From an uncultured Clostridia bacterium (lineage in GTDB: Bacteria > Bacillota > Clostridia > Christensenellales > Borkfalkiaceae), in the NCBI GenBank assembly GCA_947589285.1, contig CANPZV010000003.1, forward strand, positions 1 through 64,000: a DNA stretch of 64,000 bases. The letters are read 5' to 3'. Shown piece after piece: positions 1 to 64,000 of the stretch. Position numbers and translations under genes: made by a program. The notes beneath the pieces are model-generated. The model worked only from the letters and a program-made list of their open reading frames with translations, was not told where the DNA came from and did no database searches. Position 1 is the first letter of the stretch; each line of letters begins with the position of its first letter.

Positions 1-76
1 GACGAAGGGACTTGAACCCCCATGGTCTCCCACAGGAACCTGAAACCTGCGCGTCTGCCAATTTCGCCACGTCCGC
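1..76 (-). tRNA. tRNA-Leu (anticodon CAG), 3' end cut by window edge
   Basis: Reverse complement GCGGACGTGGCGAAATTGGCAGACGCGCAGG..TTCAGGT..CCTGTGGGAGACCATGGGGGTTCAAGTCCCTTCGTC has D-arm, long variable arm and T-arm of a class II Leu tRNA. Confidence 0.88.
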
Positions 77-93
77 ATGGGGAATTTCCGCAT

Positions 94-801
94 TCAGCGT
101 AAAAATTCCGTCTTTTTCACGGTTTTGCCGTCTCCCCCGTCGAGGAGCCAGACCTTTCCGCCGCTTGAGACCGCCTTTATGGGCACGCCGTCCGCAAATT
201 CGACGGCGGCGTCGTCCTCAACGCCCCAAGCGCAGAATCTATTATACCGTACAATTTCATCAAAGTCAAGCATTCTTTCATTGTAATGGGGAGAAATTTT
301 TCCTTTCAGCCAGCCGAGGCCGCGGTACATCGCATACTCCCCCTCGATGACCGAATCGGAGTACATGTCCTCAAACCAGCAGATCGCGCCCGCAGACAGC
401 CCCGCAAGGAAAACTCCCCTCTCATACGCCTCCCGAATGAGGCCGAGAAGCCCCGTCCTCCTCCACTCCCCGAGCATGAACACGGTATTCCCGCCGCCGA
501 CATAGATGAAGTCAGCCTTTTCGAACTTCTCCCTCATCTTTTCAGCGTCAAAGGGGCGGCCGACGGTGAGGGCGACGTCCGTCTTGATGTTGAATTTGCC
601 CGTAAAGACTTTGTGGAAGGTGTTGTAATAGGGCATGCAGTCGTGGCTGGCTGTCGGGATAAAGAGACCCGCGGGGCGTCTGTCCCCCGCGATCCTGTGT
701 GCCTCGGCGGCGATGTAGGCGTCGATCGTGAGCTTTTCGGGGGGAAGGGTCTCGCGCCCCTTTCCCTGTCCCCCGCCGATCGCCAAAACGCGCTTAATCA
801 T
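94..801 (-). CDS. Peptidase E (S51 family)-like protein
   Basis: MIKRVLAIGGGQ...FIYVGGGNTVFMLGEW...GLSAGAICWFEDMYSDS matches S51 dipeptidase E pattern; internal Met preferred over ORF start. Confidence 0.8.
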   Translation of the reverse strand: MIKRVLAIGGGQGKGRETLPPEKLTIDAYIAAEAHRIAGDRRPAGLFIPTASHDCMPYYNTFHKVFTGKFNIKTDVALTVGRPFDAEKMREKFEKADFIYVGGGNTVFMLGEWRRTGLLGLIREAYERGVFLAGLSAGAICWFEDMYSDSVIEGEYAMYRGLGWLKGKISPHYNERMLDFDEIVRYNRFCAWGVEDDAAVEFADGVPIKAVSSGGKVWLLDGGDGKTVKKTEFLR

Positions 802-1594
802 CCTCGTCTCCCTTCGGCGGCTCCTCCTGCACTTCCGCCTCGTCTGCGGCGGAGATGCCCGCCGTCCTGTCAACGGGGAGGGCGCAGATGACCCCGCAGG
901 CGGGCGTCTTTAACCCGACGCTCTCCGAGAGGGCGTCCATGATCTCCTGCGTGCGCTCTTTTTTGGTGAGAATGAGCAAGATCTCCTGTTCGGGGACGAG
1001 CGTGATGCCGACGAATTGTTCGGATTTTTGGTTGTCCGTCGCCCTTGCGCGGATGACCGTCCCGCCCGAAGCTCCCGCGGCGCGGGCCGCCTCCATGGCG
1101 GCGTCCGCGTTCCCCGCACGCATCGAGGTGATGACGAGATTGTATTTTCTGTCCTCTTGTTTCATGATCTTTTCCTCCTCCTGCGTCTTGTTGACGGCGG
1201 CCGCGAGAATGCCATCCGCGACCTTCTTCGACGATCCCGAAAGCGGGACGGTGAACGCGATCCCATTCCCCGCGAGGAACAGGGACATCTGCGTGCGGAG
1301 TTCCCTGATGATGAGTGCCTCGTCCCCCTCGGAGATGAGGGAGAACACGATCGTCTTTTCCGTCCTGCCGATCCCGAGATAGTCGAGAAGGGAGGAATGG
1401 GCGGTGCCGTACCCCGTGAAAGTGACGCTGAGCGCGACGGAGATCTCGTTCAAGATCTCCTTGACCTTCTTCCCGTTCCCCCTGTTGACGATGCTGATGA
1501 GCAGTTTCGGGCGGGCGGGACGCTCGCGCTTTTCCCCCTTTCTGCGGCTCTTCGCCGCCGTCCCCTTGGCGGGGTCCGATTTTTTCTTTTCCAT
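794..1594 (-). CDS. Tandem P-II-like signalling protein
   Basis: Two P-II-like halves (KLLISIVNRGNGKKVKEIL... and KYNLVITSMRAGNADAAMEAARAAGASGGTVIRAR...); abuts DUF1538-like membrane protein. Confidence 0.7.
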   Translation of the reverse strand: MEKKKSDPAKGTAAKSRRKGEKRERPARPKLLISIVNRGNGKKVKEILNEISVALSVTFTGYGTAHSSLLDYLGIGRTEKTIVFSLISEGDEALIIRELRTQMSLFLAGNGIAFTVPLSGSSKKVADGILAAAVNKTQEEEKIMKQEDRKYNLVITSMRAGNADAAMEAARAAGASGGTVIRARATDNQKSEQFVGITLVPEQEILLILTKKERTQEIMDALSESVGLKTPACGVICALPVDRTAGISAADEAEVQEEPPKGDEDD

Positions 1595-1595
1595 A

Positions 1596-3122
1596 TCAGT
1601 CCACCTCGTACATCAGGATCCTGTCGTTCACGGCAAGGAAGGCGCGCTCGATCTTCTTGCGCTTGCGTTTGTAGAGAATGCCGAGGATCTGTATGGAGAT
1701 CAGGGGCGTCAGGGCGACGAAGGCGACGCAGCCGAAGGCGTCCGTCATGATCGCCTCGGGGCGAAGGACGTTGCACGCCCCGATCGCCAGAGGAAGGACG
1801 AAGGAAGAGACGAGCGCGCCGCTCGCGACGCCGCCCGAGTCGAAGGCGATGCCCGTGAACATGGGGTGCGTGAAGAAGGTCAGAATGAGCGCGAGCGCGT
1901 AGCCGGGGATGAGGATCCACATGATGTTGATCCCCGTCAGGATCCTCATCATGGCAAGCCCGAGGGAGACGCACACGCCGATGCAGAGGCCCGTCTTCAT
2001 CGCGCCCGCGCGGATCGCCCCGACAGAGAGCCGTTCGACCTGCTTATTGAGGACGTGGACGGCGGGTTCTGCGGCGACGATGAAGTAGCCGAGGAGCATG
2101 CCGACGGGGATCAGGAGCCACCCGCCCCACTTTGAGGCGAGGGTCTTTCCGATCTCCATGCCGACGGGCATGAAGCCGACGTTCGCGCCCGTCAGGAAGA
2201 GGACGAGGCCGATGAACGTGTACAAAAATCCGATGAAGATCCTGACGAGCTGACGCTTATAGATGGAGCGCGTGATGAGCTGGAAGAGCAGGAAAAAGAC
2301 GGCGATCGGCGCGATGGCGATGCCGACTTCGCCGCAATAGCTGCCGAAGCCGCGGAGGTATTCCATGACTGCGCCCTGCGTCGTCGCCACCGACACGGGA
2401 TCCGTCACCGTATAAGCAACGTTCTCTATCTTAAAGATGATGGCGAGAATGAGGACGGCGATGATGGGTCCCACGCTCGAGAGGGCGACAAGGCCGAAGG
2501 AGTCGCTCGCGCCGTCCTTGCGGATGGACGAGACGCCGACGCCGAGGGAGATGATGAAGGGCACGGTCATGGGGCCTGTCGTCACGCCGCCCGCGTCAAA
2601 GGAGACTGCCCAAAAGTCCTTTGAGACGAAGAAACTCAGGACGAATGCGGCGATATAGAAGGCGATGAGGAGCCACGAGAGCGGGATCCTGAACACGATC
2701 CTGAGCATCGCGATGAGCAGGAAAAAGCCCACCCCCACCGCGACGGTGAGAATGAGGAGATAGTTCCCGAGCGGCGTCGCATGGGCGAGCGAAGGCACCT
2801 GCGCCGCAAGGATCTGCAGATCGGGTTCGGCGATCGTCACGATGATGCCGATGATGAAGGACAAAAGGGAAATGATCCAGACGTTGCGGGAGCGCGTCAT
2901 GGCGGTACCGATGTTCTCGCCGATGACGAGGAGGGACATATCCGCGCCCAGCGTGAACATGCCTGTGCCGACGATGAGGAGGACGACCCCTGCGAGGAAC
3001 AGCACAAAAGTCCCCGCGTCAAGGGGGGCCACGGTTGCCGATAAGATCAGAATGATGAGAGCAATGGGCAGGATGGATGTAAGCGATTCGACGATCTTAT
3101 CCCGCAGAGCTTTGACCTTCAT
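1596..3122 (-). CDS. DUF1538-like multi-pass membrane protein
   Basis: ~12 hydrophobic segments with an internal duplication (FDAGGVTTGPMTVPFIISLG... / FDSGGVASGALVSSFVLPLAIG). Confidence 0.75.
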   Translation of the reverse strand: MKVKALRDKIVESLTSILPIALIILILSATVAPLDAGTFVLFLAGVVLLIVGTGMFTLGADMSLLVIGENIGTAMTRSRNVWIISLLSFIIGIIVTIAEPDLQILAAQVPSLAHATPLGNYLLILTVAVGVGFFLLIAMLRIVFRIPLSWLLIAFYIAAFVLSFFVSKDFWAVSFDAGGVTTGPMTVPFIISLGVGVSSIRKDGASDSFGLVALSSVGPIIAVLILAIIFKIENVAYTVTDPVSVATTQGAVMEYLRGFGSYCGEVGIAIAPIAVFFLLFQLITRSIYKRQLVRIFIGFLYTFIGLVLFLTGANVGFMPVGMEIGKTLASKWGGWLLIPVGMLLGYFIVAAEPAVHVLNKQVERLSVGAIRAGAMKTGLCIGVCVSLGLAMMRILTGINIMWILIPGYALALILTFFTHPMFTGIAFDSGGVASGALVSSFVLPLAIGACNVLRPEAIMTDAFGCVAFVALTPLISIQILGILYKRKRKKIERAFLAVNDRILMYEVD

Positions 3123-3151
3123 TTGTGTTCTCCTCTTCTTGGGTCAAAAGA

Positions 3152-3604
3152 TCATTTCATATACTTTTCTTCGATGAGGGCGATCTTGCCGATGCGCCGA
3201 CTGTGCTTTTCGAGGCCCGAAAATTCGGTCGTGAGGAAGGTCTCAACGATGTCGAGGGCGAGGTTGACGCCCACGATCCCCCCGCCGAGGGCGAGGACGT
3301 TCGCGTCGTTGTGTTCGCGCGTCAGACGTGCGCAGGTCGCGTCCGTGCAGAGGGCACAGCGGATCCCGCGGACCTTGTTGGCGGCGATCGAGATGCCGAT
3401 GCCCGTCGTGCAGACGAAGATCCCCCGCTCGCACGCGCCGCTTGCGACGGCCTCCGCGCCCTTCAGGGCGAAGTCGGGATAGTCGCAGGAGTCGGACGTT
3501 GTTGTTCCGAAATCTTCGACTTCATAGTTGTTTTCATTGAGATACTCGACGATCGCCGTCTTTAAGGCAAGCCCGCCGTGATCGCATGCAACTGCTATTT
3601 TCAT
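3152..3604 (-). CDS. rpiB: Ribose-5-phosphate isomerase B
   Basis: MKIAVACDHGGLALKTAIVEYL...CTTGIGISIAANKVRGIRCALC...DANVLALGGGIVG. Confidence 0.95.
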   Translation of the reverse strand: MKIAVACDHGGLALKTAIVEYLNENNYEVEDFGTTTSDSCDYPDFALKGAEAVASGACERGIFVCTTGIGISIAANKVRGIRCALCTDATCARLTREHNDANVLALGGGIVGVNLALDIVETFLTTEFSGLEKHSRRIGKIALIEEKYMK

Positions 3605-3624
3605 AGTATTCTTTCCCCCACCTC

Positions 3625-3659
3625 AATTTTTAATTTTTAATTTTCAATTTTTAATTTTT
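3625..3659. repeat. AT-rich intergenic repeat, copy 1
   Basis: aatttttaatttttaattttcaatttttaattttt; near-identical word at 31062-31094 with similar ccccYacc flank. Confidence 0.75.
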
Positions 3660-3662
3660 GAT

Positions 3663-4118
3663 TTATTCCATGCACCATGTTTTGACGATGAGCGGAATGA
3701 CCTCGCGGATGGCGCGGAGGGTCGCGCGGTAGACGTCGATGCCCTGCCCGTAGGGGTCGGGGATCTCCTTCCCCGCGATCGCATAAAAGCTCGTCGCGTT
3801 TTTACAGTTGAGCCGCGCCGTCTGCGCCTCGGTCATGCAGATGACGACGTACGCCTCGCGGAGCATCTTCTCCGTGAGCTGGCGGGGCTTGAAGGTCTTG
3901 TTGACGGGGATCCCCGCCTCGGCGAGGGCCTGCGCGCTGTTGGGGCTGAGAACGCTCCCCTGTTCGACGGCGATGCCCGCGGAGGAAACGGAATAGCCCG
4001 AGATCTTCTTCTTGCGGAGTTCCCTCCGCAGCGCGGCCTCGGCCATCGGGGAGCGGCAGGTGTTCCCCGTGCAGACAAAGAGTATTTTCTTTTTCGGTTC
4101 AGTTTTCTTCCGTTCCAT
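3663..4118 (-). CDS. ywlE: Low-molecular-weight protein (arginine/tyrosine) phosphatase
   Basis: ILFVCTGNTCRSPMAEA CX4CR signature; C-terminal IPDPYGQ; next to ywlC and rpiB as in Firmicutes. Confidence 0.9.
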   Translation of the reverse strand: MERKKTEPKKKILFVCTGNTCRSPMAEAALRRELRKKKISGYSVSSAGIAVEQGSVLSPNSAQALAEAGIPVNKTFKPRQLTEKMLREAYVVICMTEAQTARLNCKNATSFYAIAGKEIPDPYGQGIDVYRATLRAIREVIPLIVKTWCME

Positions 4119-5112
4119 GTTCCACTCCGAAGGCGCGGTGCAATCTGTTGAGTACGCCCGCCATCACGCCGCCCTTCTCCCTCGGTTCGACGCCGATGAG
4201 GAGGGTCGCGGTCTTTTCTCCCCTGCGGAGAAGGTCGTAGAGCCGCCGCGCCATCGTCTCCCCCGTCCCGCCGAGGTCGAGGGTGCGGAAGGAGGACAGC
4301 GCGGCACAGGCTTCGCTCTCGCAAAGGAAACAGGGCGTCTCCCCCGCTTTTTCGGCCTCCCTGTAGCACGCGACGGCCGCTTCCAGCTCATTTTCTCTGA
4401 AAAATGCCGTCCTGCATCGGGGCGAGTAGTGCTTGTACGCCATGCCGGGGCTTTTGGGCCTCTCTCCCCTCTGCATCCGATAGACGCCGCAATCCCCCGC
4501 GACGGCGGCGATCATCTCCCGCGTCACGAGGCCCTCGCGCAGGATCTGGGGAATTTCCCCCGTACAGTCGAGGACGGTGCTTTCTATGCCGCCGCTGCAT
4601 GCCCCGCCGTCGAGAATGAGCGGGATCTTGCCGTTGAAATCTTCAAAGACGTGCCTCGCGGTGACGGGAGAGACGTGCTTGGAGAGGTTCGCGCTCGGCG
4701 CGGCGATGGGAAGGCCGACGCACTTCAAAAACTCCTGCGCGGTCGGCGAGGACGGCACGCGGACGGCGAGCGTATCGAGGCCGCAGGAGACGTACTTCGA
4801 GACCTTGCCCGTGGAAGGGTACACCATCGTGAGCGGCCCCGGGAGAAACGCGCCGCGGAGTGCCGCCGCATAGGGCGGTTCACCGTCGATGAGGGGCGAA
4901 ATGTCGTAGTCCCTATGCACATGGACGATGAGCGGGTTGTCTGCAGGGCGGCCCTTGAGTTCGAAAATTTTGAGGACGGCCTCGTCGGAAAAGGCGTTCG
5001 CGCCCAAACCGTACACCGTCTCCGTGTGGAAGGCGACGGCTTCCCCCTCTTCAATGTATTTTTTTGCGCGTTCGAGCCATCCGCGGGAACAGTTTACGAT
5101 CTGCGTCTCCAT
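4099..5112 (-). CDS. ywlC: L-threonylcarbamoyladenylate synthase (Sua5/YwlC)
   Basis: AFHTETVYGLGANAFSDEAVLKIFELKGRPADNPLIVH plus Sua5 C-terminal domain. Confidence 0.92.
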   Translation of the reverse strand: METQIVNCSRGWLERAKKYIEEGEAVAFHTETVYGLGANAFSDEAVLKIFELKGRPADNPLIVHVHRDYDISPLIDGEPPYAAALRGAFLPGPLTMVYPSTGKVSKYVSCGLDTLAVRVPSSPTAQEFLKCVGLPIAAPSANLSKHVSPVTARHVFEDFNGKIPLILDGGACSGGIESTVLDCTGEIPQILREGLVTREMIAAVAGDCGVYRMQRGERPKSPGMAYKHYSPRCRTAFFRENELEAAVACYREAEKAGETPCFLCESEACAALSSFRTLDLGGTGETMARRLYDLLRRGEKTATLLIGVEPREKGGVMAGVLNRLHRAFGVEHGTEEN

Positions 5113-5113
5113 A

Positions 5114-6577
5114 TCAATCGTCGGTGGGAATGTCGGTCTCCCCGCCGAAGGCCTCCCCGGCGGAGGGATTTTCGCCGAAGTCGCTCCGCTTGCGGGAAGG
5201 CTCCTCCGCGGGTTCGCCCTGCGCCTCGACGTCGATGAACTTGGTCAGCTCGCCGAGGAAGCGGAGCTGGATGCGCCCCGTCTCGCCGTTCCTGTGCTTG
5301 GCGATGACGAGTTCGGCCGCGCCCTTGACGATGTTGCCCTTGACAAGCTCTTCGGGCGTCGCACCCGCGTCGGGACGGTTGATGAACATAACGATGTCTG
5401 CGTCCTGCTCGATCGCGCCCGATTCGCGCAGGTCGGAGAGCTGTGCCTCCTTGGTCTGGATGCGGCGGAGCTGGGAGAGGGCGATGACGGGAACGTTGAG
5501 TTCCTTGGCCATGATCTTGAGGTCGCGGGTGATGGACGCGATCTCCTGCTGTCTGTTTTCGGGGGAGTTCCTGTAACTTCCCTTCGGCTTGTCCGTCCCC
5601 TCTCCCCCCATGAGCTGGATATAGTCGATCATGATGAGGTCAAGCCCCCCCTCGGCGGTCGCGAGGCGGCGGCACTTCGAAAGGATCTCCGCGGGCGTCA
5701 CGCGGGAGCTGTCGTCGATGAAGAGTTTGCTCTTGCGGAGACGGTCGCTCGCACGCATGAGGTTCTTCCAATCCTTGCCGTTGAGCTTGCCCGATAGGGC
5801 CGCGGACATGCTCACGCCCGCATATGAGCAGAGCAGCCTCTGCACGATCTGTACGCGGGGCATTTCGAGGGAAAAGACGGCCGCGACCTTGCCCTTTTTG
5901 AGGCAGGCGTTTTCGACGATGTTCATCGCAAGCGACGTCTTGCCCATGCCGGGGCGGGCGGCGATGACGATGAGGTCGGACTTTTGCAGGCCGTTCGTGA
6001 TCCTGTCGAGGTGGCGGAAGCCCGTCTCAAGCCCGCGGCAGGAGGAGGGATCGTTCTGGATCATCTCGAACTTGGAGATGACCTCCTCGATGACGTCCCC
6101 CTCGGCAAGCCCCGCAAGGCTCCCCGAATCCTCCCGCTTGGAGATGTCATAGACGAGCTTTTCGGCATAGCCGATCGCGTCGCGGTCATCGGGGCTTCCC
6201 GCGCTGTTCTGAATGATGTCGCTCGCCGCACGGATGAGGGCGCGGTTGACGGAATCCCTCCTCACGATCTCGAGATATTGCCTGTAATTGGCGGCGGAGG
6301 GAATGAGCGCGGTGAGTTCGGTGACGGCCTGAAGCCCCCCCGCCCTCTCGAGCTTGCCCTCGCGGTCGAGTTCGTCGGTGAGCGTAACGACGTCCACCGT
6401 CTTGTGCCCCGCATAGATGACTTTCATCGCGGCGAGGATCAGCCTATGGCCCTCGTCATAGAGATCCTCCTCTCTGACGCGCTCCAAGATCTCGGACTGG
6501 ACGCTCTCGTCGATGAGAACGCACCCGAGGAGCGCGCGCTCCGCGTCGGTGTTGTGCGGCATCTGATTGTTCGGCAT
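5114..6577 (-). CDS. dnaB: Replicative DNA helicase DnaB
   Basis: MPNNQMPHNTDAERALLGCVL...DLIVIAARPGMGKTSLAMNIVENA (Walker A)...SDLRESGAIEQDADIVMFI. Confidence 0.96.
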   Translation of the reverse strand: MPNNQMPHNTDAERALLGCVLIDESVQSEILERVREEDLYDEGHRLILAAMKVIYAGHKTVDVVTLTDELDREGKLERAGGLQAVTELTALIPSAANYRQYLEIVRRDSVNRALIRAASDIIQNSAGSPDDRDAIGYAEKLVYDISKREDSGSLAGLAEGDVIEEVISKFEMIQNDPSSCRGLETGFRHLDRITNGLQKSDLIVIAARPGMGKTSLAMNIVENACLKKGKVAAVFSLEMPRVQIVQRLLCSYAGVSMSAALSGKLNGKDWKNLMRASDRLRKSKLFIDDSSRVTPAEILSKCRRLATAEGGLDLIMIDYIQLMGGEGTDKPKGSYRNSPENRQQEIASITRDLKIMAKELNVPVIALSQLRRIQTKEAQLSDLRESGAIEQDADIVMFINRPDAGATPEELVKGNIVKGAAELVIAKHRNGETGRIQLRFLGELTKFIDVEAQGEPAEEPSRKRSDFGENPSAGEAFGGETDIPTDD

Positions 6578-6717
6578 ATGGTTTTTACCTCTGTGATAAT
6601 TTTGGGGACCTTTCGCGTATTTTTCAGGGGATTCTTCGGGCTTCGCCCTCAGAATGAGCGTCGTTCCCTCGCTGCCCCTTTTAGGGGCGATGAGGATATG
6701 GCGACATTGCACTGAAA

Positions 6718-8487
6718 TCAGGACAGTTTTTCGAATTGCTCCAAGGCGTCCTTGAATTCGGCCATTGCGGCGGCGAAGGTCTCCTCCTTGGTGAGATCCG
6801 CGCCCGCGATCTTGAGCAGGGACACGGGGTCGGACGAACAGCCGCCCGAGAGGAACTTCTTGTATTCCTTCACGGCCGCCTCCCCCTCCTTCAGGATCCT
6901 GTTGGCGATGCAGATCGCGGCGGTGATGCCCGTCGCATACTTGTAGACGTAGAAGGAGCGGTAGAAGTGCGGGATCCTCGCCCACTCGATGGCGATGTTT
7001 TCGTCATGGACGACGGCGGGACCGTAATAACTGCGGTTGAGGTCCAGATAGAGTGCGGAGAGGTTGTCCTTGTTGAGCGGTTCTCCCCCCTCTGCCATCT
7101 CGTGCGCCTTCTCCTCGAACTCCGCAAACTGCGTCTGGCGGAAGAGCGTCGTGCGCACCATGTCCATAAAGTAGTTGAGGAGGTACTTTTTGAGCGTCTT
7201 GTCCTCGGTGGTCTTGAGGAGATATTTGAGGAGCAATACCTCATTGACGGTGGAGGCGACCTCCGCGACGAAGATCGTGTAATCGGACTTCACGAAGGGC
7301 TGGTTCTTGTTGGAATAGTAGGAGTGGAGGGAGTGCCCCATCTCGTGCGCGATCGTAAAGACGTCGTGCGTGGTCTTTTGATAGTTCAGAAGCACATAGG
7401 GATGACAGCCGTACATGCCGATGGAGTACGCGCCGCTCCGCTTGCCCTCCGTCTCCATGACGTCGATCCATCCCTCGTCCCTGCCCTTTTTGAGGAGGGA
7501 AATGTACTCTTCCCCGAGGGGAGAAAGCCCCTTGAGGACGAGGTCCCACGCCTCCTCATAGGAGAGTTTCAGCTCGGCGTCCTCGACGAGGGAGGGATAG
7601 ATGTCGTACATGTACATCTCTCCAAGGCCCATGACCTTCTTTCTCACCTCCATGTAGCGGTGCATGAGGGGCATGCCCTTGTGGACGCAGGCGACGAGAT
7701 TGTCATAGACGGCGCGATCGACGTCCTCTTCGAACATCGAACGCCCGATACAGCTGTCGAAGCCGCGGGCCTCCTTGTAGAAGATGTCCTTTTTGACGTT
7801 GCCCGCATAGGTCACGGCGAGCGTGCCGAGGATCTTGCGGTAGGCCGAATAGTACTTTTTGTATGCCTCCTCCCGCTTTGCCCTGTCCTTTCCGCTCATG
7901 ATGACCGAATACAGCCCGTGAGAGAGGGCGATCTCCCTCCCCTCATATTCGATGGAGGGAAGGTCAAGCTCGGCATTGTCGAGCATCTCGAATACGTCGT
8001 TCGGGACGTCCAACGCCTCCCCCGAGAGGGCGAGGATCCGCTCTTCCCGCTCGGAGAGGACGTACTTCTTCCGCGCGATGAGGCGTTTTAACATGTAGTC
8101 ATAGTCCTTGAACCGCTTGTCCGCGAGGAAGCCTTTGAGGGTCTCGTCGGGGAGGGCGGTGAGTTCGGGGGTCACGAAGGCGGTCTCTGCCGCAAGGCGG
8201 GTGTTGAGGCTCATGACCTTGCCGAGGTAGGAACTGTACTTCGTGTCCCGCACGTCCTCGTCGTGTTTGAGGAAGGCATAGAGGTAGATCTTGAGGAATC
8301 TGAGCGTGAAGTCCTCCTCCGCCTTGAAGTAGGCGAGGATATTCTCCGCGGTGTTGAGGGTCCCGCGGTACTGCGCGAGGGCAAGGGAGCCTTCAAGGGC
8401 GGCAAACGCCTCCTCCCACGCCCCGTCGCTCTCAAAGATGTCGCTCGTGCGCCATTTGTAATTTTCGGGTACGTCTTTTCTTTCCAT
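6718..8487 (-). CDS. pepF: Oligoendopeptidase F (M3 metallopeptidase)
   Basis: FTIAHEMGHSLHSYYS HEXXH motif and full-length M3B similarity. Confidence 0.95.
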   Translation of the reverse strand: MERKDVPENYKWRTSDIFESDGAWEEAFAALEGSLALAQYRGTLNTAENILAYFKAEEDFTLRFLKIYLYAFLKHDEDVRDTKYSSYLGKVMSLNTRLAAETAFVTPELTALPDETLKGFLADKRFKDYDYMLKRLIARKKYVLSEREERILALSGEALDVPNDVFEMLDNAELDLPSIEYEGREIALSHGLYSVIMSGKDRAKREEAYKKYYSAYRKILGTLAVTYAGNVKKDIFYKEARGFDSCIGRSMFEEDVDRAVYDNLVACVHKGMPLMHRYMEVRKKVMGLGEMYMYDIYPSLVEDAELKLSYEEAWDLVLKGLSPLGEEYISLLKKGRDEGWIDVMETEGKRSGAYSIGMYGCHPYVLLNYQKTTHDVFTIAHEMGHSLHSYYSNKNQPFVKSDYTIFVAEVASTVNEVLLLKYLLKTTEDKTLKKYLLNYFMDMVRTTLFRQTQFAEFEEKAHEMAEGGEPLNKDNLSALYLDLNRSYYGPAVVHDENIAIEWARIPHFYRSFYVYKYATGITAAICIANRILKEGEAAVKEYKKFLSGGCSSDPVSLLKIAGADLTKEETFAAAMAEFKDALEQFEKLS

Positions 8488-8494
8488 ATTATTT

Positions 8495-9031
8495 TTACTC
8501 CTTATTTTGCTCCTTTTGGTCTTTTAAGATCTCATACGCGATCATGAGGTTGCCCTGCGAGACGAAGCGGACGACGTCCCCCTCCTCAAAGGGCGGGAAG
8601 TCCTTTTCGCCGTCCACATAGATCTGGCGGATCATGGTCTCCTCCCGTTTGATGTTCTTCACCTCGAAGGCGGCGACGTTCACGTCCACGCCGTCATGCA
8701 CCGTCCAATCCTCCACCCCGACGAAGGGGGCGCAGTTGTTCTCTTTCAGCCCCGCGGAGATGAAGTTCAGCATCTTGCAATAGCTGTTGACCCGCTTGTA
8801 GCAGATCCCCATGAAGGGAAAGCAGAAGATGATGTAGAGCGCGGCGATGACACAGGTCACCGCGATCATCCACGGCCCGTTGGGGTCACGGTAGGCGAGC
8901 TGCGAATACAGCACGATAAAGGTCAGCATTCCTGCGAGGACGGCCGCCGTCACGCCGAGAAAGACGGCGAGATACTTCCTCCGCTGCATCACGGCGTCAT
9001 AGAGGTCACTGTCACGATACAGATATGTCAT
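8495..9031 (-). CDS. Hypothetical membrane protein
   Basis: 178 aa, two N-terminal TM helices, in operon orientation. Confidence 0.7.
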   Translation of the reverse strand: MTYLYRDSDLYDAVMQRRKYLAVFLGVTAAVLAGMLTFIVLYSQLAYRDPNGPWMIAVTCVIAALYIIFCFPFMGICYKRVNSYCKMLNFISAGLKENNCAPFVGVEDWTVHDGVDVNVAAFEVKNIKREETMIRQIYVDGEKDFPPFEEGDVVRFVSQGNLMIAYEILKDQKEQNKE

Positions 9032-9034
9032 TGT

Positions 9035-9895
9035 TTACTCCGCGATGAAGAGGACGCCGAGGGTGTTCCTGCCGCAGTGGCCCGTGACGACGCCCCCTGC
9101 GACCGTTTCAAGCACGGAATCGAAGGTGAAGAGTTCCCCCACCAGCTGTTTGGCATGTTCCACGAGGGAAGCGTCCGCACTGCTGTGCGTGATGAAGCAC
9201 CTCGTCTTGTCATAGTCGGGATAGCGGGCGGCGAGGTCGCGGATATAGGCGTTGATACACTTGTCCATATTGCCGCGGTACTTCTTCCCGGGGACGAGCT
9301 GGCCGTCGTCCATATAGATGAGCGGGTGGATCTTGAGCAGGTTCGCCGCGTACATCGTCATGCGGGAACATCTGCCTCCCTTGTAGAGATAGTCAAGCCT
9401 GTCGGGGATAAAGGAAGTGTTGACCTTGGGGCGCAGGCCGTTCACGACGTCGGCGATCCGGGCCGCCTCCATGCCCTGCTCTGCGAGGTCGCACGCCTTC
9501 ATGACGAGAAGCCCCTGCCCCGAGGAGAGAGCCTTGGTGTCGATGACAAAGACCTTCCCGCCGAACTTTTGGGCCGCGACGGCCGCATGCGCGTGCGAGG
9601 AGGACGCCTTCTCCGAGATGTTGAAGTGAATGACGGTGTCCCCCGCCGAGACGAACTTCCCGAAGAAGTCCTCATAGTCCCCGACGCTCGGGGCGGACGT
9701 CTTGGGGAGCGTGCCCGTCTTTGCAACGTAGTCGAAGATCTCCTGCGGGGTGATGGTCACGCCGTCGCGGAAAGAATTCTCGCCGAGGATGACAGAAAGA
9801 GGCATGATCTCGATGCCGCGTTCCGCCGCATAGGGGCCGAGATCGCATGTGCTGTCTGCTGTGACTTTGATCATATCGTTTTCTCCTTTTCCCAA
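9035..9895 (-). CDS. DegV family protein
   Basis: MIKVTADSTCDLGPYAAERGIEIMPLSVILGENSFRDG...; 286 aa. Confidence 0.93.
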   Translation of the reverse strand: MGKGENDMIKVTADSTCDLGPYAAERGIEIMPLSVILGENSFRDGVTITPQEIFDYVAKTGTLPKTSAPSVGDYEDFFGKFVSAGDTVIHFNISEKASSSHAHAAVAAQKFGGKVFVIDTKALSSGQGLLVMKACDLAEQGMEAARIADVVNGLRPKVNTSFIPDRLDYLYKGGRCSRMTMYAANLLKIHPLIYMDDGQLVPGKKYRGNMDKCINAYIRDLAARYPDYDKTRCFITHSSADASLVEHAKQLVGELFTFDSVLETVAGGVVTGHCGRNTLGVLFIAE

Positions 9896-9910
9896 TGAAA
9901 TGAATAAATT

Positions 9911-10546
9911 TTATTGAAACAACCCGCGGAACCGTTCGCGGAAGTTTTCCCAGCCTGTGATGGCCCCCTTCATGCTCACCGCCCACCCGGGGACGACGCC
10001 CGTGACCGAGCGCAGATAGAGCGGACCCGTCTCGGTGGAATCGTAGCTCACCTGACGGTTGTCGCCGAGGAGAAAGACTTCCCCCTCCCCGATCGTGTAA
10101 GTGGCGAAGTCGGGCGTGCTGCCGTATGCGTATGGCTCGCTGAGGCGGGAAAATTCCCCTTCGCCCGCCTTTTTGAGCCAGACGACGTGCCCGCGGCAGT
10201 AGATCTCGTCCCCCTCGAGCGCGATGACGCGCTTGATGATGTAGGAGATCGGTTTCCCGCCGCTCTGGAAGAGCGCGTGGCCGTACTCGTCCTCATACTC
10301 CCTGACGTCCACGATAACGATGTCCCCCCGCTCGGGCGTATCGCCCGTATCGGCATACAGCCAATCTCCGCTTTCGAGGGTCATCATCATGGACGTCCCG
10401 TCCACGCAGACGGGGGTGAACCGTTGCAGGAACCACATCTCAAAGAGGAGAAAGAGGAGGACGATGAGGACAAGCACGCTGAAAACGGCGGATAGGGGGG
10501 AAGCCTTCTCCCCCTCCCTCCCCCGAAGGAGTTCGGGGCGGGTCAT
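9911..10546 (-). CDS. lepB: Signal peptidase I (Ser-Lys type)
   Basis: N-terminal TM, DGTSMMMTLESGDW, KRVIALEGDEIYCRG, VFLLGDNRQVSYDSTETG. Confidence 0.92.
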   Translation of the reverse strand: MTRPELLRGREGEKASPLSAVFSVLVLIVLLFLLFEMWFLQRFTPVCVDGTSMMMTLESGDWLYADTGDTPERGDIVIVDVREYEDEYGHALFQSGGKPISYIIKRVIALEGDEIYCRGHVVWLKKAGEGEFSRLSEPYAYGSTPDFATYTIGEGEVFLLGDNRQVSYDSTETGPLYLRSVTGVVPGWAVSMKGAITGWENFRERFRGLFQ

Positions 10547-10734
10547 CCTTTGCCCCCCACGCGGCGCGTCCTCTTCAAAAGCTCATCGGGGAGCAGGACC
10601 AAGATCCTGCCGCAGGTGAGGCACTTGATCGTCCTGTCCGCCCCCGTGCGGAGGATCTCCCACGTCCGCCCGCCGCAGGCATGGGGTTTTTTTGTCTCTA
10701 TCACGGCTCCCGCCGCAAGATCGCTCAATACCAT
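10543..10734 (-). CDS. DUF951-like protein
   Basis: 63 aa MVLSDLAAGAVIETKKPHACGGRTWEILRTGADRTIKCLTCGRILVLLPDELLKRTRRV. Confidence 0.85.
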   Translation of the reverse strand: MVLSDLAAGAVIETKKPHACGGRTWEILRTGADRTIKCLTCGRILVLLPDELLKRTRRVGGKG

Positions 10735-12404
10735 AGCACGTTGTTGATCAATACCCGTTCCTCGCTCACGAACATGACGGAGTGGACGCCCTCGAAGTCG
10801 TCGAGCGAGGGGCCGCCCTCCTGCTTGAAATCGCTCGCGTCGAGGAGGATGTTCTTCCACTTCCCGCCGCCGTCGATGTGGATCTCGCAGGTGTAACCCT
10901 TTTCGTCGTCGCTCAAAAAGAAGGTGACGCGGAGGGTACTCTTCTCGGGACACCATGCGTCAAAGCCGAAAGAGGCGGAGGGCGGTGCGCCGTAACCGTG
11001 TTCGCCGACGCGGTAGGAGATCATGCCGAAGTCGGAGGTGATGCCCTCGATCCCGCCGTACCCGGGGAGGAGTTTGACGTCCGTCTCGCTCTCGGCGTGG
11101 AAACAGTCGGCGACGGTCTTTGCGCCGAGGCAATACCCCGTGAACCCGTTGCAACCCTCGGCGTTCGTATAGATGACGCGGGAGGCGAGGCGGGTGTTGG
11201 GGTACTCCTTCTCCACGGTGAAATCGCAGATCTTGGAGGTCATGGAGAAGTTGTTGGAATAGTTGACGAAGGCGTAGACGAGCGCGCGCTTGCACCCCTT
11301 GTAGAGGGTGAGCGGGACCGTCCCAACGTTGTCTTTGAGGTCCTCCCTCTTCCCGAGGACGCGCGTCCAGTCGCGGGCGCGGCTCCCCTCCACCTTCTCG
11401 GTGTAGAAGATGCCGAAGTCCTTGATCTCCCCCTCGTCGTCGAAGATGCCGTTTGCGACGAGCCGCCCCTCGCCGTCCTCGCCGATCGTGACGTCAACGG
11501 GCTTGGAGACGAACACGGACCGCCCTTTCAGGTATTTGTCGAGGAACAGCTCGATGTCGAGCAGGGAGTGCGACCCCATGAGGCCGTTGCCGTGCGCGGA
11601 GAAGAGGATGGCCTTCTCGATGTCGGGACGGAGCTGGCGGAAGGTGTCATAGACGCGCTCATAGTTGTACTTTTTGTCGTTGATCGTCGCGAGCAAGAGC
11701 GCGGGGCAGGTGATATAGGGCGCGTAGCTCTGGGAATCGACGCCCGCGATGAAGCGGTGCCGCTCGTCGTCAAAGCCGCGCGGGCGGACCTCCCCGAAGC
11801 GTTCCATGCCGTCGTAGGCGAGCCACCCTGCCGCACAGACGGAGACAAAGCAGGAGACGGGCACAAAGGGCACGACCTTGAAGAGGACCTCCCCGCCCGT
11901 TCTCAACCCGATCGCCCCCACCGAGGTGACCGCAGGGCGGGTGGAGAGATATTTATAGGCGTAGCGGGCGACCGCCGCCCATTCGTACCAGCTCGTCTCG
12001 CTCGCGTCCGTATCGACGTGGGTCATGCGCCTGTCCGCGCGGAGGAAGTTCCCGTAATCCACGTCGGAAGGATAGACGGTGCAAGGCTCCTGCGTGCCCT
12101 TGTCGCCGCAGTAATCGACGCAGAGGACGCCGTAGCCCTTGTCCGTGAAGCGGCGGACGAACTCCCTGTCGAAGGGGGTCCCCGCCTCGAACAAGATCAT
12201 GACGGCGGGAAATTTCTCCTCTTCGGGAGAGTAGAGTTCGGCGTAGATCCTGACCCTCCCCTCCTTGGTCTGTCTGCCCGAGAAGAAAACCTGCTGTTTG
12301 ATCACGTTCTCTTCGCGCATTTCGAAGATCATCTCCTCGTCGAGAGGGAGATCGTCGTTGAAATCCCGCCATAGCGTCACGGGCGTCAAAATAGCATTAC
12401 TCAT
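10725..12404 (-). CDS. Alpha/beta-hydrolase-fold protein with C-terminal beta-sandwich-like domain
   Basis: GAIGLRTGGEVLFKV nucleophile-elbow-like segment, HGNGLMGSHSLLDIELFLDKYLKG; C-terminal WKNILLDASDF... Confidence 0.6.
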   Translation of the reverse strand: MSNAILTPVTLWRDFNDDLPLDEEMIFEMREENVIKQQVFFSGRQTKEGRVRIYAELYSPEEEKFPAVMILFEAGTPFDREFVRRFTDKGYGVLCVDYCGDKGTQEPCTVYPSDVDYGNFLRADRRMTHVDTDASETSWYEWAAVARYAYKYLSTRPAVTSVGAIGLRTGGEVLFKVVPFVPVSCFVSVCAAGWLAYDGMERFGEVRPRGFDDERHRFIAGVDSQSYAPYITCPALLLATINDKKYNYERVYDTFRQLRPDIEKAILFSAHGNGLMGSHSLLDIELFLDKYLKGRSVFVSKPVDVTIGEDGEGRLVANGIFDDEGEIKDFGIFYTEKVEGSRARDWTRVLGKREDLKDNVGTVPLTLYKGCKRALVYAFVNYSNNFSMTSKICDFTVEKEYPNTRLASRVIYTNAEGCNGFTGYCLGAKTVADCFHAESETDVKLLPGYGGIEGITSDFGMISYRVGEHGYGAPPSASFGFDAWCPEKSTLRVTFFLSDDEKGYTCEIHIDGGGKWKNILLDASDFKQEGGPSLDDFEGVHSVMFVSEERVLINNVLWY

Positions 12405-12409
12405 AAAAT

Positions 12410-14983
12410 TTACTCCGCTGCGATCCTCGATCCGCGCTCCTCCGTCGCCTTTTGGACGAGAAGTTTGCGCTCGATCCTATGTTTTAACTCCTCTACATGG
12501 GAGATGATGCCGATGCTGAAACTCTTGCTCCTGAGCTTTTCGAGACTGTCCATCACGGTATCGACGAGTTTCTCGTCGAGCGTCCCGAACCCCTCGTCGA
12601 GGAAGAAAAACTCGATGGGACGGGAGGATCGCGCACAGATCTCCGAACTCAGGGCAAGGGCGAGGGAGAGAGAGACGAGGAAGGTCTCGCCCCCCGAGAG
12701 GGTGCCGACCGACCGAAGTTCCCCGCCGTTGAAATTGTCCCCGACGCTGAACCCGCCCGAAAGATAGCGGAGGAAGTACCTCCCGCCCGACAGGGAGAGG
12801 AGCTGGACGCTCGCGTTCAGGGCGACCGTCTGCAAATACTCCTCTGCCACGAACTCCATGAATTTCCCGCCGCGGAGGAGCGAAAGCAGCCTCTGCGCGG
12901 TCTCCGATTCCCTCTGCTTTTTCTCATATTCTTCGGCGAGAGCCTTTTCCTCGCCGAGCATGCCGACGGATCTCTTTTCGTCCTCACAGAGGACGGCGAG
13001 AGCGGCGGCGTTTGCGGACCGCTCCTCCTCGAGGGAGGCAAGTTCCCCCTGTACCGCGGCAAGCCCCTCCGCCGTTGCCGCGGAGTAATCCGTCGCGGCA
13101 AGCTCCTCGTACTTGGAGGAGACTGCGGCCGACCTGTCGCGGTAGCGGCCGAGCCGTTCCTTCGCCGCGGCGGCGTCGCCGTAGCGGGAGACGAGGGCGG
13201 CGGCCTCTTCCGCGTCCGCAAAGTCCCCCTTCAGCTGCGCGAGCCGGTCGGTCGCCCTCTGAAGGGCCTCGGAGCGGGCGGCCTCGTCCGCGGAGGAGGA
13301 GGCGAGCAGGAGTTCCGCGCTACCGCGCTCCCTCTCCGCTTTTGCCTTGGCGGCGAGGTAGTCCTCCCGCGCCCTCTTTTTCGCGGCGATCTCTTCTTCG
13401 ATCTTTTTCAGATCGGGCGCGCCGCCGATGCGCTCGCCGCACTTTGCGATGCTCTCGCGGAGGGCGGCGATCCTCTCGTTCAGGGAAGAAAGGGCGTTTT
13501 GGTTGATGCGGAATCGGCTGTTGGCCCTTTCAAGATCGAGGCGTGCGGTCTCCGCCGCCCGTTTTGCCCGCTCCCGTGCCTCAAATGCCCCCTTCAAATC
13601 GGAAAATTCCAGCGTCTCCCCCTCGGAGAGGGCGGTGTACCGTTCGATGAGGGGGCCGCCGTCGGGCGCGATGACGGGATATTTTCCCTGCAAGCGGGAA
13701 AGTTCGGCGGCGAACCGCCTGTATTCGCCCCGATAGAGGGCGTCCTTCTTCGAAGCGAGGAAGGCGTACAGATCCCCCGCCCCGAGATCTTCTTCGAGGG
13801 CGAGGAGAGCTTTCAGTTGATTTTCATAATCGGGATCGGCCGTCTCCCTGCGGAGTGCCTCTGCCTTTTGCATGCAGGCGGCAAGTTCCCTCTCCGCGGC
13901 GGCCTTCTCCTGTTCGGCGCGCGCCTTGAGTTCGGCCTTCCCCCTTGCAAGGGTCAGCTCCTCGATGGCGCGGGCGCAGGCCTCCTCGTCGAAGGCGGGC
14001 AGGGAGGCTCTCAGCCGTTCGGCCTCCTCCATCTGCCGCGCGGCATAGTCATGACGGCGGCGGGCGTCGAGATACAGCTTTTCGCATTCGGCCCGCTCCT
14101 TTTCGGCGGACAGGAAGGCCTTTGCCGTCTCGAGGCGGCCAAGCTCCCCTTCGAGCTTTTCCATCTCCTCCCTGCCCCTGTCGAGCGCGGCCTTCTCGGC
14201 GCAGACCCGTTCATATTCCCTGCGCCTGTCAACGAGCGCGTGAAGTTTCTTCTCGCTCTCCCGCTTTGAGGCGATCACGGCGGAAAGTCTCCCCTCCGCG
14301 GCCGTGCGCACGGCGATCTCCTCCCGCATGGACGAGATCCTCTCCTCCGAGACGTCGGCATACCGCTCCATGCGGGCAGACAGGATCTGCGTCTCCTGCG
14401 TGAGGGCGGCACTGCGGGCGGAGGCCCTGCGGGAGAGGTCGTTGCCGAACCGCTCCAGATCGAAGAGGCGGGAGACGATCTCGAGCCGTTTCCCCGGGGC
14501 CTCCTTGATGAAGCGGGCAAATTCCCCCTGCGGCAGGGCGATGCACTTTTCAAAGTCGTCCTGTTTGAGGCCGATGACGCCGAGGAGGAAGGCGTTCCCC
14601 TCCCTGACGCCGCTCTCCCTGATGAGGAGCTTCCCGTCTATGCTCTCATAGACGCAGAGGCTCTGGACGGTCGAACCGTCCTTCTTGCGCCGTATCTCCC
14701 GCTCGACGCGGAAGGTGCGGCGTTCGCCCTCATAGAAGATCTCAAAGACGAACTCGACGGTCCCCTTTTCACAGCGGAAGTTGATGACGTCCGCGGCGTT
14801 CGTGCCGCTGCGGGAGACGTTCCCGTACAGCGCGAAGCCGATGCAATCGAGAATGGTACTCTTCCCCGACCCCGTATCCCCGAAGATCCCGAACACGCCT
14901 TGGTCGAGGAGGGCGGAGAAGTCCACCTCGGCAGGCTCGGAGAAGGAGTTGATCCCGCACAGTTTCAAAAAGATCGGCCTCAT
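12410..14983 (-). CDS. sbcC: SbcC/Rad50-type SMC family nuclease subunit
   Basis: GIFGDTGSGKSTILDCIGFALYG Walker A, coiled coil, SVGTLSGGETFLVSLSLALALSS signature. Confidence 0.93.
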   Translation of the reverse strand: MRPIFLKLCGINSFSEPAEVDFSALLDQGVFGIFGDTGSGKSTILDCIGFALYGNVSRSGTNAADVINFRCEKGTVEFVFEIFYEGERRTFRVEREIRRKKDGSTVQSLCVYESIDGKLLIRESGVREGNAFLLGVIGLKQDDFEKCIALPQGEFARFIKEAPGKRLEIVSRLFDLERFGNDLSRRASARSAALTQETQILSARMERYADVSEERISSMREEIAVRTAAEGRLSAVIASKRESEKKLHALVDRRREYERVCAEKAALDRGREEMEKLEGELGRLETAKAFLSAEKERAECEKLYLDARRRHDYAARQMEEAERLRASLPAFDEEACARAIEELTLARGKAELKARAEQEKAAAERELAACMQKAEALRRETADPDYENQLKALLALEEDLGAGDLYAFLASKKDALYRGEYRRFAAELSRLQGKYPVIAPDGGPLIERYTALSEGETLEFSDLKGAFEARERAKRAAETARLDLERANSRFRINQNALSSLNERIAALRESIAKCGERIGGAPDLKKIEEEIAAKKRAREDYLAAKAKAERERGSAELLLASSSADEAARSEALQRATDRLAQLKGDFADAEEAAALVSRYGDAAAAKERLGRYRDRSAAVSSKYEELAATDYSAATAEGLAAVQGELASLEEERSANAAALAVLCEDEKRSVGMLGEEKALAEEYEKKQRESETAQRLLSLLRGGKFMEFVAEEYLQTVALNASVQLLSLSGGRYFLRYLSGGFSVGDNFNGGELRSVGTLSGGETFLVSLSLALALSSEICARSSRPIEFFFLDEGFGTLDEKLVDTVMDSLEKLRSKSFSIGIISHVEELKHRIERKLLVQKATEERGSRIAAE

Positions 14984-16131
14984 GTTTCCTCCGCGAGCAG
15001 CTTCAAAAAGGCCGCTTTGAGTTCGTCGTCGGGATCCTTTGCGTATCTCGAGCGGTAGTATTCGGCGAAGAGTTCCCCGTCCGTCATGCGGGAGCGCGTC
15101 CGCACGGGGGAACCGTCCGCCGCGGCCGAGACGTCGGGCACGACGGAGACAAGCCCCCTGTGCGCCTCTTTGAGGCGGGCAAGGTCGTCCCGCACGAGGG
15201 GACGGCTGAGGTGCAGGGTGAGTTCGATGAGGTACTCCTCCCCATACCGCCCGAGGAGCGCGGCACCGTCCTCGGGGCTGTTGGCCTCGAGGCGGATGAG
15301 CTGTTTCCCGCCCTCAACGGGGATCTGTTCGGCGATCTTTATCTTATCTCCCTCCGTCTCGAGCAGATAGACGCTCTTGTCGGGGTTCTCGTCAAAGGAA
15401 TATTGGAGGAGCGAACCGCTGTAATGGGCGTTCCCGATGCTCTGCCGCCTGTGCAGATGCCCGAGGGCGACATAACAATTTTCGGGGAACACGGAGGCAG
15501 GCACGGCGCGCGCCCCGCCGAGTTCGATGCTTCGCTCGCTGTCACTGACCTGCCCCCCCGCGACAAACAGGTGGGTCAAAAGGATGTGCGGGCCGCCCGT
15601 GTAGCCCTCGTCCCCCTTGGCGATCCAGCGGGAGACGCGCTCGGGGTAACTCTCTTCGCTCTTTTCCTCCTTGAGCCGCGCCTCGTTGGGGTAGGGAAGG
15701 GCGTTGATGTACACCCTCTCCCCCGCGGCGTTTTGGATGACGATATAGTCCTCCCCCGCTTCCACGGCCCTGACGGGGCGGGAGGAAGGGGCAGACAGCG
15801 AAAACGCCCTCCCTCCGAAGAGGTAAACGCCGTCGCTCTCCGCGAGCGGGGCGGAGGAGGCGAGCCGCACGCCGTCGTCATGGTTCCCGCTGACGATGAC
15901 GACCGCCCGCGTCCCCCCCGCAAGTTTTTTGACGGCGCGGAAAAAGAGTTCCTCCGCCTCCGCAGGGGGGAGGAAAGTGTCGAACACGTCCCCTGCGACG
16001 AGGATGAGTTCGACCCCCTTTTCCTCGCAGACGTTTGCGAGAAAATCGAGCGCGGCCGCCTGTTCGGGGAGCCGTTCGCGGTCGATGAGGCGTTTCCCGA
16101 GGTGCCAATCGGATGTGTGCAGAATGCGCAT
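14980..16131 (-). CDS. sbcD: Exonuclease SbcD (Mre11-like)
   Basis: MRILHTSDWHLGKRL...LILVAGDVFDTF...VIVSGNHDDGVRLA. Confidence 0.95.
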   Translation of the reverse strand: MRILHTSDWHLGKRLIDRERLPEQAAALDFLANVCEEKGVELILVAGDVFDTFLPPAEAEELFFRAVKKLAGGTRAVVIVSGNHDDGVRLASSAPLAESDGVYLFGGRAFSLSAPSSRPVRAVEAGEDYIVIQNAAGERVYINALPYPNEARLKEEKSEESYPERVSRWIAKGDEGYTGGPHILLTHLFVAGGQVSDSERSIELGGARAVPASVFPENCYVALGHLHRRQSIGNAHYSGSLLQYSFDENPDKSVYLLETEGDKIKIAEQIPVEGGKQLIRLEANSPEDGAALLGRYGEEYLIELTLHLSRPLVRDDLARLKEAHRGLVSVVPDVSAAADGSPVRTRSRMTDGELFAEYYRSRYAKDPDDELKAAFLKLLAEET

Positions 16132-16176
16132 GACAGACTGAAAAAAAGAAATTTTTGCGCCGGACGGAAAAAGACA

Positions 16177-16205
16177 TTGCCTTTCGGCGCAGTTTATGAT
16201 ATACT
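16177..16205 (+). promoter_or_regulatory. Predicted sigma-A promoter upstream of the dnaD-like gene
   Basis: TTGCCT - 17 bp - TATACT. Confidence 0.55.
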
Positions 16206-16271
16206 ATTATACAACCTTGATTGGAAAAAAGCAAGCGTTATCGGGGAAAAACGAAAGAAAGAGAGGAAGAG

Positions 16272-17978
16272 ATGTCGTTTTGCACTTATTCAGGCGAGAT
16301 CACCGCCAACATGTTTACAAGTGTGGAGAACCGCTTCATCACAAAATACCTGCCGCAGGCCGACGGCGACGCCGTGCGCGTCTACCTCTATGGGCTGTAT
16401 CTGTGCCAATGTGCGCAGGATTTTGATGCGGAGAGCGCGTCAAAGCTCCTTCGGATCCCCATGGACAGGCTCCGCGAGATCTTCGCCTTTTGGGAGGAGT
16501 GCGACCTCGTGCAGATCCTCTCCAAGGATCCCCTCTTCGTGCAGTATCTCCCCGTCAGCAACGCCGTCGGCAAGCCCAAGGCCATCCGCCCCGAAAAGTA
16601 CGCCGATTTCAACCGCGCCTTCTACAAGATCTTGCAAAAGGCGGGCAAGGACTTCAAGCCCTACGAGATGCAGCGCATCTTTGAATTTCTCGAAAACCAG
16701 CCGATGGAACAGCAGGCCTTCCTCCTCGTCGCGGAGTACTGTGCGCGGAAGAACGGGAACGCCCTCTCCTGCAACCACATCCTCAACAAGGCAAAGAACC
16801 TCTGCACCGAGCAGATCTTTACATACGAACAGGCAGAGAATTACTTTTCCGACTACAACGTCCACGAGAAGGACCTTTTACACATCTTCACCCTCCTCGG
16901 CGTCTACAAAAAGCCGCGGGACGAGGACTATGCCCTCCTCGAAAAGTGGCTCTCCCGCGGGGCGGAAATGAAGGCCGTCTTTGCGGCCGCGGAATACCTC
17001 AAAAAGGGCACGCTTCAGACCCTCGACGCCGTTATGGGCGAACTCTTCGAGAAGGAGGCCTTGACCGAGGAGGCGGCGAAGGAATACCTCGCCCGCAGGG
17101 CAGAGGTCACCGACGTCGTATACAAAGTCGCCCGCAAGCTCGGCGTCAAAGTCCAGAATCCCCGCCCCTATGCCGACGAATACTGCGAAAAGTGGCTGGA
17201 ACGAGGCTACGACGGGGAGAGCCTTCTCCCCCTCGCCTCCGTCTGCATGCGCATGGGGTACGGTTTTGCCGAAATGGACGCCGTGCTTGACGCGCTCTAC
17301 CGCGACGGGATCGTGGAGGAACAGGGCGTAAAGGCCTATTGCGCCGCCCGCGACAGGGAGATGAAACTCCTCCAGCGCATCCAGGGCGAATGCGGCGTCA
17401 TCAAAAAGACGCAATCCGCGCTCGACATGATCGAGGCGTGGCGGGGGTGGAATTTCTCCGACGAGATGATCGTCGAGGCGGCAAAGCGGAGCGCGAGCGC
17501 GTCCCATCCCCTCTCCTACATGAACAAACTCCTCTCCGAATGGAAGAGGGCGGGTGCTTTCGCCCCCTCCGAGATCCCCGAGCGCGCAGCGACGCCTGCG
17601 GCGACGTACAAGAGCGAGGCCGCGATCGCGGCGGACAAGCGGACGGAGCGGGAGCAGTTCTATGCGGCGCGGCGGCAGAGAGCCATCTCCCTCGCGGAGG
17701 AGGCGAGAAAACGCGCCGAGGCGAACGCGGAATACAAGGAGGCGGACGCGGCCTGCCGCAAGGGAGAGATCGACCTCGCCCGCGCGGAGATCTACGCCCC
17801 CCGGCAGGCGCAGGGCTTGGGGGAAGCCCTCAGGCTGGCGCAAAAGAGAAGGGCGGACGCCCTTGCCCGCCTCGGCCTCACAGACGCCGACCTCACCCCG
17901 AAGTTTGTCTGCCCGAAGTGTTCGGACACGGGCTTCCTCCCCGACGGAAGGGCTTGCGATTGCTACCAAATCAAATAG
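16272..17978 (+). CDS. DnaD-like primosomal protein with C-terminal Cys-rich motif
   Basis: DnaD-like helical segments (FEFLENQPMEQQAFLLVAEYC, MIEAWRGWNFSDEMIVEAAKRS); C-terminus FVCPKCSDTGFLPDGRACDCYQIK resembles the N-terminal zinc motif of DnaI/DnaC-type loaders. Confidence 0.75.
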   Translation: MSFCTYSGEITANMFTSVENRFITKYLPQADGDAVRVYLYGLYLCQCAQDFDAESASKLLRIPMDRLREIFAFWEECDLVQILSKDPLFVQYLPVSNAVGKPKAIRPEKYADFNRAFYKILQKAGKDFKPYEMQRIFEFLENQPMEQQAFLLVAEYCARKNGNALSCNHILNKAKNLCTEQIFTYEQAENYFSDYNVHEKDLLHIFTLLGVYKKPRDEDYALLEKWLSRGAEMKAVFAAAEYLKKGTLQTLDAVMGELFEKEALTEEAAKEYLARRAEVTDVVYKVARKLGVKVQNPRPYADEYCEKWLERGYDGESLLPLASVCMRMGYGFAEMDAVLDALYRDGIVEEQGVKAYCAARDREMKLLQRIQGECGVIKKTQSALDMIEAWRGWNFSDEMIVEAAKRSASASHPLSYMNKLLSEWKRAGAFAPSEIPERAATPAATYKSEAAIAADKRTEREQFYAARRQRAISLAEEARKRAEANAEYKEADAACRKGEIDLARAEIYAPRQAQGLGEALRLAQKRRADALARLGLTDADLTPKFVCPKCSDTGFLPDGRACDCYQIK

Positions 17979-18035
17979 TATGTCTGGCATACTTCTCAAA
18001 AATCGTTGGTTAAAATAGTATTATGTCTGACATAA
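17977..18035. promoter_or_regulatory. Pair of related palindromes (putative binding sites)
   Basis: AGTATGTCTGGCATACT (17977-17993) and TTATGTCTGACATAA (18021-18035); centres ~43 bp apart. Confidence 0.4.
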
Positions 18036-18055
18036 ATCGGTAAAATCAAAAAGAT

Positions 18056-18091
18056 ATCGGCCTGAAATGTTGCTTTCAGGCCGATTTTTTG
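18056..18091 (+). terminator. Rho-independent terminator
   Basis: atcggcctgaaa tgttgc tttcaggccgat tttttg. Confidence 0.85.
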
Positions 18092-18433
18092 TTACTCGTA
18101 TTCTCCGTAGTCCCTTCTGTCGCCGTAGCGCGGCGGCATGGGTGGAGGCGGGGGCGGAGGCGGCGGCGCGTCCCATCTCCCCCTCTTCTTTTCCGATTTG
18201 GGGGGTGCCTTGATGTCCACGAGAACGACGTCCACGCCGACCTTTTTGACGCACTTGAGATCGATGAAGAGGTCTGCCCTTCCCCAGCGAAAACCCTTTC
18301 CGCCGGGGACGACGATCCCCTGCACTCTCCCCTCGGGAAAGCTGATCACGATGTCGCAAACTTTCCCGAGCTGCTTGCCGTCAGAGAGGTTCACCGTCTC
18401 CATTTTTTTCAATTCCGAAAAACCGATGTCCAC
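18092..18433 (-). CDS. YlmC/YmxH family PRC-barrel protein with polyproline tail
   Basis: GFSELKKMETVNLSDGKQLGKVCDIVISFPEGRVQGIVVPG; C-terminal PPPPPPPPPMPP. Confidence 0.85.
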   Translation of the reverse strand: MDIGFSELKKMETVNLSDGKQLGKVCDIVISFPEGRVQGIVVPGGKGFRWGRADLFIDLKCVKKVGVDVVLVDIKAPPKSEKKRGRWDAPPPPPPPPPMPPRYGDRRDYGEYE

Positions 18434-18552
18434 GCTTTATTGTATGCGCCTTTTGCCGAAAATTGACATTCCCTGCGAAATGCCCTCTCACCTTCGGGCA
18501 GGTAACGCATATATTGTATTGGGGGGACTTTCGCGAAAGAGGAACATTCACA

Positions 18553-19794
18553 ATGGGAAAAACAAAAGAAGGGCGTTCAAAGATCCCAAAGATCCTTCTG
18601 ATCGTCACTGCCGCCCTCCTCTTCGTCTGTGCGGCGGCCGCAGTGCTTTGGGGCTGCCTCGGGCTGTTCGGCTACGGCGTTCGGATCGTCATGTCCTCGT
18701 CGATGGAGAGCGGGACAAACGTCTCCGACGGCGGACGTATACGGGAGATCCGCAGGGGGAGCCTCATCGTCATGGAGCTTCTTCCGAGCGATGAGACCGC
18801 GCGGGAGGCCTTTTATTCGCAGATCCGCACGGGCGACGTTCTGACCTTTGAGTACAAGATCGCGGGCAAGAACGTTGAGGTCACGCACAGGGTGAAGGAG
18901 ATCGGCCGAAGCGGGGAGGGGTACCTCTTCGTCATGCAAGGCGACAACGGGCAACTCGCGGGGACGCAGACGATCGACACGGCCGCAGGCGGGGACCGCA
19001 TCGTCGGCAAGGTCGTCTATTGCAGTTTCGCGCTCGGCGTCCTCGTCTGTATTCTGCGCGATCCCCTCTTTCTCATCGGCATATGCGCCGTCTTTCTGTG
19101 CGCGGCGGCGTTCAAAAGGCGTCAAAAGAGGCCGCCAAAGGCGCGAAAGTCCCTCCGCGGTGGAGGGAAAATGAAAAAAAGGATAGTTGCAGTTCTTCTC
19201 GTGCTTGTCATCTGCTGTTTTGCGTTCACCGTCGGCGCAACGTACGCCCTGCTTGACGAGATGATCCCCATGCGGAGCCACCTCACCGCGGGTTCGCTCA
19301 AAGTGACCCTCGTGCGGCAGAGGCTCACCACAGTCAACATCGATGACAGCGGGGTCCTGAAAAGCATTGTGGACGAGGCAGACAAGGATTTTACCGCAGA
19401 CACGCAGGAGAATATTTTCGGGCTTGCAGATGGGATGACCGTCGTCCCCGGCAGCAGTTTTACCGCAGAAATGAACATCAAAAACGACGGCGACGTGGCG
19501 TTTTTTTACTATGTTGAAGTGTATTTCAACGCGATCGTGAGCGATACGACCTTTGCGTCGATGCTCAAACTCACGGCGGAATCGGAAAAGAACGTCAGAC
19601 AGGAGACGCTCATCAGGGACGGGCTGACATTGGGCGACGACGGGACGGGACTTGGCACGGTCGAAGCGGGCGGCGAAGAGAACTTTACCGTCAGGCTCGA
19701 ATTTCTCAGCGATGAAAACAACAACAAAGCGGAAGGAAAGTTCGTCCTGTTCGACCTCCGCGTCCATGCCGTCCAGATGATCGGTACGGAATAG
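18553..19794 (+). CDS. Fusion: SipW/ER-type signal peptidase I + TasA/CalY-like secreted protein
   Basis: One ORF: N-terminal TM, VMSSSMESG (Ser), VTHRVKEIG (His), C-terminal TM, KRRQKRPPKARKSLRGGGK linker, then MKKRIVAVLLVLVICCFAFTVGATYALLDE signal peptide and SHLTAGSLKVTL...VPGSSFTAEMNIKNDGDVAFFYYVEV. Confidence 0.85.
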   Translation: MGKTKEGRSKIPKILLIVTAALLFVCAAAAVLWGCLGLFGYGVRIVMSSSMESGTNVSDGGRIREIRRGSLIVMELLPSDETAREAFYSQIRTGDVLTFEYKIAGKNVEVTHRVKEIGRSGEGYLFVMQGDNGQLAGTQTIDTAAGGDRIVGKVVYCSFALGVLVCILRDPLFLIGICAVFLCAAAFKRRQKRPPKARKSLRGGGKMKKRIVAVLLVLVICCFAFTVGATYALLDEMIPMRSHLTAGSLKVTLVRQRLTTVNIDDSGVLKSIVDEADKDFTADTQENIFGLADGMTVVPGSSFTAEMNIKNDGDVAFFYYVEVYFNAIVSDTTFASMLKLTAESEKNVRQETLIRDGLTLGDDGTGLGTVEAGGEENFTVRLEFLSDENNNKAEGKFVLFDLRVHAVQMIGTE

Positions 19795-19837
19795 AGTTTC
19801 CGCAGTGCGGCGGGGCCTCGCCCCGCCGTGCTTTTTT

Positions 19838-20370
19838 ATGGACTTCGTTCACGGGATTCTTCCCCTTCGGCAAGCTCAGGGTCAGAATGACGCGGGGTCC
19901 CCTCGCTGCCCCATGTTTCTGTGTCGCGTCATGTTGAGGCGAAGCCGAAACATCCCGAAGAACGAAGTCCGTACCTTCCTCTTCGGGATTCTTCGCTCCG
20001 CTCTGAATGACGCGGGAAGATGCAAACACCCCCTTCCCTACCCTCCCCCCTCAAGTATAAGGGGGGAGGCGCGGTTCCGCGCTTTCCCGCCTGCCCCCTT
20101 TTCAAGGGGGCGGGGTAGGGGTGGGGGTGCCTCGCTGCCCCTTTTAGGGGAAGTCCCGAGCTTGCGAGGGAAAGGGGTTTTGAAACCCCTCTGTCTCTTC
20201 GTGACATCTCCCCTAAGAGGTGCGACAAGGGGACTCCGTTCAGGGGATCCTTCGCTTCGCTCAGGATGAGCGGTTTTCGGCTCTCGCTCATTCTGAGGGT
20301 CCCCCCGAAGAATCCCCTTGGTCGATGCCCCCCCACCACCGCCTTCGGCGGAGCCTCCCCCCCAAGGGGT
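19838..20370. repeat. Cluster of GC-rich modular intergenic repeats (region A)
   Basis: Modules cctcccccctcaagtataaggggggagg, gcccccttttcaagggggcggggtaggggtggggg, cgctgccccttttagggg...ggggttttgaaacccctctgtc and gattcttccccttcggcaagctcagggtcagaatga recur elsewhere in the window. Confidence 0.85.
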
Positions 20371-20384
20371 AGGCTTTTTATCAC

Positions 20385-20438
20385 AAAGAAAAGGCAACCC
20401 TGTGGGGTTGCCCTCTCTTTGGTGCGCCGTAAGGAACT
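20385..20438. repeat. Partial duplicate of tRNA-Arg 3' end plus its terminator
   Basis: 54 bp aaagaaaaggcaacc[c/t]tgtggggttgccctctctttggtgcgccgtaaggaact, one mismatch to 20535-20588. Confidence 0.9.
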
Positions 20439-20455
20439 ACTTCGTCGCTTCGCTC

Positions 20456-20498
20456 CTCGTGCCGCCCTTCGACGCCATAAAGAACGTGCGGGCGGGGC
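20456..20498. repeat. 43-bp repeat, copy 1
   Basis: ctcgtgccgcccttcgacgccataaagaacgtgcgggcggggc; exact reverse complement at 43120-43162. Confidence 0.9.
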
Positions 20499-20540
20499 GA
20501 ATCCCGAAGGGATCCTCGCCCTTCGCAACACACCAAAGAA

Positions 20541-20562
20541 AAGGCAACCTTGTGGGGTTGCC
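20541..20562 (-). terminator. Terminator hairpin downstream of tRNA-Arg
   Basis: Minus strand GGCAACCCCACAAGGTTGCC followed by TTTTCTTT. Confidence 0.75.
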
Positions 20563-20569
20563 CTCTCTT

Positions 20570-20646
20570 TGGTGCGCCGTAAGGAACTCGAATCCCTAGC
20601 CTTTGGTTCCGTAGACCAACGCTCTATCCAATTGAGCTAACGGCGC
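20570..20646 (-). tRNA. tRNA-Arg (anticodon ACG), CCA encoded
   Basis: Reverse complement GCGCCGTTAGCTCAATTGGATAGAGCGTTGGTCTACGGAACCAAAGGCTAGGGATTCGAGTTCCTTACGGCGCACCA; 7-bp acceptor stem pairs. Confidence 0.95.
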
Positions 20647-20855
20647 GTATCTTCAATTACCCGACTATTATATCCCTATCCATGCGATTTGTCAACGATT
20701 TTTGCGGCTCCTTCAAAGATTTTTTCGCCGCTTTCGTGAAAGCACATTGCGTCCTTTCCCTCGATGATCCCAATCGCCCTTTTTCGGCGTTTTTCGACAA
20801 AATCAGACCTTTTTCTGCCCTCTGCGCCCTTTATAATGAGCCTACGGAGCGGCAA

Positions 20856-21692
20856 ATGGAAGTCTATGTGGAATATGCCTTTGCGGAAAATTTCATCCTC
20901 GACCTTCTCCTTATATTCCTCTCCGTAAAGTGTGCGCGGGCGGAGAGCGGCGCGTTCCGTCTCCCCCTCTCCGCGGCGGTGGGTGCAGCCGAAGCCGTCG
21001 CCTTTCCCCTCCTCCCCCTGCCCGTCTGGGCGGCCTATCTCGTCAAGTTCTTCGGCGGAGCCATTCTCCCCGTCCTTGCCGTGAAAAAGGGGACAAAAAA
21101 GACGTATTTCGTGGCCCTTGTCTCCTTTTTCGGCCTGACCTTCGCCCTCGGGGGGCTGCTGACGGCCGCCTATTCTTTCTTCAACGCGCCCTATGCGGAG
21201 GGGAACGGGTATCTCGTGGAGGCGGCTCCCGTCGGGCTTGTCTTGGGGCTTGCGGGGCTGTTCGGCGTCGCGGTGTTCTACCTCTCCCGCAGTCTCTACC
21301 GATACAGAAAACTCAAACGGTGTCTCTTTGCGGCGGAGCTGAGCAGCGGCGGCAGGACGGTGCATTGCAAGGCCTTGGCGGACACGGGGAACTGTCTCTC
21401 CTTCCGCGGCCGCCCCGTGAACGTCATCGCCCCGACGGCCGCCCTCGCCCTCTTCCGCGAAGAAAGATCTCCCCTCGGCAGGATCGCCCTCTCGACCGTG
21501 AGCGGGACGCGGGAAGCTCCCGTCTTTGCCTGCCGCCTCAAACTCGGCGACGCCCTCTTTGAGGAAGCCCTCTTTGCCGTGGGCGACGTCCTTTCCAAGG
21601 AATATCAGATCGTCCTGCATACATCCTATCTGGAGGAAAACCATGAAGCTCCTGAAAGCTCTGCAAAACTTGTTGCGGAAGATAAAAGGTGA
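20856..21692 (+). CDS. spoIIGA: Sigma-E processing peptidase SpoIIGA
   Basis: [21 protein letters not shown], five TMs, [10 protein letters not shown] aspartic-protease motif; directly upstream of sigE. Confidence 0.92.
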
Positions 21693-22350
21693 GAACGTCG
21701 TCCACTATCTGTGCGGGAGCGAGGCACTGCCCCTCCCCCTCTCGCAGGAGGAGGAGAGCGAAATGCTCGCAAAGCTCGAGAGCGGAACGGACGCCGAGCA
21801 GGTCCGCGCAAGTCTCATCGAACACAACCTGCGCCTCGTCGTATACATCTCCCGCAAGTTCGAAAACACGGGCGTGGAGGCCGACGACCTCATCTCTATC
21901 GGGACGATCGGTCTCATCAAGGCCATCAACTCCTTCCGCACGGACAAGAACATCAAACTCGCGACGTATGCCTCGCGCTGTATCGAGAACGAGATCCTGA
22001 TGTATCTGCGCCGCACGGTGAAACTAAAGAGCGAGATCTCCTTCGACGAACCCCTCAACACCGATTTCGAGGGGAATGAACTGCTCCTCTCCGACGTCCT
22101 CGGCACGGACAGCGACACCGTTTACGGGGGCGTGGAGTCGAGCGTCGAGAAGGAACTCCTCAAAGAGGCCCTGATGAAGCTCCCCGACAGGGAGAGGAAG
22201 ATCATGTACATGCGGTTCGGCCTCGGCGGGCAGGAGGAGATGACGCAGAAGGACGTGGCCGACGCGCTCGGCATCTCGCAGAGCTACATCTCCCGCCTCG
22301 AAAAGAAGATCATCGAGCGGCTGAAAAAGGAGATCTCCAAACTCGTATAA
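21643..22350 (+). CDS. sigE: RNA polymerase sporulation sigma factor SigE
   Basis: [38 protein letters not shown]...; sigma-70 regions 2-4; SD GGAGG. Confidence 0.94.
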
Positions 22351-22424
22351 TTTTTTCGGGAAATACAGATACTTTTGTCTCCGAACGGTCTACATAGGGA
22401 CTGAGGTCCTTACGGAGGTGAAAG

Positions 22425-23198
22425 ATGTTAAGTAAAGTCGTGATCTGCGGCGTCGATACGACGGGTCTGCCCAAGCTCTCCGCAAAGGAGATGAGCGAGC
22501 TGATGATCCAGCTCAAGGCGGGCGACGAGGCCGCGCGGGAGAAGTTCATCATCGGGAATATGCGCCTTGTCCTCTCCCTCGTCAAACGGTTCTGGGCGAA
22601 GAATGCCAACGCCGACGACGTGTTTCAGGCGGGCTGCGTGGGGCTGATCAAGGCCATCGACAACTTCAATTTGGATTTCAACGTGAAGTTCTCCACCTAC
22701 GCCGTCCCCATGATCCTCGGCGAGATCAAGCGGTACCTGCGGGACGGGAATTCTCTCCGCGTCTCCCGCTCCATCCGTGATACGGCCTACCGCATCCTCA
22801 AAGTCAGGGAGAGCATCGAGGAGCGGGACGAGGAGGCCACGATCGAGAAGATCGCCGCCGAAATGCAGGTGAAGGAGAGTGAGGTCGTCTACGCGCTCGA
22901 CGCCATCTCCGATCCCGTCTCCCTCTATGAGCCGATCTACAACAAGTCGGGCGACACGCTCGAGCTTTTGGACCAGCTCTATGACGAGACGCAGAGCGAC
23001 GAGATCTGGACGGAGCATGTCGCCCTGCGCGAGGCCATCAACCGCCTGACAGACAGGGAGAAAAAGATCCTCATGCTCCGCTACTACGAGGGCAAGACGC
23101 AGACGGAGATCTCTGCGGAGGTCGGTATCTCGCAGGCGCAGGTCTCCCGCCTCGAAAAGAACGCCCTCGCGTCGGTCAGGAAGGAGATCTCGCTGTAA
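22425..23198 (+). CDS. sigG: RNA polymerase sporulation sigma factor SigG
   Basis: KVVICGVDTTGLPKLSAKEMSELM...; spoIIGA-sigE-sigG order; SD GGAGG. Confidence 0.94.
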   Translation: MLSKVVICGVDTTGLPKLSAKEMSELMIQLKAGDEAAREKFIIGNMRLVLSLVKRFWAKNANADDVFQAGCVGLIKAIDNFNLDFNVKFSTYAVPMILGEIKRYLRDGNSLRVSRSIRDTAYRILKVRESIEERDEEATIEKIAAEMQVKESEVVYALDAISDPVSLYEPIYNKSGDTLELLDQLYDETQSDEIWTEHVALREAINRLTDREKKILMLRYYEGKTQTEISAEVGISQAQVSRLEKNALASVRKEISL

Positions 23199-23224
23199 AG
23201 CAAACGCAGTTCGGCAAATATCAA

Positions 23225-23262
23225 GTGCGCCCGCGGACAATCTGTCCGCGGGCGCAGATTTT
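23225..23262 (+). terminator. Terminator after sigG
   Basis: tgcgcccgcggacaatctgtccgcgggcgcagatttta. Confidence 0.7.
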
Positions 23263-23278
23263 ATATCGGCTCACAAAG

Positions 23279-24145
23279 TCAATTCCGAAGCGCGTTCAGT
23301 ACGTCGTCAATGTCGGCGTCGATGAGGAGAGAGCGGGACGCGATCTCCTGCGGGGCGTAGACCTCCCCCATGTTGACGCAGGCGTAGACGGCCTTCGGGT
23401 TTTCCGCCGCCATCCTCCAAAAGGGATATTTGATGATGACGGGCGTATTGTACCCCACGCCGAGTTCCAAAAAGAGGGAATTTTTGCCGCGCGCCCCCGC
23501 CAAAAATTCCCGATACCGCCCGCATGCGGCGTGCCAGCCGCCGTCCTCGACGAACGTATCGTCGGCGCGCAAATTCATCGCCATGGGCTTTCCGCAGACG
23601 GGACAGCGCGGAATGAGTTCGGACGGGATCTTCATATCCCGTTGCTCCGCTACCATGCGGCGGATAGCTTCCTCGTTGTCGTACGTCTTATTATGGCAAG
23701 GCACGGAGCATTGGAACAGCCCGTAGTCCCCCTGCGTATAGAAGAGCCGCCTCTTATCAAAGCCCGCCTTCTGAAAGCAGTGATCCACATTGGTGGTGAT
23801 GACGAAGTAGTCCTTGTCCTTCACAAGGTCAAAAAGTTCTCGGTAGACAGGCTTAGGCGGGTCCATATAGCGGTTGACGAGGATATACCGCGACCAATAC
23901 GCCCAATGTTCTTCGGGCGTTTTGTAGGGATAGAAGCCGCCCGCATACATATCGCGGAAGCCGTACTTTTTTCCGAAGTCGGAGAAATATTTTTCAAAGC
24001 GTTCGCCCGAATAGGTAAATCCCGCTGCCGTGGAAAGTCCCGCTCCCGCGCCGATCACAACAAAATCGGCAGAGAAAATCGCCGCTTTCAAGCGTTCGAT
24101 ACCCGACGCAAAGTCTTTCTTGTCTTTTATTTTACTTGAAATCAT
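23279..24145 (-). CDS. Sir2 family protein, class M-like (SirTM)
   Basis: VVIGAGAGLSTAAGFTYSG...VITTNVDHCFQKAGFDKRRLFYTQGDYGLFQCSVPCHNKTYDNE resembles SirTM ADP-ribosyltransferases. Confidence 0.8.
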   Translation of the reverse strand: MISSKIKDKKDFASGIERLKAAIFSADFVVIGAGAGLSTAAGFTYSGERFEKYFSDFGKKYGFRDMYAGGFYPYKTPEEHWAYWSRYILVNRYMDPPKPVYRELFDLVKDKDYFVITTNVDHCFQKAGFDKRRLFYTQGDYGLFQCSVPCHNKTYDNEEAIRRMVAEQRDMKIPSELIPRCPVCGKPMAMNLRADDTFVEDGGWHAACGRYREFLAGARGKNSLFLELGVGYNTPVIIKYPFWRMAAENPKAVYACVNMGEVYAPQEIASRSLLIDADIDDVLNALRN

Positions 24146-24292
24146 ATTCTCGCCTTTATTATTTAATTTCGTTCTTTGAACGAGTATTGTAACACATATT
24201 TTGCCCGACGTCCCGATTCATACAAATCTATTAGACTGTAATAAAAAAGTGACCAACAATACTTTCTTTTTTGCTGTTACATCGTTTTTTGC

Positions 24293-24321
24293 TTGCAAAA
24301 GTCTTTTTTGTATGTTATAAT
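24293..24321 (+). promoter_or_regulatory. Sigma-A promoter of the HxlR-type regulator
   Basis: TTGCAA - 17 bp - TATAAT, followed by aaggagg. Confidence 0.8.
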
Positions 24322-24344
24322 CTATAAAAAAGGAGGAAATCATC

Positions 24345-24665
24345 ATGCTGACCAGAGAAGAACTTCCCGATTGCCCCGTGGCGACCACGGTACAGCTCAT
24401 CGGCAACAAGTGGAAACTGCTCATCATCCGCAATCTGCTCACCTCGCCGCAACGCTTTACGGAAATGCTGAAAACGATACCGATCAGCCAAAAGGTCCTG
24501 ACGGACAATTTACGCGCATTGGAGGAGGACGGTCTCGTCGAACGGGAGGTCTTTGCCGAAGTTCCCCCGCGCGTCGTGTATTCCCTCTCCCCGCTCGGAA
24601 TGACCCTGAAACCTATCCTCGACGAAATGAGGGATTGGGGCCTCGCCTATAAAACGAACAATTAG
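24345..24665 (+). CDS. HxlR family winged-helix regulator
   Basis: CPVATTVQLIGNKWKLLIIRNLLTSPQRFTEMLKTIPISQKVLTDNLRALEEDGLVERE; Cys near N-terminus. Confidence 0.93.
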   Translation: MLTREELPDCPVATTVQLIGNKWKLLIIRNLLTSPQRFTEMLKTIPISQKVLTDNLRALEEDGLVEREVFAEVPPRVVYSLSPLGMTLKPILDEMRDWGLAYKTNN

Positions 24666-24772
24666 AAAAACTTCATTTTTGTCACTGCGTCCGCGGATCG
24701 TTGTCCGCGGGCGCAGAATTGTATTCCGACCATTTTGGCATATCTGCGGGGAGCGGAGCATAGGATAATAAA

Positions 24773-24888
24773 TTATCCACAGAACGATGGCTTCTGTGGA
24801 TAACTTTTTTTGATTCTTTGTCGAAAAATGTCGAACGAACATTCGGAATGTGGAAATCAACAGAGTTTTTCACATGAATTGTGGATAA
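24773..24888. promoter_or_regulatory. Cluster of three exact DnaA boxes; two lie in a perfect hairpin
   Basis: TTATCCACA at 24773-24781 (+); TGTGGATAA at 24795-24803 and 24880-24888 (-). Confidence 0.55.
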
Positions 24889-24973
24889 CTTTTCTGTATT
24901 TATTTATCGGTTATGAATTTTTGTAGACCTTATGCCGTTTTGTCTACAACGTTCCACAAACAAATTTTCAGTC

Positions 24974-25489
24974 TTATACGTCGTGCAGAATGTAGGGCAT
25001 GAGCCGCTTGATCATGCTCAAAACTTCCTCTTCCGTCTCGGTGCAGCCGTTCTTCAGCCAGACCATCATGGTCTCGTTGATGAGCCATGTGAGAATATTG
25101 ACTGCATACTCCATCTCCTTCGCGTCGACGGCGATCTTCGCCTCAGACGCATTCGCAAGGTACAGCTCCTTGATACGGCTCCTGTGGTAGAAGCCGATGG
25201 AGTTGATGTCGTTGGAGAGGAAGGCGTTGTAGACGACCTCGGGGGAGCGGCGGAAGGCAGAAAGGCTCCCTTTTACGAACTCCTCCCACGAGGTGACGTC
25301 CTTCAGTTCCCGATAGAATTTGGACTCGAACACATGCACGACGAGGTCGTACTTGTCCTGATAATACTTATAGAAAGTCCCCTTGCAGATGCCAAGTTCG
25401 GCGATGATATCCTTGACATGGATGCTGTCGATCGACTTCTCCTTCAAGAGGTCCATCAGCGTATTTTCCAAAAAGAATTCGATCTTCAT
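24974..25489 (-). CDS. TetR family transcriptional regulator
   Basis: LLKEKSIDSIHVKDIIAELGICKGTFYKYYQDKYDLVVHVFESK TetR HTH. Confidence 0.9.
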   Translation of the reverse strand: MKIEFFLENTLMDLLKEKSIDSIHVKDIIAELGICKGTFYKYYQDKYDLVVHVFESKFYRELKDVTSWEEFVKGSLSAFRRSPEVVYNAFLSNDINSIGFYHRSRIKELYLANASEAKIAVDAKEMEYAVNILTWLINETMMVWLKNGCTETEEEVLSMIKRLMPYILHDV

Positions 25490-25498
25490 TCGTTCTCC

Positions 25499-27223
25499 TC
25501 ACCAATCAAAGGTAAAAATCGCGCAGTCGTCGAGCGTCTTTCCGTCGGCATGCAGTTTTCCCTCCCCGTCGAGCCGCAGATAGCGGCAGGTCGTAAAGGA
25601 GATGAAGGTGTAGCCGTATTCCGTCTGAACGGGATAGAACCGCGCCGCAGGGCCTTTCTCGCCGAGGAGGACGTCGTTCCCCGAAACGGTGAAATATTTG
25701 CCCGCCAAGGCGAGATAGACGGTGCCATCCTGCGCGGAATGGTATGTGACGGTGATCTGCTGCCCCGCATTGCGGTCGGGCGCGAGCCTCGGGACAATGC
25801 CGTCGGCATAGTAGGGATAGCTCGTTGCCGCGTCGAAGAACACATATCCCCTTGCCGCGAGGGGCGTCTGCGGAGGCACGGTGAGATAGTCCTTCATGAC
25901 GCTCTCGAGCGTCTTTTCGCCGAGGTCCACCTTGTGGATGTCCTCCGTCGTCCTGAGGCCCTCGAACTTTTTCAGAATGGTCTCATAGCTGTCGGTATGG
26001 GCGTTTACCTTGTCCACGGCGGGGATCGTGTAGATGCCCCATGCCGAGTTGCTCCAGGTATTGTTGATCTTATAGGTCCAGCTGTTCCAATGCCAGCCCT
26101 CGCGGTTCAGGAGGTCGAGGACATACGTCCACTGTTCGGGGTCGTTGTAGTTGTTGAATTCCCCCATGTGGATCGGCACGCCGAAGTTTTGGGAGGTGAT
26201 CCCCTCGATCTTCTCGTTCCAGCTCCGCCCATGCTCCGTGAACTGTCCCCCCTCTGCCATGCTCGTGTAGTGGTGGAAGGAGTACATGCAGTTCTCCCAG
26301 CCGTACTCTTCGGGGCGGGGAAGGTCCTTCCCGTCCCAGCATGCCTCAAAAATGACCATATGATCCCTGTCCTTCTCGCGGACGGCGTCATACAGCGCGT
26401 CAAAGACTTCGAAGTGGGTCTCGTTGGTGGTCCCCGCCTTCTCCCCGGGTTCGTTCAGAAGGTCGTACCCCGCCACGGCGGGATTGTCCTTATAGCGATC
26501 GGCGAGCGCGCGCCAGAGGTCGGCGGTGAGGCCGATCATGCGGGTGTTTTTGTAGAAGTTCACCTCCCATGCCGAATCAAAGGTCTGCCCGCTGTGGTCC
26601 TGCCCGTTCTGCGAGCCGTAGGCCCCGTGCATGTCGAGGATGGTATAGATGCCGTAGGAGGCGGCCTTCTCGATAAAGTTGTCGAGGGGCGTAAAGTCGT
26701 AATCCCCCGCGTTGTCGTAGCTGACGATGCTGTCAAAGTCCACCGTCATATAGGTAAAGGGCAGGCGGATGCAGTTCATCCCCATGGCGGCGCAGTTCTC
26801 GAAATCGACGTCGCTCCACCAGTCGTTTTGATAGGCTGTCCACAGCTTTTCTGCATCCTCCAGCCCGAACCGCTGAATAAAAACCTGCGAAATGGTCCGA
26901 AAATCACGGGTACGGATCCCGATCTCGTCGGTCGGGCCGCTGCTCGCGAAGCCGTTCATCCAATTTTCGGTGACGAACAGGCCGCCCGCGTTCACGCCGC
27001 GGAGCATGACCTCCTCCCCCCTCTTGTTCTTGACGACAGCCCCGTCCGCACGAAGAAAATCGTCGCTTTCAAGTGCGCGGACGACAGACCCGTCGTCCTT
27101 ATCCTTGTCCTCGTCGCCGCCCTGCAGATGCAGGCCGCCGCAAGCGGCAAGAAAAAGTGCCATGACGAAACCCATCGCCACGGCAAAGATGGACCGAATA
27201 CCCCCTCGGTTCGGATAACTCAT
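25499..27223 (-). CDS. Glycoside hydrolase family 5 (endoglucanase-like) lipoprotein with C-terminal beta-trefoil-like domain
   Basis: Lipobox FLAACGG; NCIRLPFTYM, LDMHGAYGSQNG, GYDLLNEPGEK, HYTSMAEGG; C-terminal GKYFTVSGNDVLLGEKGPAARFYPV. Confidence 0.88.
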   Translation of the reverse strand: MSYPNRGGIRSIFAVAMGFVMALFLAACGGLHLQGGDEDKDKDDGSVVRALESDDFLRADGAVVKNKRGEEVMLRGVNAGGLFVTENWMNGFASSGPTDEIGIRTRDFRTISQVFIQRFGLEDAEKLWTAYQNDWWSDVDFENCAAMGMNCIRLPFTYMTVDFDSIVSYDNAGDYDFTPLDNFIEKAASYGIYTILDMHGAYGSQNGQDHSGQTFDSAWEVNFYKNTRMIGLTADLWRALADRYKDNPAVAGYDLLNEPGEKAGTTNETHFEVFDALYDAVREKDRDHMVIFEACWDGKDLPRPEEYGWENCMYSFHHYTSMAEGGQFTEHGRSWNEKIEGITSQNFGVPIHMGEFNNYNDPEQWTYVLDLLNREGWHWNSWTYKINNTWSNSAWGIYTIPAVDKVNAHTDSYETILKKFEGLRTTEDIHKVDLGEKTLESVMKDYLTVPPQTPLAARGYVFFDAATSYPYYADGIVPRLAPDRNAGQQITVTYHSAQDGTVYLALAGKYFTVSGNDVLLGEKGPAARFYPVQTEYGYTFISFTTCRYLRLDGEGKLHADGKTLDDCAIFTFDW

Positions 27224-27517
27224 ATGTATTTTTCCCCTTTTCTCTATCATATCACATATTTCTCGAATTGAAATAGACACTAAGAATAAAGTGTATATTT
27301 ATCAACCAAATTATCATAGGTTCATTTTCGCCATACTTACAGTGAATGACCATTGACATCATATTGAATCTATTGTATGGTTAATTTATAACATAAACAG
27401 TTCCAAACAAACATTGTACACGTTGTAAACATGAAATTTTTTTTGATTTCGCGCACATTGGCGCAACATAACGTGGAAAAACGTTAAAATTTAACAAGGA
27501 ACTGCAAGGAGGAAAAA

Positions 27518-30500
27518 ATGAAGGCAAAAACATTTCGGATCCTGACGTTTTCCGTCGTCGGCTTTCTGCTCGCGGTGGTCATCGCGGTGAACGTCGCGGC
27601 GGGCATCTGGGGAGGCGATCTGATCCGCATCATGAGCGGCTCCGATCTCGACGACGCATCCCGCGCGGCGGGTGCCGCGCTTGCCGAGCAGATCGTGGAA
27701 GAGGGCACCGTCCTCGTGAAGAACGACGGCAACGTCCTTCCCCTCGACGCGGAGAACGAGGAAGAGACGAAAGTCAACGTGTTCGGGTGGTCGTCCGTCT
27801 ATTGGGTCTCCTCGGGCAGCGGCTCGGGCAGATCGACGAACAACGGCGATTCTTCGCTCGAAAAGACGCAGGTGAAGTTCCTTGACGCCCTCACGAGTTT
27901 GGGTGTGGAATACAACACCGAACTTTCGGAAATGTACAAAAAATATGCCACGCGCAACGGTTACGCGTGGGATACCCTCCACGGCTACGACTATGAGTCC
28001 TGCCGCCTCGTCGAACCGAAGATGTCCGATTATTCTGAAACTCTTCTCGCAAACGCAGAGGCCTATTCGGACGTCGCGATCGTGGTCCTGAGCCGCGTTT
28101 CGGGCGAAAGCACGGACGCTCCCCTCGTCCAATACAAGGGCGCGAGCGTCAGCTCCACCCCCGCAACGGGCGACGACGCGGCCCTCACCTATCTCGACGC
28201 CTCGTCGGAAGAGCGTGAACTCCTCGCATATGTGGGCGAAAAGTTCGAGAAAGTCATCGTCCTCATCAACGCCACGAATGCGATGAATCTCAGCTTCATG
28301 GACGACGTTGCAGGGCTTGACGCTTGCCTTGTGACGGGCGGCACGGGCGACGTTGGCACGACGGGGATCGTCAACCTGCTCTACGGGCAGGTCATGGGCG
28401 AAAATCCCAAGAACGGCCAAACGGGCGACCTCATCAGCCCCTCGGGAAAGCTCACGGACACCTATCCTTACGATTTCCGCACCAATTCCTCTTGGGCGAA
28501 CACGGGCAACCTCGGCGTCGGCAAGTACACGGGCGCGGAAGGCCTCTATCCCCTCGGCGTATCAAACGGCAACTTCCACGGCAACCCCGCCTTCACGCAG
28601 GTCAGCTATCTCGACTATGTGGAGGACATCTATGTCGGCTACAAGTGGTACGAGACGGCGGACGCGGACGGCTTCTGGGATTCGAACTTCGCAAAGACGA
28701 CGTTCGGCATCAATAACGGGTATGAGGACGTCGTGCAGTACCCCTTCGGCTACGGCATGACCTACACCAAATTTGACTGGGCGGTGACCGAATCGGTCAA
28801 GGACAGGTCGATCACCCGCGACAACGTGAATCAAGAGATCTCCATCACCGTCAACGTCAAGAATACGGGCGACCACCCCGCACAGGAGGTCGTGGAACTC
28901 TACTACACCCCTCCCTACACCAAGGGCGGGATCGAGAAAGCGGCGGTCAACCTGCTCGCCTTCGCCAAGACGCCCGTTGCGGTCGAACCGGGAGAGTCGC
29001 AGAACCTGACGCTCACCTTCTCCCCTGCCGACATGGGTTCCTATGACGCCTACGGCAAGAGGATCGTCGGCGGCGGCTGGATCCTTGAAAAGGGCGACTA
29101 CACCCTCTCCCTCCGCACCGACGCGCACACCGTGAAGGACATGAACGGCGCAGAGATCAAACTGACCGTCGGAAGCGACATCATGAATTATGACGAGGAA
29201 CAGGCGTTCAACCTCTTCACGGGCGACGACGCGGCCGACTACGGCATCTCCCTCGACGGAAGCAACACGGGCGCGAACATCAAGTATCTCACGAGAAACG
29301 ACTTCGAAGGCACCTTCCCCACCGTTGCCGCAAATACCGACAGGACCATGAGTACCAAGACCCGCGCGATGAACCAAAAGGTCAAGGACCACAACCTCTA
29401 TGACGTGAGCGACGTCGTCGCATGGGAAACTGCGCAGGTAGCCGCAAACGGCGACCAGCCCATTGAAATGCCCGCCATGGAGAAAAAGAACGGTCTCACT
29501 CTGTTCGATGAATCGGGCAAAGTTGCCAACGAACTCGGCAAAGAGCTGGGTGCGAATTATGACGACGAACGGTGGGAGGACGTTCTCGACCAGCTCTCCT
29601 TCACTGAAATGAGCAATCTCGCCCTGCACGGCTATATCCATGAGGAAAAGGTCGATTCCGTCGGCAAGGCGGAGACCGCTTCCCTCGACGGCCCCTCGCA
29701 GTTCGCCTCCTTCAACGTGAGTAACGGCGTCGGCACGGGCTACCCGAACCCCTCTGTGCTTGCACAGACGTGGAATCCCGAGCTTGCGAAGAGCTTCGGC
29801 CTCTCCGTCGGCGCGGAAGCCGTGACGTCCGGCCGCCAGGGTTGGTATGCCCCCGGCCTGAATCTCCACCGCTCGGCCTTTGGCGGAAGAAATTATGAGT
29901 ACTTCTCCGAAGATTCCCTCTTCACGGGGATCATGGGTGCGGAGATCGTCGAAGGTTCCCTCGACGCGGGCGTCTACGTCTACGTCAAGCACATCATCGG
30001 CTACGATCAGGAGACGGCGCGTGACTCCATCTACTGCTGGATGACCGAACAGGCCCTCCGCGAGACATATGTACGTCCCTTCAAGATCCTGATCGACAGG
30101 GTCGAGAAGAACGTCGGCGGTACCCCCGGTCTCATGTCCTCCTACGGCCGCATCGGCGCGATCTGGGCGGGCGGCAGCGAAGCCCTCCTCACCAAGCTCC
30201 TCCGCGAGGAATGGGGCTACAACGGTGCGATCCTCACCGACTACGCCGATCACAAGGACTTCATGAACGGCGACCAGATGATCCGCGCGGGCGGCGACAT
30301 GTGGATGGACGGCGTTGACAAGGGCAGCTTCAGGAGCAACCTGCACAGCACGAAGGACAATGCCGCGTTCGTCTCCAAACTCCGCGAGAGTGCGCACCAT
30401 GTGCTGTACATGATCTGCAATGCGGGCTATGTCAACTCCAATTACAATGCCGACGCAGACAATCCCATCGTCAACAAGGGCGGCAAATCATTCCCGCTCT

Positions 30501-30604
30501 GGACGTACATCGGGATCATCGACGCCGTCGTTGGCGCAGGCTGTGCCGTCTGGGTCGTGTTTGCGATCCTCAAGAAGGATAAGATCGCTCCGGACGTCAT
30601 CTAA
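27518..30604 (+). CDS. Glycoside hydrolase family 3 with permuted domain order and TM segment at each end
   Basis: N-terminal TM; EEGTVLVKNDGNVLPL (normally C-terminal) precedes Fn3-like NTGDHPAQEVVELYYTPPY, then GGRNYEYFSEDSLFTG...GYNGAILTDYADHKDF; C-terminal TM. Confidence 0.9.
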   Translation: MKAKTFRILTFSVVGFLLAVVIAVNVAAGIWGGDLIRIMSGSDLDDASRAAGAALAEQIVEEGTVLVKNDGNVLPLDAENEEETKVNVFGWSSVYWVSSGSGSGRSTNNGDSSLEKTQVKFLDALTSLGVEYNTELSEMYKKYATRNGYAWDTLHGYDYESCRLVEPKMSDYSETLLANAEAYSDVAIVVLSRVSGESTDAPLVQYKGASVSSTPATGDDAALTYLDASSEERELLAYVGEKFEKVIVLINATNAMNLSFMDDVAGLDACLVTGGTGDVGTTGIVNLLYGQVMGENPKNGQTGDLISPSGKLTDTYPYDFRTNSSWANTGNLGVGKYTGAEGLYPLGVSNGNFHGNPAFTQVSYLDYVEDIYVGYKWYETADADGFWDSNFAKTTFGINNGYEDVVQYPFGYGMTYTKFDWAVTESVKDRSITRDNVNQEISITVNVKNTGDHPAQEVVELYYTPPYTKGGIEKAAVNLLAFAKTPVAVEPGESQNLTLTFSPADMGSYDAYGKRIVGGGWILEKGDYTLSLRTDAHTVKDMNGAEIKLTVGSDIMNYDEEQAFNLFTGDDAADYGISLDGSNTGANIKYLTRNDFEGTFPTVAANTDRTMSTKTRAMNQKVKDHNLYDVSDVVAWETAQVAANGDQPIEMPAMEKKNGLTLFDESGKVANELGKELGANYDDERWEDVLDQLSFTEMSNLALHGYIHEEKVDSVGKAETASLDGPSQFASFNVSNGVGTGYPNPSVLAQTWNPELAKSFGLSVGAEAVTSGRQGWYAPGLNLHRSAFGGRNYEYFSEDSLFTGIMGAEIVEGSLDAGVYVYVKHIIGYDQETARDSIYCWMTEQALRETYVRPFKILIDRVEKNVGGTPGLMSSYGRIGAIWAGGSEALLTKLLREEWGYNGAILTDYADHKDFMNGDQMIRAGGDMWMDGVDKGSFRSNLHSTKDNAAFVSKLRESAHHVLYMICNAGYVNSNYNADADNPIVNKGGKSFPLWTYIGIIDAVVGAGCAVWVVFAILKKDKIAPDVI

Positions 30605-30627
30605 GGCAACACAATTTCACAGGATAG

Positions 30628-30662
30628 AAAAAGTCTGCGGCGTTCCGCCGCAGACTTTTTTT
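30628..30662 (+). terminator. Terminator after the GH3 gene
   Basis: aaaaagtctgcggcg ttc cgccgcagacttttttt. Confidence 0.93.
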
Positions 30663-30679
30663 GTTGGACTTTTCCGATC

Positions 30680-31220
30680 ACGCTGCCCCTCGCTGCCCCT
30701 TTTAGAGGAAAGGGGTTTCAAAACCCCTCTGTCACTCGCTTCGCTCGTGACATCTCCCCTATGAGGGGCGACAAGAATAAGGTGATGGTTCGGCAAGCTC
30801 ACCATGACGGAATCAGTACGACACCCCCTCAGTCACGCAAGGGCGCGTGACAGCTTCTCATGCGGGTAGAGACCCGCATTTGGTCACCGTTCGCGCAGAT
30901 AATGCGCTCACTCACCGCAAAACGCAGCGCACAGCACACTGTGCTGTTGCGCAAGAATTGCGTTTTGCGACCCTCAAGGGGGAGCCGAGACCCTTGCCCA
31001 CCCCTCGAGGGGTGGGTGTCACGAAGTGACGGAAGGGGTGTCATTCCTATCCCCCTACCACAATTTTTAATTTTCAATTTTTAATTTTTAATTAAAATGC
31101 GGTGACCCACCCCCCTACCCCCCCTCCCATGGAGGGGGTAGGGGGGGCACTCCCATGGAGGGGGTAAAGAGGGGCATCCCCATGGAGGCGGCGAGGCCGC
31201 GGCTCCCCAATAAGGGGCGA
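30680..31220. repeat. Cluster of modular intergenic repeats (region B)
   Basis: cgctgccccttttagaggaaaggggtttcaaaacccctctgtc...; triplicated cccatggagg; AT-rich repeat copy 2 at 31062-31094. Confidence 0.85.
30916..30969. other. Long nested inverted repeat
   Basis: cgcaaaacgca ... tgcgttttgcg outer arms; inner gcgcacagcac act gtgctgttgcgc. Confidence 0.75.
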
Positions 31221-31397
31221 CGAAAGAAACCGCGTCACAAGGAAAAATGAAAATAATGTTCAAAATTCACAAAATCGTGCTGTAAGTTTTCATTTTTATA
31301 ATCACGGGATTATTATGCGAAAAAAGGTGTATTTATTCTATTGTTATGATATAATATAAAGAACTAAATTTATATTTCTATATTTTTGGAGGACGGT

Positions 31398-34300
31398 ATG
31401 AAAAAATCCATACGCAACTACCTGTTGTCCGTCTTGATCGGCATTCTGGCCCTGCTCTCTGCGGTCGGAATGGCGGCTTGCGGCGACAGCGGCGCAAAGA
31501 AGCACACGTTGAAATTCAACGCGGGCGACGGGATCGACATTCCCGACATCGTTGCCGCCGCGGGCGAATCGATTACCCCCCCCGCAGATCCGACGAAAGA
31601 AGGATTCGAATTTGACGGGTGGTATCTCGACGCCGACGGTACGGGCGAGAAACAGACGCTCCCCACCGTCATGCCCGAAGAGGACGTCACCTACTACGGC
31701 AAGTGGACGGGGCTTCCCAAGCTCACCCTCTCGCTCGGCGGCGGGTCCCTTTCCGACGGAAGCGAATTCTATTTGAAGGCAGGCACCGATCTGTTCGCCT
31801 TCGTGAAGGACTTCGCCCCCGTGTTGGAGGGGCATGAATTCGGCAAATGGACGCTCGAAGGCGTTGACCTCAAAGAGGGCGACGTGATGCCCGAAGGCGG
31901 CGCGACGCTCACGGCGGTCTGGAAGGTCCCCTTCTCCGTCAAGCTCTACAAGCTCGATTTCGCCTCCTACGACGAATATACGGCGGAGACGGGCGAGACC
32001 AAGGGCTTTGGCTATGCGGGCGAGACCGTTGACCTCACCCCCTTCGTTCCCGAACATTACACTCTGAACACCGTCAAGACGGGAGCCGTCAAACTCTCCG
32101 AGGAGGGCGGCGACGTTCTCTCCGTCTATGTCGATCCCAAATACACGCGCTTTACCGATGTATTCGAGGGCACTGACCTCCTCTATGAGCTTGAGACAGA
32201 GAGCGGCGTCCTCTATCTCGACCGCGTCGGCATGGAGGAAGGCAGGAAGAAGAGTACAAGCTATAATAAGGAAACGGGTGCGTTTTCCTTTGAGACGGGC
32301 GAGGACGACGGCGACTTTGTCCTGAGCGGCATGATCTCGGGTGAGAGGTTCTACTACTTCCGCGACACCGTTTTCCGCACTTTCAGCGACTATCTCGGCT
32401 CGGCCGCGACGCTTGAGATCGGCTCGCCGACCGATGTCGAATTCACGCCCGCAAGCGGCTCCCCCGTGAGCGGCGGCTATTCCGTGAATGCAGAGACAGG
32501 CAGGTACGTCTTTACCCCGACGACGGGCGATCCCTTTGAATTTGTCCTCATCGAGGAAGCGGGCGTCCTCTACTTCCGCCTGAGCGATGGCATCGGCGGC
32601 TGGTACGCCTACGGCGGCGAGCTTACGGGCGGCGGCTGGTCCATTCTCGGCTTTGACGGCTTCGGCGTCGCGACAAGTTTGGACGACGAAGGTGCGGAAG
32701 TCGAATTCGATTACATCGTGAGAGACGCCGAAAAGCGCGTCATCGACCTTCCCGAACTTGGCCGCATCATGCTTACAGACGGCACGCACGAGGATCTCGG
32801 CGGCCACAAGATCGACGGTACCTTCAGCCAGTCCGACGGCTTTGAGGGCGACTATCTGTATCAAACTACTTCCTCTCGCAGGATCGACGTCCTCACGCTC
32901 GACGGTTTCGGCGGCGCGGTCCGCAGCTATCATACCGATGAGGATCCCACGGTACACCCTATCTCGGACGGCACTTACAAGGTCGAAAAGGATGAGACCT
33001 GGCTGATTCGCAGCGGCGGCTCCATCGGGAACTACGGCGGCGTCAACCAATGGCTCCGCTATACGGCAGTCCATAAAGAAGATGACGTTACAGACCCCCG
33101 TTTTGAGAAAGGAAACGGTTCGGGTACAAGCGTCATTACCACGTCCACGGATGAGGAAGGAAATACGGTAAATCACTTCTCACCCTATTATGTGAGCGAC
33201 GACGGAACGATCAGCTTCGGAAACGATTATCTCAGCGTCCTTCCCGGTGCCTACGATGTGACGAACAGCTTTGTGTACCAGGGCACAGACTACCCCGTAG
33301 ACGATACGCACAAGGCATTCCTCTATTTCAACAATCATCAATTCGGAGACAGCAGCTATCAGGAAGTCGATCTTTGGTACGGCACATATTCCGAAACGAG
33401 AAAAGACTTCATCTATGAGCTTGTCGTTTGGGCGGGTTGGTTCGCAGACGACAATGAGATCTTTGATTTGGATGAGGGGTCTTACTACAACGGCATGTAC
33501 TTTAAGGACATGACCGACGACGGCACCTTTGAATTCGACTATGAGGATTGGGACGGAGATCCCGAGATCTACAAGCTCTTTGACGATGCAAACGGCAAAC
33601 TCGAGATCGACGCAAGGGGCGTTGCCCGCTTCTATCCCAAGTCGGACGATCCCGAGGCAAAGGGCGGCTACGGCGACCCCGTCGTGGTGAGCTATAAGGA
33701 AGTCGCCACGGGCCTGATCTCCGTGCTGGAATTCACCTTCCCTGCAAGCGTCCCCGCAAGCGTACACACGAAGTACGCCATCTACAGCAATTACTATGAC
33801 ATCACGGCGGACGAGGAATCGATCGTCATCATCGATCTTCAGGGCAACGACGTCAAGTATCTCTCGATCGTCTATGCGGACGGATCGACGGGCGGCGACG
33901 TCATCATCGTCATGAACGGCGAACTCTCCTTCGTCGGTCTGCTCTATTCGGACGAAGAGAGCGGCGTGATCGCGCTGGAGTTCCTTCTTACGGGTACGAT
34001 CGTTCCTGCGGGGACTTCCGACGATGAGTTCATCTTCACCAACAACGACGACGTTTATTACGAATACCTCGATTACTATGAGGACGTTGATATCATCCTC
34101 GGCACCTTCTCAGAGTTTCAGTTCAAAGTGGGCGAAGAGGACGCCTTCCTCTACTTCGACGGGTACGTCTTAGACCTTGCAAACGGTCAGGACACGCTGA
34201 AAACGGACGGCTACGGCAGCGCGACCCTCACCGTCGGCGGGACGGCGACAAGGGGTTCCTACTATGTGGAATACAACATTCTGACCTTTACGCCCGAAAC

Positions 34301-37300
34301 TGCGGCGGACGAAGAGGTCGCCCGCTCCTACTACCGCATCGACGAAGAGAAGAAAACCTTCACCCCCATCGATCAGAACGAGGACGAAGGCCTTGTGCTT
34401 GGCCCCTACTACGGTGCATCGGTCAATGAGAACGGCCTTCCCGAAAGCATCCTCCTCTCCACCCTCTTCCTCGACGGCGTTGATACGTTCACCTATGAAT
34501 ACCTCGGCGAAGATCTGGAAAGCATCGTGACCGAGACGGGCAAATATGAGGTCCTCAGCAAGAACATCGCCATAACAGGCAGGCTCCGCGGCTCCTTCAC
34601 CATTCAGCTCACCTTCGACAAGGCGAATGCGACCGACGCGGACGATGTGCGCGAGGCAAAACTCTTTCTCTACGACCTGTACGACGACAACGGATTCTAT
34701 CCCCTCTTCGCCATTCAAAACGACGCCCAAATGGGCACATACAACGCCTATGCGGAAGATAGTGAGGCCGCGGACGGCAAGTCCCCGCTCGGCGTTCTCG
34801 AGGGCGGCGACGGCTATTACAGGGAGAGCGCGTCGTTCACAGGCACTGACAGGGACGGTGACTTCGACTACACGGGCTACATGGCCCGCGGGAACATCGA
34901 GGACCTGTATTACGACAGCATGCCCATGTTCAGTGAGGACAAGAACGGCAGCGTCGTCGTGTTCGTCACTTACATCGACGGGAAAATGGTCCAATATGTG
35001 TTCGATATCGACAAGACCGACCCCACCAAGATCCTCTACCGTGATAAGTTCTATGGTACGGTCGCGGAGTACAGGACGCAGGGCGGCACGACGGGCAACT
35101 ACCTCCACCTCGACGGCCACAGCGTAGCGATCCTCTACAACGAGAACGACGAAGTTGTAATGTCCGGCACCTATGAGACTGTCCCGACCATGAAGGATAC
35201 CTACGCCTTCAAGGCAAACGGCAAGACGGAATTCCTCTTCACGCCTTCGTCGACCTCCTACGGCGGCGGCGTCCTCTACATCTATAAGGTCTATGCCGAG
35301 GAAGATGAGTTCGTCTGCGTCAACGACGACTGGTCTATCCTCGCCATGGACGGCTTCGGCAACGGCGTCTATATCGACAAGTACGGCGTGTCCTATTCGG
35401 GCGAGTACTCCACGGTCATCGAGGACGAGGGCGTCTACTGCCTCAACGTGACGGGTACCACCAAACGCATCTACTATCAGATCCACAGCGACGACAACAC
35501 GTTCACCCTCTGCCAAGGGGAATTCCTCACGAGCGAGGACGGCGGGACGCTCTACGTCTACTTCGGCACCGACGAATCGATCAGGATCCCCGACGGCGTC
35601 CATACGATCGCGGGACGCGCGTTCGTGCTTTCGGGCGCGAGCAACATCAAGCACATCGACTTCAACCAGGTCCAAACGCTCGAGGAATACGCCCTCAACG
35701 GCATGTGGGCACTCGAAGAGGTCGTCTCCGACTCTATCATCACCGTCGGCCCGTCGGCATTCATCGACACAAAGACGATCGTCAAGGTAGAGCTTCCCAA
35801 CTGCACGGAGATCGGCGAGAAGGCGTTCTACAACTGCAACGGCATCGAATCGGTCAAGCTCGGGAAGATCCAAAAGATCGGGGCGTACGCCTTCTCGAGG
35901 GACATCAACTGGTGCCCCGCGTGGACGCTCGATCTCACGGAAGTGGAAGACCTCAGCAAAGTCGAGATCGACTTTACCGCCTTCCTCGCCCTGAAGGGCT
36001 ACTTCAAGATCGTCAACGATACGATCATGGTAGACGGAAGCAAGATCCTTGTGAGCGGCGGCGTGGACGGCCTCAACGCGGCGGCCACGAAGCTCAAGGG
36101 CAAGACGGCCTCTATCAGCTATCACGATCTGGCAGGCGCGGCGGATGCCGACAACAAGACGGGCGAACTCGATGTAGACCTCTCCCCCTATGTCACCCTC
36201 GCTGCTCCGTCCGACGACCCCGCCTCAGGCCTCGCCTTCTATAGCTTGGCAAGCGATACGGTGCTTCTCTTCGACGGCGGCCTCGCAACCGTTTATGAGA
36301 AAGACTACTACTCCTATGAAATGAGTAAGGCCTACCCTTATTACATTGATGACGACGGAAAAGCGGTTCTCTTCTCTTATGATGCAACAGAGGGCTACAA
36401 GCAGGATCTTTCGGTTGACCTCAGCGCGACGACCCTTACGCTTGACGGGATTACTTATCTGAAGTCTGGGGAAACGGCTACACTTACTGCGACTGTAAGC
36501 GGAAAGACGGTCACCGTCACCTACAAATCCGAGGTCACGAGCAGTCTCTTCGTCAGCGTAAGCGTTACAGGTGTGACATACGACGGAACTCCTTTGGACA
36601 CAGACGACTATTATTTCAGCTACGACATGGTCCTTGAATTTTCAGCGGGTGGCCACTATTTCACTGCCGAGCTTGAAAATGGCGAATTTATCTTCACCGA
36701 CCACGGCGAAGAGATCGTTTTAGAGGATAAGTCGCAGGCTATATGGTTCCGCATTACCTTGTTGAAATCCGCCGATGACACATATACCTTGAAAACGATT
36801 GAGTATAATGAACGCGGCGCAAGCTCGCCTGACTATTACATCGACGGCACAATTTACTGCACGGAAAAGGCTGACGAAGAGAATACGTGGTCTTTCACGC
36901 GGAATCCCAACCACTACACGTTACATCTCAATGCTTCCGCACAAGGCGACCTCACGCTTACGGTGATAAACGAGGGTAGCGTGTTTACGTCGAACGGCTT
37001 TACGATAACGATTAAGGTGAAAACCGATCTTACAATTGAGGAGATCATCGAAATCAAATCGGATAGTGAGACGGTCGATCTTCAGAAACTGACATATTCC
37101 GAAGATAAAAAATCTGCGACATTTACTCTTAATGACAACACTTATATCATCAAGGTATCTTCCTATGAATACTCCCCTTACTTCACTGTTACGGCAATGC
37201 AAATCAACTATGATTTAACTGGCTCAGGTTTGGCATTTGACGATGATTATAACATGTTCCTCATTGCCGCCAAAGTCCACATCGATGAACAGGGAAATTT

Positions 37301-37484
37301 GCAAATCATGGAAGTGACAACATTCCAAGATTATTTTGATGATACCGATATTGAATATTCTTCCGCAACGAAGAATAATGACGGGAGCATAACGCTCCAC
37401 CTCAACGACGGAAAACATGCTAAAATCTCGGCATCGATGGGTAGTTCTGGTATTGATTTCTCTATCGAATGGGTAGAAGCGTAA
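31398..37484 (+). CDS. Giant (~2028 aa) repeat lipoprotein with InlB-type repeat and BspA-like LRR segment
   Basis: SD ggagg; lipobox SAVGMAACGD; TPPADPTKEGFEFDGWYLDADGTGE (Listeria-Bacteroides repeat); recurrent L..DG[FY]G motifs; LRR IRIPDGVHTIAGRAF...IGEKAFYNCNGIESVKLGKIQKIGAYAF. Confidence 0.85.
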   Translation: MKKSIRNYLLSVLIGILALLSAVGMAACGDSGAKKHTLKFNAGDGIDIPDIVAAAGESITPPADPTKEGFEFDGWYLDADGTGEKQTLPTVMPEEDVTYYGKWTGLPKLTLSLGGGSLSDGSEFYLKAGTDLFAFVKDFAPVLEGHEFGKWTLEGVDLKEGDVMPEGGATLTAVWKVPFSVKLYKLDFASYDEYTAETGETKGFGYAGETVDLTPFVPEHYTLNTVKTGAVKLSEEGGDVLSVYVDPKYTRFTDVFEGTDLLYELETESGVLYLDRVGMEEGRKKSTSYNKETGAFSFETGEDDGDFVLSGMISGERFYYFRDTVFRTFSDYLGSAATLEIGSPTDVEFTPASGSPVSGGYSVNAETGRYVFTPTTGDPFEFVLIEEAGVLYFRLSDGIGGWYAYGGELTGGGWSILGFDGFGVATSLDDEGAEVEFDYIVRDAEKRVIDLPELGRIMLTDGTHEDLGGHKIDGTFSQSDGFEGDYLYQTTSSRRIDVLTLDGFGGAVRSYHTDEDPTVHPISDGTYKVEKDETWLIRSGGSIGNYGGVNQWLRYTAVHKEDDVTDPRFEKGNGSGTSVITTSTDEEGNTVNHFSPYYVSDDGTISFGNDYLSVLPGAYDVTNSFVYQGTDYPVDDTHKAFLYFNNHQFGDSSYQEVDLWYGTYSETRKDFIYELVVWAGWFADDNEIFDLDEGSYYNGMYFKDMTDDGTFEFDYEDWDGDPEIYKLFDDANGKLEIDARGVARFYPKSDDPEAKGGYGDPVVVSYKEVATGLISVLEFTFPASVPASVHTKYAIYSNYYDITADEESIVIIDLQGNDVKYLSIVYADGSTGGDVIIVMNGELSFVGLLYSDEESGVIALEFLLTGTIVPAGTSDDEFIFTNNDDVYYEYLDYYEDVDIILGTFSEFQFKVGEEDAFLYFDGYVLDLANGQDTLKTDGYGSATLTVGGTATRGSYYVEYNILTFTPETAADEEVARSYYRIDEEKKTFTPIDQNEDEGLVLGPYYGASVNENGLPESILLSTLFLDGVDTFTYEYLGEDLESIVTETGKYEVLSKNIAITGRLRGSFTIQLTFDKANATDADDVREAKLFLYDLYDDNGFYPLFAIQNDAQMGTYNAYAEDSEAADGKSPLGVLEGGDGYYRESASFTGTDRDGDFDYTGYMARGNIEDLYYDSMPMFSEDKNGSVVVFVTYIDGKMVQYVFDIDKTDPTKILYRDKFYGTVAEYRTQGGTTGNYLHLDGHSVAILYNENDEVVMSGTYETVPTMKDTYAFKANGKTEFLFTPSSTSYGGGVLYIYKVYAEEDEFVCVNDDWSILAMDGFGNGVYIDKYGVSYSGEYSTVIEDEGVYCLNVTGTTKRIYYQIHSDDNTFTLCQGEFLTSEDGGTLYVYFGTDESIRIPDGVHTIAGRAFVLSGASNIKHIDFNQVQTLEEYALNGMWALEEVVSDSIITVGPSAFIDTKTIVKVELPNCTEIGEKAFYNCNGIESVKLGKIQKIGAYAFSRDINWCPAWTLDLTEVEDLSKVEIDFTAFLALKGYFKIVNDTIMVDGSKILVSGGVDGLNAAATKLKGKTASISYHDLAGAADADNKTGELDVDLSPYVTLAAPSDDPASGLAFYSLASDTVLLFDGGLATVYEKDYYSYEMSKAYPYYIDDDGKAVLFSYDATEGYKQDLSVDLSATTLTLDGITYLKSGETATLTATVSGKTVTVTYKSEVTSSLFVSVSVTGVTYDGTPLDTDDYYFSYDMVLEFSAGGHYFTAELENGEFIFTDHGEEIVLEDKSQAIWFRITLLKSADDTYTLKTIEYNERGASSPDYYIDGTIYCTEKADEENTWSFTRNPNHYTLHLNASAQGDLTLTVINEGSVFTSNGFTITIKVKTDLTIEEIIEIKSDSETVDLQKLTYSEDKKSATFTLNDNTYIIKVSSYEYSPYFTVTAMQINYDLTGSGLAFDDDYNMFLIAAKVHIDEQGNLQIMEVTTFQDYFDDTDIEYSSATKNNDGSITLHLNDGKHAKISASMGSSGIDFSIEWVEA

Positions 37485-37507
37485 CGGAATGTGCAAAGCA
37501 CAAAATG

Positions 37508-37540
37508 GGCGGCGGGCGCAAATTAGCCCGCCGCTTTTTT
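37508..37540 (+). terminator. Terminator after the giant lipoprotein gene
   Basis: gcggcgggc gcaaatta gcccgccgc tttttt. Confidence 0.9.
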
Positions 37541-37604
37541 GTGTCTAAAAAGGCTCCTCCCAAGGAGAAGCCTTTCCCGCAGGTGACTGAGGCGGGCATG
37601 AATC

Positions 37605-38740
37605 AGAATGCGTTACCCCACCCCCTTCCCTACCCTCCCCCCTCAAGTATAAGGGGGGGAGGCGCGGTTTCGCGCTTTCTTGCCTGCCCCCTTTTTAAGG
37701 GGGCGGGGTAGGTAGGGGTGGGGGTTCCGCCGAAGGCGGTGGTGGGGGGGCTTTGCTCATTCTGAGGCGAAGCCGAAGAATCCCCTGAACGAAGTCCGTA
37801 GGTTTATGAGATCCTTCGCCTACGGCTCAGGATGAGCGTACGGTGACCCACCCCCTTCCCTACCCTCCCCCCTCAAGTATAAGGGGGGAGGCGCGGTTTC
37901 GCGCTTTCTTGCCTGCCCCCTTTTTAAGGGGGCGGGGTAGGGGTGGGGGTTCCGCCGAAGGCGGTGGTGGGGGGCTTTGCTCATTCTGAGGCGAAGCCGA
38001 AGAATCCCCTGAACGAAGTCCGTAGGTTTATGAGATCCTTCGCCTACGGCTCAGGATGAGCGTACGGTGACCCACCCCCTTCCCTACCCTCCCCCCTCAA
38101 GTATAAGGGGGGAGGCGCGGTTTCGCGCTTTCTTGCCTGCCCCCTTTTTAAGGGGGCGGGGTAGGGGTGGGGGTTCCGCCGAAGGCGGTGGTGGGGGGCT
38201 TTGCTCATTCTGAGGCGAAGCCGAAGAATCCCCTGAACGAAGTCCGTAGGTTTATGAGATCCTTCGCCTACGGCTCAGGATGAGCGTACGGTGACCCACC
38301 CCCTACCCTACCCTCCCCCCTCAAGTATAAGGGGGGAGGCGCGGTTTCGCGCTTTCTTGCCTGTCCCCTTTTTAAGGGGGCGGGGTAGGGGTGGGGGTTC
38401 CGCCGAAGGCGGTGGTGGGGGGACTTTGCTCATTCTGAGGCGAAGCCGAAGAATCCCCTGAACGAAGTCCGTAGGTTTATGAAATCCTTCGCCTACGGCT
38501 CAGGATGAGCGTACGGTGACCCACCCCCCTACCCCCCTCCCACGGAGGGGGCAAGGGCCTACCCCTTGGGGGGGAGGCTCCGCCGAAGGTGGTGGTGGGG
38601 GGGCTTTGCTCATTCTGAGGCGAAGCCGAAGAATCCCCTGAACGAAGTCCGTAGGTTTATGAGATCCTTCGCCTACGGCTCAGGATGAGCGTACGGTGAC
38701 CCACCCCCCTACCCCCCTCCCACGGAGGGGGGAACAGCGG
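37605..38740. repeat. Tandem array of ~224-bp GC-rich units
   Basis: gtgacccaccccc recurs at 37843, 38067, 38291, 38516 and 38696 (spacing 224, 224, 225, 180), plus a first unit starting ~37605. Confidence 0.95.
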
Positions 38741-38783
38741 CACCCCAACGGGGCAGCCAAGAATAGTGTCCACATGAGGGGCA

Positions 38784-38812
38784 AAAGATAAGGGCGGCGC
38801 ATTCGCGCCGCC
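38784..38812 (-). terminator. Terminator of the 1.2-kaa lipoprotein gene
   Basis: Minus strand GGGCGGCGCGAATGCGCCGCCC followed by TTATCTTTT. Confidence 0.75.
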
Positions 38813-38840
38813 CCCCTTTCGTTCTTCGTTTGTCCTTCGA

Positions 38841-41800
38841 TTATTCGCCGTCCGAAGATACAAGGATCTGCGTTATCCAAAACGTCCCATCGTTCGCCTG
38901 CAAATCGTACGTCTTCCCATTGAGGGTAACAGGTTTCTTATCGGGATCCGCATAGATGTTGCCGTTCTCCGAGCCAGGATAGCCCGCACCGTTGATGTAG
39001 AGATGCGTCCACAATGTGTTCGACAAATCTGTCACATCGAAGTAGAGCTTGAAATAGACGCCGTTGCCGCTTGCAACAACCTTGGAGCAAACTGTTGCGT
39101 TGGCTTCACCGTCACCCATCTTCGAAGTCTTGAACGTATCTGCCGTGGAACCGGGTGCCCTGACTGTAAGCACGAAATACACTTTGTTGTTATCGATTTC
39201 CAAATCGGCAGACATGGTTTCGATTTTTGTTGCGGTCGATTCGATGATCTCAAAGCCGACGCCGCCCCAGAATCTCTTTCCTGCGCTGGAACCTTCGGCA
39301 TGGACGATGATGAACTTCTTCCCGCTGAGTTCCTGCGCGGCTTCCGTCACATTGGTAACACTCAGGTTGGAAGAATTCCCGTCAGCTGCGCTTTCCCCCG
39401 CCTTCGCAGTCGTGAGTTTGCAGGTATAGGAACCGACAGCAACGCCCGTCACATCAACTTTTAATGTCCATGCGCCGTTGGTTACGGTCAAAGTCTGAGT
39501 TTCGGGAGTAACATAGTCCCAACCCTGTTTATCGATGTTGTTATTGTGCTGAAGCGTGAGCCTGATAGCTCCCAACGCCGTCGTGAGATCTGCGTCAGTG
39601 TAGTTCTGCGAGGTCCCGCTAATGGTGATATAGAGCTTATCAGTGGTCTTTTCAAGCACAATGCCCGTTGCGGTGTACTTGGGTTCGGTGTCATCGACGA
39701 CAACGATCGTGACCATATGGCGGGACCACATTCCCGTGATGCCCAGCGTATAGGTCTTTTGGTTTGCGGAAACTGTGAACAGGTCGTCACCGTCCTTTTT
39801 GCCAAACAAAGTGAGAGCGGCCGCGTCGAGTTCGAGGTCCATTGTCTTGCCATGCGAGTCATGGACAACTTTATCGTCTACTTTCTTGTAATTGTTGCCG
39901 TCAAACACGGGTTTGAGTTCGATGTGCATCAAATAGTGTTTGTCCGCGGCATTCGTTGCGACCGACGACAGGTCAACGGAGATCGTGAAATTCCCCTGCG
40001 CATCAACAGTCGCTACATCTTTGAAGATAATATACGACCAGTTGTCGTCAGCCTGAAGGTCAAAGACGATATCCGAAGCACTGAAACCTTCCACGGTGCC
40101 CTTAATGGTGAGCATAGGCTTTCCGCTGACAAGTTCAAGTTTGGAAGTCGCATAATTGACCACAAGCTCGAATTTAGCCACATAGGCGGGATTGTTTTCA
40201 GGCGGGTTGGTATCGGTTGCCTCGGCGTCTGTGCAGACAAGGTTGGAGCTGTTGTAGGTGTTGTTCTTGAACTCACCCTCCGCATCGTTGTTCGCCGCAG
40301 TGGTGCAAAGGATCGTGTACTTCTTGCCGCCTACGACCGCATACAGGCCGTTGGTGGAGCAGTCACTGTCCTTGATCTCGAGGATCTTATCGTAGGTGGG
40401 ATCCCCGCCCTCTGCCGTGGGAGCATTCTCGAAGTAGAGGTTGGACCAAAGCATGGTCTTGCCGGCATGCGCCGTGACGTCGAACCAAAGCTTAAAGGTC
40501 CTATCCTCGCCTTCGACAGCGGCAAACCTTGCGGTATCCTGCTTGTAGACGACCACACCGCCGTCGGTGTTACCGAAGACAATGGTCTTGAGTTTGGCTT
40601 CATCGTAGCCCACTCTGCCGCCGACTTTCACGGTCACGACATAGTAGACCTTGGTGGGTTCCGTCATGCTGTCGACTTTCAGAGCGACGTCGCCGACGAC
40701 CTCGAGGGAAGCATTTTCGTTATAGCCATAGGCGATGATGCCGTCCCACTTGCCGGGACCGATGTAGAACACTCTCGTAAAGTCTGCATTGCACACCATG
40801 ATCGTTCCGTTTGTAAGAAGGTTACCATTGCTGCCGTCGGGGGCTTTCTCGCCATTGTCCTCAAAGTCGGTCTTGCAGTCATTGTTGACAAGGTTGTACT
40901 CGCCGCTCTTCGGGAAGAGTTTGGTGGTATCTTCCTGCGATTCGATGATGCTGAAGTGCGCGTAGGCAATGGTGGTAAGAGGCCAATCGGACGTATCGAC
41001 CGTGATCTCAAACTTGCCGTCGGCACCGATCGCGCCATAGTAAGCCTTGGTGGAACCGACATAGAAGTCGATGACAGCCGTCTTGTTGTAGAAGATCTCC
41101 TCGTTGACGGTGCCGTTGAACTTGAATTCGAGCTTGCCTGCGTTCTCCTGTGCCGCGATGGTGTATTCCATGCTCACATATTCCGCCGCAACTGCCTTGA
41201 GCGTCGTAACTCCGCCATAGGTGTACGTTGTGAAATAATAGCGATAACCGTCAAGATTAACTCGATCATCATCTTTATAGAAATCGGTAACGTCTGCATA
41301 GTCGGCGACGTTGATCTCCTGCGTGTCTTTCACGCCGTCGGATTCAGCGACGAACTTGATGTCCATCCACTTGCCGACGTAGCCCTTCTTGACGACTTCT
41401 CTCATGTCGAAGGTGAGCTTGAAGTCGTCGCCGCGGTTGGCCTCGCCCGTCGCGGGGATCGTGGGTCCCTTCAATTCGACCTGATCGTTGCCCTCATAGA
41501 GGAACAGATACGCCGATTTCGCTGCACGGAACTTGCCTTCGACGATGAGCTGAGGCACCTTTTCGCTGCCCGTCGTGTCCAAATTGTAATAGATCTTCGT
41601 GAGGTCAAGAAGATGCACTTTCCATACTGCCTTGTACTCTACGCTGACCGCAGTCTCCGCAGGGACTTTCGCAGTGGCGGCAGAACCGCCGTTCCATGCC
41701 TGGAATTCATAGTCGCTCTGCGCGGCGCCCTCACCGCGGGTCATCATCGCAGCGGTGGGAAGCTCGATATCCTTGACGAGCTGGCTCGCGAAGGTAAAGG

Positions 41801-42521
41801 TCATGGCATGGGTGGTGGCGTCAACGGCGATATTGTCGATGCCGTACTCGGCCTTCTTGCCTTCAAGGAAAGTCTTATACCCGTCAGCGATCTGACCTCC
41901 CTGCGTATCGAGCGTGACTTTGCCGACGACCGTCGCGTCGAGCGCGACCGCCGCTGACGTCTTGCCGCCGTAGGTGACCGTGAACGACGTATCGCCCAAC
42001 GCGAAATATGCGGCACCCTCCGTGGGATAGTTGATCGTGTATGCGGTAACGGTCTCGTCATTGCCGACTTCGTACTTCGCAGTGACGACCATGCCCGCGG
42101 GATCAAGCTCTTCACCCGCAAAATAGGTCATTTTGGTGGGCTTTGTGCTGACTTCCACGCTCTTGAGGGTCCTCGTCACGGTGATGGTGATCACGGTCGA
42201 ATTCCCTGTTACGGCATAGGTATAGACGCCGTCCTTTGCGGTGAGCGTCTGCCCCCTGCTGCCGACCTTGACGGTAACTTCGTACCCTGTCTTGGGCGTG
42301 ACCTTGAATTTAAGCTCTTCGCCGACCGCAAACGTTTCGGGAAGTTGCTCTGTGCCGTCCTCCAAGGTGACCGTCACATTTTCCTTGTCGTCGATGTTCC
42401 ACGTCACGCTCGACATCGTTTTGTCGCCGCCCTTATCGCCGCCACAGGCGACCGCGAACGACAAGCAGAGAGCAATGATGAGGCCCAACACAACGGCAAG
42501 GATCGTTCTTCTCTTTGTCAT
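38841..42521 (-). CDS. Large (~1226 aa) surface lipoprotein with bacterial Ig-like domain(s)
   Basis: Lipobox SFAVACGGDKGG; VSTKPTKMTYFAGEELDPAGMVVTAKYEVG...FTVTYGGKTSAAV (Big_3-like); internally duplicated beta-rich segments; SD aggagg. Confidence 0.85.
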   Translation of the reverse strand: MTKRRTILAVVLGLIIALCLSFAVACGGDKGGDKTMSSVTWNIDDKENVTVTLEDGTEQLPETFAVGEELKFKVTPKTGYEVTVKVGSRGQTLTAKDGVYTYAVTGNSTVITITVTRTLKSVEVSTKPTKMTYFAGEELDPAGMVVTAKYEVGNDETVTAYTINYPTEGAAYFALGDTSFTVTYGGKTSAAVALDATVVGKVTLDTQGGQIADGYKTFLEGKKAEYGIDNIAVDATTHAMTFTFASQLVKDIELPTAAMMTRGEGAAQSDYEFQAWNGGSAATAKVPAETAVSVEYKAVWKVHLLDLTKIYYNLDTTGSEKVPQLIVEGKFRAAKSAYLFLYEGNDQVELKGPTIPATGEANRGDDFKLTFDMREVVKKGYVGKWMDIKFVAESDGVKDTQEINVADYADVTDFYKDDDRVNLDGYRYYFTTYTYGGVTTLKAVAAEYVSMEYTIAAQENAGKLEFKFNGTVNEEIFYNKTAVIDFYVGSTKAYYGAIGADGKFEITVDTSDWPLTTIAYAHFSIIESQEDTTKLFPKSGEYNLVNNDCKTDFEDNGEKAPDGSNGNLLTNGTIMVCNADFTRVFYIGPGKWDGIIAYGYNENASLEVVGDVALKVDSMTEPTKVYYVVTVKVGGRVGYDEAKLKTIVFGNTDGGVVVYKQDTARFAAVEGEDRTFKLWFDVTAHAGKTMLWSNLYFENAPTAEGGDPTYDKILEIKDSDCSTNGLYAVVGGKKYTILCTTAANNDAEGEFKNNTYNSSNLVCTDAEATDTNPPENNPAYVAKFELVVNYATSKLELVSGKPMLTIKGTVEGFSASDIVFDLQADDNWSYIIFKDVATVDAQGNFTISVDLSSVATNAADKHYLMHIELKPVFDGNNYKKVDDKVVHDSHGKTMDLELDAAALTLFGKKDGDDLFTVSANQKTYTLGITGMWSRHMVTIVVVDDTEPKYTATGIVLEKTTDKLYITISGTSQNYTDADLTTALGAIRLTLQHNNNIDKQGWDYVTPETQTLTVTNGAWTLKVDVTGVAVGSYTCKLTTAKAGESAADGNSSNLSVTNVTEAAQELSGKKFIIVHAEGSSAGKRFWGGVGFEIIESTATKIETMSADLEIDNNKVYFVLTVRAPGSTADTFKTSKMGDGEANATVCSKVVASGNGVYFKLYFDVTDLSNTLWTHLYINGAGYPGSENGNIYADPDKKPVTLNGKTYDLQANDGTFWITQILVSSDGE

Positions 42522-42593
42522 CTTTTTCCTCCTGAAAAAATTTTTTTCGAATGCGGCGGGATGACGCTCTGCCGCATTCTTTGCCATAATGCA

Positions 42594-42622
42594 ATTATAT
42601 AACATCCCATGTGAATGGTAAA
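42594..42622 (-). promoter_or_regulatory. Sigma-A promoter for the lipoprotein gene
   Basis: Minus strand TTTACC - 17 bp - TATAAT. Confidence 0.65.
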
Positions 42623-42721
42623 TATACACTGTTATAAAATGGTCTATTTTTGACTACTTTTGTTACTTTGAATACAAAAAAATGATATGAACAATCAAAT
42701 TTCGGATTCAAAATGAACAAT

Positions 42722-43099
42722 TCAATTATATTTTGTGTGGGATTTGAAAATCAATGCCATGAGAAATGAAAAAACCACAGCGGCAGAGACGCCCGCGCTT
42801 GCGGCCGCCAAGGGGCCTGTGAGAGCCTGGAAGAGGCCCTTCTCCGCGCCGCGCATCGCGCCGTTTGCGAGAAGGTACCCGAAGCCCGAGATGGGGACGG
42901 TCGCCCCCGCGCCCGCGAACTCGACGAGGGGCTGATAGAGGCCGAGGGCCGTGAGCGCGACCCCGCCGAGCATGAAGAGGACGAGGATCTTGCCCGCGGT
43001 GAGGTCCGTAAAGTTGATGACGAGCTGTGCAACTGCGCAGATCAGTCCCCCCACCGCAAAGGCTTTGAGAAACATCAGAAGAATTTCAAGGTATTCCAT
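42722..43099 (-). CDS. spoVAE: Stage V sporulation protein AE
   Basis: MEYLEILLMFLKAFAVGGLICAVAQLVINFTDLTAGKILVLFMLGGVAL...; downstream of spoVAD. Confidence 0.88.
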   Translation of the reverse strand: MEYLEILLMFLKAFAVGGLICAVAQLVINFTDLTAGKILVLFMLGGVALTALGLYQPLVEFAGAGATVPISGFGYLLANGAMRGAEKGLFQALTGPLAAASAGVSAAVVFSFLMALIFKSHTKYN

Positions 43100-43119
43100 A
43101 TGTAAGGAGGCGTCGTTAT

Positions 43120-43162
43120 GCCCCGCCCGCACGTTCTTTATGGCGTCGAAGGGCGGCACGAG
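43120..43162. repeat. 43-bp repeat, copy 2 (inverted relative to 20456-20498)
   Basis: gccccgcccgcacgttctttatggcgtcgaagggcggcacgag. Confidence 0.9.
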
Positions 43163-43349
43163 CGTGTAACGCGAAATAGCGTTAGCGAAGGCATCTCATA
43201 GACCCACGGAACAGCCCCGCGTCATTCTGAGAAACGGGGGTGAAACGAAGTCCGAGGTGTTGGACCGAAGAATCTCGCGGGACATCTGTAAAGCAGTGGC
43301 GAGATACTTCGGGTCCGCTCTTTCTGACTTCGTTCAGCTTCCATTCTCA

Positions 43350-43515
43350 GCATGACGCCGCTTCCTACGGACTTCGTTCAGGGGATTCTTCCCCTTCGGC
43401 AAGCTCAGGGTCAGAATGAGCGCGGAGGAGCGGGTCAGAATGAGCGATGTTCCCCCCACCCCCTTCCCTGCCCTCCCCCCTCAGGTATAAGGGGGGAGGC
43501 AAAGTCAAAGGGGGG
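43350..43515. repeat. Modular intergenic repeats (region D)
   Basis: cttcgttcaggggattcttccccttcggcaagctcagggtcagaatga (cf. 19844) and ctcccccctcaggtataaggggggagg. Confidence 0.85.
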
Positions 43516-43547
43516 CGAGAGAAGGCGCGGAATGACGGCGTTCGGCG

Positions 43548-44540
43548 TCAACGCTCGAGGACGACGGCGTGGGCGATGCAGGGAATGGACTCTCCCTGCC
43601 CCGAGGAGACCGTGGAAAGTAACGCTCCCGTCGCAACGAACAGGATCTTTTTCAGGCTCCCTGCCATCATCTTACTATATAAATAGGAATTGAGGACCAC
43701 CGCCGAACAGCCCGCGCCGCTCCCGCCCTGATACTCATCCTCGATGACGTTGTAGATGATCTCCCCGCAGTCCACATGGTTCTGATTGATGTTGAGGCCC
43801 TTTTCCCACGTCAGGTCCTTGAGAATACGGCTCCCGAGTGCGCCCAAGTCCCCCGTGACGATGAGATCGTAGTCCTCCGCCTCCTCGCGCGTGCCGCGGA
43901 AGTGGGCGAGAATGGTGTCCGCCGCCGCAGGGGCCATTGCCGCGCCCATGTTGTTGACGTCGGTGATGCCGAAATCGACGACTTTGCCGAGGGTCGCGGC
44001 CGTGATCTTCACCCCGTCGCCGCTGTCGGCAAGAAGCGCGCCGCCCGCGCCCGTGACCGTCCACTGCGACTGGGGCGGACGGGTACAGCCGAGTTCCAGG
44101 GGATAGCGGTACTGCCTTTCGGCCGAGGCGAAGTGGCTGCCCGTCGCCGCGACGACCCGCTTGCACAGGCCGCCGTTGATGAATGCCGCGCCCACGGCGA
44201 GCGATTCCGCCATCGTGGAACAGGCCCCGTACACGCCCAAAAACGGGACCGAGAAATCGCGGGCGGCGAAACTTGCCGAGATGATCTGGTTGAGGAGGTC
44301 GCCCGAGACGATGAGGTCGATCTCGTCGCGCTTGAAGCCGCCATTGGAGATCGCGCCGTCGATGACTGTAGAGAGCATCTTGCATTCCGCCTTCTCATAT
44401 GTGCTTTCGCCGAACATATCGTCCGCAAGGGCCGTCTCGACGTAGCGGCCGATGACCCCTTCGCACTCCTTCGGCCCCGCAATGGTGCTTGTCGCGACGA
44501 TGCGCGGCTGATTTTTGAAATAGATCGTCTGATTCCCCAT
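43548..44540 (-). CDS. spoVAD: Stage V sporulation protein AD
   Basis: MGNQTIYFKNQPRIVATSTIAGPKECEGVIGRYVE...; thiolase-fold GVYGACSTMAESLAVGA. Confidence 0.94.
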   Translation of the reverse strand: MGNQTIYFKNQPRIVATSTIAGPKECEGVIGRYVETALADDMFGESTYEKAECKMLSTVIDGAISNGGFKRDEIDLIVSGDLLNQIISASFAARDFSVPFLGVYGACSTMAESLAVGAAFINGGLCKRVVAATGSHFASAERQYRYPLELGCTRPPQSQWTVTGAGGALLADSGDGVKITAATLGKVVDFGITDVNNMGAAMAPAAADTILAHFRGTREEAEDYDLIVTGDLGALGSRILKDLTWEKGLNINQNHVDCGEIIYNVIEDEYQGGSGAGCSAVVLNSYLYSKMMAGSLKKILFVATGALLSTVSSGQGESIPCIAHAVVLER

Positions 44541-44546
44541 AAAAAA

Positions 44547-44575
44547 TCCCCGATCACAGTGTCTGCAATCGGGGA
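44547..44575 (-). terminator. Hairpin plus T-run immediately before spoVAD ATG
   Basis: Minus strand TCCCCGAT tgcagacactgtg ATCGGGGA TTTTTT ATG. Confidence 0.6.
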
Positions 44576-44593
44576 GAAAGTTATTCGGTATCT

Positions 44594-45955
44594 CTATTCG
44601 CGGGGGGCCTCTTCTGAGCCTTTGTCCTGCGCCCCTTCTTGGGGCTGTGCCGCGCGCTTCCCGCGGCGGGAGACGACGACGTAGCACACGGCCGACGCGA
44701 TCACGAACACGAGGACGGCAACGACGAGCGTCACCAGCACGGTGTTCGCGCCGCCCGAACTTTCGATGCTTTCGATGGTCGCATAGGATTCCCTCCCCGC
44801 GATCTCTTCCGCGATGGACGCGATGTCCTGCGACTGCGCCGTCAATCCGTCATAGATCTTTTGGAGGGAGGCCTCGAATTTGTTTTCGCGCTCCACATAA
44901 TCCTGTTTGGTCGTCTCGTCGCCGAGCAGCTTTTCGATCGTATCGATCTTCTTCTGAATGTCGGCATTCTCCTCGGTGAGTGCGGCGATGCGGGAGTGGA
45001 ACTCCCCGAACTGCGGCATGAGCGAGGAGGCGGTCCCATCGACGTTTTTATACTGCTCAACGAGTTTGGAAAGCTCCTCGTTCAAATTGGCCAATTTCCT
45101 CTTATTCAAATCGAGCTGTTCGCGATAGGTATTGAGCCTCGATTGCAAAACCGTGCTGTCCTCACTGCTGGGGACGTATGCGTTCGCGCGGAGTTCGGCC
45201 GTAAGTTCGTCGTATTGCGTGTCGCTGAAGGAGAGTTGGACCATTTCGCGCAGGTCCATCAGCGACTTGTTCACGGACTGTGCCTGATACAGGTTGCCGT
45301 ATTCGTTGATCCAACGGTTATAGAGATCGATCAAATAGTTGCGCTGTGCCAAAAGGATCGAGAGCTTTTCTTCATAGGTCGAGGCGTCCTGATAGCCCCT
45401 CAGCTGGGCCTGATAGCCGTTGAAACCCGTCTCGTCCTTTGCGGCGAGTGCCTTCGCATCCTCGACCGCCCTGCTCTTGACCGATTCGACGACCGCCCTG
45501 ACGAACTCCTTTGCAACTCTCTTGTTGGAAAACACCTTTTCGCTGACAGAGAATGTATAGTACGATTCAATGATGTCGTCTTCCGTCTTTGTGAATTCCT
45601 GCTTGACCGTGACGGGATATTTCCCGTCGGGGAGCATGTTTTTGACGTCCACGCCCGAGAAACGCTCGTCAGAGTTCTTCACGCTGCTCAGAGTATCTTC
45701 GTCGATAAAGAACTGCCCGCTGGTAAAGTATTCGGCAGAGGAAGCCGTCTGCACCATTTCGAAATTGAACTGCGCCGTGTAGCTTGTATTTTGAGGTTCG
45801 ATAGACAATTTGAAGACGACAAACGTTGCAACGGCGGCGACGATCGTGGCCGCAAGGATCGCCAGGAGCCGCTTCCACTGAAAGATCACACGGCATATCG
45901 CGCCGAGGGTAACGCCGCCCTCTTCCCGCACATTCTGATTTGCGTTTTCTTCCAT
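44594..45955 (-). CDS. Wzz/chain-length-determinant-like protein
   Basis: N-terminal VTLGAICRVIFQWKRLLAILAATIVAAVATFVVF, coiled-coil, C-terminal TM. Confidence 0.78.
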   Translation of the reverse strand: MEENANQNVREEGGVTLGAICRVIFQWKRLLAILAATIVAAVATFVVFKLSIEPQNTSYTAQFNFEMVQTASSAEYFTSGQFFIDEDTLSSVKNSDERFSGVDVKNMLPDGKYPVTVKQEFTKTEDDIIESYYTFSVSEKVFSNKRVAKEFVRAVVESVKSRAVEDAKALAAKDETGFNGYQAQLRGYQDASTYEEKLSILLAQRNYLIDLYNRWINEYGNLYQAQSVNKSLMDLREMVQLSFSDTQYDELTAELRANAYVPSSEDSTVLQSRLNTYREQLDLNKRKLANLNEELSKLVEQYKNVDGTASSLMPQFGEFHSRIAALTEENADIQKKIDTIEKLLGDETTKQDYVERENKFEASLQKIYDGLTAQSQDIASIAEEIAGRESYATIESIESSGGANTVLVTLVVAVLVFVIASAVCYVVVSRRGKRAAQPQEGAQDKGSEEAPRE

Positions 45956-46125
45956 TGATACCTCCCAAAGTTCAGCTGTAACCAGACCGAATAAAAACAG
46001 TATGGCTGTTTGCCTGCTAAAAATATATTATACGCACCGCAGAAAAAATGTCAAGCCAAATGCGACATATTTCGGCAAAATTCGACAAAGGGAGCCGAAA
46101 CGGCGGCCTGTACGGCCGCAAAACG

Positions 46126-47130
46126 TCACCGAAGCGGAATGCTGGCGCAGGCGTTGAGAGAGAGCGGAGCAAAATCGCCCGCCTCGTAGCGGATCAGCCC
46201 CTCCGCCGCGATCATTGCCGCATTGTCGGTGCAATGTTTTTTTGCGGGGAGGACGAGTTTTAATCCCGCTTCCCTGCACACTGTCTGCAATTTTTCACGC
46301 AAGTACCCGTTCGCGACGACCCCGCCGCCCGCGGTCACGGTGCCGACATGCCGTTCCAAGGCCCCCTCTACCGTCTTTTCGGCGAGAATGTCGAGCGCGG
46401 CGGACTGGAAGGAGGCGGCGACGTCGGCCTTGGACCATGCCTCCCCCTGCTCTTTCGTGTGGACATAGTTGATGATGTGCGTCTTGAGGCCGCTGTACGA
46501 AAAGTCGTACCCGCCGAGGCCCTTGAGCATCTTGGGCATGGGAACGACGGCCCTCCCCTCCCGCGCGAGCCTTTCGACATGCGGGCCGCCGGGATAGGGC
46601 AGACCGAGGACGCGGGCGACCTTGTCGAACGCCTCCCCCGCCGCATCGTCGAGCGTGCCGCCGAGGACTTCGAAGTCCGTCTTTGTCTTTGCATAGAGAA
46701 TGGCCGTGTGGCCGCCGCTTGCGAGCAGGGTGACAAAGGGCGGCGCGAGGGTCTCGTCCTCGAGATAGCTCGCGGCAAGGTGCCCGCGGATATGGTTGAC
46801 GCCGATGAGCGGGATATCCAACCCATAGGCAAGCCCCTTGGCGAAGGAAAGCCCCACGAGGAGCGCGCCCAAAAGTCCCGCCCCGTAGGTGACGGCAACG
46901 GCGTCAAGCTCCTCTTTTTTGACGTTCGCACGTCCGAGTGCGCGGAGAACGACCTCGTCCACGGCGTCGCTGTGGATGCGGGAGGCGATCTCTGGGACGA
47001 CGCCGCCAAACTTCGCCTGCACGGACGCGGAGGAGACGATCTCGTCGGACAAGAGCGTGCGGCCGCGGATGACTGCCGCGGCCGTTTCGTCACATGAGGA
47101 TTCAATTCCCAAAATCAGCGGTTGTGCCAT
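46126..47130 (-). CDS. tsaD: tRNA N6-adenosine threonylcarbamoyltransferase TsaD
   Basis: LILGIESSCDETAAAVI...IGVNHIRGHLAASYL...TLLASGGHTAILY. Confidence 0.96.
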   Translation of the reverse strand: MAQPLILGIESSCDETAAAVIRGRTLLSDEIVSSASVQAKFGGVVPEIASRIHSDAVDEVVLRALGRANVKKEELDAVAVTYGAGLLGALLVGLSFAKGLAYGLDIPLIGVNHIRGHLAASYLEDETLAPPFVTLLASGGHTAILYAKTKTDFEVLGGTLDDAAGEAFDKVARVLGLPYPGGPHVERLAREGRAVVPMPKMLKGLGGYDFSYSGLKTHIINYVHTKEQGEAWSKADVAASFQSAALDILAEKTVEGALERHVGTVTAGGGVVANGYLREKLQTVCREAGLKLVLPAKKHCTDNAAMIAAEGLIRYEAGDFAPLSLNACASIPLR

Positions 47131-47140
47131 AGGACAAAAA

Positions 47141-48238
47141 TCAGGTCTTTTTGAGATAATCGATGATAAAGCCTTGGATATTGCCGTCCATCACGGCCTG
47201 CACGTCCCCCATTTCAAAGCCCGTGCGGTGATCCTTGACGAGGGTGTACGGGCAGAACACATAGGAGCGGATCTGCGAACCCCACTCGATCTTCTTGGTC
47301 TCGCCCTTGAGGGCGGCCTCGTGCGCCAAACGCTCCTCGATCTGCTTTTCGAGCAGGCGGGAACGGAGATATTTGAAGGCCATCTCCTTGTTCTGGAGCT
47401 GGGATCTCTCGTTTTGGCAGGTGACGACGATGCCCGTGGGGAAGTGCGTGATGCGGATGGCCGTCTCGGTCTTGTTGACCTTCTGCCCGCCCGCACCCGA
47501 ACTGCGGTAGACGTCGATGCGGATGTCCTCGTCCCTGATCTCGATCTCGTTGTCGTCATCGACCTCGGGCATGACTTCGACGGAGGCAAAGGAGGTCTGC
47601 CGACGCTTGTTCGCGTCGAAGGGAGAGATCCTGACGAGCCTGTGTACGCCGATCTCCGCCTTCAGATAGCCGTAGGCGTTTTCCCCCTCCACCTTAAAAT
47701 CCACCGATTTGAGACCCGCGGAATCCCCGGGGAGACGATCGATCTCGGTGACTTTATAGCCCTGCATGTCGGCATAGCGGCAATACATGCGGTAGAGCAT
47801 GGAGACCCAATCGCAGGCCTCCGTCCCCCCCGCGCCCGCATGGATGGAGAGGAGGGCGTCCGAGCTGTCGTATTTGCCGCGGAGGAGTGCCTTGACGCGC
47901 ATCTCCTCGATGTCCGCCTCGGCGGCGGTGAGCATCTTGTCAAGCTCGGGGACGAGGTCCTCTTCCTGCGTCTCTTCGATGAGGTCGATGATCTCGTTGG
48001 CGTCGTCGAGGGCCTTCCTGCCCTTTTCATAGGACGCGATCTTATTCTCGATCGAAGAGATCTCCCGCCCGATCTTCGCCGAACGCTCGAGATCCTGCCA
48101 GACCTCGGGTTTTTCCTGCTCCTCGCGCAGGGTCTTGAGCTGGAGATAGCGGTTGTCAATGTCGAGCGCGTACTTCGCCTCGCCGAGCGTCTCTTCAAGC
48201 CCCTTGATCTTAAGTCTGTAATCGTCTGCTTTGAACAT
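47141..48238 (-). CDS. prfB: Peptide chain release factor 2
   Basis: RISPFDANKRRQTSFASVEV (SPF) and YRSSGAGGQKVNKTETAIRI (GGQ); continuous frame. Confidence 0.94.
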   Translation of the reverse strand: MFKADDYRLKIKGLEETLGEAKYALDIDNRYLQLKTLREEQEKPEVWQDLERSAKIGREISSIENKIASYEKGRKALDDANEIIDLIEETQEEDLVPELDKMLTAAEADIEEMRVKALLRGKYDSSDALLSIHAGAGGTEACDWVSMLYRMYCRYADMQGYKVTEIDRLPGDSAGLKSVDFKVEGENAYGYLKAEIGVHRLVRISPFDANKRRQTSFASVEVMPEVDDDNEIEIRDEDIRIDVYRSSGAGGQKVNKTETAIRITHFPTGIVVTCQNERSQLQNKEMAFKYLRSRLLEKQIEERLAHEAALKGETKKIEWGSQIRSYVFCPYTLVKDHRTGFEMGDVQAVMDGNIQGFIIDYLKKT

Positions 48239-48291
48239 AGTTACCTGATAATTTTTTGTTGAAAATCTCCGAGCGTCGCCCGGAGAGATCA

Positions 48292-48531
48292 TTAGCGGAG
48301 AAAACCTGCGTAATACTGCTTGAGGTTCAGATTCTCTGTTTCCTCGATCAACCGCATCATGTGTTCTCTATCCAATTTGCGCAAAAGAGCTTCGCGCTTG
48401 GTGCGATACTCTTTTTTGTCAGAGACCTTGCCCTCGCAAAATTCTTTATGAAGCATCTGGAGTTTATGAAGATACAGTTCTTGTTCGTTTATCACAGGGA
48501 TCGCTCCGCCCGCTGCAGGAACAGCTTTCAT
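48292..48531 (-). CDS. Hypothetical protein (79 aa)
   Basis: 4-nt ATGA overlap with upstream ORF. Confidence 0.55.
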   Translation of the reverse strand: MKAVPAAGGAIPVINEQELYLHKLQMLHKEFCEGKVSDKKEYRTKREALLRKLDREHMMRLIEETENLNLKQYYAGFLR

Positions 48532-48896
48532 ATATTTTTCCTCCTCTGCAAGTAATATTGATGCTCAACGGTATCGCATGCTTCCCAATCAAAATAGGAA
48601 TCCTGATGAAATTCGATCGCGATATCCAATGCCGTCAATTCGTCGGCCGTATAAAAGGAAAGCTCCGTTTGCCCCTGATAGACGCCGGCATACACTTTTG
48701 AACCTGTGTAATCTTTGATACAGTCCACCAAAGAATTATAGAAAGGTTCCGTGTATTCGACGCTTTTCCTCTGTTGAAATGTGACTTGATAGCCTTCGGA
48801 AAAATTCACTGCCCGCATATCGCTGACGTCATAAGTTCCGTCTTTGATCTTGCGGTCGAGGCTCCCGAACTCTTTTGCCTTCGCGTAATAATTCAT
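48528..48896 (-). CDS. Hypothetical protein (122 aa)
   Basis: Lower-GC ORF, overlaps the next gene by 4 nt, no recognised domain. Confidence 0.6.
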   Translation of the reverse strand: MNYYAKAKEFGSLDRKIKDGTYDVSDMRAVNFSEGYQVTFQQRKSVEYTEPFYNSLVDCIKDYTGSKVYAGVYQGQTELSFYTADELTALDIAIEFHQDSYFDWEACDTVEHQYYLQRRKNI

Positions 48897-48950
48897 ACCT
48901 GTTACGTCTCCATTCTAACACAGAGCCGAAGGATTGTCAATACCTTGAAA

Positions 48951-51881
<2,931 letters not shown>

Positions 51882-52067
51882 GCTGTTCCTCGTTCGGCTC
51901 TTTTGGAAAAGAGCATGATTTCACCAAACTATTTTACTATATTTTCCCAAAATTTCAAAGCGTTTTGGGGGCATTTTCGAGAATTTCATGCGATCGACAA
52001 AGAAAGTCATCTTCTTTTCCCCGCGGACGCGCCGCAGAACGGGGAAGGCTGACTGAAGCGCGGCCCG

Positions 52068-53783
52068 TCAAGGGCCGACGGGGAAGGTCAGATCGGCGAG
52101 GACGGTCCATTTCTGCCCCTCCGCCCCGCCGACGCTCTCGAGGACGTAGAGAACAAAGCCCTTTTTGCCGCTCTCTTCGTCAAACGTCCGTATGTAGTAG
52201 TCGCCGGCCTGCGCGTCTTGGATATTTTTCGGCTCCTCCGACCCGTGAAAGATGAGCGTTCCGCGCTTGCCGCCGACGGAGAGGCCGTCGATCGCCTCCC
52301 ATTCCTCCCCGCCGTACCGAAAGATCTGCCCCGAGCGGGTATCGAGGTACATGTCGCCCTCTGCGCAGGGGAACGTCACCGTGTCTGCGGGCGACCCCTC
52401 GCCCGAGAACCACTTGTTCCCGCGCATGGTGAAGATCCTTTCCCAATCCGTACTCTTCCCCAGCCCGTCGGGAGACGAGCCACTGTTGACGTAGACGTCC
52501 CCCGTCTCGGTGTTGAGGTAATAGTCGCCCCGAAAGCCCGCGGCTCCCTCCTCCGAGGGAGGTCTCTTCCCGTGATACCACTGTGTGACGTACAGCCCCG
52601 TGCTTCTGCCGTTGATCTTCCACTCGTTGCCGTCAAGCTCGAACGGGACCTCGGTGAGCGGTTTCCAGCCGTCCTCGAAGTTGCGGTAGATCCTGCCGCT
52701 GCCCGTGTCGATATAGAAATCGCCGACGGCCGCGCCCAAGACGTGGAAATCTCCGCCTGAGTTCTCTATTTTCGGCTCTCCCGAACCCGAAAACCACCGC
52801 GTGCCGTCCTCCCCGTCCTTTCCGTCCCTGCCGTTTTCGCCCGTTGCGGGAATGTGCGTATTGATCTGCCCGATCCACCAGACGCCCTCCTTGATCGCGG
52901 GGACGGGCGCGTCGGCCCCCGTTGCGGGGACGTCGGTAAGGACCCCGCCGATGACCCAATTTCCCGTCTCCTTGTCGATCGTGGGCGTCTTGCCGTCCGC
53001 ACCCGTTGCGCCGCGGGCGGGGAAATCCGTCTCCTGTCCGTTGAGGATCCAAAACCCGTCCTCGGAGATCGTGGGAATGTCCCCCGCCGCCCTCACGTCC
53101 GTCCTCTTGCCGTTGACGACCCAATAGCCGTCGTCACCGATCTCGGGCGTGACGCCATCGCCGCCCGCGGCCTTGACGTCCGTACACGTCTCGCCGACGT
53201 ACCAATAGCCCTCCTTCTCGCCGTCGGCCGCGCTTCCGATGTGGGGAACGACGGTCGCCGTCCACGCGGGTTCGCCGTCGATGTACCACTTGCCCTCCCT
53301 GATCTCGAAGGAGTGCCACGCCCGCTCGTCGGACTTCTTGTCGCCGATGTACCAATATCCGTCCTCGCCGATGTGGGGCGTGAGGCCGTCCGTTGCGGCG
53401 GCGCGGACGTCCGTACATGTCCCGCCGACGTACCAATATCCGTCCTTCTCGCCGCTGTCCGCCCGTCCGATGTGCGGAATGACCGTCGTCCCGACGCCCT
53501 TGATGTTGAGGCCGAACGTCCAGCCCGCCTCCGTCCTCTCATAGACGTCGCCGCTCTCCTTGTCGATGTAAAAATCGCCGACCGAGCCGAGATCTGCCGC
53601 GGGATCCCCCGTTCCCGAATACCACCGTGCGCCGGCGGGTCCCTGTTCCGCGGCGTCCGTAACTTCGGCTCCGCCCGCCGCGATCAGCACGCCCACGATG
53701 GCGGCCAAAAAGCAGATGCAAAACACGATGAGTGCGATGAGCGGGGCCAACGCCCTGTCCTTTCTCCCGAATGCAGTCCTCAT
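52068..53783 (-). CDS. Membrane-anchored repeat protein with two alternating repeat types
   Basis: N-terminal TM; ~7 units like TPHIGEDGYWYIG..TDVRAAG.DG and ~5 units like WFSGSGEP...GDFYIDTGSGRIYRNFEDGW. Confidence 0.78.
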   Translation of the reverse strand: MRTAFGRKDRALAPLIALIVFCICFLAAIVGVLIAAGGAEVTDAAEQGPAGARWYSGTGDPAADLGSVGDFYIDKESGDVYERTEAGWTFGLNIKGVGTTVIPHIGRADSGEKDGYWYVGGTCTDVRAAATDGLTPHIGEDGYWYIGDKKSDERAWHSFEIREGKWYIDGEPAWTATVVPHIGSAADGEKEGYWYVGETCTDVKAAGGDGVTPEIGDDGYWVVNGKRTDVRAAGDIPTISEDGFWILNGQETDFPARGATGADGKTPTIDKETGNWVIGGVLTDVPATGADAPVPAIKEGVWWIGQINTHIPATGENGRDGKDGEDGTRWFSGSGEPKIENSGGDFHVLGAAVGDFYIDTGSGRIYRNFEDGWKPLTEVPFELDGNEWKINGRSTGLYVTQWYHGKRPPSEEGAAGFRGDYYLNTETGDVYVNSGSSPDGLGKSTDWERIFTMRGNKWFSGEGSPADTVTFPCAEGDMYLDTRSGQIFRYGGEEWEAIDGLSVGGKRGTLIFHGSEEPKNIQDAQAGDYYIRTFDEESGKKGFVLYVLESVGGAEGQKWTVLADLTFPVGP

Positions 53784-53981
53784 TTCCGTCTCCTCCCGAC
53801 GGTCTCTTCCTTTGCAAGGGGATCCCCCTTCTGTCTGTCTGCGGCCGTCCGATCGGAGCATACCGCAAAACAGCCCTGCCGCACAGCGGCGCGGGAGCGG
53901 TCCTCCGAATCATGAAAATTAAAAAATTTCTCTCCGAAAACTTCGGAAAAATTCAAAAAATTTTTAACGGTGAAAAAATGC

Positions 53982-54734
53982 TTAAAATGGCTTTCCGTCC
54001 CTTTCGAGAGAGGCAAAAAGCTCCTCCGCGATCTTTTCGGGGCAGGGCGTGACAAGGCGGAGCGCGCCAAGCCCCTGCAGGGTGCGGAGCTGTTCGGCGT
54101 TCTCCACGCAGGAGCAGTCCACGGAGATCTTGCCCGCCCCGACCTCCGTCGCAACGAGAAGAAGGGGCGTCTCCCCCCGCACGCAGACGCCGCCGATGCC
54201 GCTCTCGCAGGCCGCACGCGTCCCGAGCGCGACGTCCTCCTCGCCGAGGCTGTGGTCCTCGAGCGATAGCACGACCCCACACCCCTTGGCGGCCCGCCTG
54301 ACTTTTTTGATCTCCTTTTTGAGGTAGGACAGATTCCCCGAGACGAGGGCGGAATAGCAGGGGACGAGGCGGAACTCCTCCGCGCCCGCCTTTGCCGCCC
54401 GCTTCGCCTCATATTTTTTGACGGCGGGAAGGGTCTCGCCGTTCCCGCCGACGACGCACACGACGCGGACGCCGCTCCCCGAGAGGAGTTTCCGCGCGGC
54501 CGCGGCATGGACGGGAGAGACGAGGACCCCTCCCGCGTGCGACTTCACCGCAAACGCGCAGATCTTTTTGAGAAGTGCCTTGTCCGTCTCTCGGCGGGAC
54601 GCGTCCGCGATGAGCTTTTTCAGGGTGAGGAGGGCCTCTGCCTCCCGCCTCTCGCGCTTGAACTCCGTAAATGCCGCCGCCTCGTCGAGCGACAGGATCT
54701 TTTGCTCCTCTCCTTCCGTCATGCTCCGTTCCAT
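53982..54734 (-). CDS. Deoxyribose-phosphate aldolase (DeoC)-like protein lacking recognisable catalytic Lys
   Basis: HAGGVLVSPVHAAAARKLL, AGAEEFRLVPCYSALVSGNLSYLKKEIKKVRRAAKGCGVVLSLEDHSL. Confidence 0.65.
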   Translation of the reverse strand: MERSMTEGEEQKILSLDEAAAFTEFKRERREAEALLTLKKLIADASRRETDKALLKKICAFAVKSHAGGVLVSPVHAAAARKLLSGSGVRVVCVVGGNGETLPAVKKYEAKRAAKAGAEEFRLVPCYSALVSGNLSYLKKEIKKVRRAAKGCGVVLSLEDHSLGEEDVALGTRAACESGIGGVCVRGETPLLLVATEVGAGKISVDCSCVENAEQLRTLQGLGALRLVTPCPEKIAEELFASLERDGKPF

Positions 54735-54815
54735 GGGCACATTTTTCCCGAAAAAGACAGGATATATCCCAACTTTTTTCAGGAAATGACAGGACACAGA
54801 ATGTAAAATCGGGGC

Positions 54816-55064
54816 ATGCAACTTCTCTCGATCCAAGCGTTCGGCATTCTCTATACCGTCATCTTATTCCTGCTCTGCCTCTTCATCGTCCATGCGGTGC
54901 GGCTCGCCGTCATCGGCTATAAATCCGTGAAAAACAAACCCGCCGAAAAGAAGCCCGCCGCGGCGCAGGAGCAGCAGGGAGAGCCTGTCTATTACATCGT
55001 CGAGCGCAAAAAAAAGCGTCCGAAGTCCGAATACTCGGACCCCAAGCGCATTCAGTTCAAATAG
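54816..55064 (+). CDS. Small membrane protein (82 aa)
   Basis: N-terminal TM followed by charged tail. Confidence 0.55.
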   Translation: MQLLSIQAFGILYTVILFLLCLFIVHAVRLAVIGYKSVKNKPAEKKPAAAQEQQGEPVYYIVERKKKRPKSEYSDPKRIQFK

Positions 55065-55065
55065 T

Positions 55066-55413
55066 TCAGCCTGTGTAGTGTTCCAGATTCCGCCCGCTGT
55101 CCCAAAGCCGTTCGAGATAGTAGAAGAGGCGGGATTCCTCATTGAACACATGGACGATGACGTCGCCGTAGTCGAGGACGCCCCATCTCCCCTCGCGCAC
55201 GCCCTCCGTGCGGACGGGTTCGACGCCGAGCTTCGAGAGCTGTTCCTCCACATTCTCGCAGAGGGCCTTCACCTGCGTGGCGGACCTCCCGCTTGCGATG
55301 ACGAAGTAGGAGCAGACCACCGTCTGATCGCTGACATTCAGGATCACGATGTCCTCCCCCTTCTTGTCGGAAATGGCCTTGCATGCCGTTCTCGCGAGTT
55401 CGTAGCTTTCCAT
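55066..55413 (-). CDS. rsfS: Ribosomal silencing factor RsfS
   Basis: KGEDIVILNVSDQTVVCSYFVIASGRSATQVKALCENVEEQL...WGVLDYGDVIVHVF. Confidence 0.95.
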   Translation of the reverse strand: MESYELARTACKAISDKKGEDIVILNVSDQTVVCSYFVIASGRSATQVKALCENVEEQLSKLGVEPVRTEGVREGRWGVLDYGDVIVHVFNEESRLFYYLERLWDSGRNLEHYTG

Positions 55414-55430
55414 ATGGTTCCCCCTGTTGT

Positions 55431-56567
55431 TTATTCGAAACGCGTGTGCGTTTTCAGCCAATCGAATGCCTGTTGCGTGAGGCGGTAGACGGGCGCGTCC
55501 TGCGCCGAGAGATAGGCGAGCTGGTGCTTCAATGAGAGATAGAGGCAGAGGTCGAGATCCCTCCAAAAGGCCTCCCTGAGGGGGGCGATCCCCTCAAAGG
55601 AACGGCCCTCCTCGAGCATGTCCGAGAGGAAGAGGAGCTTTTCGAGCTTGGTCATATCCTCCCTGCCGCTCGTGTGATAGCGGACGGCGTTCAGGATCTC
55701 CTCATCGGTGACGCCGAACACATGCTCCGCAAGATAGGCCCCCGTATATTGGTGCAGGACGGGATCGGGAACGTCCTCGGGCGGGCAAAATCCCCGCAGC
55801 ATGGGGTCGTCCCTTCCGACGTACTTCCCGCAGTCGTGCAGCATGGAGGCGGCAAGGGCCTTCTCCTCGGGGATCGCAAGGCTCCTCGCGCGGGCGCACG
55901 CCATGCGCGCTACCCGTTCACTGTGCGCCCTCCTGCTCTCGGTCAGAAGGCCGAGCGCGCCCTCGATCTGCGGATAGCGGTAGAGGCCCTTTTTTTCTAT
56001 CTCTTCGAGGACGGCGGGCGGGAGACCAAGCTCCGCCGCCTCCCTGTCCCCGAAAGCGAGGGCGACGCGCAGATCGGTGGAGGAGACCTCCTCGCCCGAA
56101 AAGGCAAGTTCGAGAAAGTCCTTCCCGAAGCGGGAGCGGAAGCGGCCGTGAAGCCCCCCCACGCGCTCCTCCCCCCTGCCGCAGGCGACAAGGGTGACGT
56201 TTTCCAAGATGTCCTCGGGTTCCCGCCAGCTGAAGAAGTTTTCGAGCATGTCCGCCCCGACGAGAAAATAAAGCTCTGCGCCCTGAAACTTCTCCCTGAA
56301 GGCGCGGCAGGTCAAATAGGTGTAGCTCGTCCCGCCCGCCCGAAGTTCGATATCGCTCACCTCGGCAAAGGTGCCGCGGCAGGCGGAAAGGAGAAGCTCC
56401 ATGCGGTCCGCCCCGCTCGCGACCGCCCCCAACGCCTTGTGCGGCGCACGGTAGGAGGGGATGAAAAAGAGCCTGTCAAGCCCCAATTCCTCACGGGCTT
56501 TTGCGGCGAGGCGCATGTGTTCCCTGTGGACGGGGTCGAACGACCCTCCGAAGAGCGCGATCTTCAT
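55431..56567 (-). CDS. nadD: NadD (nicotinate-nucleotide adenylyltransferase) - YqeK HD hydrolase fusion
   Basis: MKIALFGGSFDPVHREH ... SSTDLRVAL; then RRAHSERVARMACARARSL...ASMLHDCGKYVG...AVRYHTSGREDMTKLEKLLFLSD. Confidence 0.94.
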   Translation of the reverse strand: MKIALFGGSFDPVHREHMRLAAKAREELGLDRLFFIPSYRAPHKALGAVASGADRMELLLSACRGTFAEVSDIELRAGGTSYTYLTCRAFREKFQGAELYFLVGADMLENFFSWREPEDILENVTLVACGRGEERVGGLHGRFRSRFGKDFLELAFSGEEVSSTDLRVALAFGDREAAELGLPPAVLEEIEKKGLYRYPQIEGALGLLTESRRAHSERVARMACARARSLAIPEEKALAASMLHDCGKYVGRDDPMLRGFCPPEDVPDPVLHQYTGAYLAEHVFGVTDEEILNAVRYHTSGREDMTKLEKLLFLSDMLEEGRSFEGIAPLREAFWRDLDLCLYLSLKHQLAYLSAQDAPVYRLTQQAFDWLKTHTRFE

Positions 56568-56639
56568 AGTTTGATTATACAACACTTTGGCGGTGTTTGC
56601 AAGTTTAATTTGAGAAATTCAGGGCAAAAATTACCGCAT

Positions 56640-57404
56640 ATGAAGCGTTTTTCCCTTGCGGACGTCCTCGACGTCCTCTTTTATTCCCTCTCCGCCTGTT
56701 TTATCGCCTTCGGCGTCCTCCGATATTTCCGCCTCAAAGTCTGGCTCTGCCTCCTCTTTGCCCTGCTCTTTGCCGCCGTCACCTGCGCGGGGACTGCCCT
56801 TCTGCTCTCGGGGAACCGCCGCAAAAAGATCAACGGCAAGCGGGAAAAGGAGGAGCGGGACGCCCTCCTTCTGCATCTCGCCCTCGAGCGGGAGGAGCGG
56901 GTGCGGGCGGAACTTCTGACCGCGCTCGTCGCCGCGGGGAGGGCCGCCAACCTTCGGGATGACGTCCTCGAGGAAGAGGGCGTCCTCCTCGTCCCCCTCT
57001 TTACAATGGAACCCCTCTCCGCGGACGCCGTCGCAGTTCTCCTGAAAAAATACGGCGAAACGCCCTTCACCGTCGCATGCAGCGAAGTCTCGCCCGAGGC
57101 CGAAAGGCTCCTTTTTCGCTTCGGAAAGGGGGTCATGAAAGGGGACGCCGTCTATTCGCTGTTCGCTTCGACTTCCACGTTCCCCGACCCGCTCATCTGC
57201 GGACAGCTCCCAAAACGCTCCGTAAAGGCCAATCTCAGGCGTTCCTTTTCAAAGAAAAACGCCCGCCCATTCTTCGTGAGCGGGCTGTTACTGCTCGTCA
57301 TGAGCCTCTTCACCCTTTTTCCCCTCTATTACCTCATCACGGGGTGCGTGCTTCTCGTCACCGCCGTCCTCGTCCGCGCGGTCGGATTCAGCGAGACGCC
57401 GTGA
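56640..57404 (+). CDS. Membrane protein of unknown function
   Basis: MKRFSLADVLDVLFYSLSACFIAFGVL...; four predicted TMs. Confidence 0.65.
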   Translation: MKRFSLADVLDVLFYSLSACFIAFGVLRYFRLKVWLCLLFALLFAAVTCAGTALLLSGNRRKKINGKREKEERDALLLHLALEREERVRAELLTALVAAGRAANLRDDVLEEEGVLLVPLFTMEPLSADAVAVLLKKYGETPFTVACSEVSPEAERLLFRFGKGVMKGDAVYSLFASTSTFPDPLICGQLPKRSVKANLRRSFSKKNARPFFVSGLLLLVMSLFTLFPLYYLITGCVLLVTAVLVRAVGFSETP

Positions 57405-58851
57405 CGGACGCGATCGCCCGCGAAAGACAGGCGATGACGTCCTCCGCGTCGGGGGAATATTCGTCAAACGCCGCGGCGATCTCCCCCGCGCGGCCGTGGA
57501 CGTAAGAGGCGCAGACGGCGGCCTCGAACGGGGGAACGCCACGCGCGGCCGTCCCCGCGAGGAAGCCCGCAAGGACGTCCCCGCTCCCCCCTTTGGCGAG
57601 CGCGGGACAGCCCGTGGGGTTGATCGCGGCCCTGTCCCCTTCGGCGATGACGGTGCGGTTGTTCTTGAACACGACGGTGACGCCGTACTCCTTGGAAAAG
57701 GCCTTTGCCGCCCCGACGGGGTCGGAGAGGAGCTGTCCGACGCTCTTGCCCGTGAGGCGGGAAAACTCCTTGGGGTGTGGGGTGATGACGACGGGACATC
57801 TCCTGTCTTTGAGCAGGTCCACCGCGTGATAGGCGGCGAGCGTGTTCAAGGCGTCCGCGTCGAGGACGAGCGTGCCGCCCTCGTAGCTCAAAAGGAGTTT
57901 TTCGACCGTCTCCCGCTGAACAGGTCCCACGCCCGCGCCCATGCCGAACGCGACCGCGCTCGCGTGAAGGATCTCGCCGCCGTAAAAGTGAAAGAGCATC
58001 GCGGGATATTTTGCGGTGAGGACGGTGCGGTGCATCTCGTCCTCCTCCCTGCTCTCCGCGGGCGGGATCCACAGCTCCGTGTAGCCCGCTCCCGATTTTA
58101 ATGCCGCGCCGACGGCCAAAAGGGGCGCGCCGAGAGGCCCCTGCCCCGCGAGAATGGCGACAGAGCCATAGTCCCCCTTGTTGGAGTTGGACTTTTTCTT
58201 CGGGAAGCATGCCGCTATGTCGGCGTCCTCCCAGACTTCGGCTCCCCCCTCTGCGGGAATGCCGATGTCCGCGACGGAGATCTTCCCCGCTACATCCGCC
58301 CCGTCCGAGAGGATGAGGGCGGTTTTCAGCTGTCCCATGCAGACCGTCTCATCCGCCCTGACGCAGGGAGAAAGCGCGACGCCGCCCTCGGCAAGGCCCG
58401 TGGGGACGTCGCAGGCGATCACATATCTGCCGCTGTTGATGAACTGCACGAGGTCGGCATTTTCCCCCTCGGGAGGGCGGGAAAGGCCCGTCCCGAAGAG
58501 ACAGTCCACCGTCACGGAGTAGACGCGGCGGGGGACGCGTTTCAAAATTTCGCCCCCATATGCCATTTTCGCCGTGCGGCAGGCGTCCGAAACCCTCTCC
58601 GCGAGGCAGAGAACGGCGACCTCATACCCCTCCTTCCTAAGGCACTCCGCGGCGGCAAAGCCGTCCCCGCCGTTGTTCCCTCCGCCGCAGACGAACACGG
58701 CGTCGCGCTGTCCGAGCCTTATAAGGGCCTCCCTCACCGCCGAGGCGAGCGAACGCCCCGCACGCTCCATCAGAGCGGAGACGGGCGTGCCTCCCGAAAT
58801 CTCTCTTTCGTCAAATTTGCGCATCTGCGCATAGGAATAGGCGAATTTCAT
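57388..58851 (-). CDS. nnrD: Bifunctional NAD(P)H-hydrate epimerase/dehydratase
   Basis: VFVCGGGNNGGDGFAAAECL and ALAKGGSGDVLAGFLAG, VVITPHPKEFSRL. Confidence 0.94.
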   Translation of the reverse strand: MKFAYSYAQMRKFDEREISGGTPVSALMERAGRSLASAVREALIRLGQRDAVFVCGGGNNGGDGFAAAECLRKEGYEVAVLCLAERVSDACRTAKMAYGGEILKRVPRRVYSVTVDCLFGTGLSRPPEGENADLVQFINSGRYVIACDVPTGLAEGGVALSPCVRADETVCMGQLKTALILSDGADVAGKISVADIGIPAEGGAEVWEDADIAACFPKKKSNSNKGDYGSVAILAGQGPLGAPLLAVGAALKSGAGYTELWIPPAESREEDEMHRTVLTAKYPAMLFHFYGGEILHASAVAFGMGAGVGPVQRETVEKLLLSYEGGTLVLDADALNTLAAYHAVDLLKDRRCPVVITPHPKEFSRLTGKSVGQLLSDPVGAAKAFSKEYGVTVVFKNNRTVIAEGDRAAINPTGCPALAKGGSGDVLAGFLAGTAARGVPPFEAAVCASYVHGRAGEIAAAFDEYSPDAEDVIACLSRAIASVTASR

Positions 58852-59534
58852 TGCTCCCCCCTGTCCAAAAAGATCTCCGCGGCCGAGAGCGTGCATATCT
58901 CCCCCTCCCGCTCCACGACAAGTCTCCCGTCGTCGAGAATGGCGCGGGCGACGGCAGTAAACCTCCTTCCTCCCTCCTCTACGCCGATCGTCCGTCCCAA
59001 AAAACGGGCGCGGGCGCGGTACTCCCCGAAGTCGGAGGGGGCGAGAAAGTTCTCGATGAGTTTTTGCCGCACGGCCTCGGCGGGGGGCGGGGCGACAAGC
59101 TCCCGCATGCTCACCGCGATGCCGCCGAGGGAGGAAACGTCGTTTTGGACGTTTAACCCGACGCCGACGATGCTGTGATCGACGCGGTCCCCTTTGAGGC
59201 CGTTTTCGATGAGAATGCCCGCGATCTTCCTGCCCGCCGCTCTCACGTCGTTGGGCCACTTGATCTCGGGCAGTATGCCGTATTCTTCCAAAGTTTTGCA
59301 GACGGAGACGGCGGCATGCGCCATGATGCGGAAGGATTTTGCCGCCACCATGTCCGCGGGAAAGGTGAGGAAAGAGAGAAATACCCCACCCATGTCCGAG
59401 AGGAAGCTCCTCCCCTTTGTGCCCCGCCCGCCCGTCTGCATGTCGGCGGAGACTGCGACGTTTTCCCTGTTCGGGATATACCGTTTGATGTACTCGTTGG
59501 TGGAATCCACCGAATGCAGATGCTCAATCCTCAT
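58848..59534 (-). CDS. birA: Biotin-[acetyl-CoA-carboxylase] ligase
   Basis: HLHSVDSTNEYIKR...ADMQTGGRGTKGRSF...IKWPNDVRAAGRKIAGILIE. Confidence 0.92.
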   Translation of the reverse strand: MRIEHLHSVDSTNEYIKRYIPNRENVAVSADMQTGGRGTKGRSFLSDMGGVFLSFLTFPADMVAAKSFRIMAHAAVSVCKTLEEYGILPEIKWPNDVRAAGRKIAGILIENGLKGDRVDHSIVGVGLNVQNDVSSLGGIAVSMRELVAPPPAEAVRQKLIENFLAPSDFGEYRARARFLGRTIGVEEGGRRFTAVARAILDDGRLVVEREGEICTLSAAEIFLDRGEQ

Positions 59535-60144
59535 CGTCGTCCCTCAAATCCTCCAAAGCCCGCTTTGCCGTCTCATAGTCAAAGCCCTTGGAGAGCAGGT
59601 TGGCATACGCCCGCTGAAGGACCTTTCTGTCCGTCACGTCCTTGCCGCGGAGGAACTTTTTGAGGACGCTCTTCGCCGCCTCGTCCTCCCCCGTAAGGCC
59701 CGCAAGAGCCTCTGCAATGGCTTCGTCGGAGACGCCCTTGCGCCTGAGTTCGGCCTCGATGAGGCGCGGCCCCTTCTTCTTCGCCATGCTCTCCATATAG
59801 GCGCGGGCGTACGCGGCGTCGTCGAGGAATCCGTACTCGCGCATGCGCGAAATCACGTCGTCCTGCACGTCCTCCAAGTACCCCTTCTTTTTGAGAAAGT
59901 CGCGGATCTCGCGCTCGGTTTTCATCGTCGCCGTGATGTGGAAGAGGGCCTTGTCGAGGGCGGTCTCCTTCTCGCTCTCGAGCTGGATCTTCGCAAGCTC
60001 CCCCTCGGCGATCTCCATGCCCGCTTTCAGGCGATGTTGCATGACCGTGACGAGGCTCATTCCGCAGAAAAATCTGCCGTCCACCTCGATGTTACAGCGG
60101 GTCTTGTCCTTTTTTTGCGGCGTGATGGCGGTGATCTCAGACAT
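59524..60144 (-). CDS. recX: Regulatory protein RecX
   Basis: RCNIEVDGRFFCGMSLVTVMQHRLKAGMEI...LKKKGYLEDVQDDVISRMREYGFLDDAAYARAYMESMAKKKGPRLIEAELRRKGV. Confidence 0.88.
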   Translation of the reverse strand: MSEITAITPQKKDKTRCNIEVDGRFFCGMSLVTVMQHRLKAGMEIAEGELAKIQLESEKETALDKALFHITATMKTEREIRDFLKKKGYLEDVQDDVISRMREYGFLDDAAYARAYMESMAKKKGPRLIEAELRRKGVSDEAIAEALAGLTGEDEAAKSVLKKFLRGKDVTDRKVLQRAYANLLSKGFDYETAKRALEDLRDDDED

Positions 60145-60156
60145 AGCCTTTCTTCC

Positions 60157-61332
60157 CTACTGCACGCCGTCGCTCGGCCAGGTGCGGTTTGCCTTGAACC
60201 ATTCGGTGTCCTTGAGGATCGTCGAATTGTTACTGCCCGTCACGGTAAAATCGGTCCCGTCCGAGCGGACGGTGATGTCCCCGTTCATCGAAGTGAAGTT
60301 CGTCGTCGATTTGTCGAGGGAGAGCGTCGTGACGTAGATGTTCTTGGTGTACTTCGCGATGCGGTCAATGGCCTCCTGCGTCGGGAAGGTGTTGTCGTTC
60401 ACGGTCGTATATTCCGTGGAACCCGCACAGCAGCACACGCAGACGTATTCGGGCTGAATGACGGAGAGAAGTTCCTCGTTTGAGGAGGTCTTGCTCCCGT
60501 GGTGGCCCGCCTTGAAGAGCTTGCAGTGCGGAAGGTCGTTGCTCTCGACGAGGCTGGCCTCCCCCTCCTTTTCAAGGTCGCCCGTGAAGAGGTAGTGTTC
60601 GCTCCCCTGCGTAAAGAGTACGCAGACGGAGTAATTGTTCTCATCCGAGGATTTTTGTTCGTAAAATTTTTGGTACAGGATCTCGAACTTGATCCCCTCG
60701 GCGATCGCGTACTCCTTCTTCGCGCCGTCCGTCTCATTCCAGCATTGGAGGGCGTTATAATGGGTCGCCCCATCCTCGGAGACCTCTTTGTCTCGGTAGT
60801 TGATGTAATCGGAACTGATCTTTGAAGTGGTGTTTTTGCGCGTGAAGTCGATGATCGTGCCGCACTTGAAATTCGCAAAAACCCCGTCCGAGCCGTTGTT
60901 GCCCACGAAGGCGGCGATGTGATCCTCGTGCGCGTGGGTCACGATCACATAGTCAAGGACGCCGTCCGTGCAGTACTCCTTGATCTTCGGCACGAGCGTC
61001 GCGGCCGAATTCCTCTTTGAACCCGCGTCGATGAGGACCTCGGTATCGCCCGTCTTGATGAGCGTGCAATCGCCCGCGTTGCCGTTGCCGAGTTCGAGGA
61101 AGTGAATGGAGAGTTCCCCGAGTGTGCCGCCCTGCGAGGGGCTGTCCTGCGAGGGACCGTCCAGCGAGGGACCGTCGGCGGGGGCCTTCTTGTAGATGAA
61201 GAAGTACCAATACAGACCGACGCCGATCGCGATCAGAAGGACGATCACAAGGAGCGCGATCCAGAGGCGGGGACGCTTCGCAAGGGTCTCCCCTGCCTTT
61301 TTTACTGCTTTTTTCTGCTTTTTTGATGCCAT
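60157..61332 (-). CDS. Membrane-anchored ComEC-like MBL-fold hydrolase
   Basis: GNAGDCTLIKTGDTEVLIDAGS...VIVTHAHEDHIAAFVG...YLFTGDLEKEGE...LFKAGHHGSKTSS. Confidence 0.88.
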   Translation of the reverse strand: MASKKQKKAVKKAGETLAKRPRLWIALLVIVLLIAIGVGLYWYFFIYKKAPADGPSLDGPSQDSPSQGGTLGELSIHFLELGNGNAGDCTLIKTGDTEVLIDAGSKRNSAATLVPKIKEYCTDGVLDYVIVTHAHEDHIAAFVGNNGSDGVFANFKCGTIIDFTRKNTTSKISSDYINYRDKEVSEDGATHYNALQCWNETDGAKKEYAIAEGIKFEILYQKFYEQKSSDENNYSVCVLFTQGSEHYLFTGDLEKEGEASLVESNDLPHCKLFKAGHHGSKTSSNEELLSVIQPEYVCVCCCAGSTEYTTVNDNTFPTQEAIDRIAKYTKNIYVTTLSLDKSTTNFTSMNGDITVRSDGTDFTVTGSNNSTILKDTEWFKANRTWPSDGVQ

Positions 61333-61396
61333 TTTTCTTCCTCAATGATAAAATAACATATATTATATAACATATGTTATTTGTGGTTTTTCTGCG

Positions 61397-61741
61397 TCAG
61401 ACGAGGCCGAGCGCGGCGGCGATGTTGACGACGGCTTCGTCGATGTTATGGAGGAACTTGTTGAGCGCGGTCTGCGCTCCCCTGTCGATGTCGCCCTCCT
61501 CGGTCGTGCGGAGGACGGCGATGATCATGTCGAAGTTGCCGTAGATGACGCCGCATTCGACGTCGAGGGCCTTCATCACGGGGTCCGCGCTCCCGTGCTG
61601 GATGCGGTAGAGTTCCTTGATCTCGGCGTTCATCTCCGTGAGCAGAGAGACGTCCCCCCGCTCGAAGAGGGACTTCATCGTCTGGTTCAGGGAATAGAGT
61701 GCGCGGATAAATTCTTCGTGCGTTCCGTTTGCTTCCGTCAC
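61397..61741 (-). CDS. Hypothetical helical protein
   Basis: 114 aa, 4-nt overlap with upstream CDS. Confidence 0.6.
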   Translation of the reverse strand: MTEANGTHEEFIRALYSLNQTMKSLFERGDVSLLTEMNAEIKELYRIQHGSADPVMKALDVECGVIYGNFDMIIAVLRTTEEGDIDRGAQTALNKFLHNIDEAVVNIAAALGLV

Positions 61742-62952
61742 AGCGTCACCCCGTTCTCTTGAAGGAGTTTCCTCGCGCTCTCCACGCTGTCCACCCCCTC
61801 CTTATTCTTGATGGGAGCGAACTCCCTCTCCCGCACGACTTCGAAGGGGAGGCAGCTCCCCATGAGGCGGATCATGTCGAGGATCAGCGTCTCGAACTTA
61901 TAGCCGTTCTCCCTGTCGGGACGGACGAAAGTGCCGTCCTCCGCAAGGTGCGGGATCTTCTTCTTGACGACGTGTACGGGAATGCGCTCCCGCGCGATCT
62001 CCTCGAGCCTCCTCGCCGAGAGGAGGTAGTTCAAAATGACGCCAAAGGAGTAGGCGAGGTTGCCGTCCGCCCCCCTCTCCGAGGCCCTTTCCTCGGTCAT
62101 TTCATAGTATTCAATGACGGAGGGCTTTCCGTCCTCGAGGCAGAGGACCCCCACTTTTTCATGCGGCTCCGTCTTTCTGACGACCTTTGCCCCGCTGTTC
62201 ATGCCGCTCGCGATCGTCGCCCCGATGAACACGGGGTCCGCGCTCTTTTGCAGGACGTTATCGACGCCATAGACGTTATACCATTCGATCGCGGGGAAAT
62301 CGCCGTCCGCGCCGGCGCGTTTGAGGGAGGAGTACCACCCGCCGTTGCCGTTGGGCGAGAGGGCGAGCTTCCCCCTGTCCTCGAGGAGGAGTTTGCCGCC
62401 GAAGTCCACGCTCGGGGCCATTTCCTGTCTGAAAAAGCGGACAAATTCCTCGGGATAGCCAAAGTAGGAATGCGCCTTGAAGAAGGCCTTGGTCGCGGCG
62501 TCGTTCTTGTCGCTCGTCATGATGAAGAGGGGCACGCTCGCCCCGCACGCCTTGCAGACGGAAAGAAGGTTTCTGATCTGCATCTCGAAGATGTAGAGCG
62601 GGTGCGTGACGCCGACGTCGTACATGCCCTTGGGGGCGTCCGAGCCGAGCCGCGTGCCCTGCCCGCCCGCAAGCAAGACGCAGGCGACTTTCCCTTTCCG
62701 GATCGCCTCCGCGCCGAGCGCGAAGAATTCCTCCCGCCTTCTTTCGATCTCCCCGAGGGAGAGGCCTTCGATCGGCTCGATCTTCCCCTTTCCGCTGAGA
62801 TCTTCGGGCTGTTTCCAGAGGGCGACGGTCGCCCAATCGATGTTCTCTATCTCGGCGATGAAGCGTGCCTGCTCCTCCGCGGAGAGGTCGTCAAAGCCCT
62901 GTAAAATGTGGGTCTGTCCCTTTTCCGAGAGCAGACTGTTGAGTTCTTTCAT
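61738..62952 (-). CDS. UDP-sugar pyrophosphorylase (UDPGP family)
   Basis: VACVLLAGGQGTRLGSDAPKGMYDVG... Confidence 0.9.
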   Translation of the reverse strand: MKELNSLLSEKGQTHILQGFDDLSAEEQARFIAEIENIDWATVALWKQPEDLSGKGKIEPIEGLSLGEIERRREEFFALGAEAIRKGKVACVLLAGGQGTRLGSDAPKGMYDVGVTHPLYIFEMQIRNLLSVCKACGASVPLFIMTSDKNDAATKAFFKAHSYFGYPEEFVRFFRQEMAPSVDFGGKLLLEDRGKLALSPNGNGGWYSSLKRAGADGDFPAIEWYNVYGVDNVLQKSADPVFIGATIASGMNSGAKVVRKTEPHEKVGVLCLEDGKPSVIEYYEMTEERASERGADGNLAYSFGVILNYLLSARRLEEIARERIPVHVVKKKIPHLAEDGTFVRPDRENGYKFETLILDMIRLMGSCLPFEVVREREFAPIKNKEGVDSVESARKLLQENGVTL

Positions 62953-64000
62953 TCAATTCTCCTTTTCAAAGAGCCATGCGCCCGCATGGAACGGCTCACC
63001 GCGCACAGAGAGTTTCCCGTCCGCCTCATAGCAGAGATCGGTGAAGCATGCGGCAAGGCGTTCCCCCTTTATGGGGAGGGTCACCTCGCTTGCGTCGTCG
63101 AGGAAATGCACGATGACGAGCCTCTTGGCTCCGTATTTTTTTATGTAGACCTGCCTGCCCTTGGGGGCGCGGTAGTATTCCACAGTGTTGTCGATCTTGG
63201 CGATGTCGCCGAAGCGGACGACGTCCTTGATCTTTTCATAGAAGGAAAGTCCCCGCTGTATGAGGCCGATCTTTTCTTCGGACAGCTTCAAAATGTCGCC
63301 CGAGAGACAGATCCTCCCCATCATGGCGGCGCAGAGGGAATAGATCGTGCGGCTGTTGCTCTCCCCCTCGCGCAGGACCGCCCAGATCTGTTCCTGGCGG
63401 GCGGGGATCACGCGGGAGACGTTGGCGGCGACGAGCGGGATCTCGGGACACTCGTGCGCGTCCGAGAAGGAACACATGGAGACCATGCCCATGCGCCTCG
63501 GCTCGATGCGGCTCCCGCCCGACGAACAGTTCTCGATGACAAGGCCCTGAATGCCGTCCCGAAGTTTTTGCAGCCATTCGAGGCTCGCCTCCGTGACCTG
63601 CCTGCCCCCCTCGCCGAAGGCCGCGCCGTCCTCGCTGTCACAGCCCATGCCGATGTTGTCGTTATAGTCGATCTTGATGTACTCAAAGCCGCTGTCTTTG
63701 AGCTGTCTGAGGAGTTTTTCTTGAAGGAAGGCCTCGGCCTCCTCCGTCCTCAGGTCGAGGAAGCGGCGGTTCTTGCTCGTGAGGACGTGCCCGTCGCGGT
63801 GAAGGAGCATGTCCTCGCGGTAAAACGTTTCGCTGTCCCGCCCCGCGACTTCATACTCATACCAGATGCCCGCCTTCATGCCGAGGGACTTGGCCTTCTT
63901 GGAAATTTGGGTGAGGTCGGGGAAGATCGTGCGGTTGACCTCCCAATCGCCGATGGCGTTACACCAGCCCCTGTCCTCGGGCTTATACCACCCGCTGTCG
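62953..64000 (-). CDS. Glycoside hydrolase family 36 (alpha-galactosidase-like), 5' end outside window
   Basis: Frame is open to the edge (DSGWYKPEDRGWCNAIGDWEVN...GMKAGIWYEYE); YIKIDYNDNIG nucleophile region; NCSSGGSRIEPRRM. Confidence 0.88.
   Translation of the reverse strand, partial: DSGWYKPEDRGWCNAIGDWEVNRTIFPDLTQISKKAKSLGMKAGIWYEYEVAGRDSETFYREDMLLHRDGHVLTSKNRRFLDLRTEEAEAFLQEKLLRQLKDSGFEYIKIDYNDNIGMGCDSEDGAAFGEGGRQVTEASLEWLQKLRDGIQGLVIENCSSGGSRIEPRRMGMVSMCSFSDAHECPEIPLVAANVSRVIPARQEQIWAVLREGESNSRTIYSLCAAMMGRICLSGDILKLSEEKIGLIQRGLSFYEKIKDVVRFGDIAKIDNTVEYYRAPKGRQVYIKKYGAKRLVIVHFLDDASEVTLPIKGERLAACFTDLCYEADGKLSVRGEPFHAGAWLFEKEN

Follow-up and report, generated by a model that had tools for sequence, protein, structure and literature searches.

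In Bacillus subtilis, the genes of the SipW-TasA/TapA system are separate. The window analysed here, a 64,000-nucleotide stretch of contig CANPZV010000003.1 from an uncultured Clostridia bacterium, holds a frame of 413 codons (18553–19794, + strand), in which a SipW-like signal peptidase is joined to its probable substrate. This raises the question of whether the fusion is genuine and, if so, how an enzyme and a substrate can both be made from one frame. SipW of B. subtilis, a signal peptidase of the ER (Ser/His) type, is dedicated to TasA; the Escherichia coli signal peptidase I, LepB, processes the TasA cleavage site poorly (PMC10269814). In Clostridium perfringens, sipW and bsaA share a bicistronic message, and SipW is needed for secretion and polymerisation of the matrix protein (PMC7395162); these too are separate genes, within a larger operon that includes a two-component system, with no fusion. 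Searches of open-access papers, judged mostly by title and abstract, returned no bacterial signal peptidase joined to the substrate that it cuts.

The frame is open from ATG to TAG, as the initial annotation had claimed, and is the sole copy in the window's genome. It begins with a SipW-like signal peptidase of the ER type, which takes up the first 187 or so codons; a basic linker and a second signal peptide come next, and a TasA/camelysin-like domain ends the protein (Table 1).

Table 1. Features of the fused gene and its surroundings, in window coordinates.
Feature	Position	Strand	Evidence
N-terminal half: ER-type (Ser/His) SipW-like signal peptidase and basic cytosolic linker	18553..19170	+	profile matches, invariant residues
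Basic linker KRRQKRPPKARKSLRGGGK, residues 188–206, predicted cytosolic	19114..19170	+	loop charge +12; dN/dS 0.87
Hairpin TCCCTCCG-CGG-TGGAGGGA; 3' arm is the Shine-Dalgarno sequence of the internal start	19150..19168	+	26/26 loci
Internal ATG, putative start of stand-alone substrate	19171..19173	+	ATG in 26/26 loci
Second signal peptide MKKRIVAVLLVLVICCFAFTVGATYA	19171..19248	+	hydropathy peak 211–229; TYA↓LLDE position
C-terminal half: TasA/camelysin-like secreted protein, predicted	19171..19794	+	PF12389 in 6/26 homologues, not window copy
Probable intrinsic terminator	19804..19832	+	13-pair stem, then T run

The peptidase half had been annotated as SipW/ER-type. Its Ser motif, MSSSME, occupies residues 47–52 and its THR motif residues 111–113; S50 and H112 are invariant across 26 homologues, as are D95 and G130, and all 26 match the TIGR02228 and SipW models. 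The window copy, however, scored E 6.3e-09 (35.9 bits) against TIGR02228 and E 1.2e-08 (34.8 bits) against NF046067, below the curated cut-offs of 51.85 and 190, respectively. The similarity is clear, and because of these scores the window peptidase is filed here as a divergent subfamily, SipW-like rather than SipW. A sequence search of the PDB with this half returned weak SEC11 matches only. A Pfam 7tm_1 match (5.6e-06), below cut-off and spanning hydrophobic segments, was discarded. In one split relative (G031; locus L070, 4374–5006) the peptidase reads GANG in place of the GDNG or GDSG of nearly all others, and it lies on a long branch of the tree; this enzyme may be losing activity.

Hydropathy analysis placed a first transmembrane segment at about residues 14–32, a hydrophobic pair at 150–168 and 170–188, and the second signal peptide at 211–229. 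The net charge of the loop preceding the second signal peptide is +12 in the window, and the fused homologues have a positive loop as well (that of G219 was not isolated by the script). The topology first proposed for the fusion, with a positive, predicted cytosolic linker ahead of the second signal peptide, is thus workable.

For the substrate half, the TasA/CalY-type assignment made earlier has support from part of the homologues: PF12389 (camelysin/TasA) matches six of the 26 homologues (best 7.1e-07), but the window copy has no match and falls below the TasA family cut-offs. The model of the SipW-dependent signal peptide, TIGR04088, had no match in the window's genome at E up to 1, and the sequence GATYA↓LLDE resembles a SipW-dependent site by eye only; its P2' residue is Leu, whereas that of TasA is aromatic. 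Cleavage is predicted after residue 232, by resemblance to TasA-type sites. No match was obtained in a PDB sequence search with the substrate half, and a structure model built from two sequences (mean pLDDT 41) was too poor for use. One peptidase and one substrate of these kinds were found per genome in 25 of the 26 genomes, weak partial matches aside; the count of a single substrate ignores one marginal short match, and further substrates of the SipW type were sought in the window's genome by profile only. That the C-terminal half is the substrate of the N-terminal one we infer from three features: their adjacency, their single copy number and a signal peptide of the SipW type. Genome G240 carries, besides its fused gene, a second, distant peptidase/substrate pair (L078, G240:C20) that is separated and has an open Shine-Dalgarno (SD) sequence with no hairpin.

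The comparison covered 398 genomes of the family. Besides the window, 16 genomes of the same genus carry the fusion at full length and without a stop, at 48–80% identity to the window, giving 17 fused genomes from separate genome bins. The nearest, assembled independently, is a Clostridia bin whose sample is named Lapin; it shares 80% identity with the window over the full length. In nine genomes the two halves are separate genes that touch or overlap, while in distant relatives the two genes lie 430–770 nt apart. A frame length suggestive of fusion in G200 resolved into two genes rather than one open frame, and this candidate was rejected. Elsewhere in the order, none of the 16 loci fetched for their long TIGR02228 frames, among the matches listed, had a joined substrate; the ones interpreted as peptidases have an extension at the N- or C-terminus in its place. 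In five order-level relatives (L088–L092; G707, G641, G650, G667 and G584) the ER-type signal peptidase has a charged C-terminal extension of ∼400 residues past the last membrane segment, with no substrate domain.

Joining of two genes by an assembly or sequencing error would fit one observation: the SD-ATG spacers of the window and of the split relative G247 differ by one A, within a short run of A at the junction. The junction of G234 is identical in length to that of the window, and the same fusion recurs in the 16 independent homologues. A missed indel, or a want of fused relatives, had been named beforehand as what would refute the fusion; this explanation clearly fails, and we regard its probability as negligible.

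The internal ATG, at residue 207 (MKKRIV...), is preceded by the SD sequence GGTGGAGGGAAA, which in the window sits within the hairpin CCCTCCGCGGTGGAGGG. A second start here had been suspected from the SD alone; SD, spacing and ATG are all kept in 26 of 26 loci, across all reading phases and in all 17 fused genes, and the hairpin, unseen earlier, is equally general. The SD (GAGGG, GGAGG or, in G227, GGGGG) lies in the 3' arm of a stem of 5–8 bp with a loop of 3–6 nt in every locus, and stem pairs are exchanged between clades, for example CCCTCC/GGAGGG against CCCTCT/AGAGGG. Stems were read locus by locus; a consensus fold of the ungapped alignment undercounts them, as loop lengths vary. The last 30 nt before the start had a mean folding energy of −10.4 kcal/mol, compared with −3.3 kcal/mol at 110 further starts that have an SD in this DNA, of which the strongest 5% were at −8.5 kcal/mol or below. 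The hairpin also folds in a 90-nt context, where its region is only 1.8 sd more stable than shuffles. Distant split relatives have an open, A-rich SD with no hairpin where the start could be placed, three of the nine rows being uninformative (no ATG found, or one placed inside the signal peptide).

What varies at the junction is the phase of the upstream frame. It runs in phase and open into the substrate in 17 of the 26 loci; it ends at a stop 11 nt beyond the ATG in five, at a stop in the hairpin 11 nt upstream of the ATG in three, and in a 4-nt ATGA overlap in one. The split +1 junctions, such as L069 3958–4000, consist of an SD-like element, an A-rich run and the stop 11 nt past the ATG. 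Such an arrangement could favour recoding, by which split relatives would also make some fusion, the ribosome shifting frame or slipping on the A-rich spacer between SD and ATG; the fusion would then be the functional form shared by all. The run is short, however, and the other split loci, which stop ahead of the ATG or at ATGA, have no such run; recoding therefore seems to us very improbable.

Selection was estimated in the fused clade of 14 members. The linker had a dN/dS of 0.87, and the values of the two domains were 0.24 and 0.19. In the seven hairpin/SD codons pS was 0.116, compared with 0.415 and 0.387 in the peptidase and substrate cores, and dN/dS was 0.92; for synonymous constraint this stretch ranked 17 of 422, the lowest stretches being mostly the gene's own 5' start. 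Because synonymous change is low at the hairpin and SD while the linker evolves at a dN/dS near that of neutrality, the constraint is, as judged from these rates, on RNA and not on protein. This bears on a reading in which the internal start survives as a relic and the fusion, cleaved in cis by the attached peptidase, supplies all of the substrate at a fixed 1:1 ratio. The open frame conserved over a deep clade of fused genes and the workable topology would both fit such a polyprotein, but a relic would hardly keep SD, spacing and ATG in 17 of 17 fused genes together with the synonymous slowing, and we consider it improbable that the fusion is the sole source of substrate. As for the frame itself, no stop was seen in the linker where 2.4–2.9 were expected (P 0.06–0.09), and the large fused clade has three indels in the linker, each a multiple of three in length. 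These observations weakly suggest selection to keep the frame open across the linker.

A tree was built on the two domains, with the linker and junction left out. Fused and split states were separated by at least four changes of state, and a single fused clade, and with it a single origin read in that way, was rejected (p-AU 1e-44). With the split outgroups, the simplest account would be three fusions (in the window and G234, in G233 and in the large clade) and one later split, in the lineage of G229, which seems to have separated its genes again. One early fusion with several later splits could also account for the pattern, at the cost of more changes. Since fused and split orthologues alternate, the linker is nearly neutral and the RNA start signal is constrained, the comparison suggests that translational coupling is the primary conserved feature and fusion a recurrent, tolerated and possibly useful outcome.

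Alternatively, the same pattern might reflect near-neutral drift of phase, in which selection acts on coupling, the phase in which the peptidase end crosses the junction shifts freely, and a fusion protein of no consequence results whenever that phase is zero. The occurrence of all phases among the 26 relatives with hairpin and ATG unchanged, the dN/dS of the linker and the apparent reversion in G229 would be expected if this were so. On the other hand, peptidase ribosomes in fused genomes all make the fusion, which would be rare only if internal starts dominate; 17 of the 26 loci are fused; and in the large fused clade linker indels keep the frame and no stop has arisen. Moreover, sbcD-sbcC, an overlapping gene pair taken as a control in these genomes, was never fused (same frame in 0 of 23), although this is one pair rather than a survey and its 4-nt ATGA overlap carries its own stop. 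We therefore consider drift with an inconsequential fusion protein rather unlikely.

We favour instead, with a probability of roughly 0.6, a dedicated pair of one enzyme and one substrate, coupled through RNA unfolding and expressed in fused genomes as a polyprotein plus free substrate; internal initiation and processing are the steps that we infer. Ribosomes would be able to bind the SD in the hairpin only as long as translation of the peptidase keeps the hairpin open. In the 17 fused genomes each ribosome starting at the peptidase makes, as read directly from the frame, a peptidase-linker-substrate polyprotein, and extra ribosomes entering at the internal ATG would make free pre-substrate, as conservation of that start suggests. 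The polyprotein is predicted to thread with its N-terminus in, the peptidase out, a second transmembrane segment, the basic linker in, the second signal peptide and then the substrate out. The cut beyond the second signal peptide, at TYA, could be made in cis, by the active site of the same chain, in trans, by that of a neighbouring one, or in both ways. Cleavage would leave mature products no different from those of the split genes, which would explain why fusion has been tolerated and repeated. In a more specific form, which we hold only tentatively, the polyprotein would free its only substrate at the membrane, partly in cis, the hairpin-gated start would set an excess of substrate over enzyme with no stop codon between the two, and fused and split forms would be interchangeable because processing leads back to identical products.

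Separation of a membrane polyprotein at an internal signal peptide has a precedent in the cytochrome b/c1 polyprotein of Bradyrhizobium (fbcH), which is cut there by signal peptidase. In that case the peptidase is a separate enzyme, whereas here peptidase and substrate share one chain, with the peptidase at its N-terminus. The present locus differs from the SipW-TasA/TapA system of B. subtilis in having one substrate, in the fused or overlapping arrangement and in the hairpin over the SD. Coupling by RNA unfolding, in which upstream translation opens structure over a downstream ribosome-binding site, is an established model (PMC12548453), and the stems found in all 26 loci, which include the SD and are reachable by upstream ribosomes, resemble it. 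The fused genes differ in having no upstream stop, so that termination-reinitiation is ruled out as a means of coupling and unfolding is the only route left. The 26 fused and split orthologues are thus a natural experiment on translational coupling. If internal starts still work in the fused members, they would speak directly for the RNA-unfolding model, and a fused enzyme that can undo the fusion offers a plausible route to a nearly harmless gene fusion.

The fused gene is flanked by a YlmC/YmxH sporulation gene (18092–18433, − strand) and by spoIIGA-sigE-sigG (20682–23198, + strand). The fused loci of the window and G234 and the split loci of G247 and G031 have ylmC and upstream neighbours in common, and spoIIGA-sigE-sigG lies downstream in those of the four whose contig reaches that far. 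Because of these shared neighbours, the four loci represent one ancestral site. Among the loci fetched, the ylmC/spoIIGA site was found only in these four genomes of the window's subclade. No sigma-70-like promoter was found at the fusion locus. The terminator just past the stop probably closes a one-gene transcription unit; terminator-like sites numbered 1.7 in shuffles, so that this one is weak taken alone. Further downstream, a near-identical stretch (AAAGGCAACC..GTTGCCCTCTCTTTGGTGCGCCGTAAGGAACT) occurs twice, at 20390–20440 and 20540–20590, beside a tRNA-Arg gene (20570–20646), and looks as if it were a duplicated tRNA 3' end.
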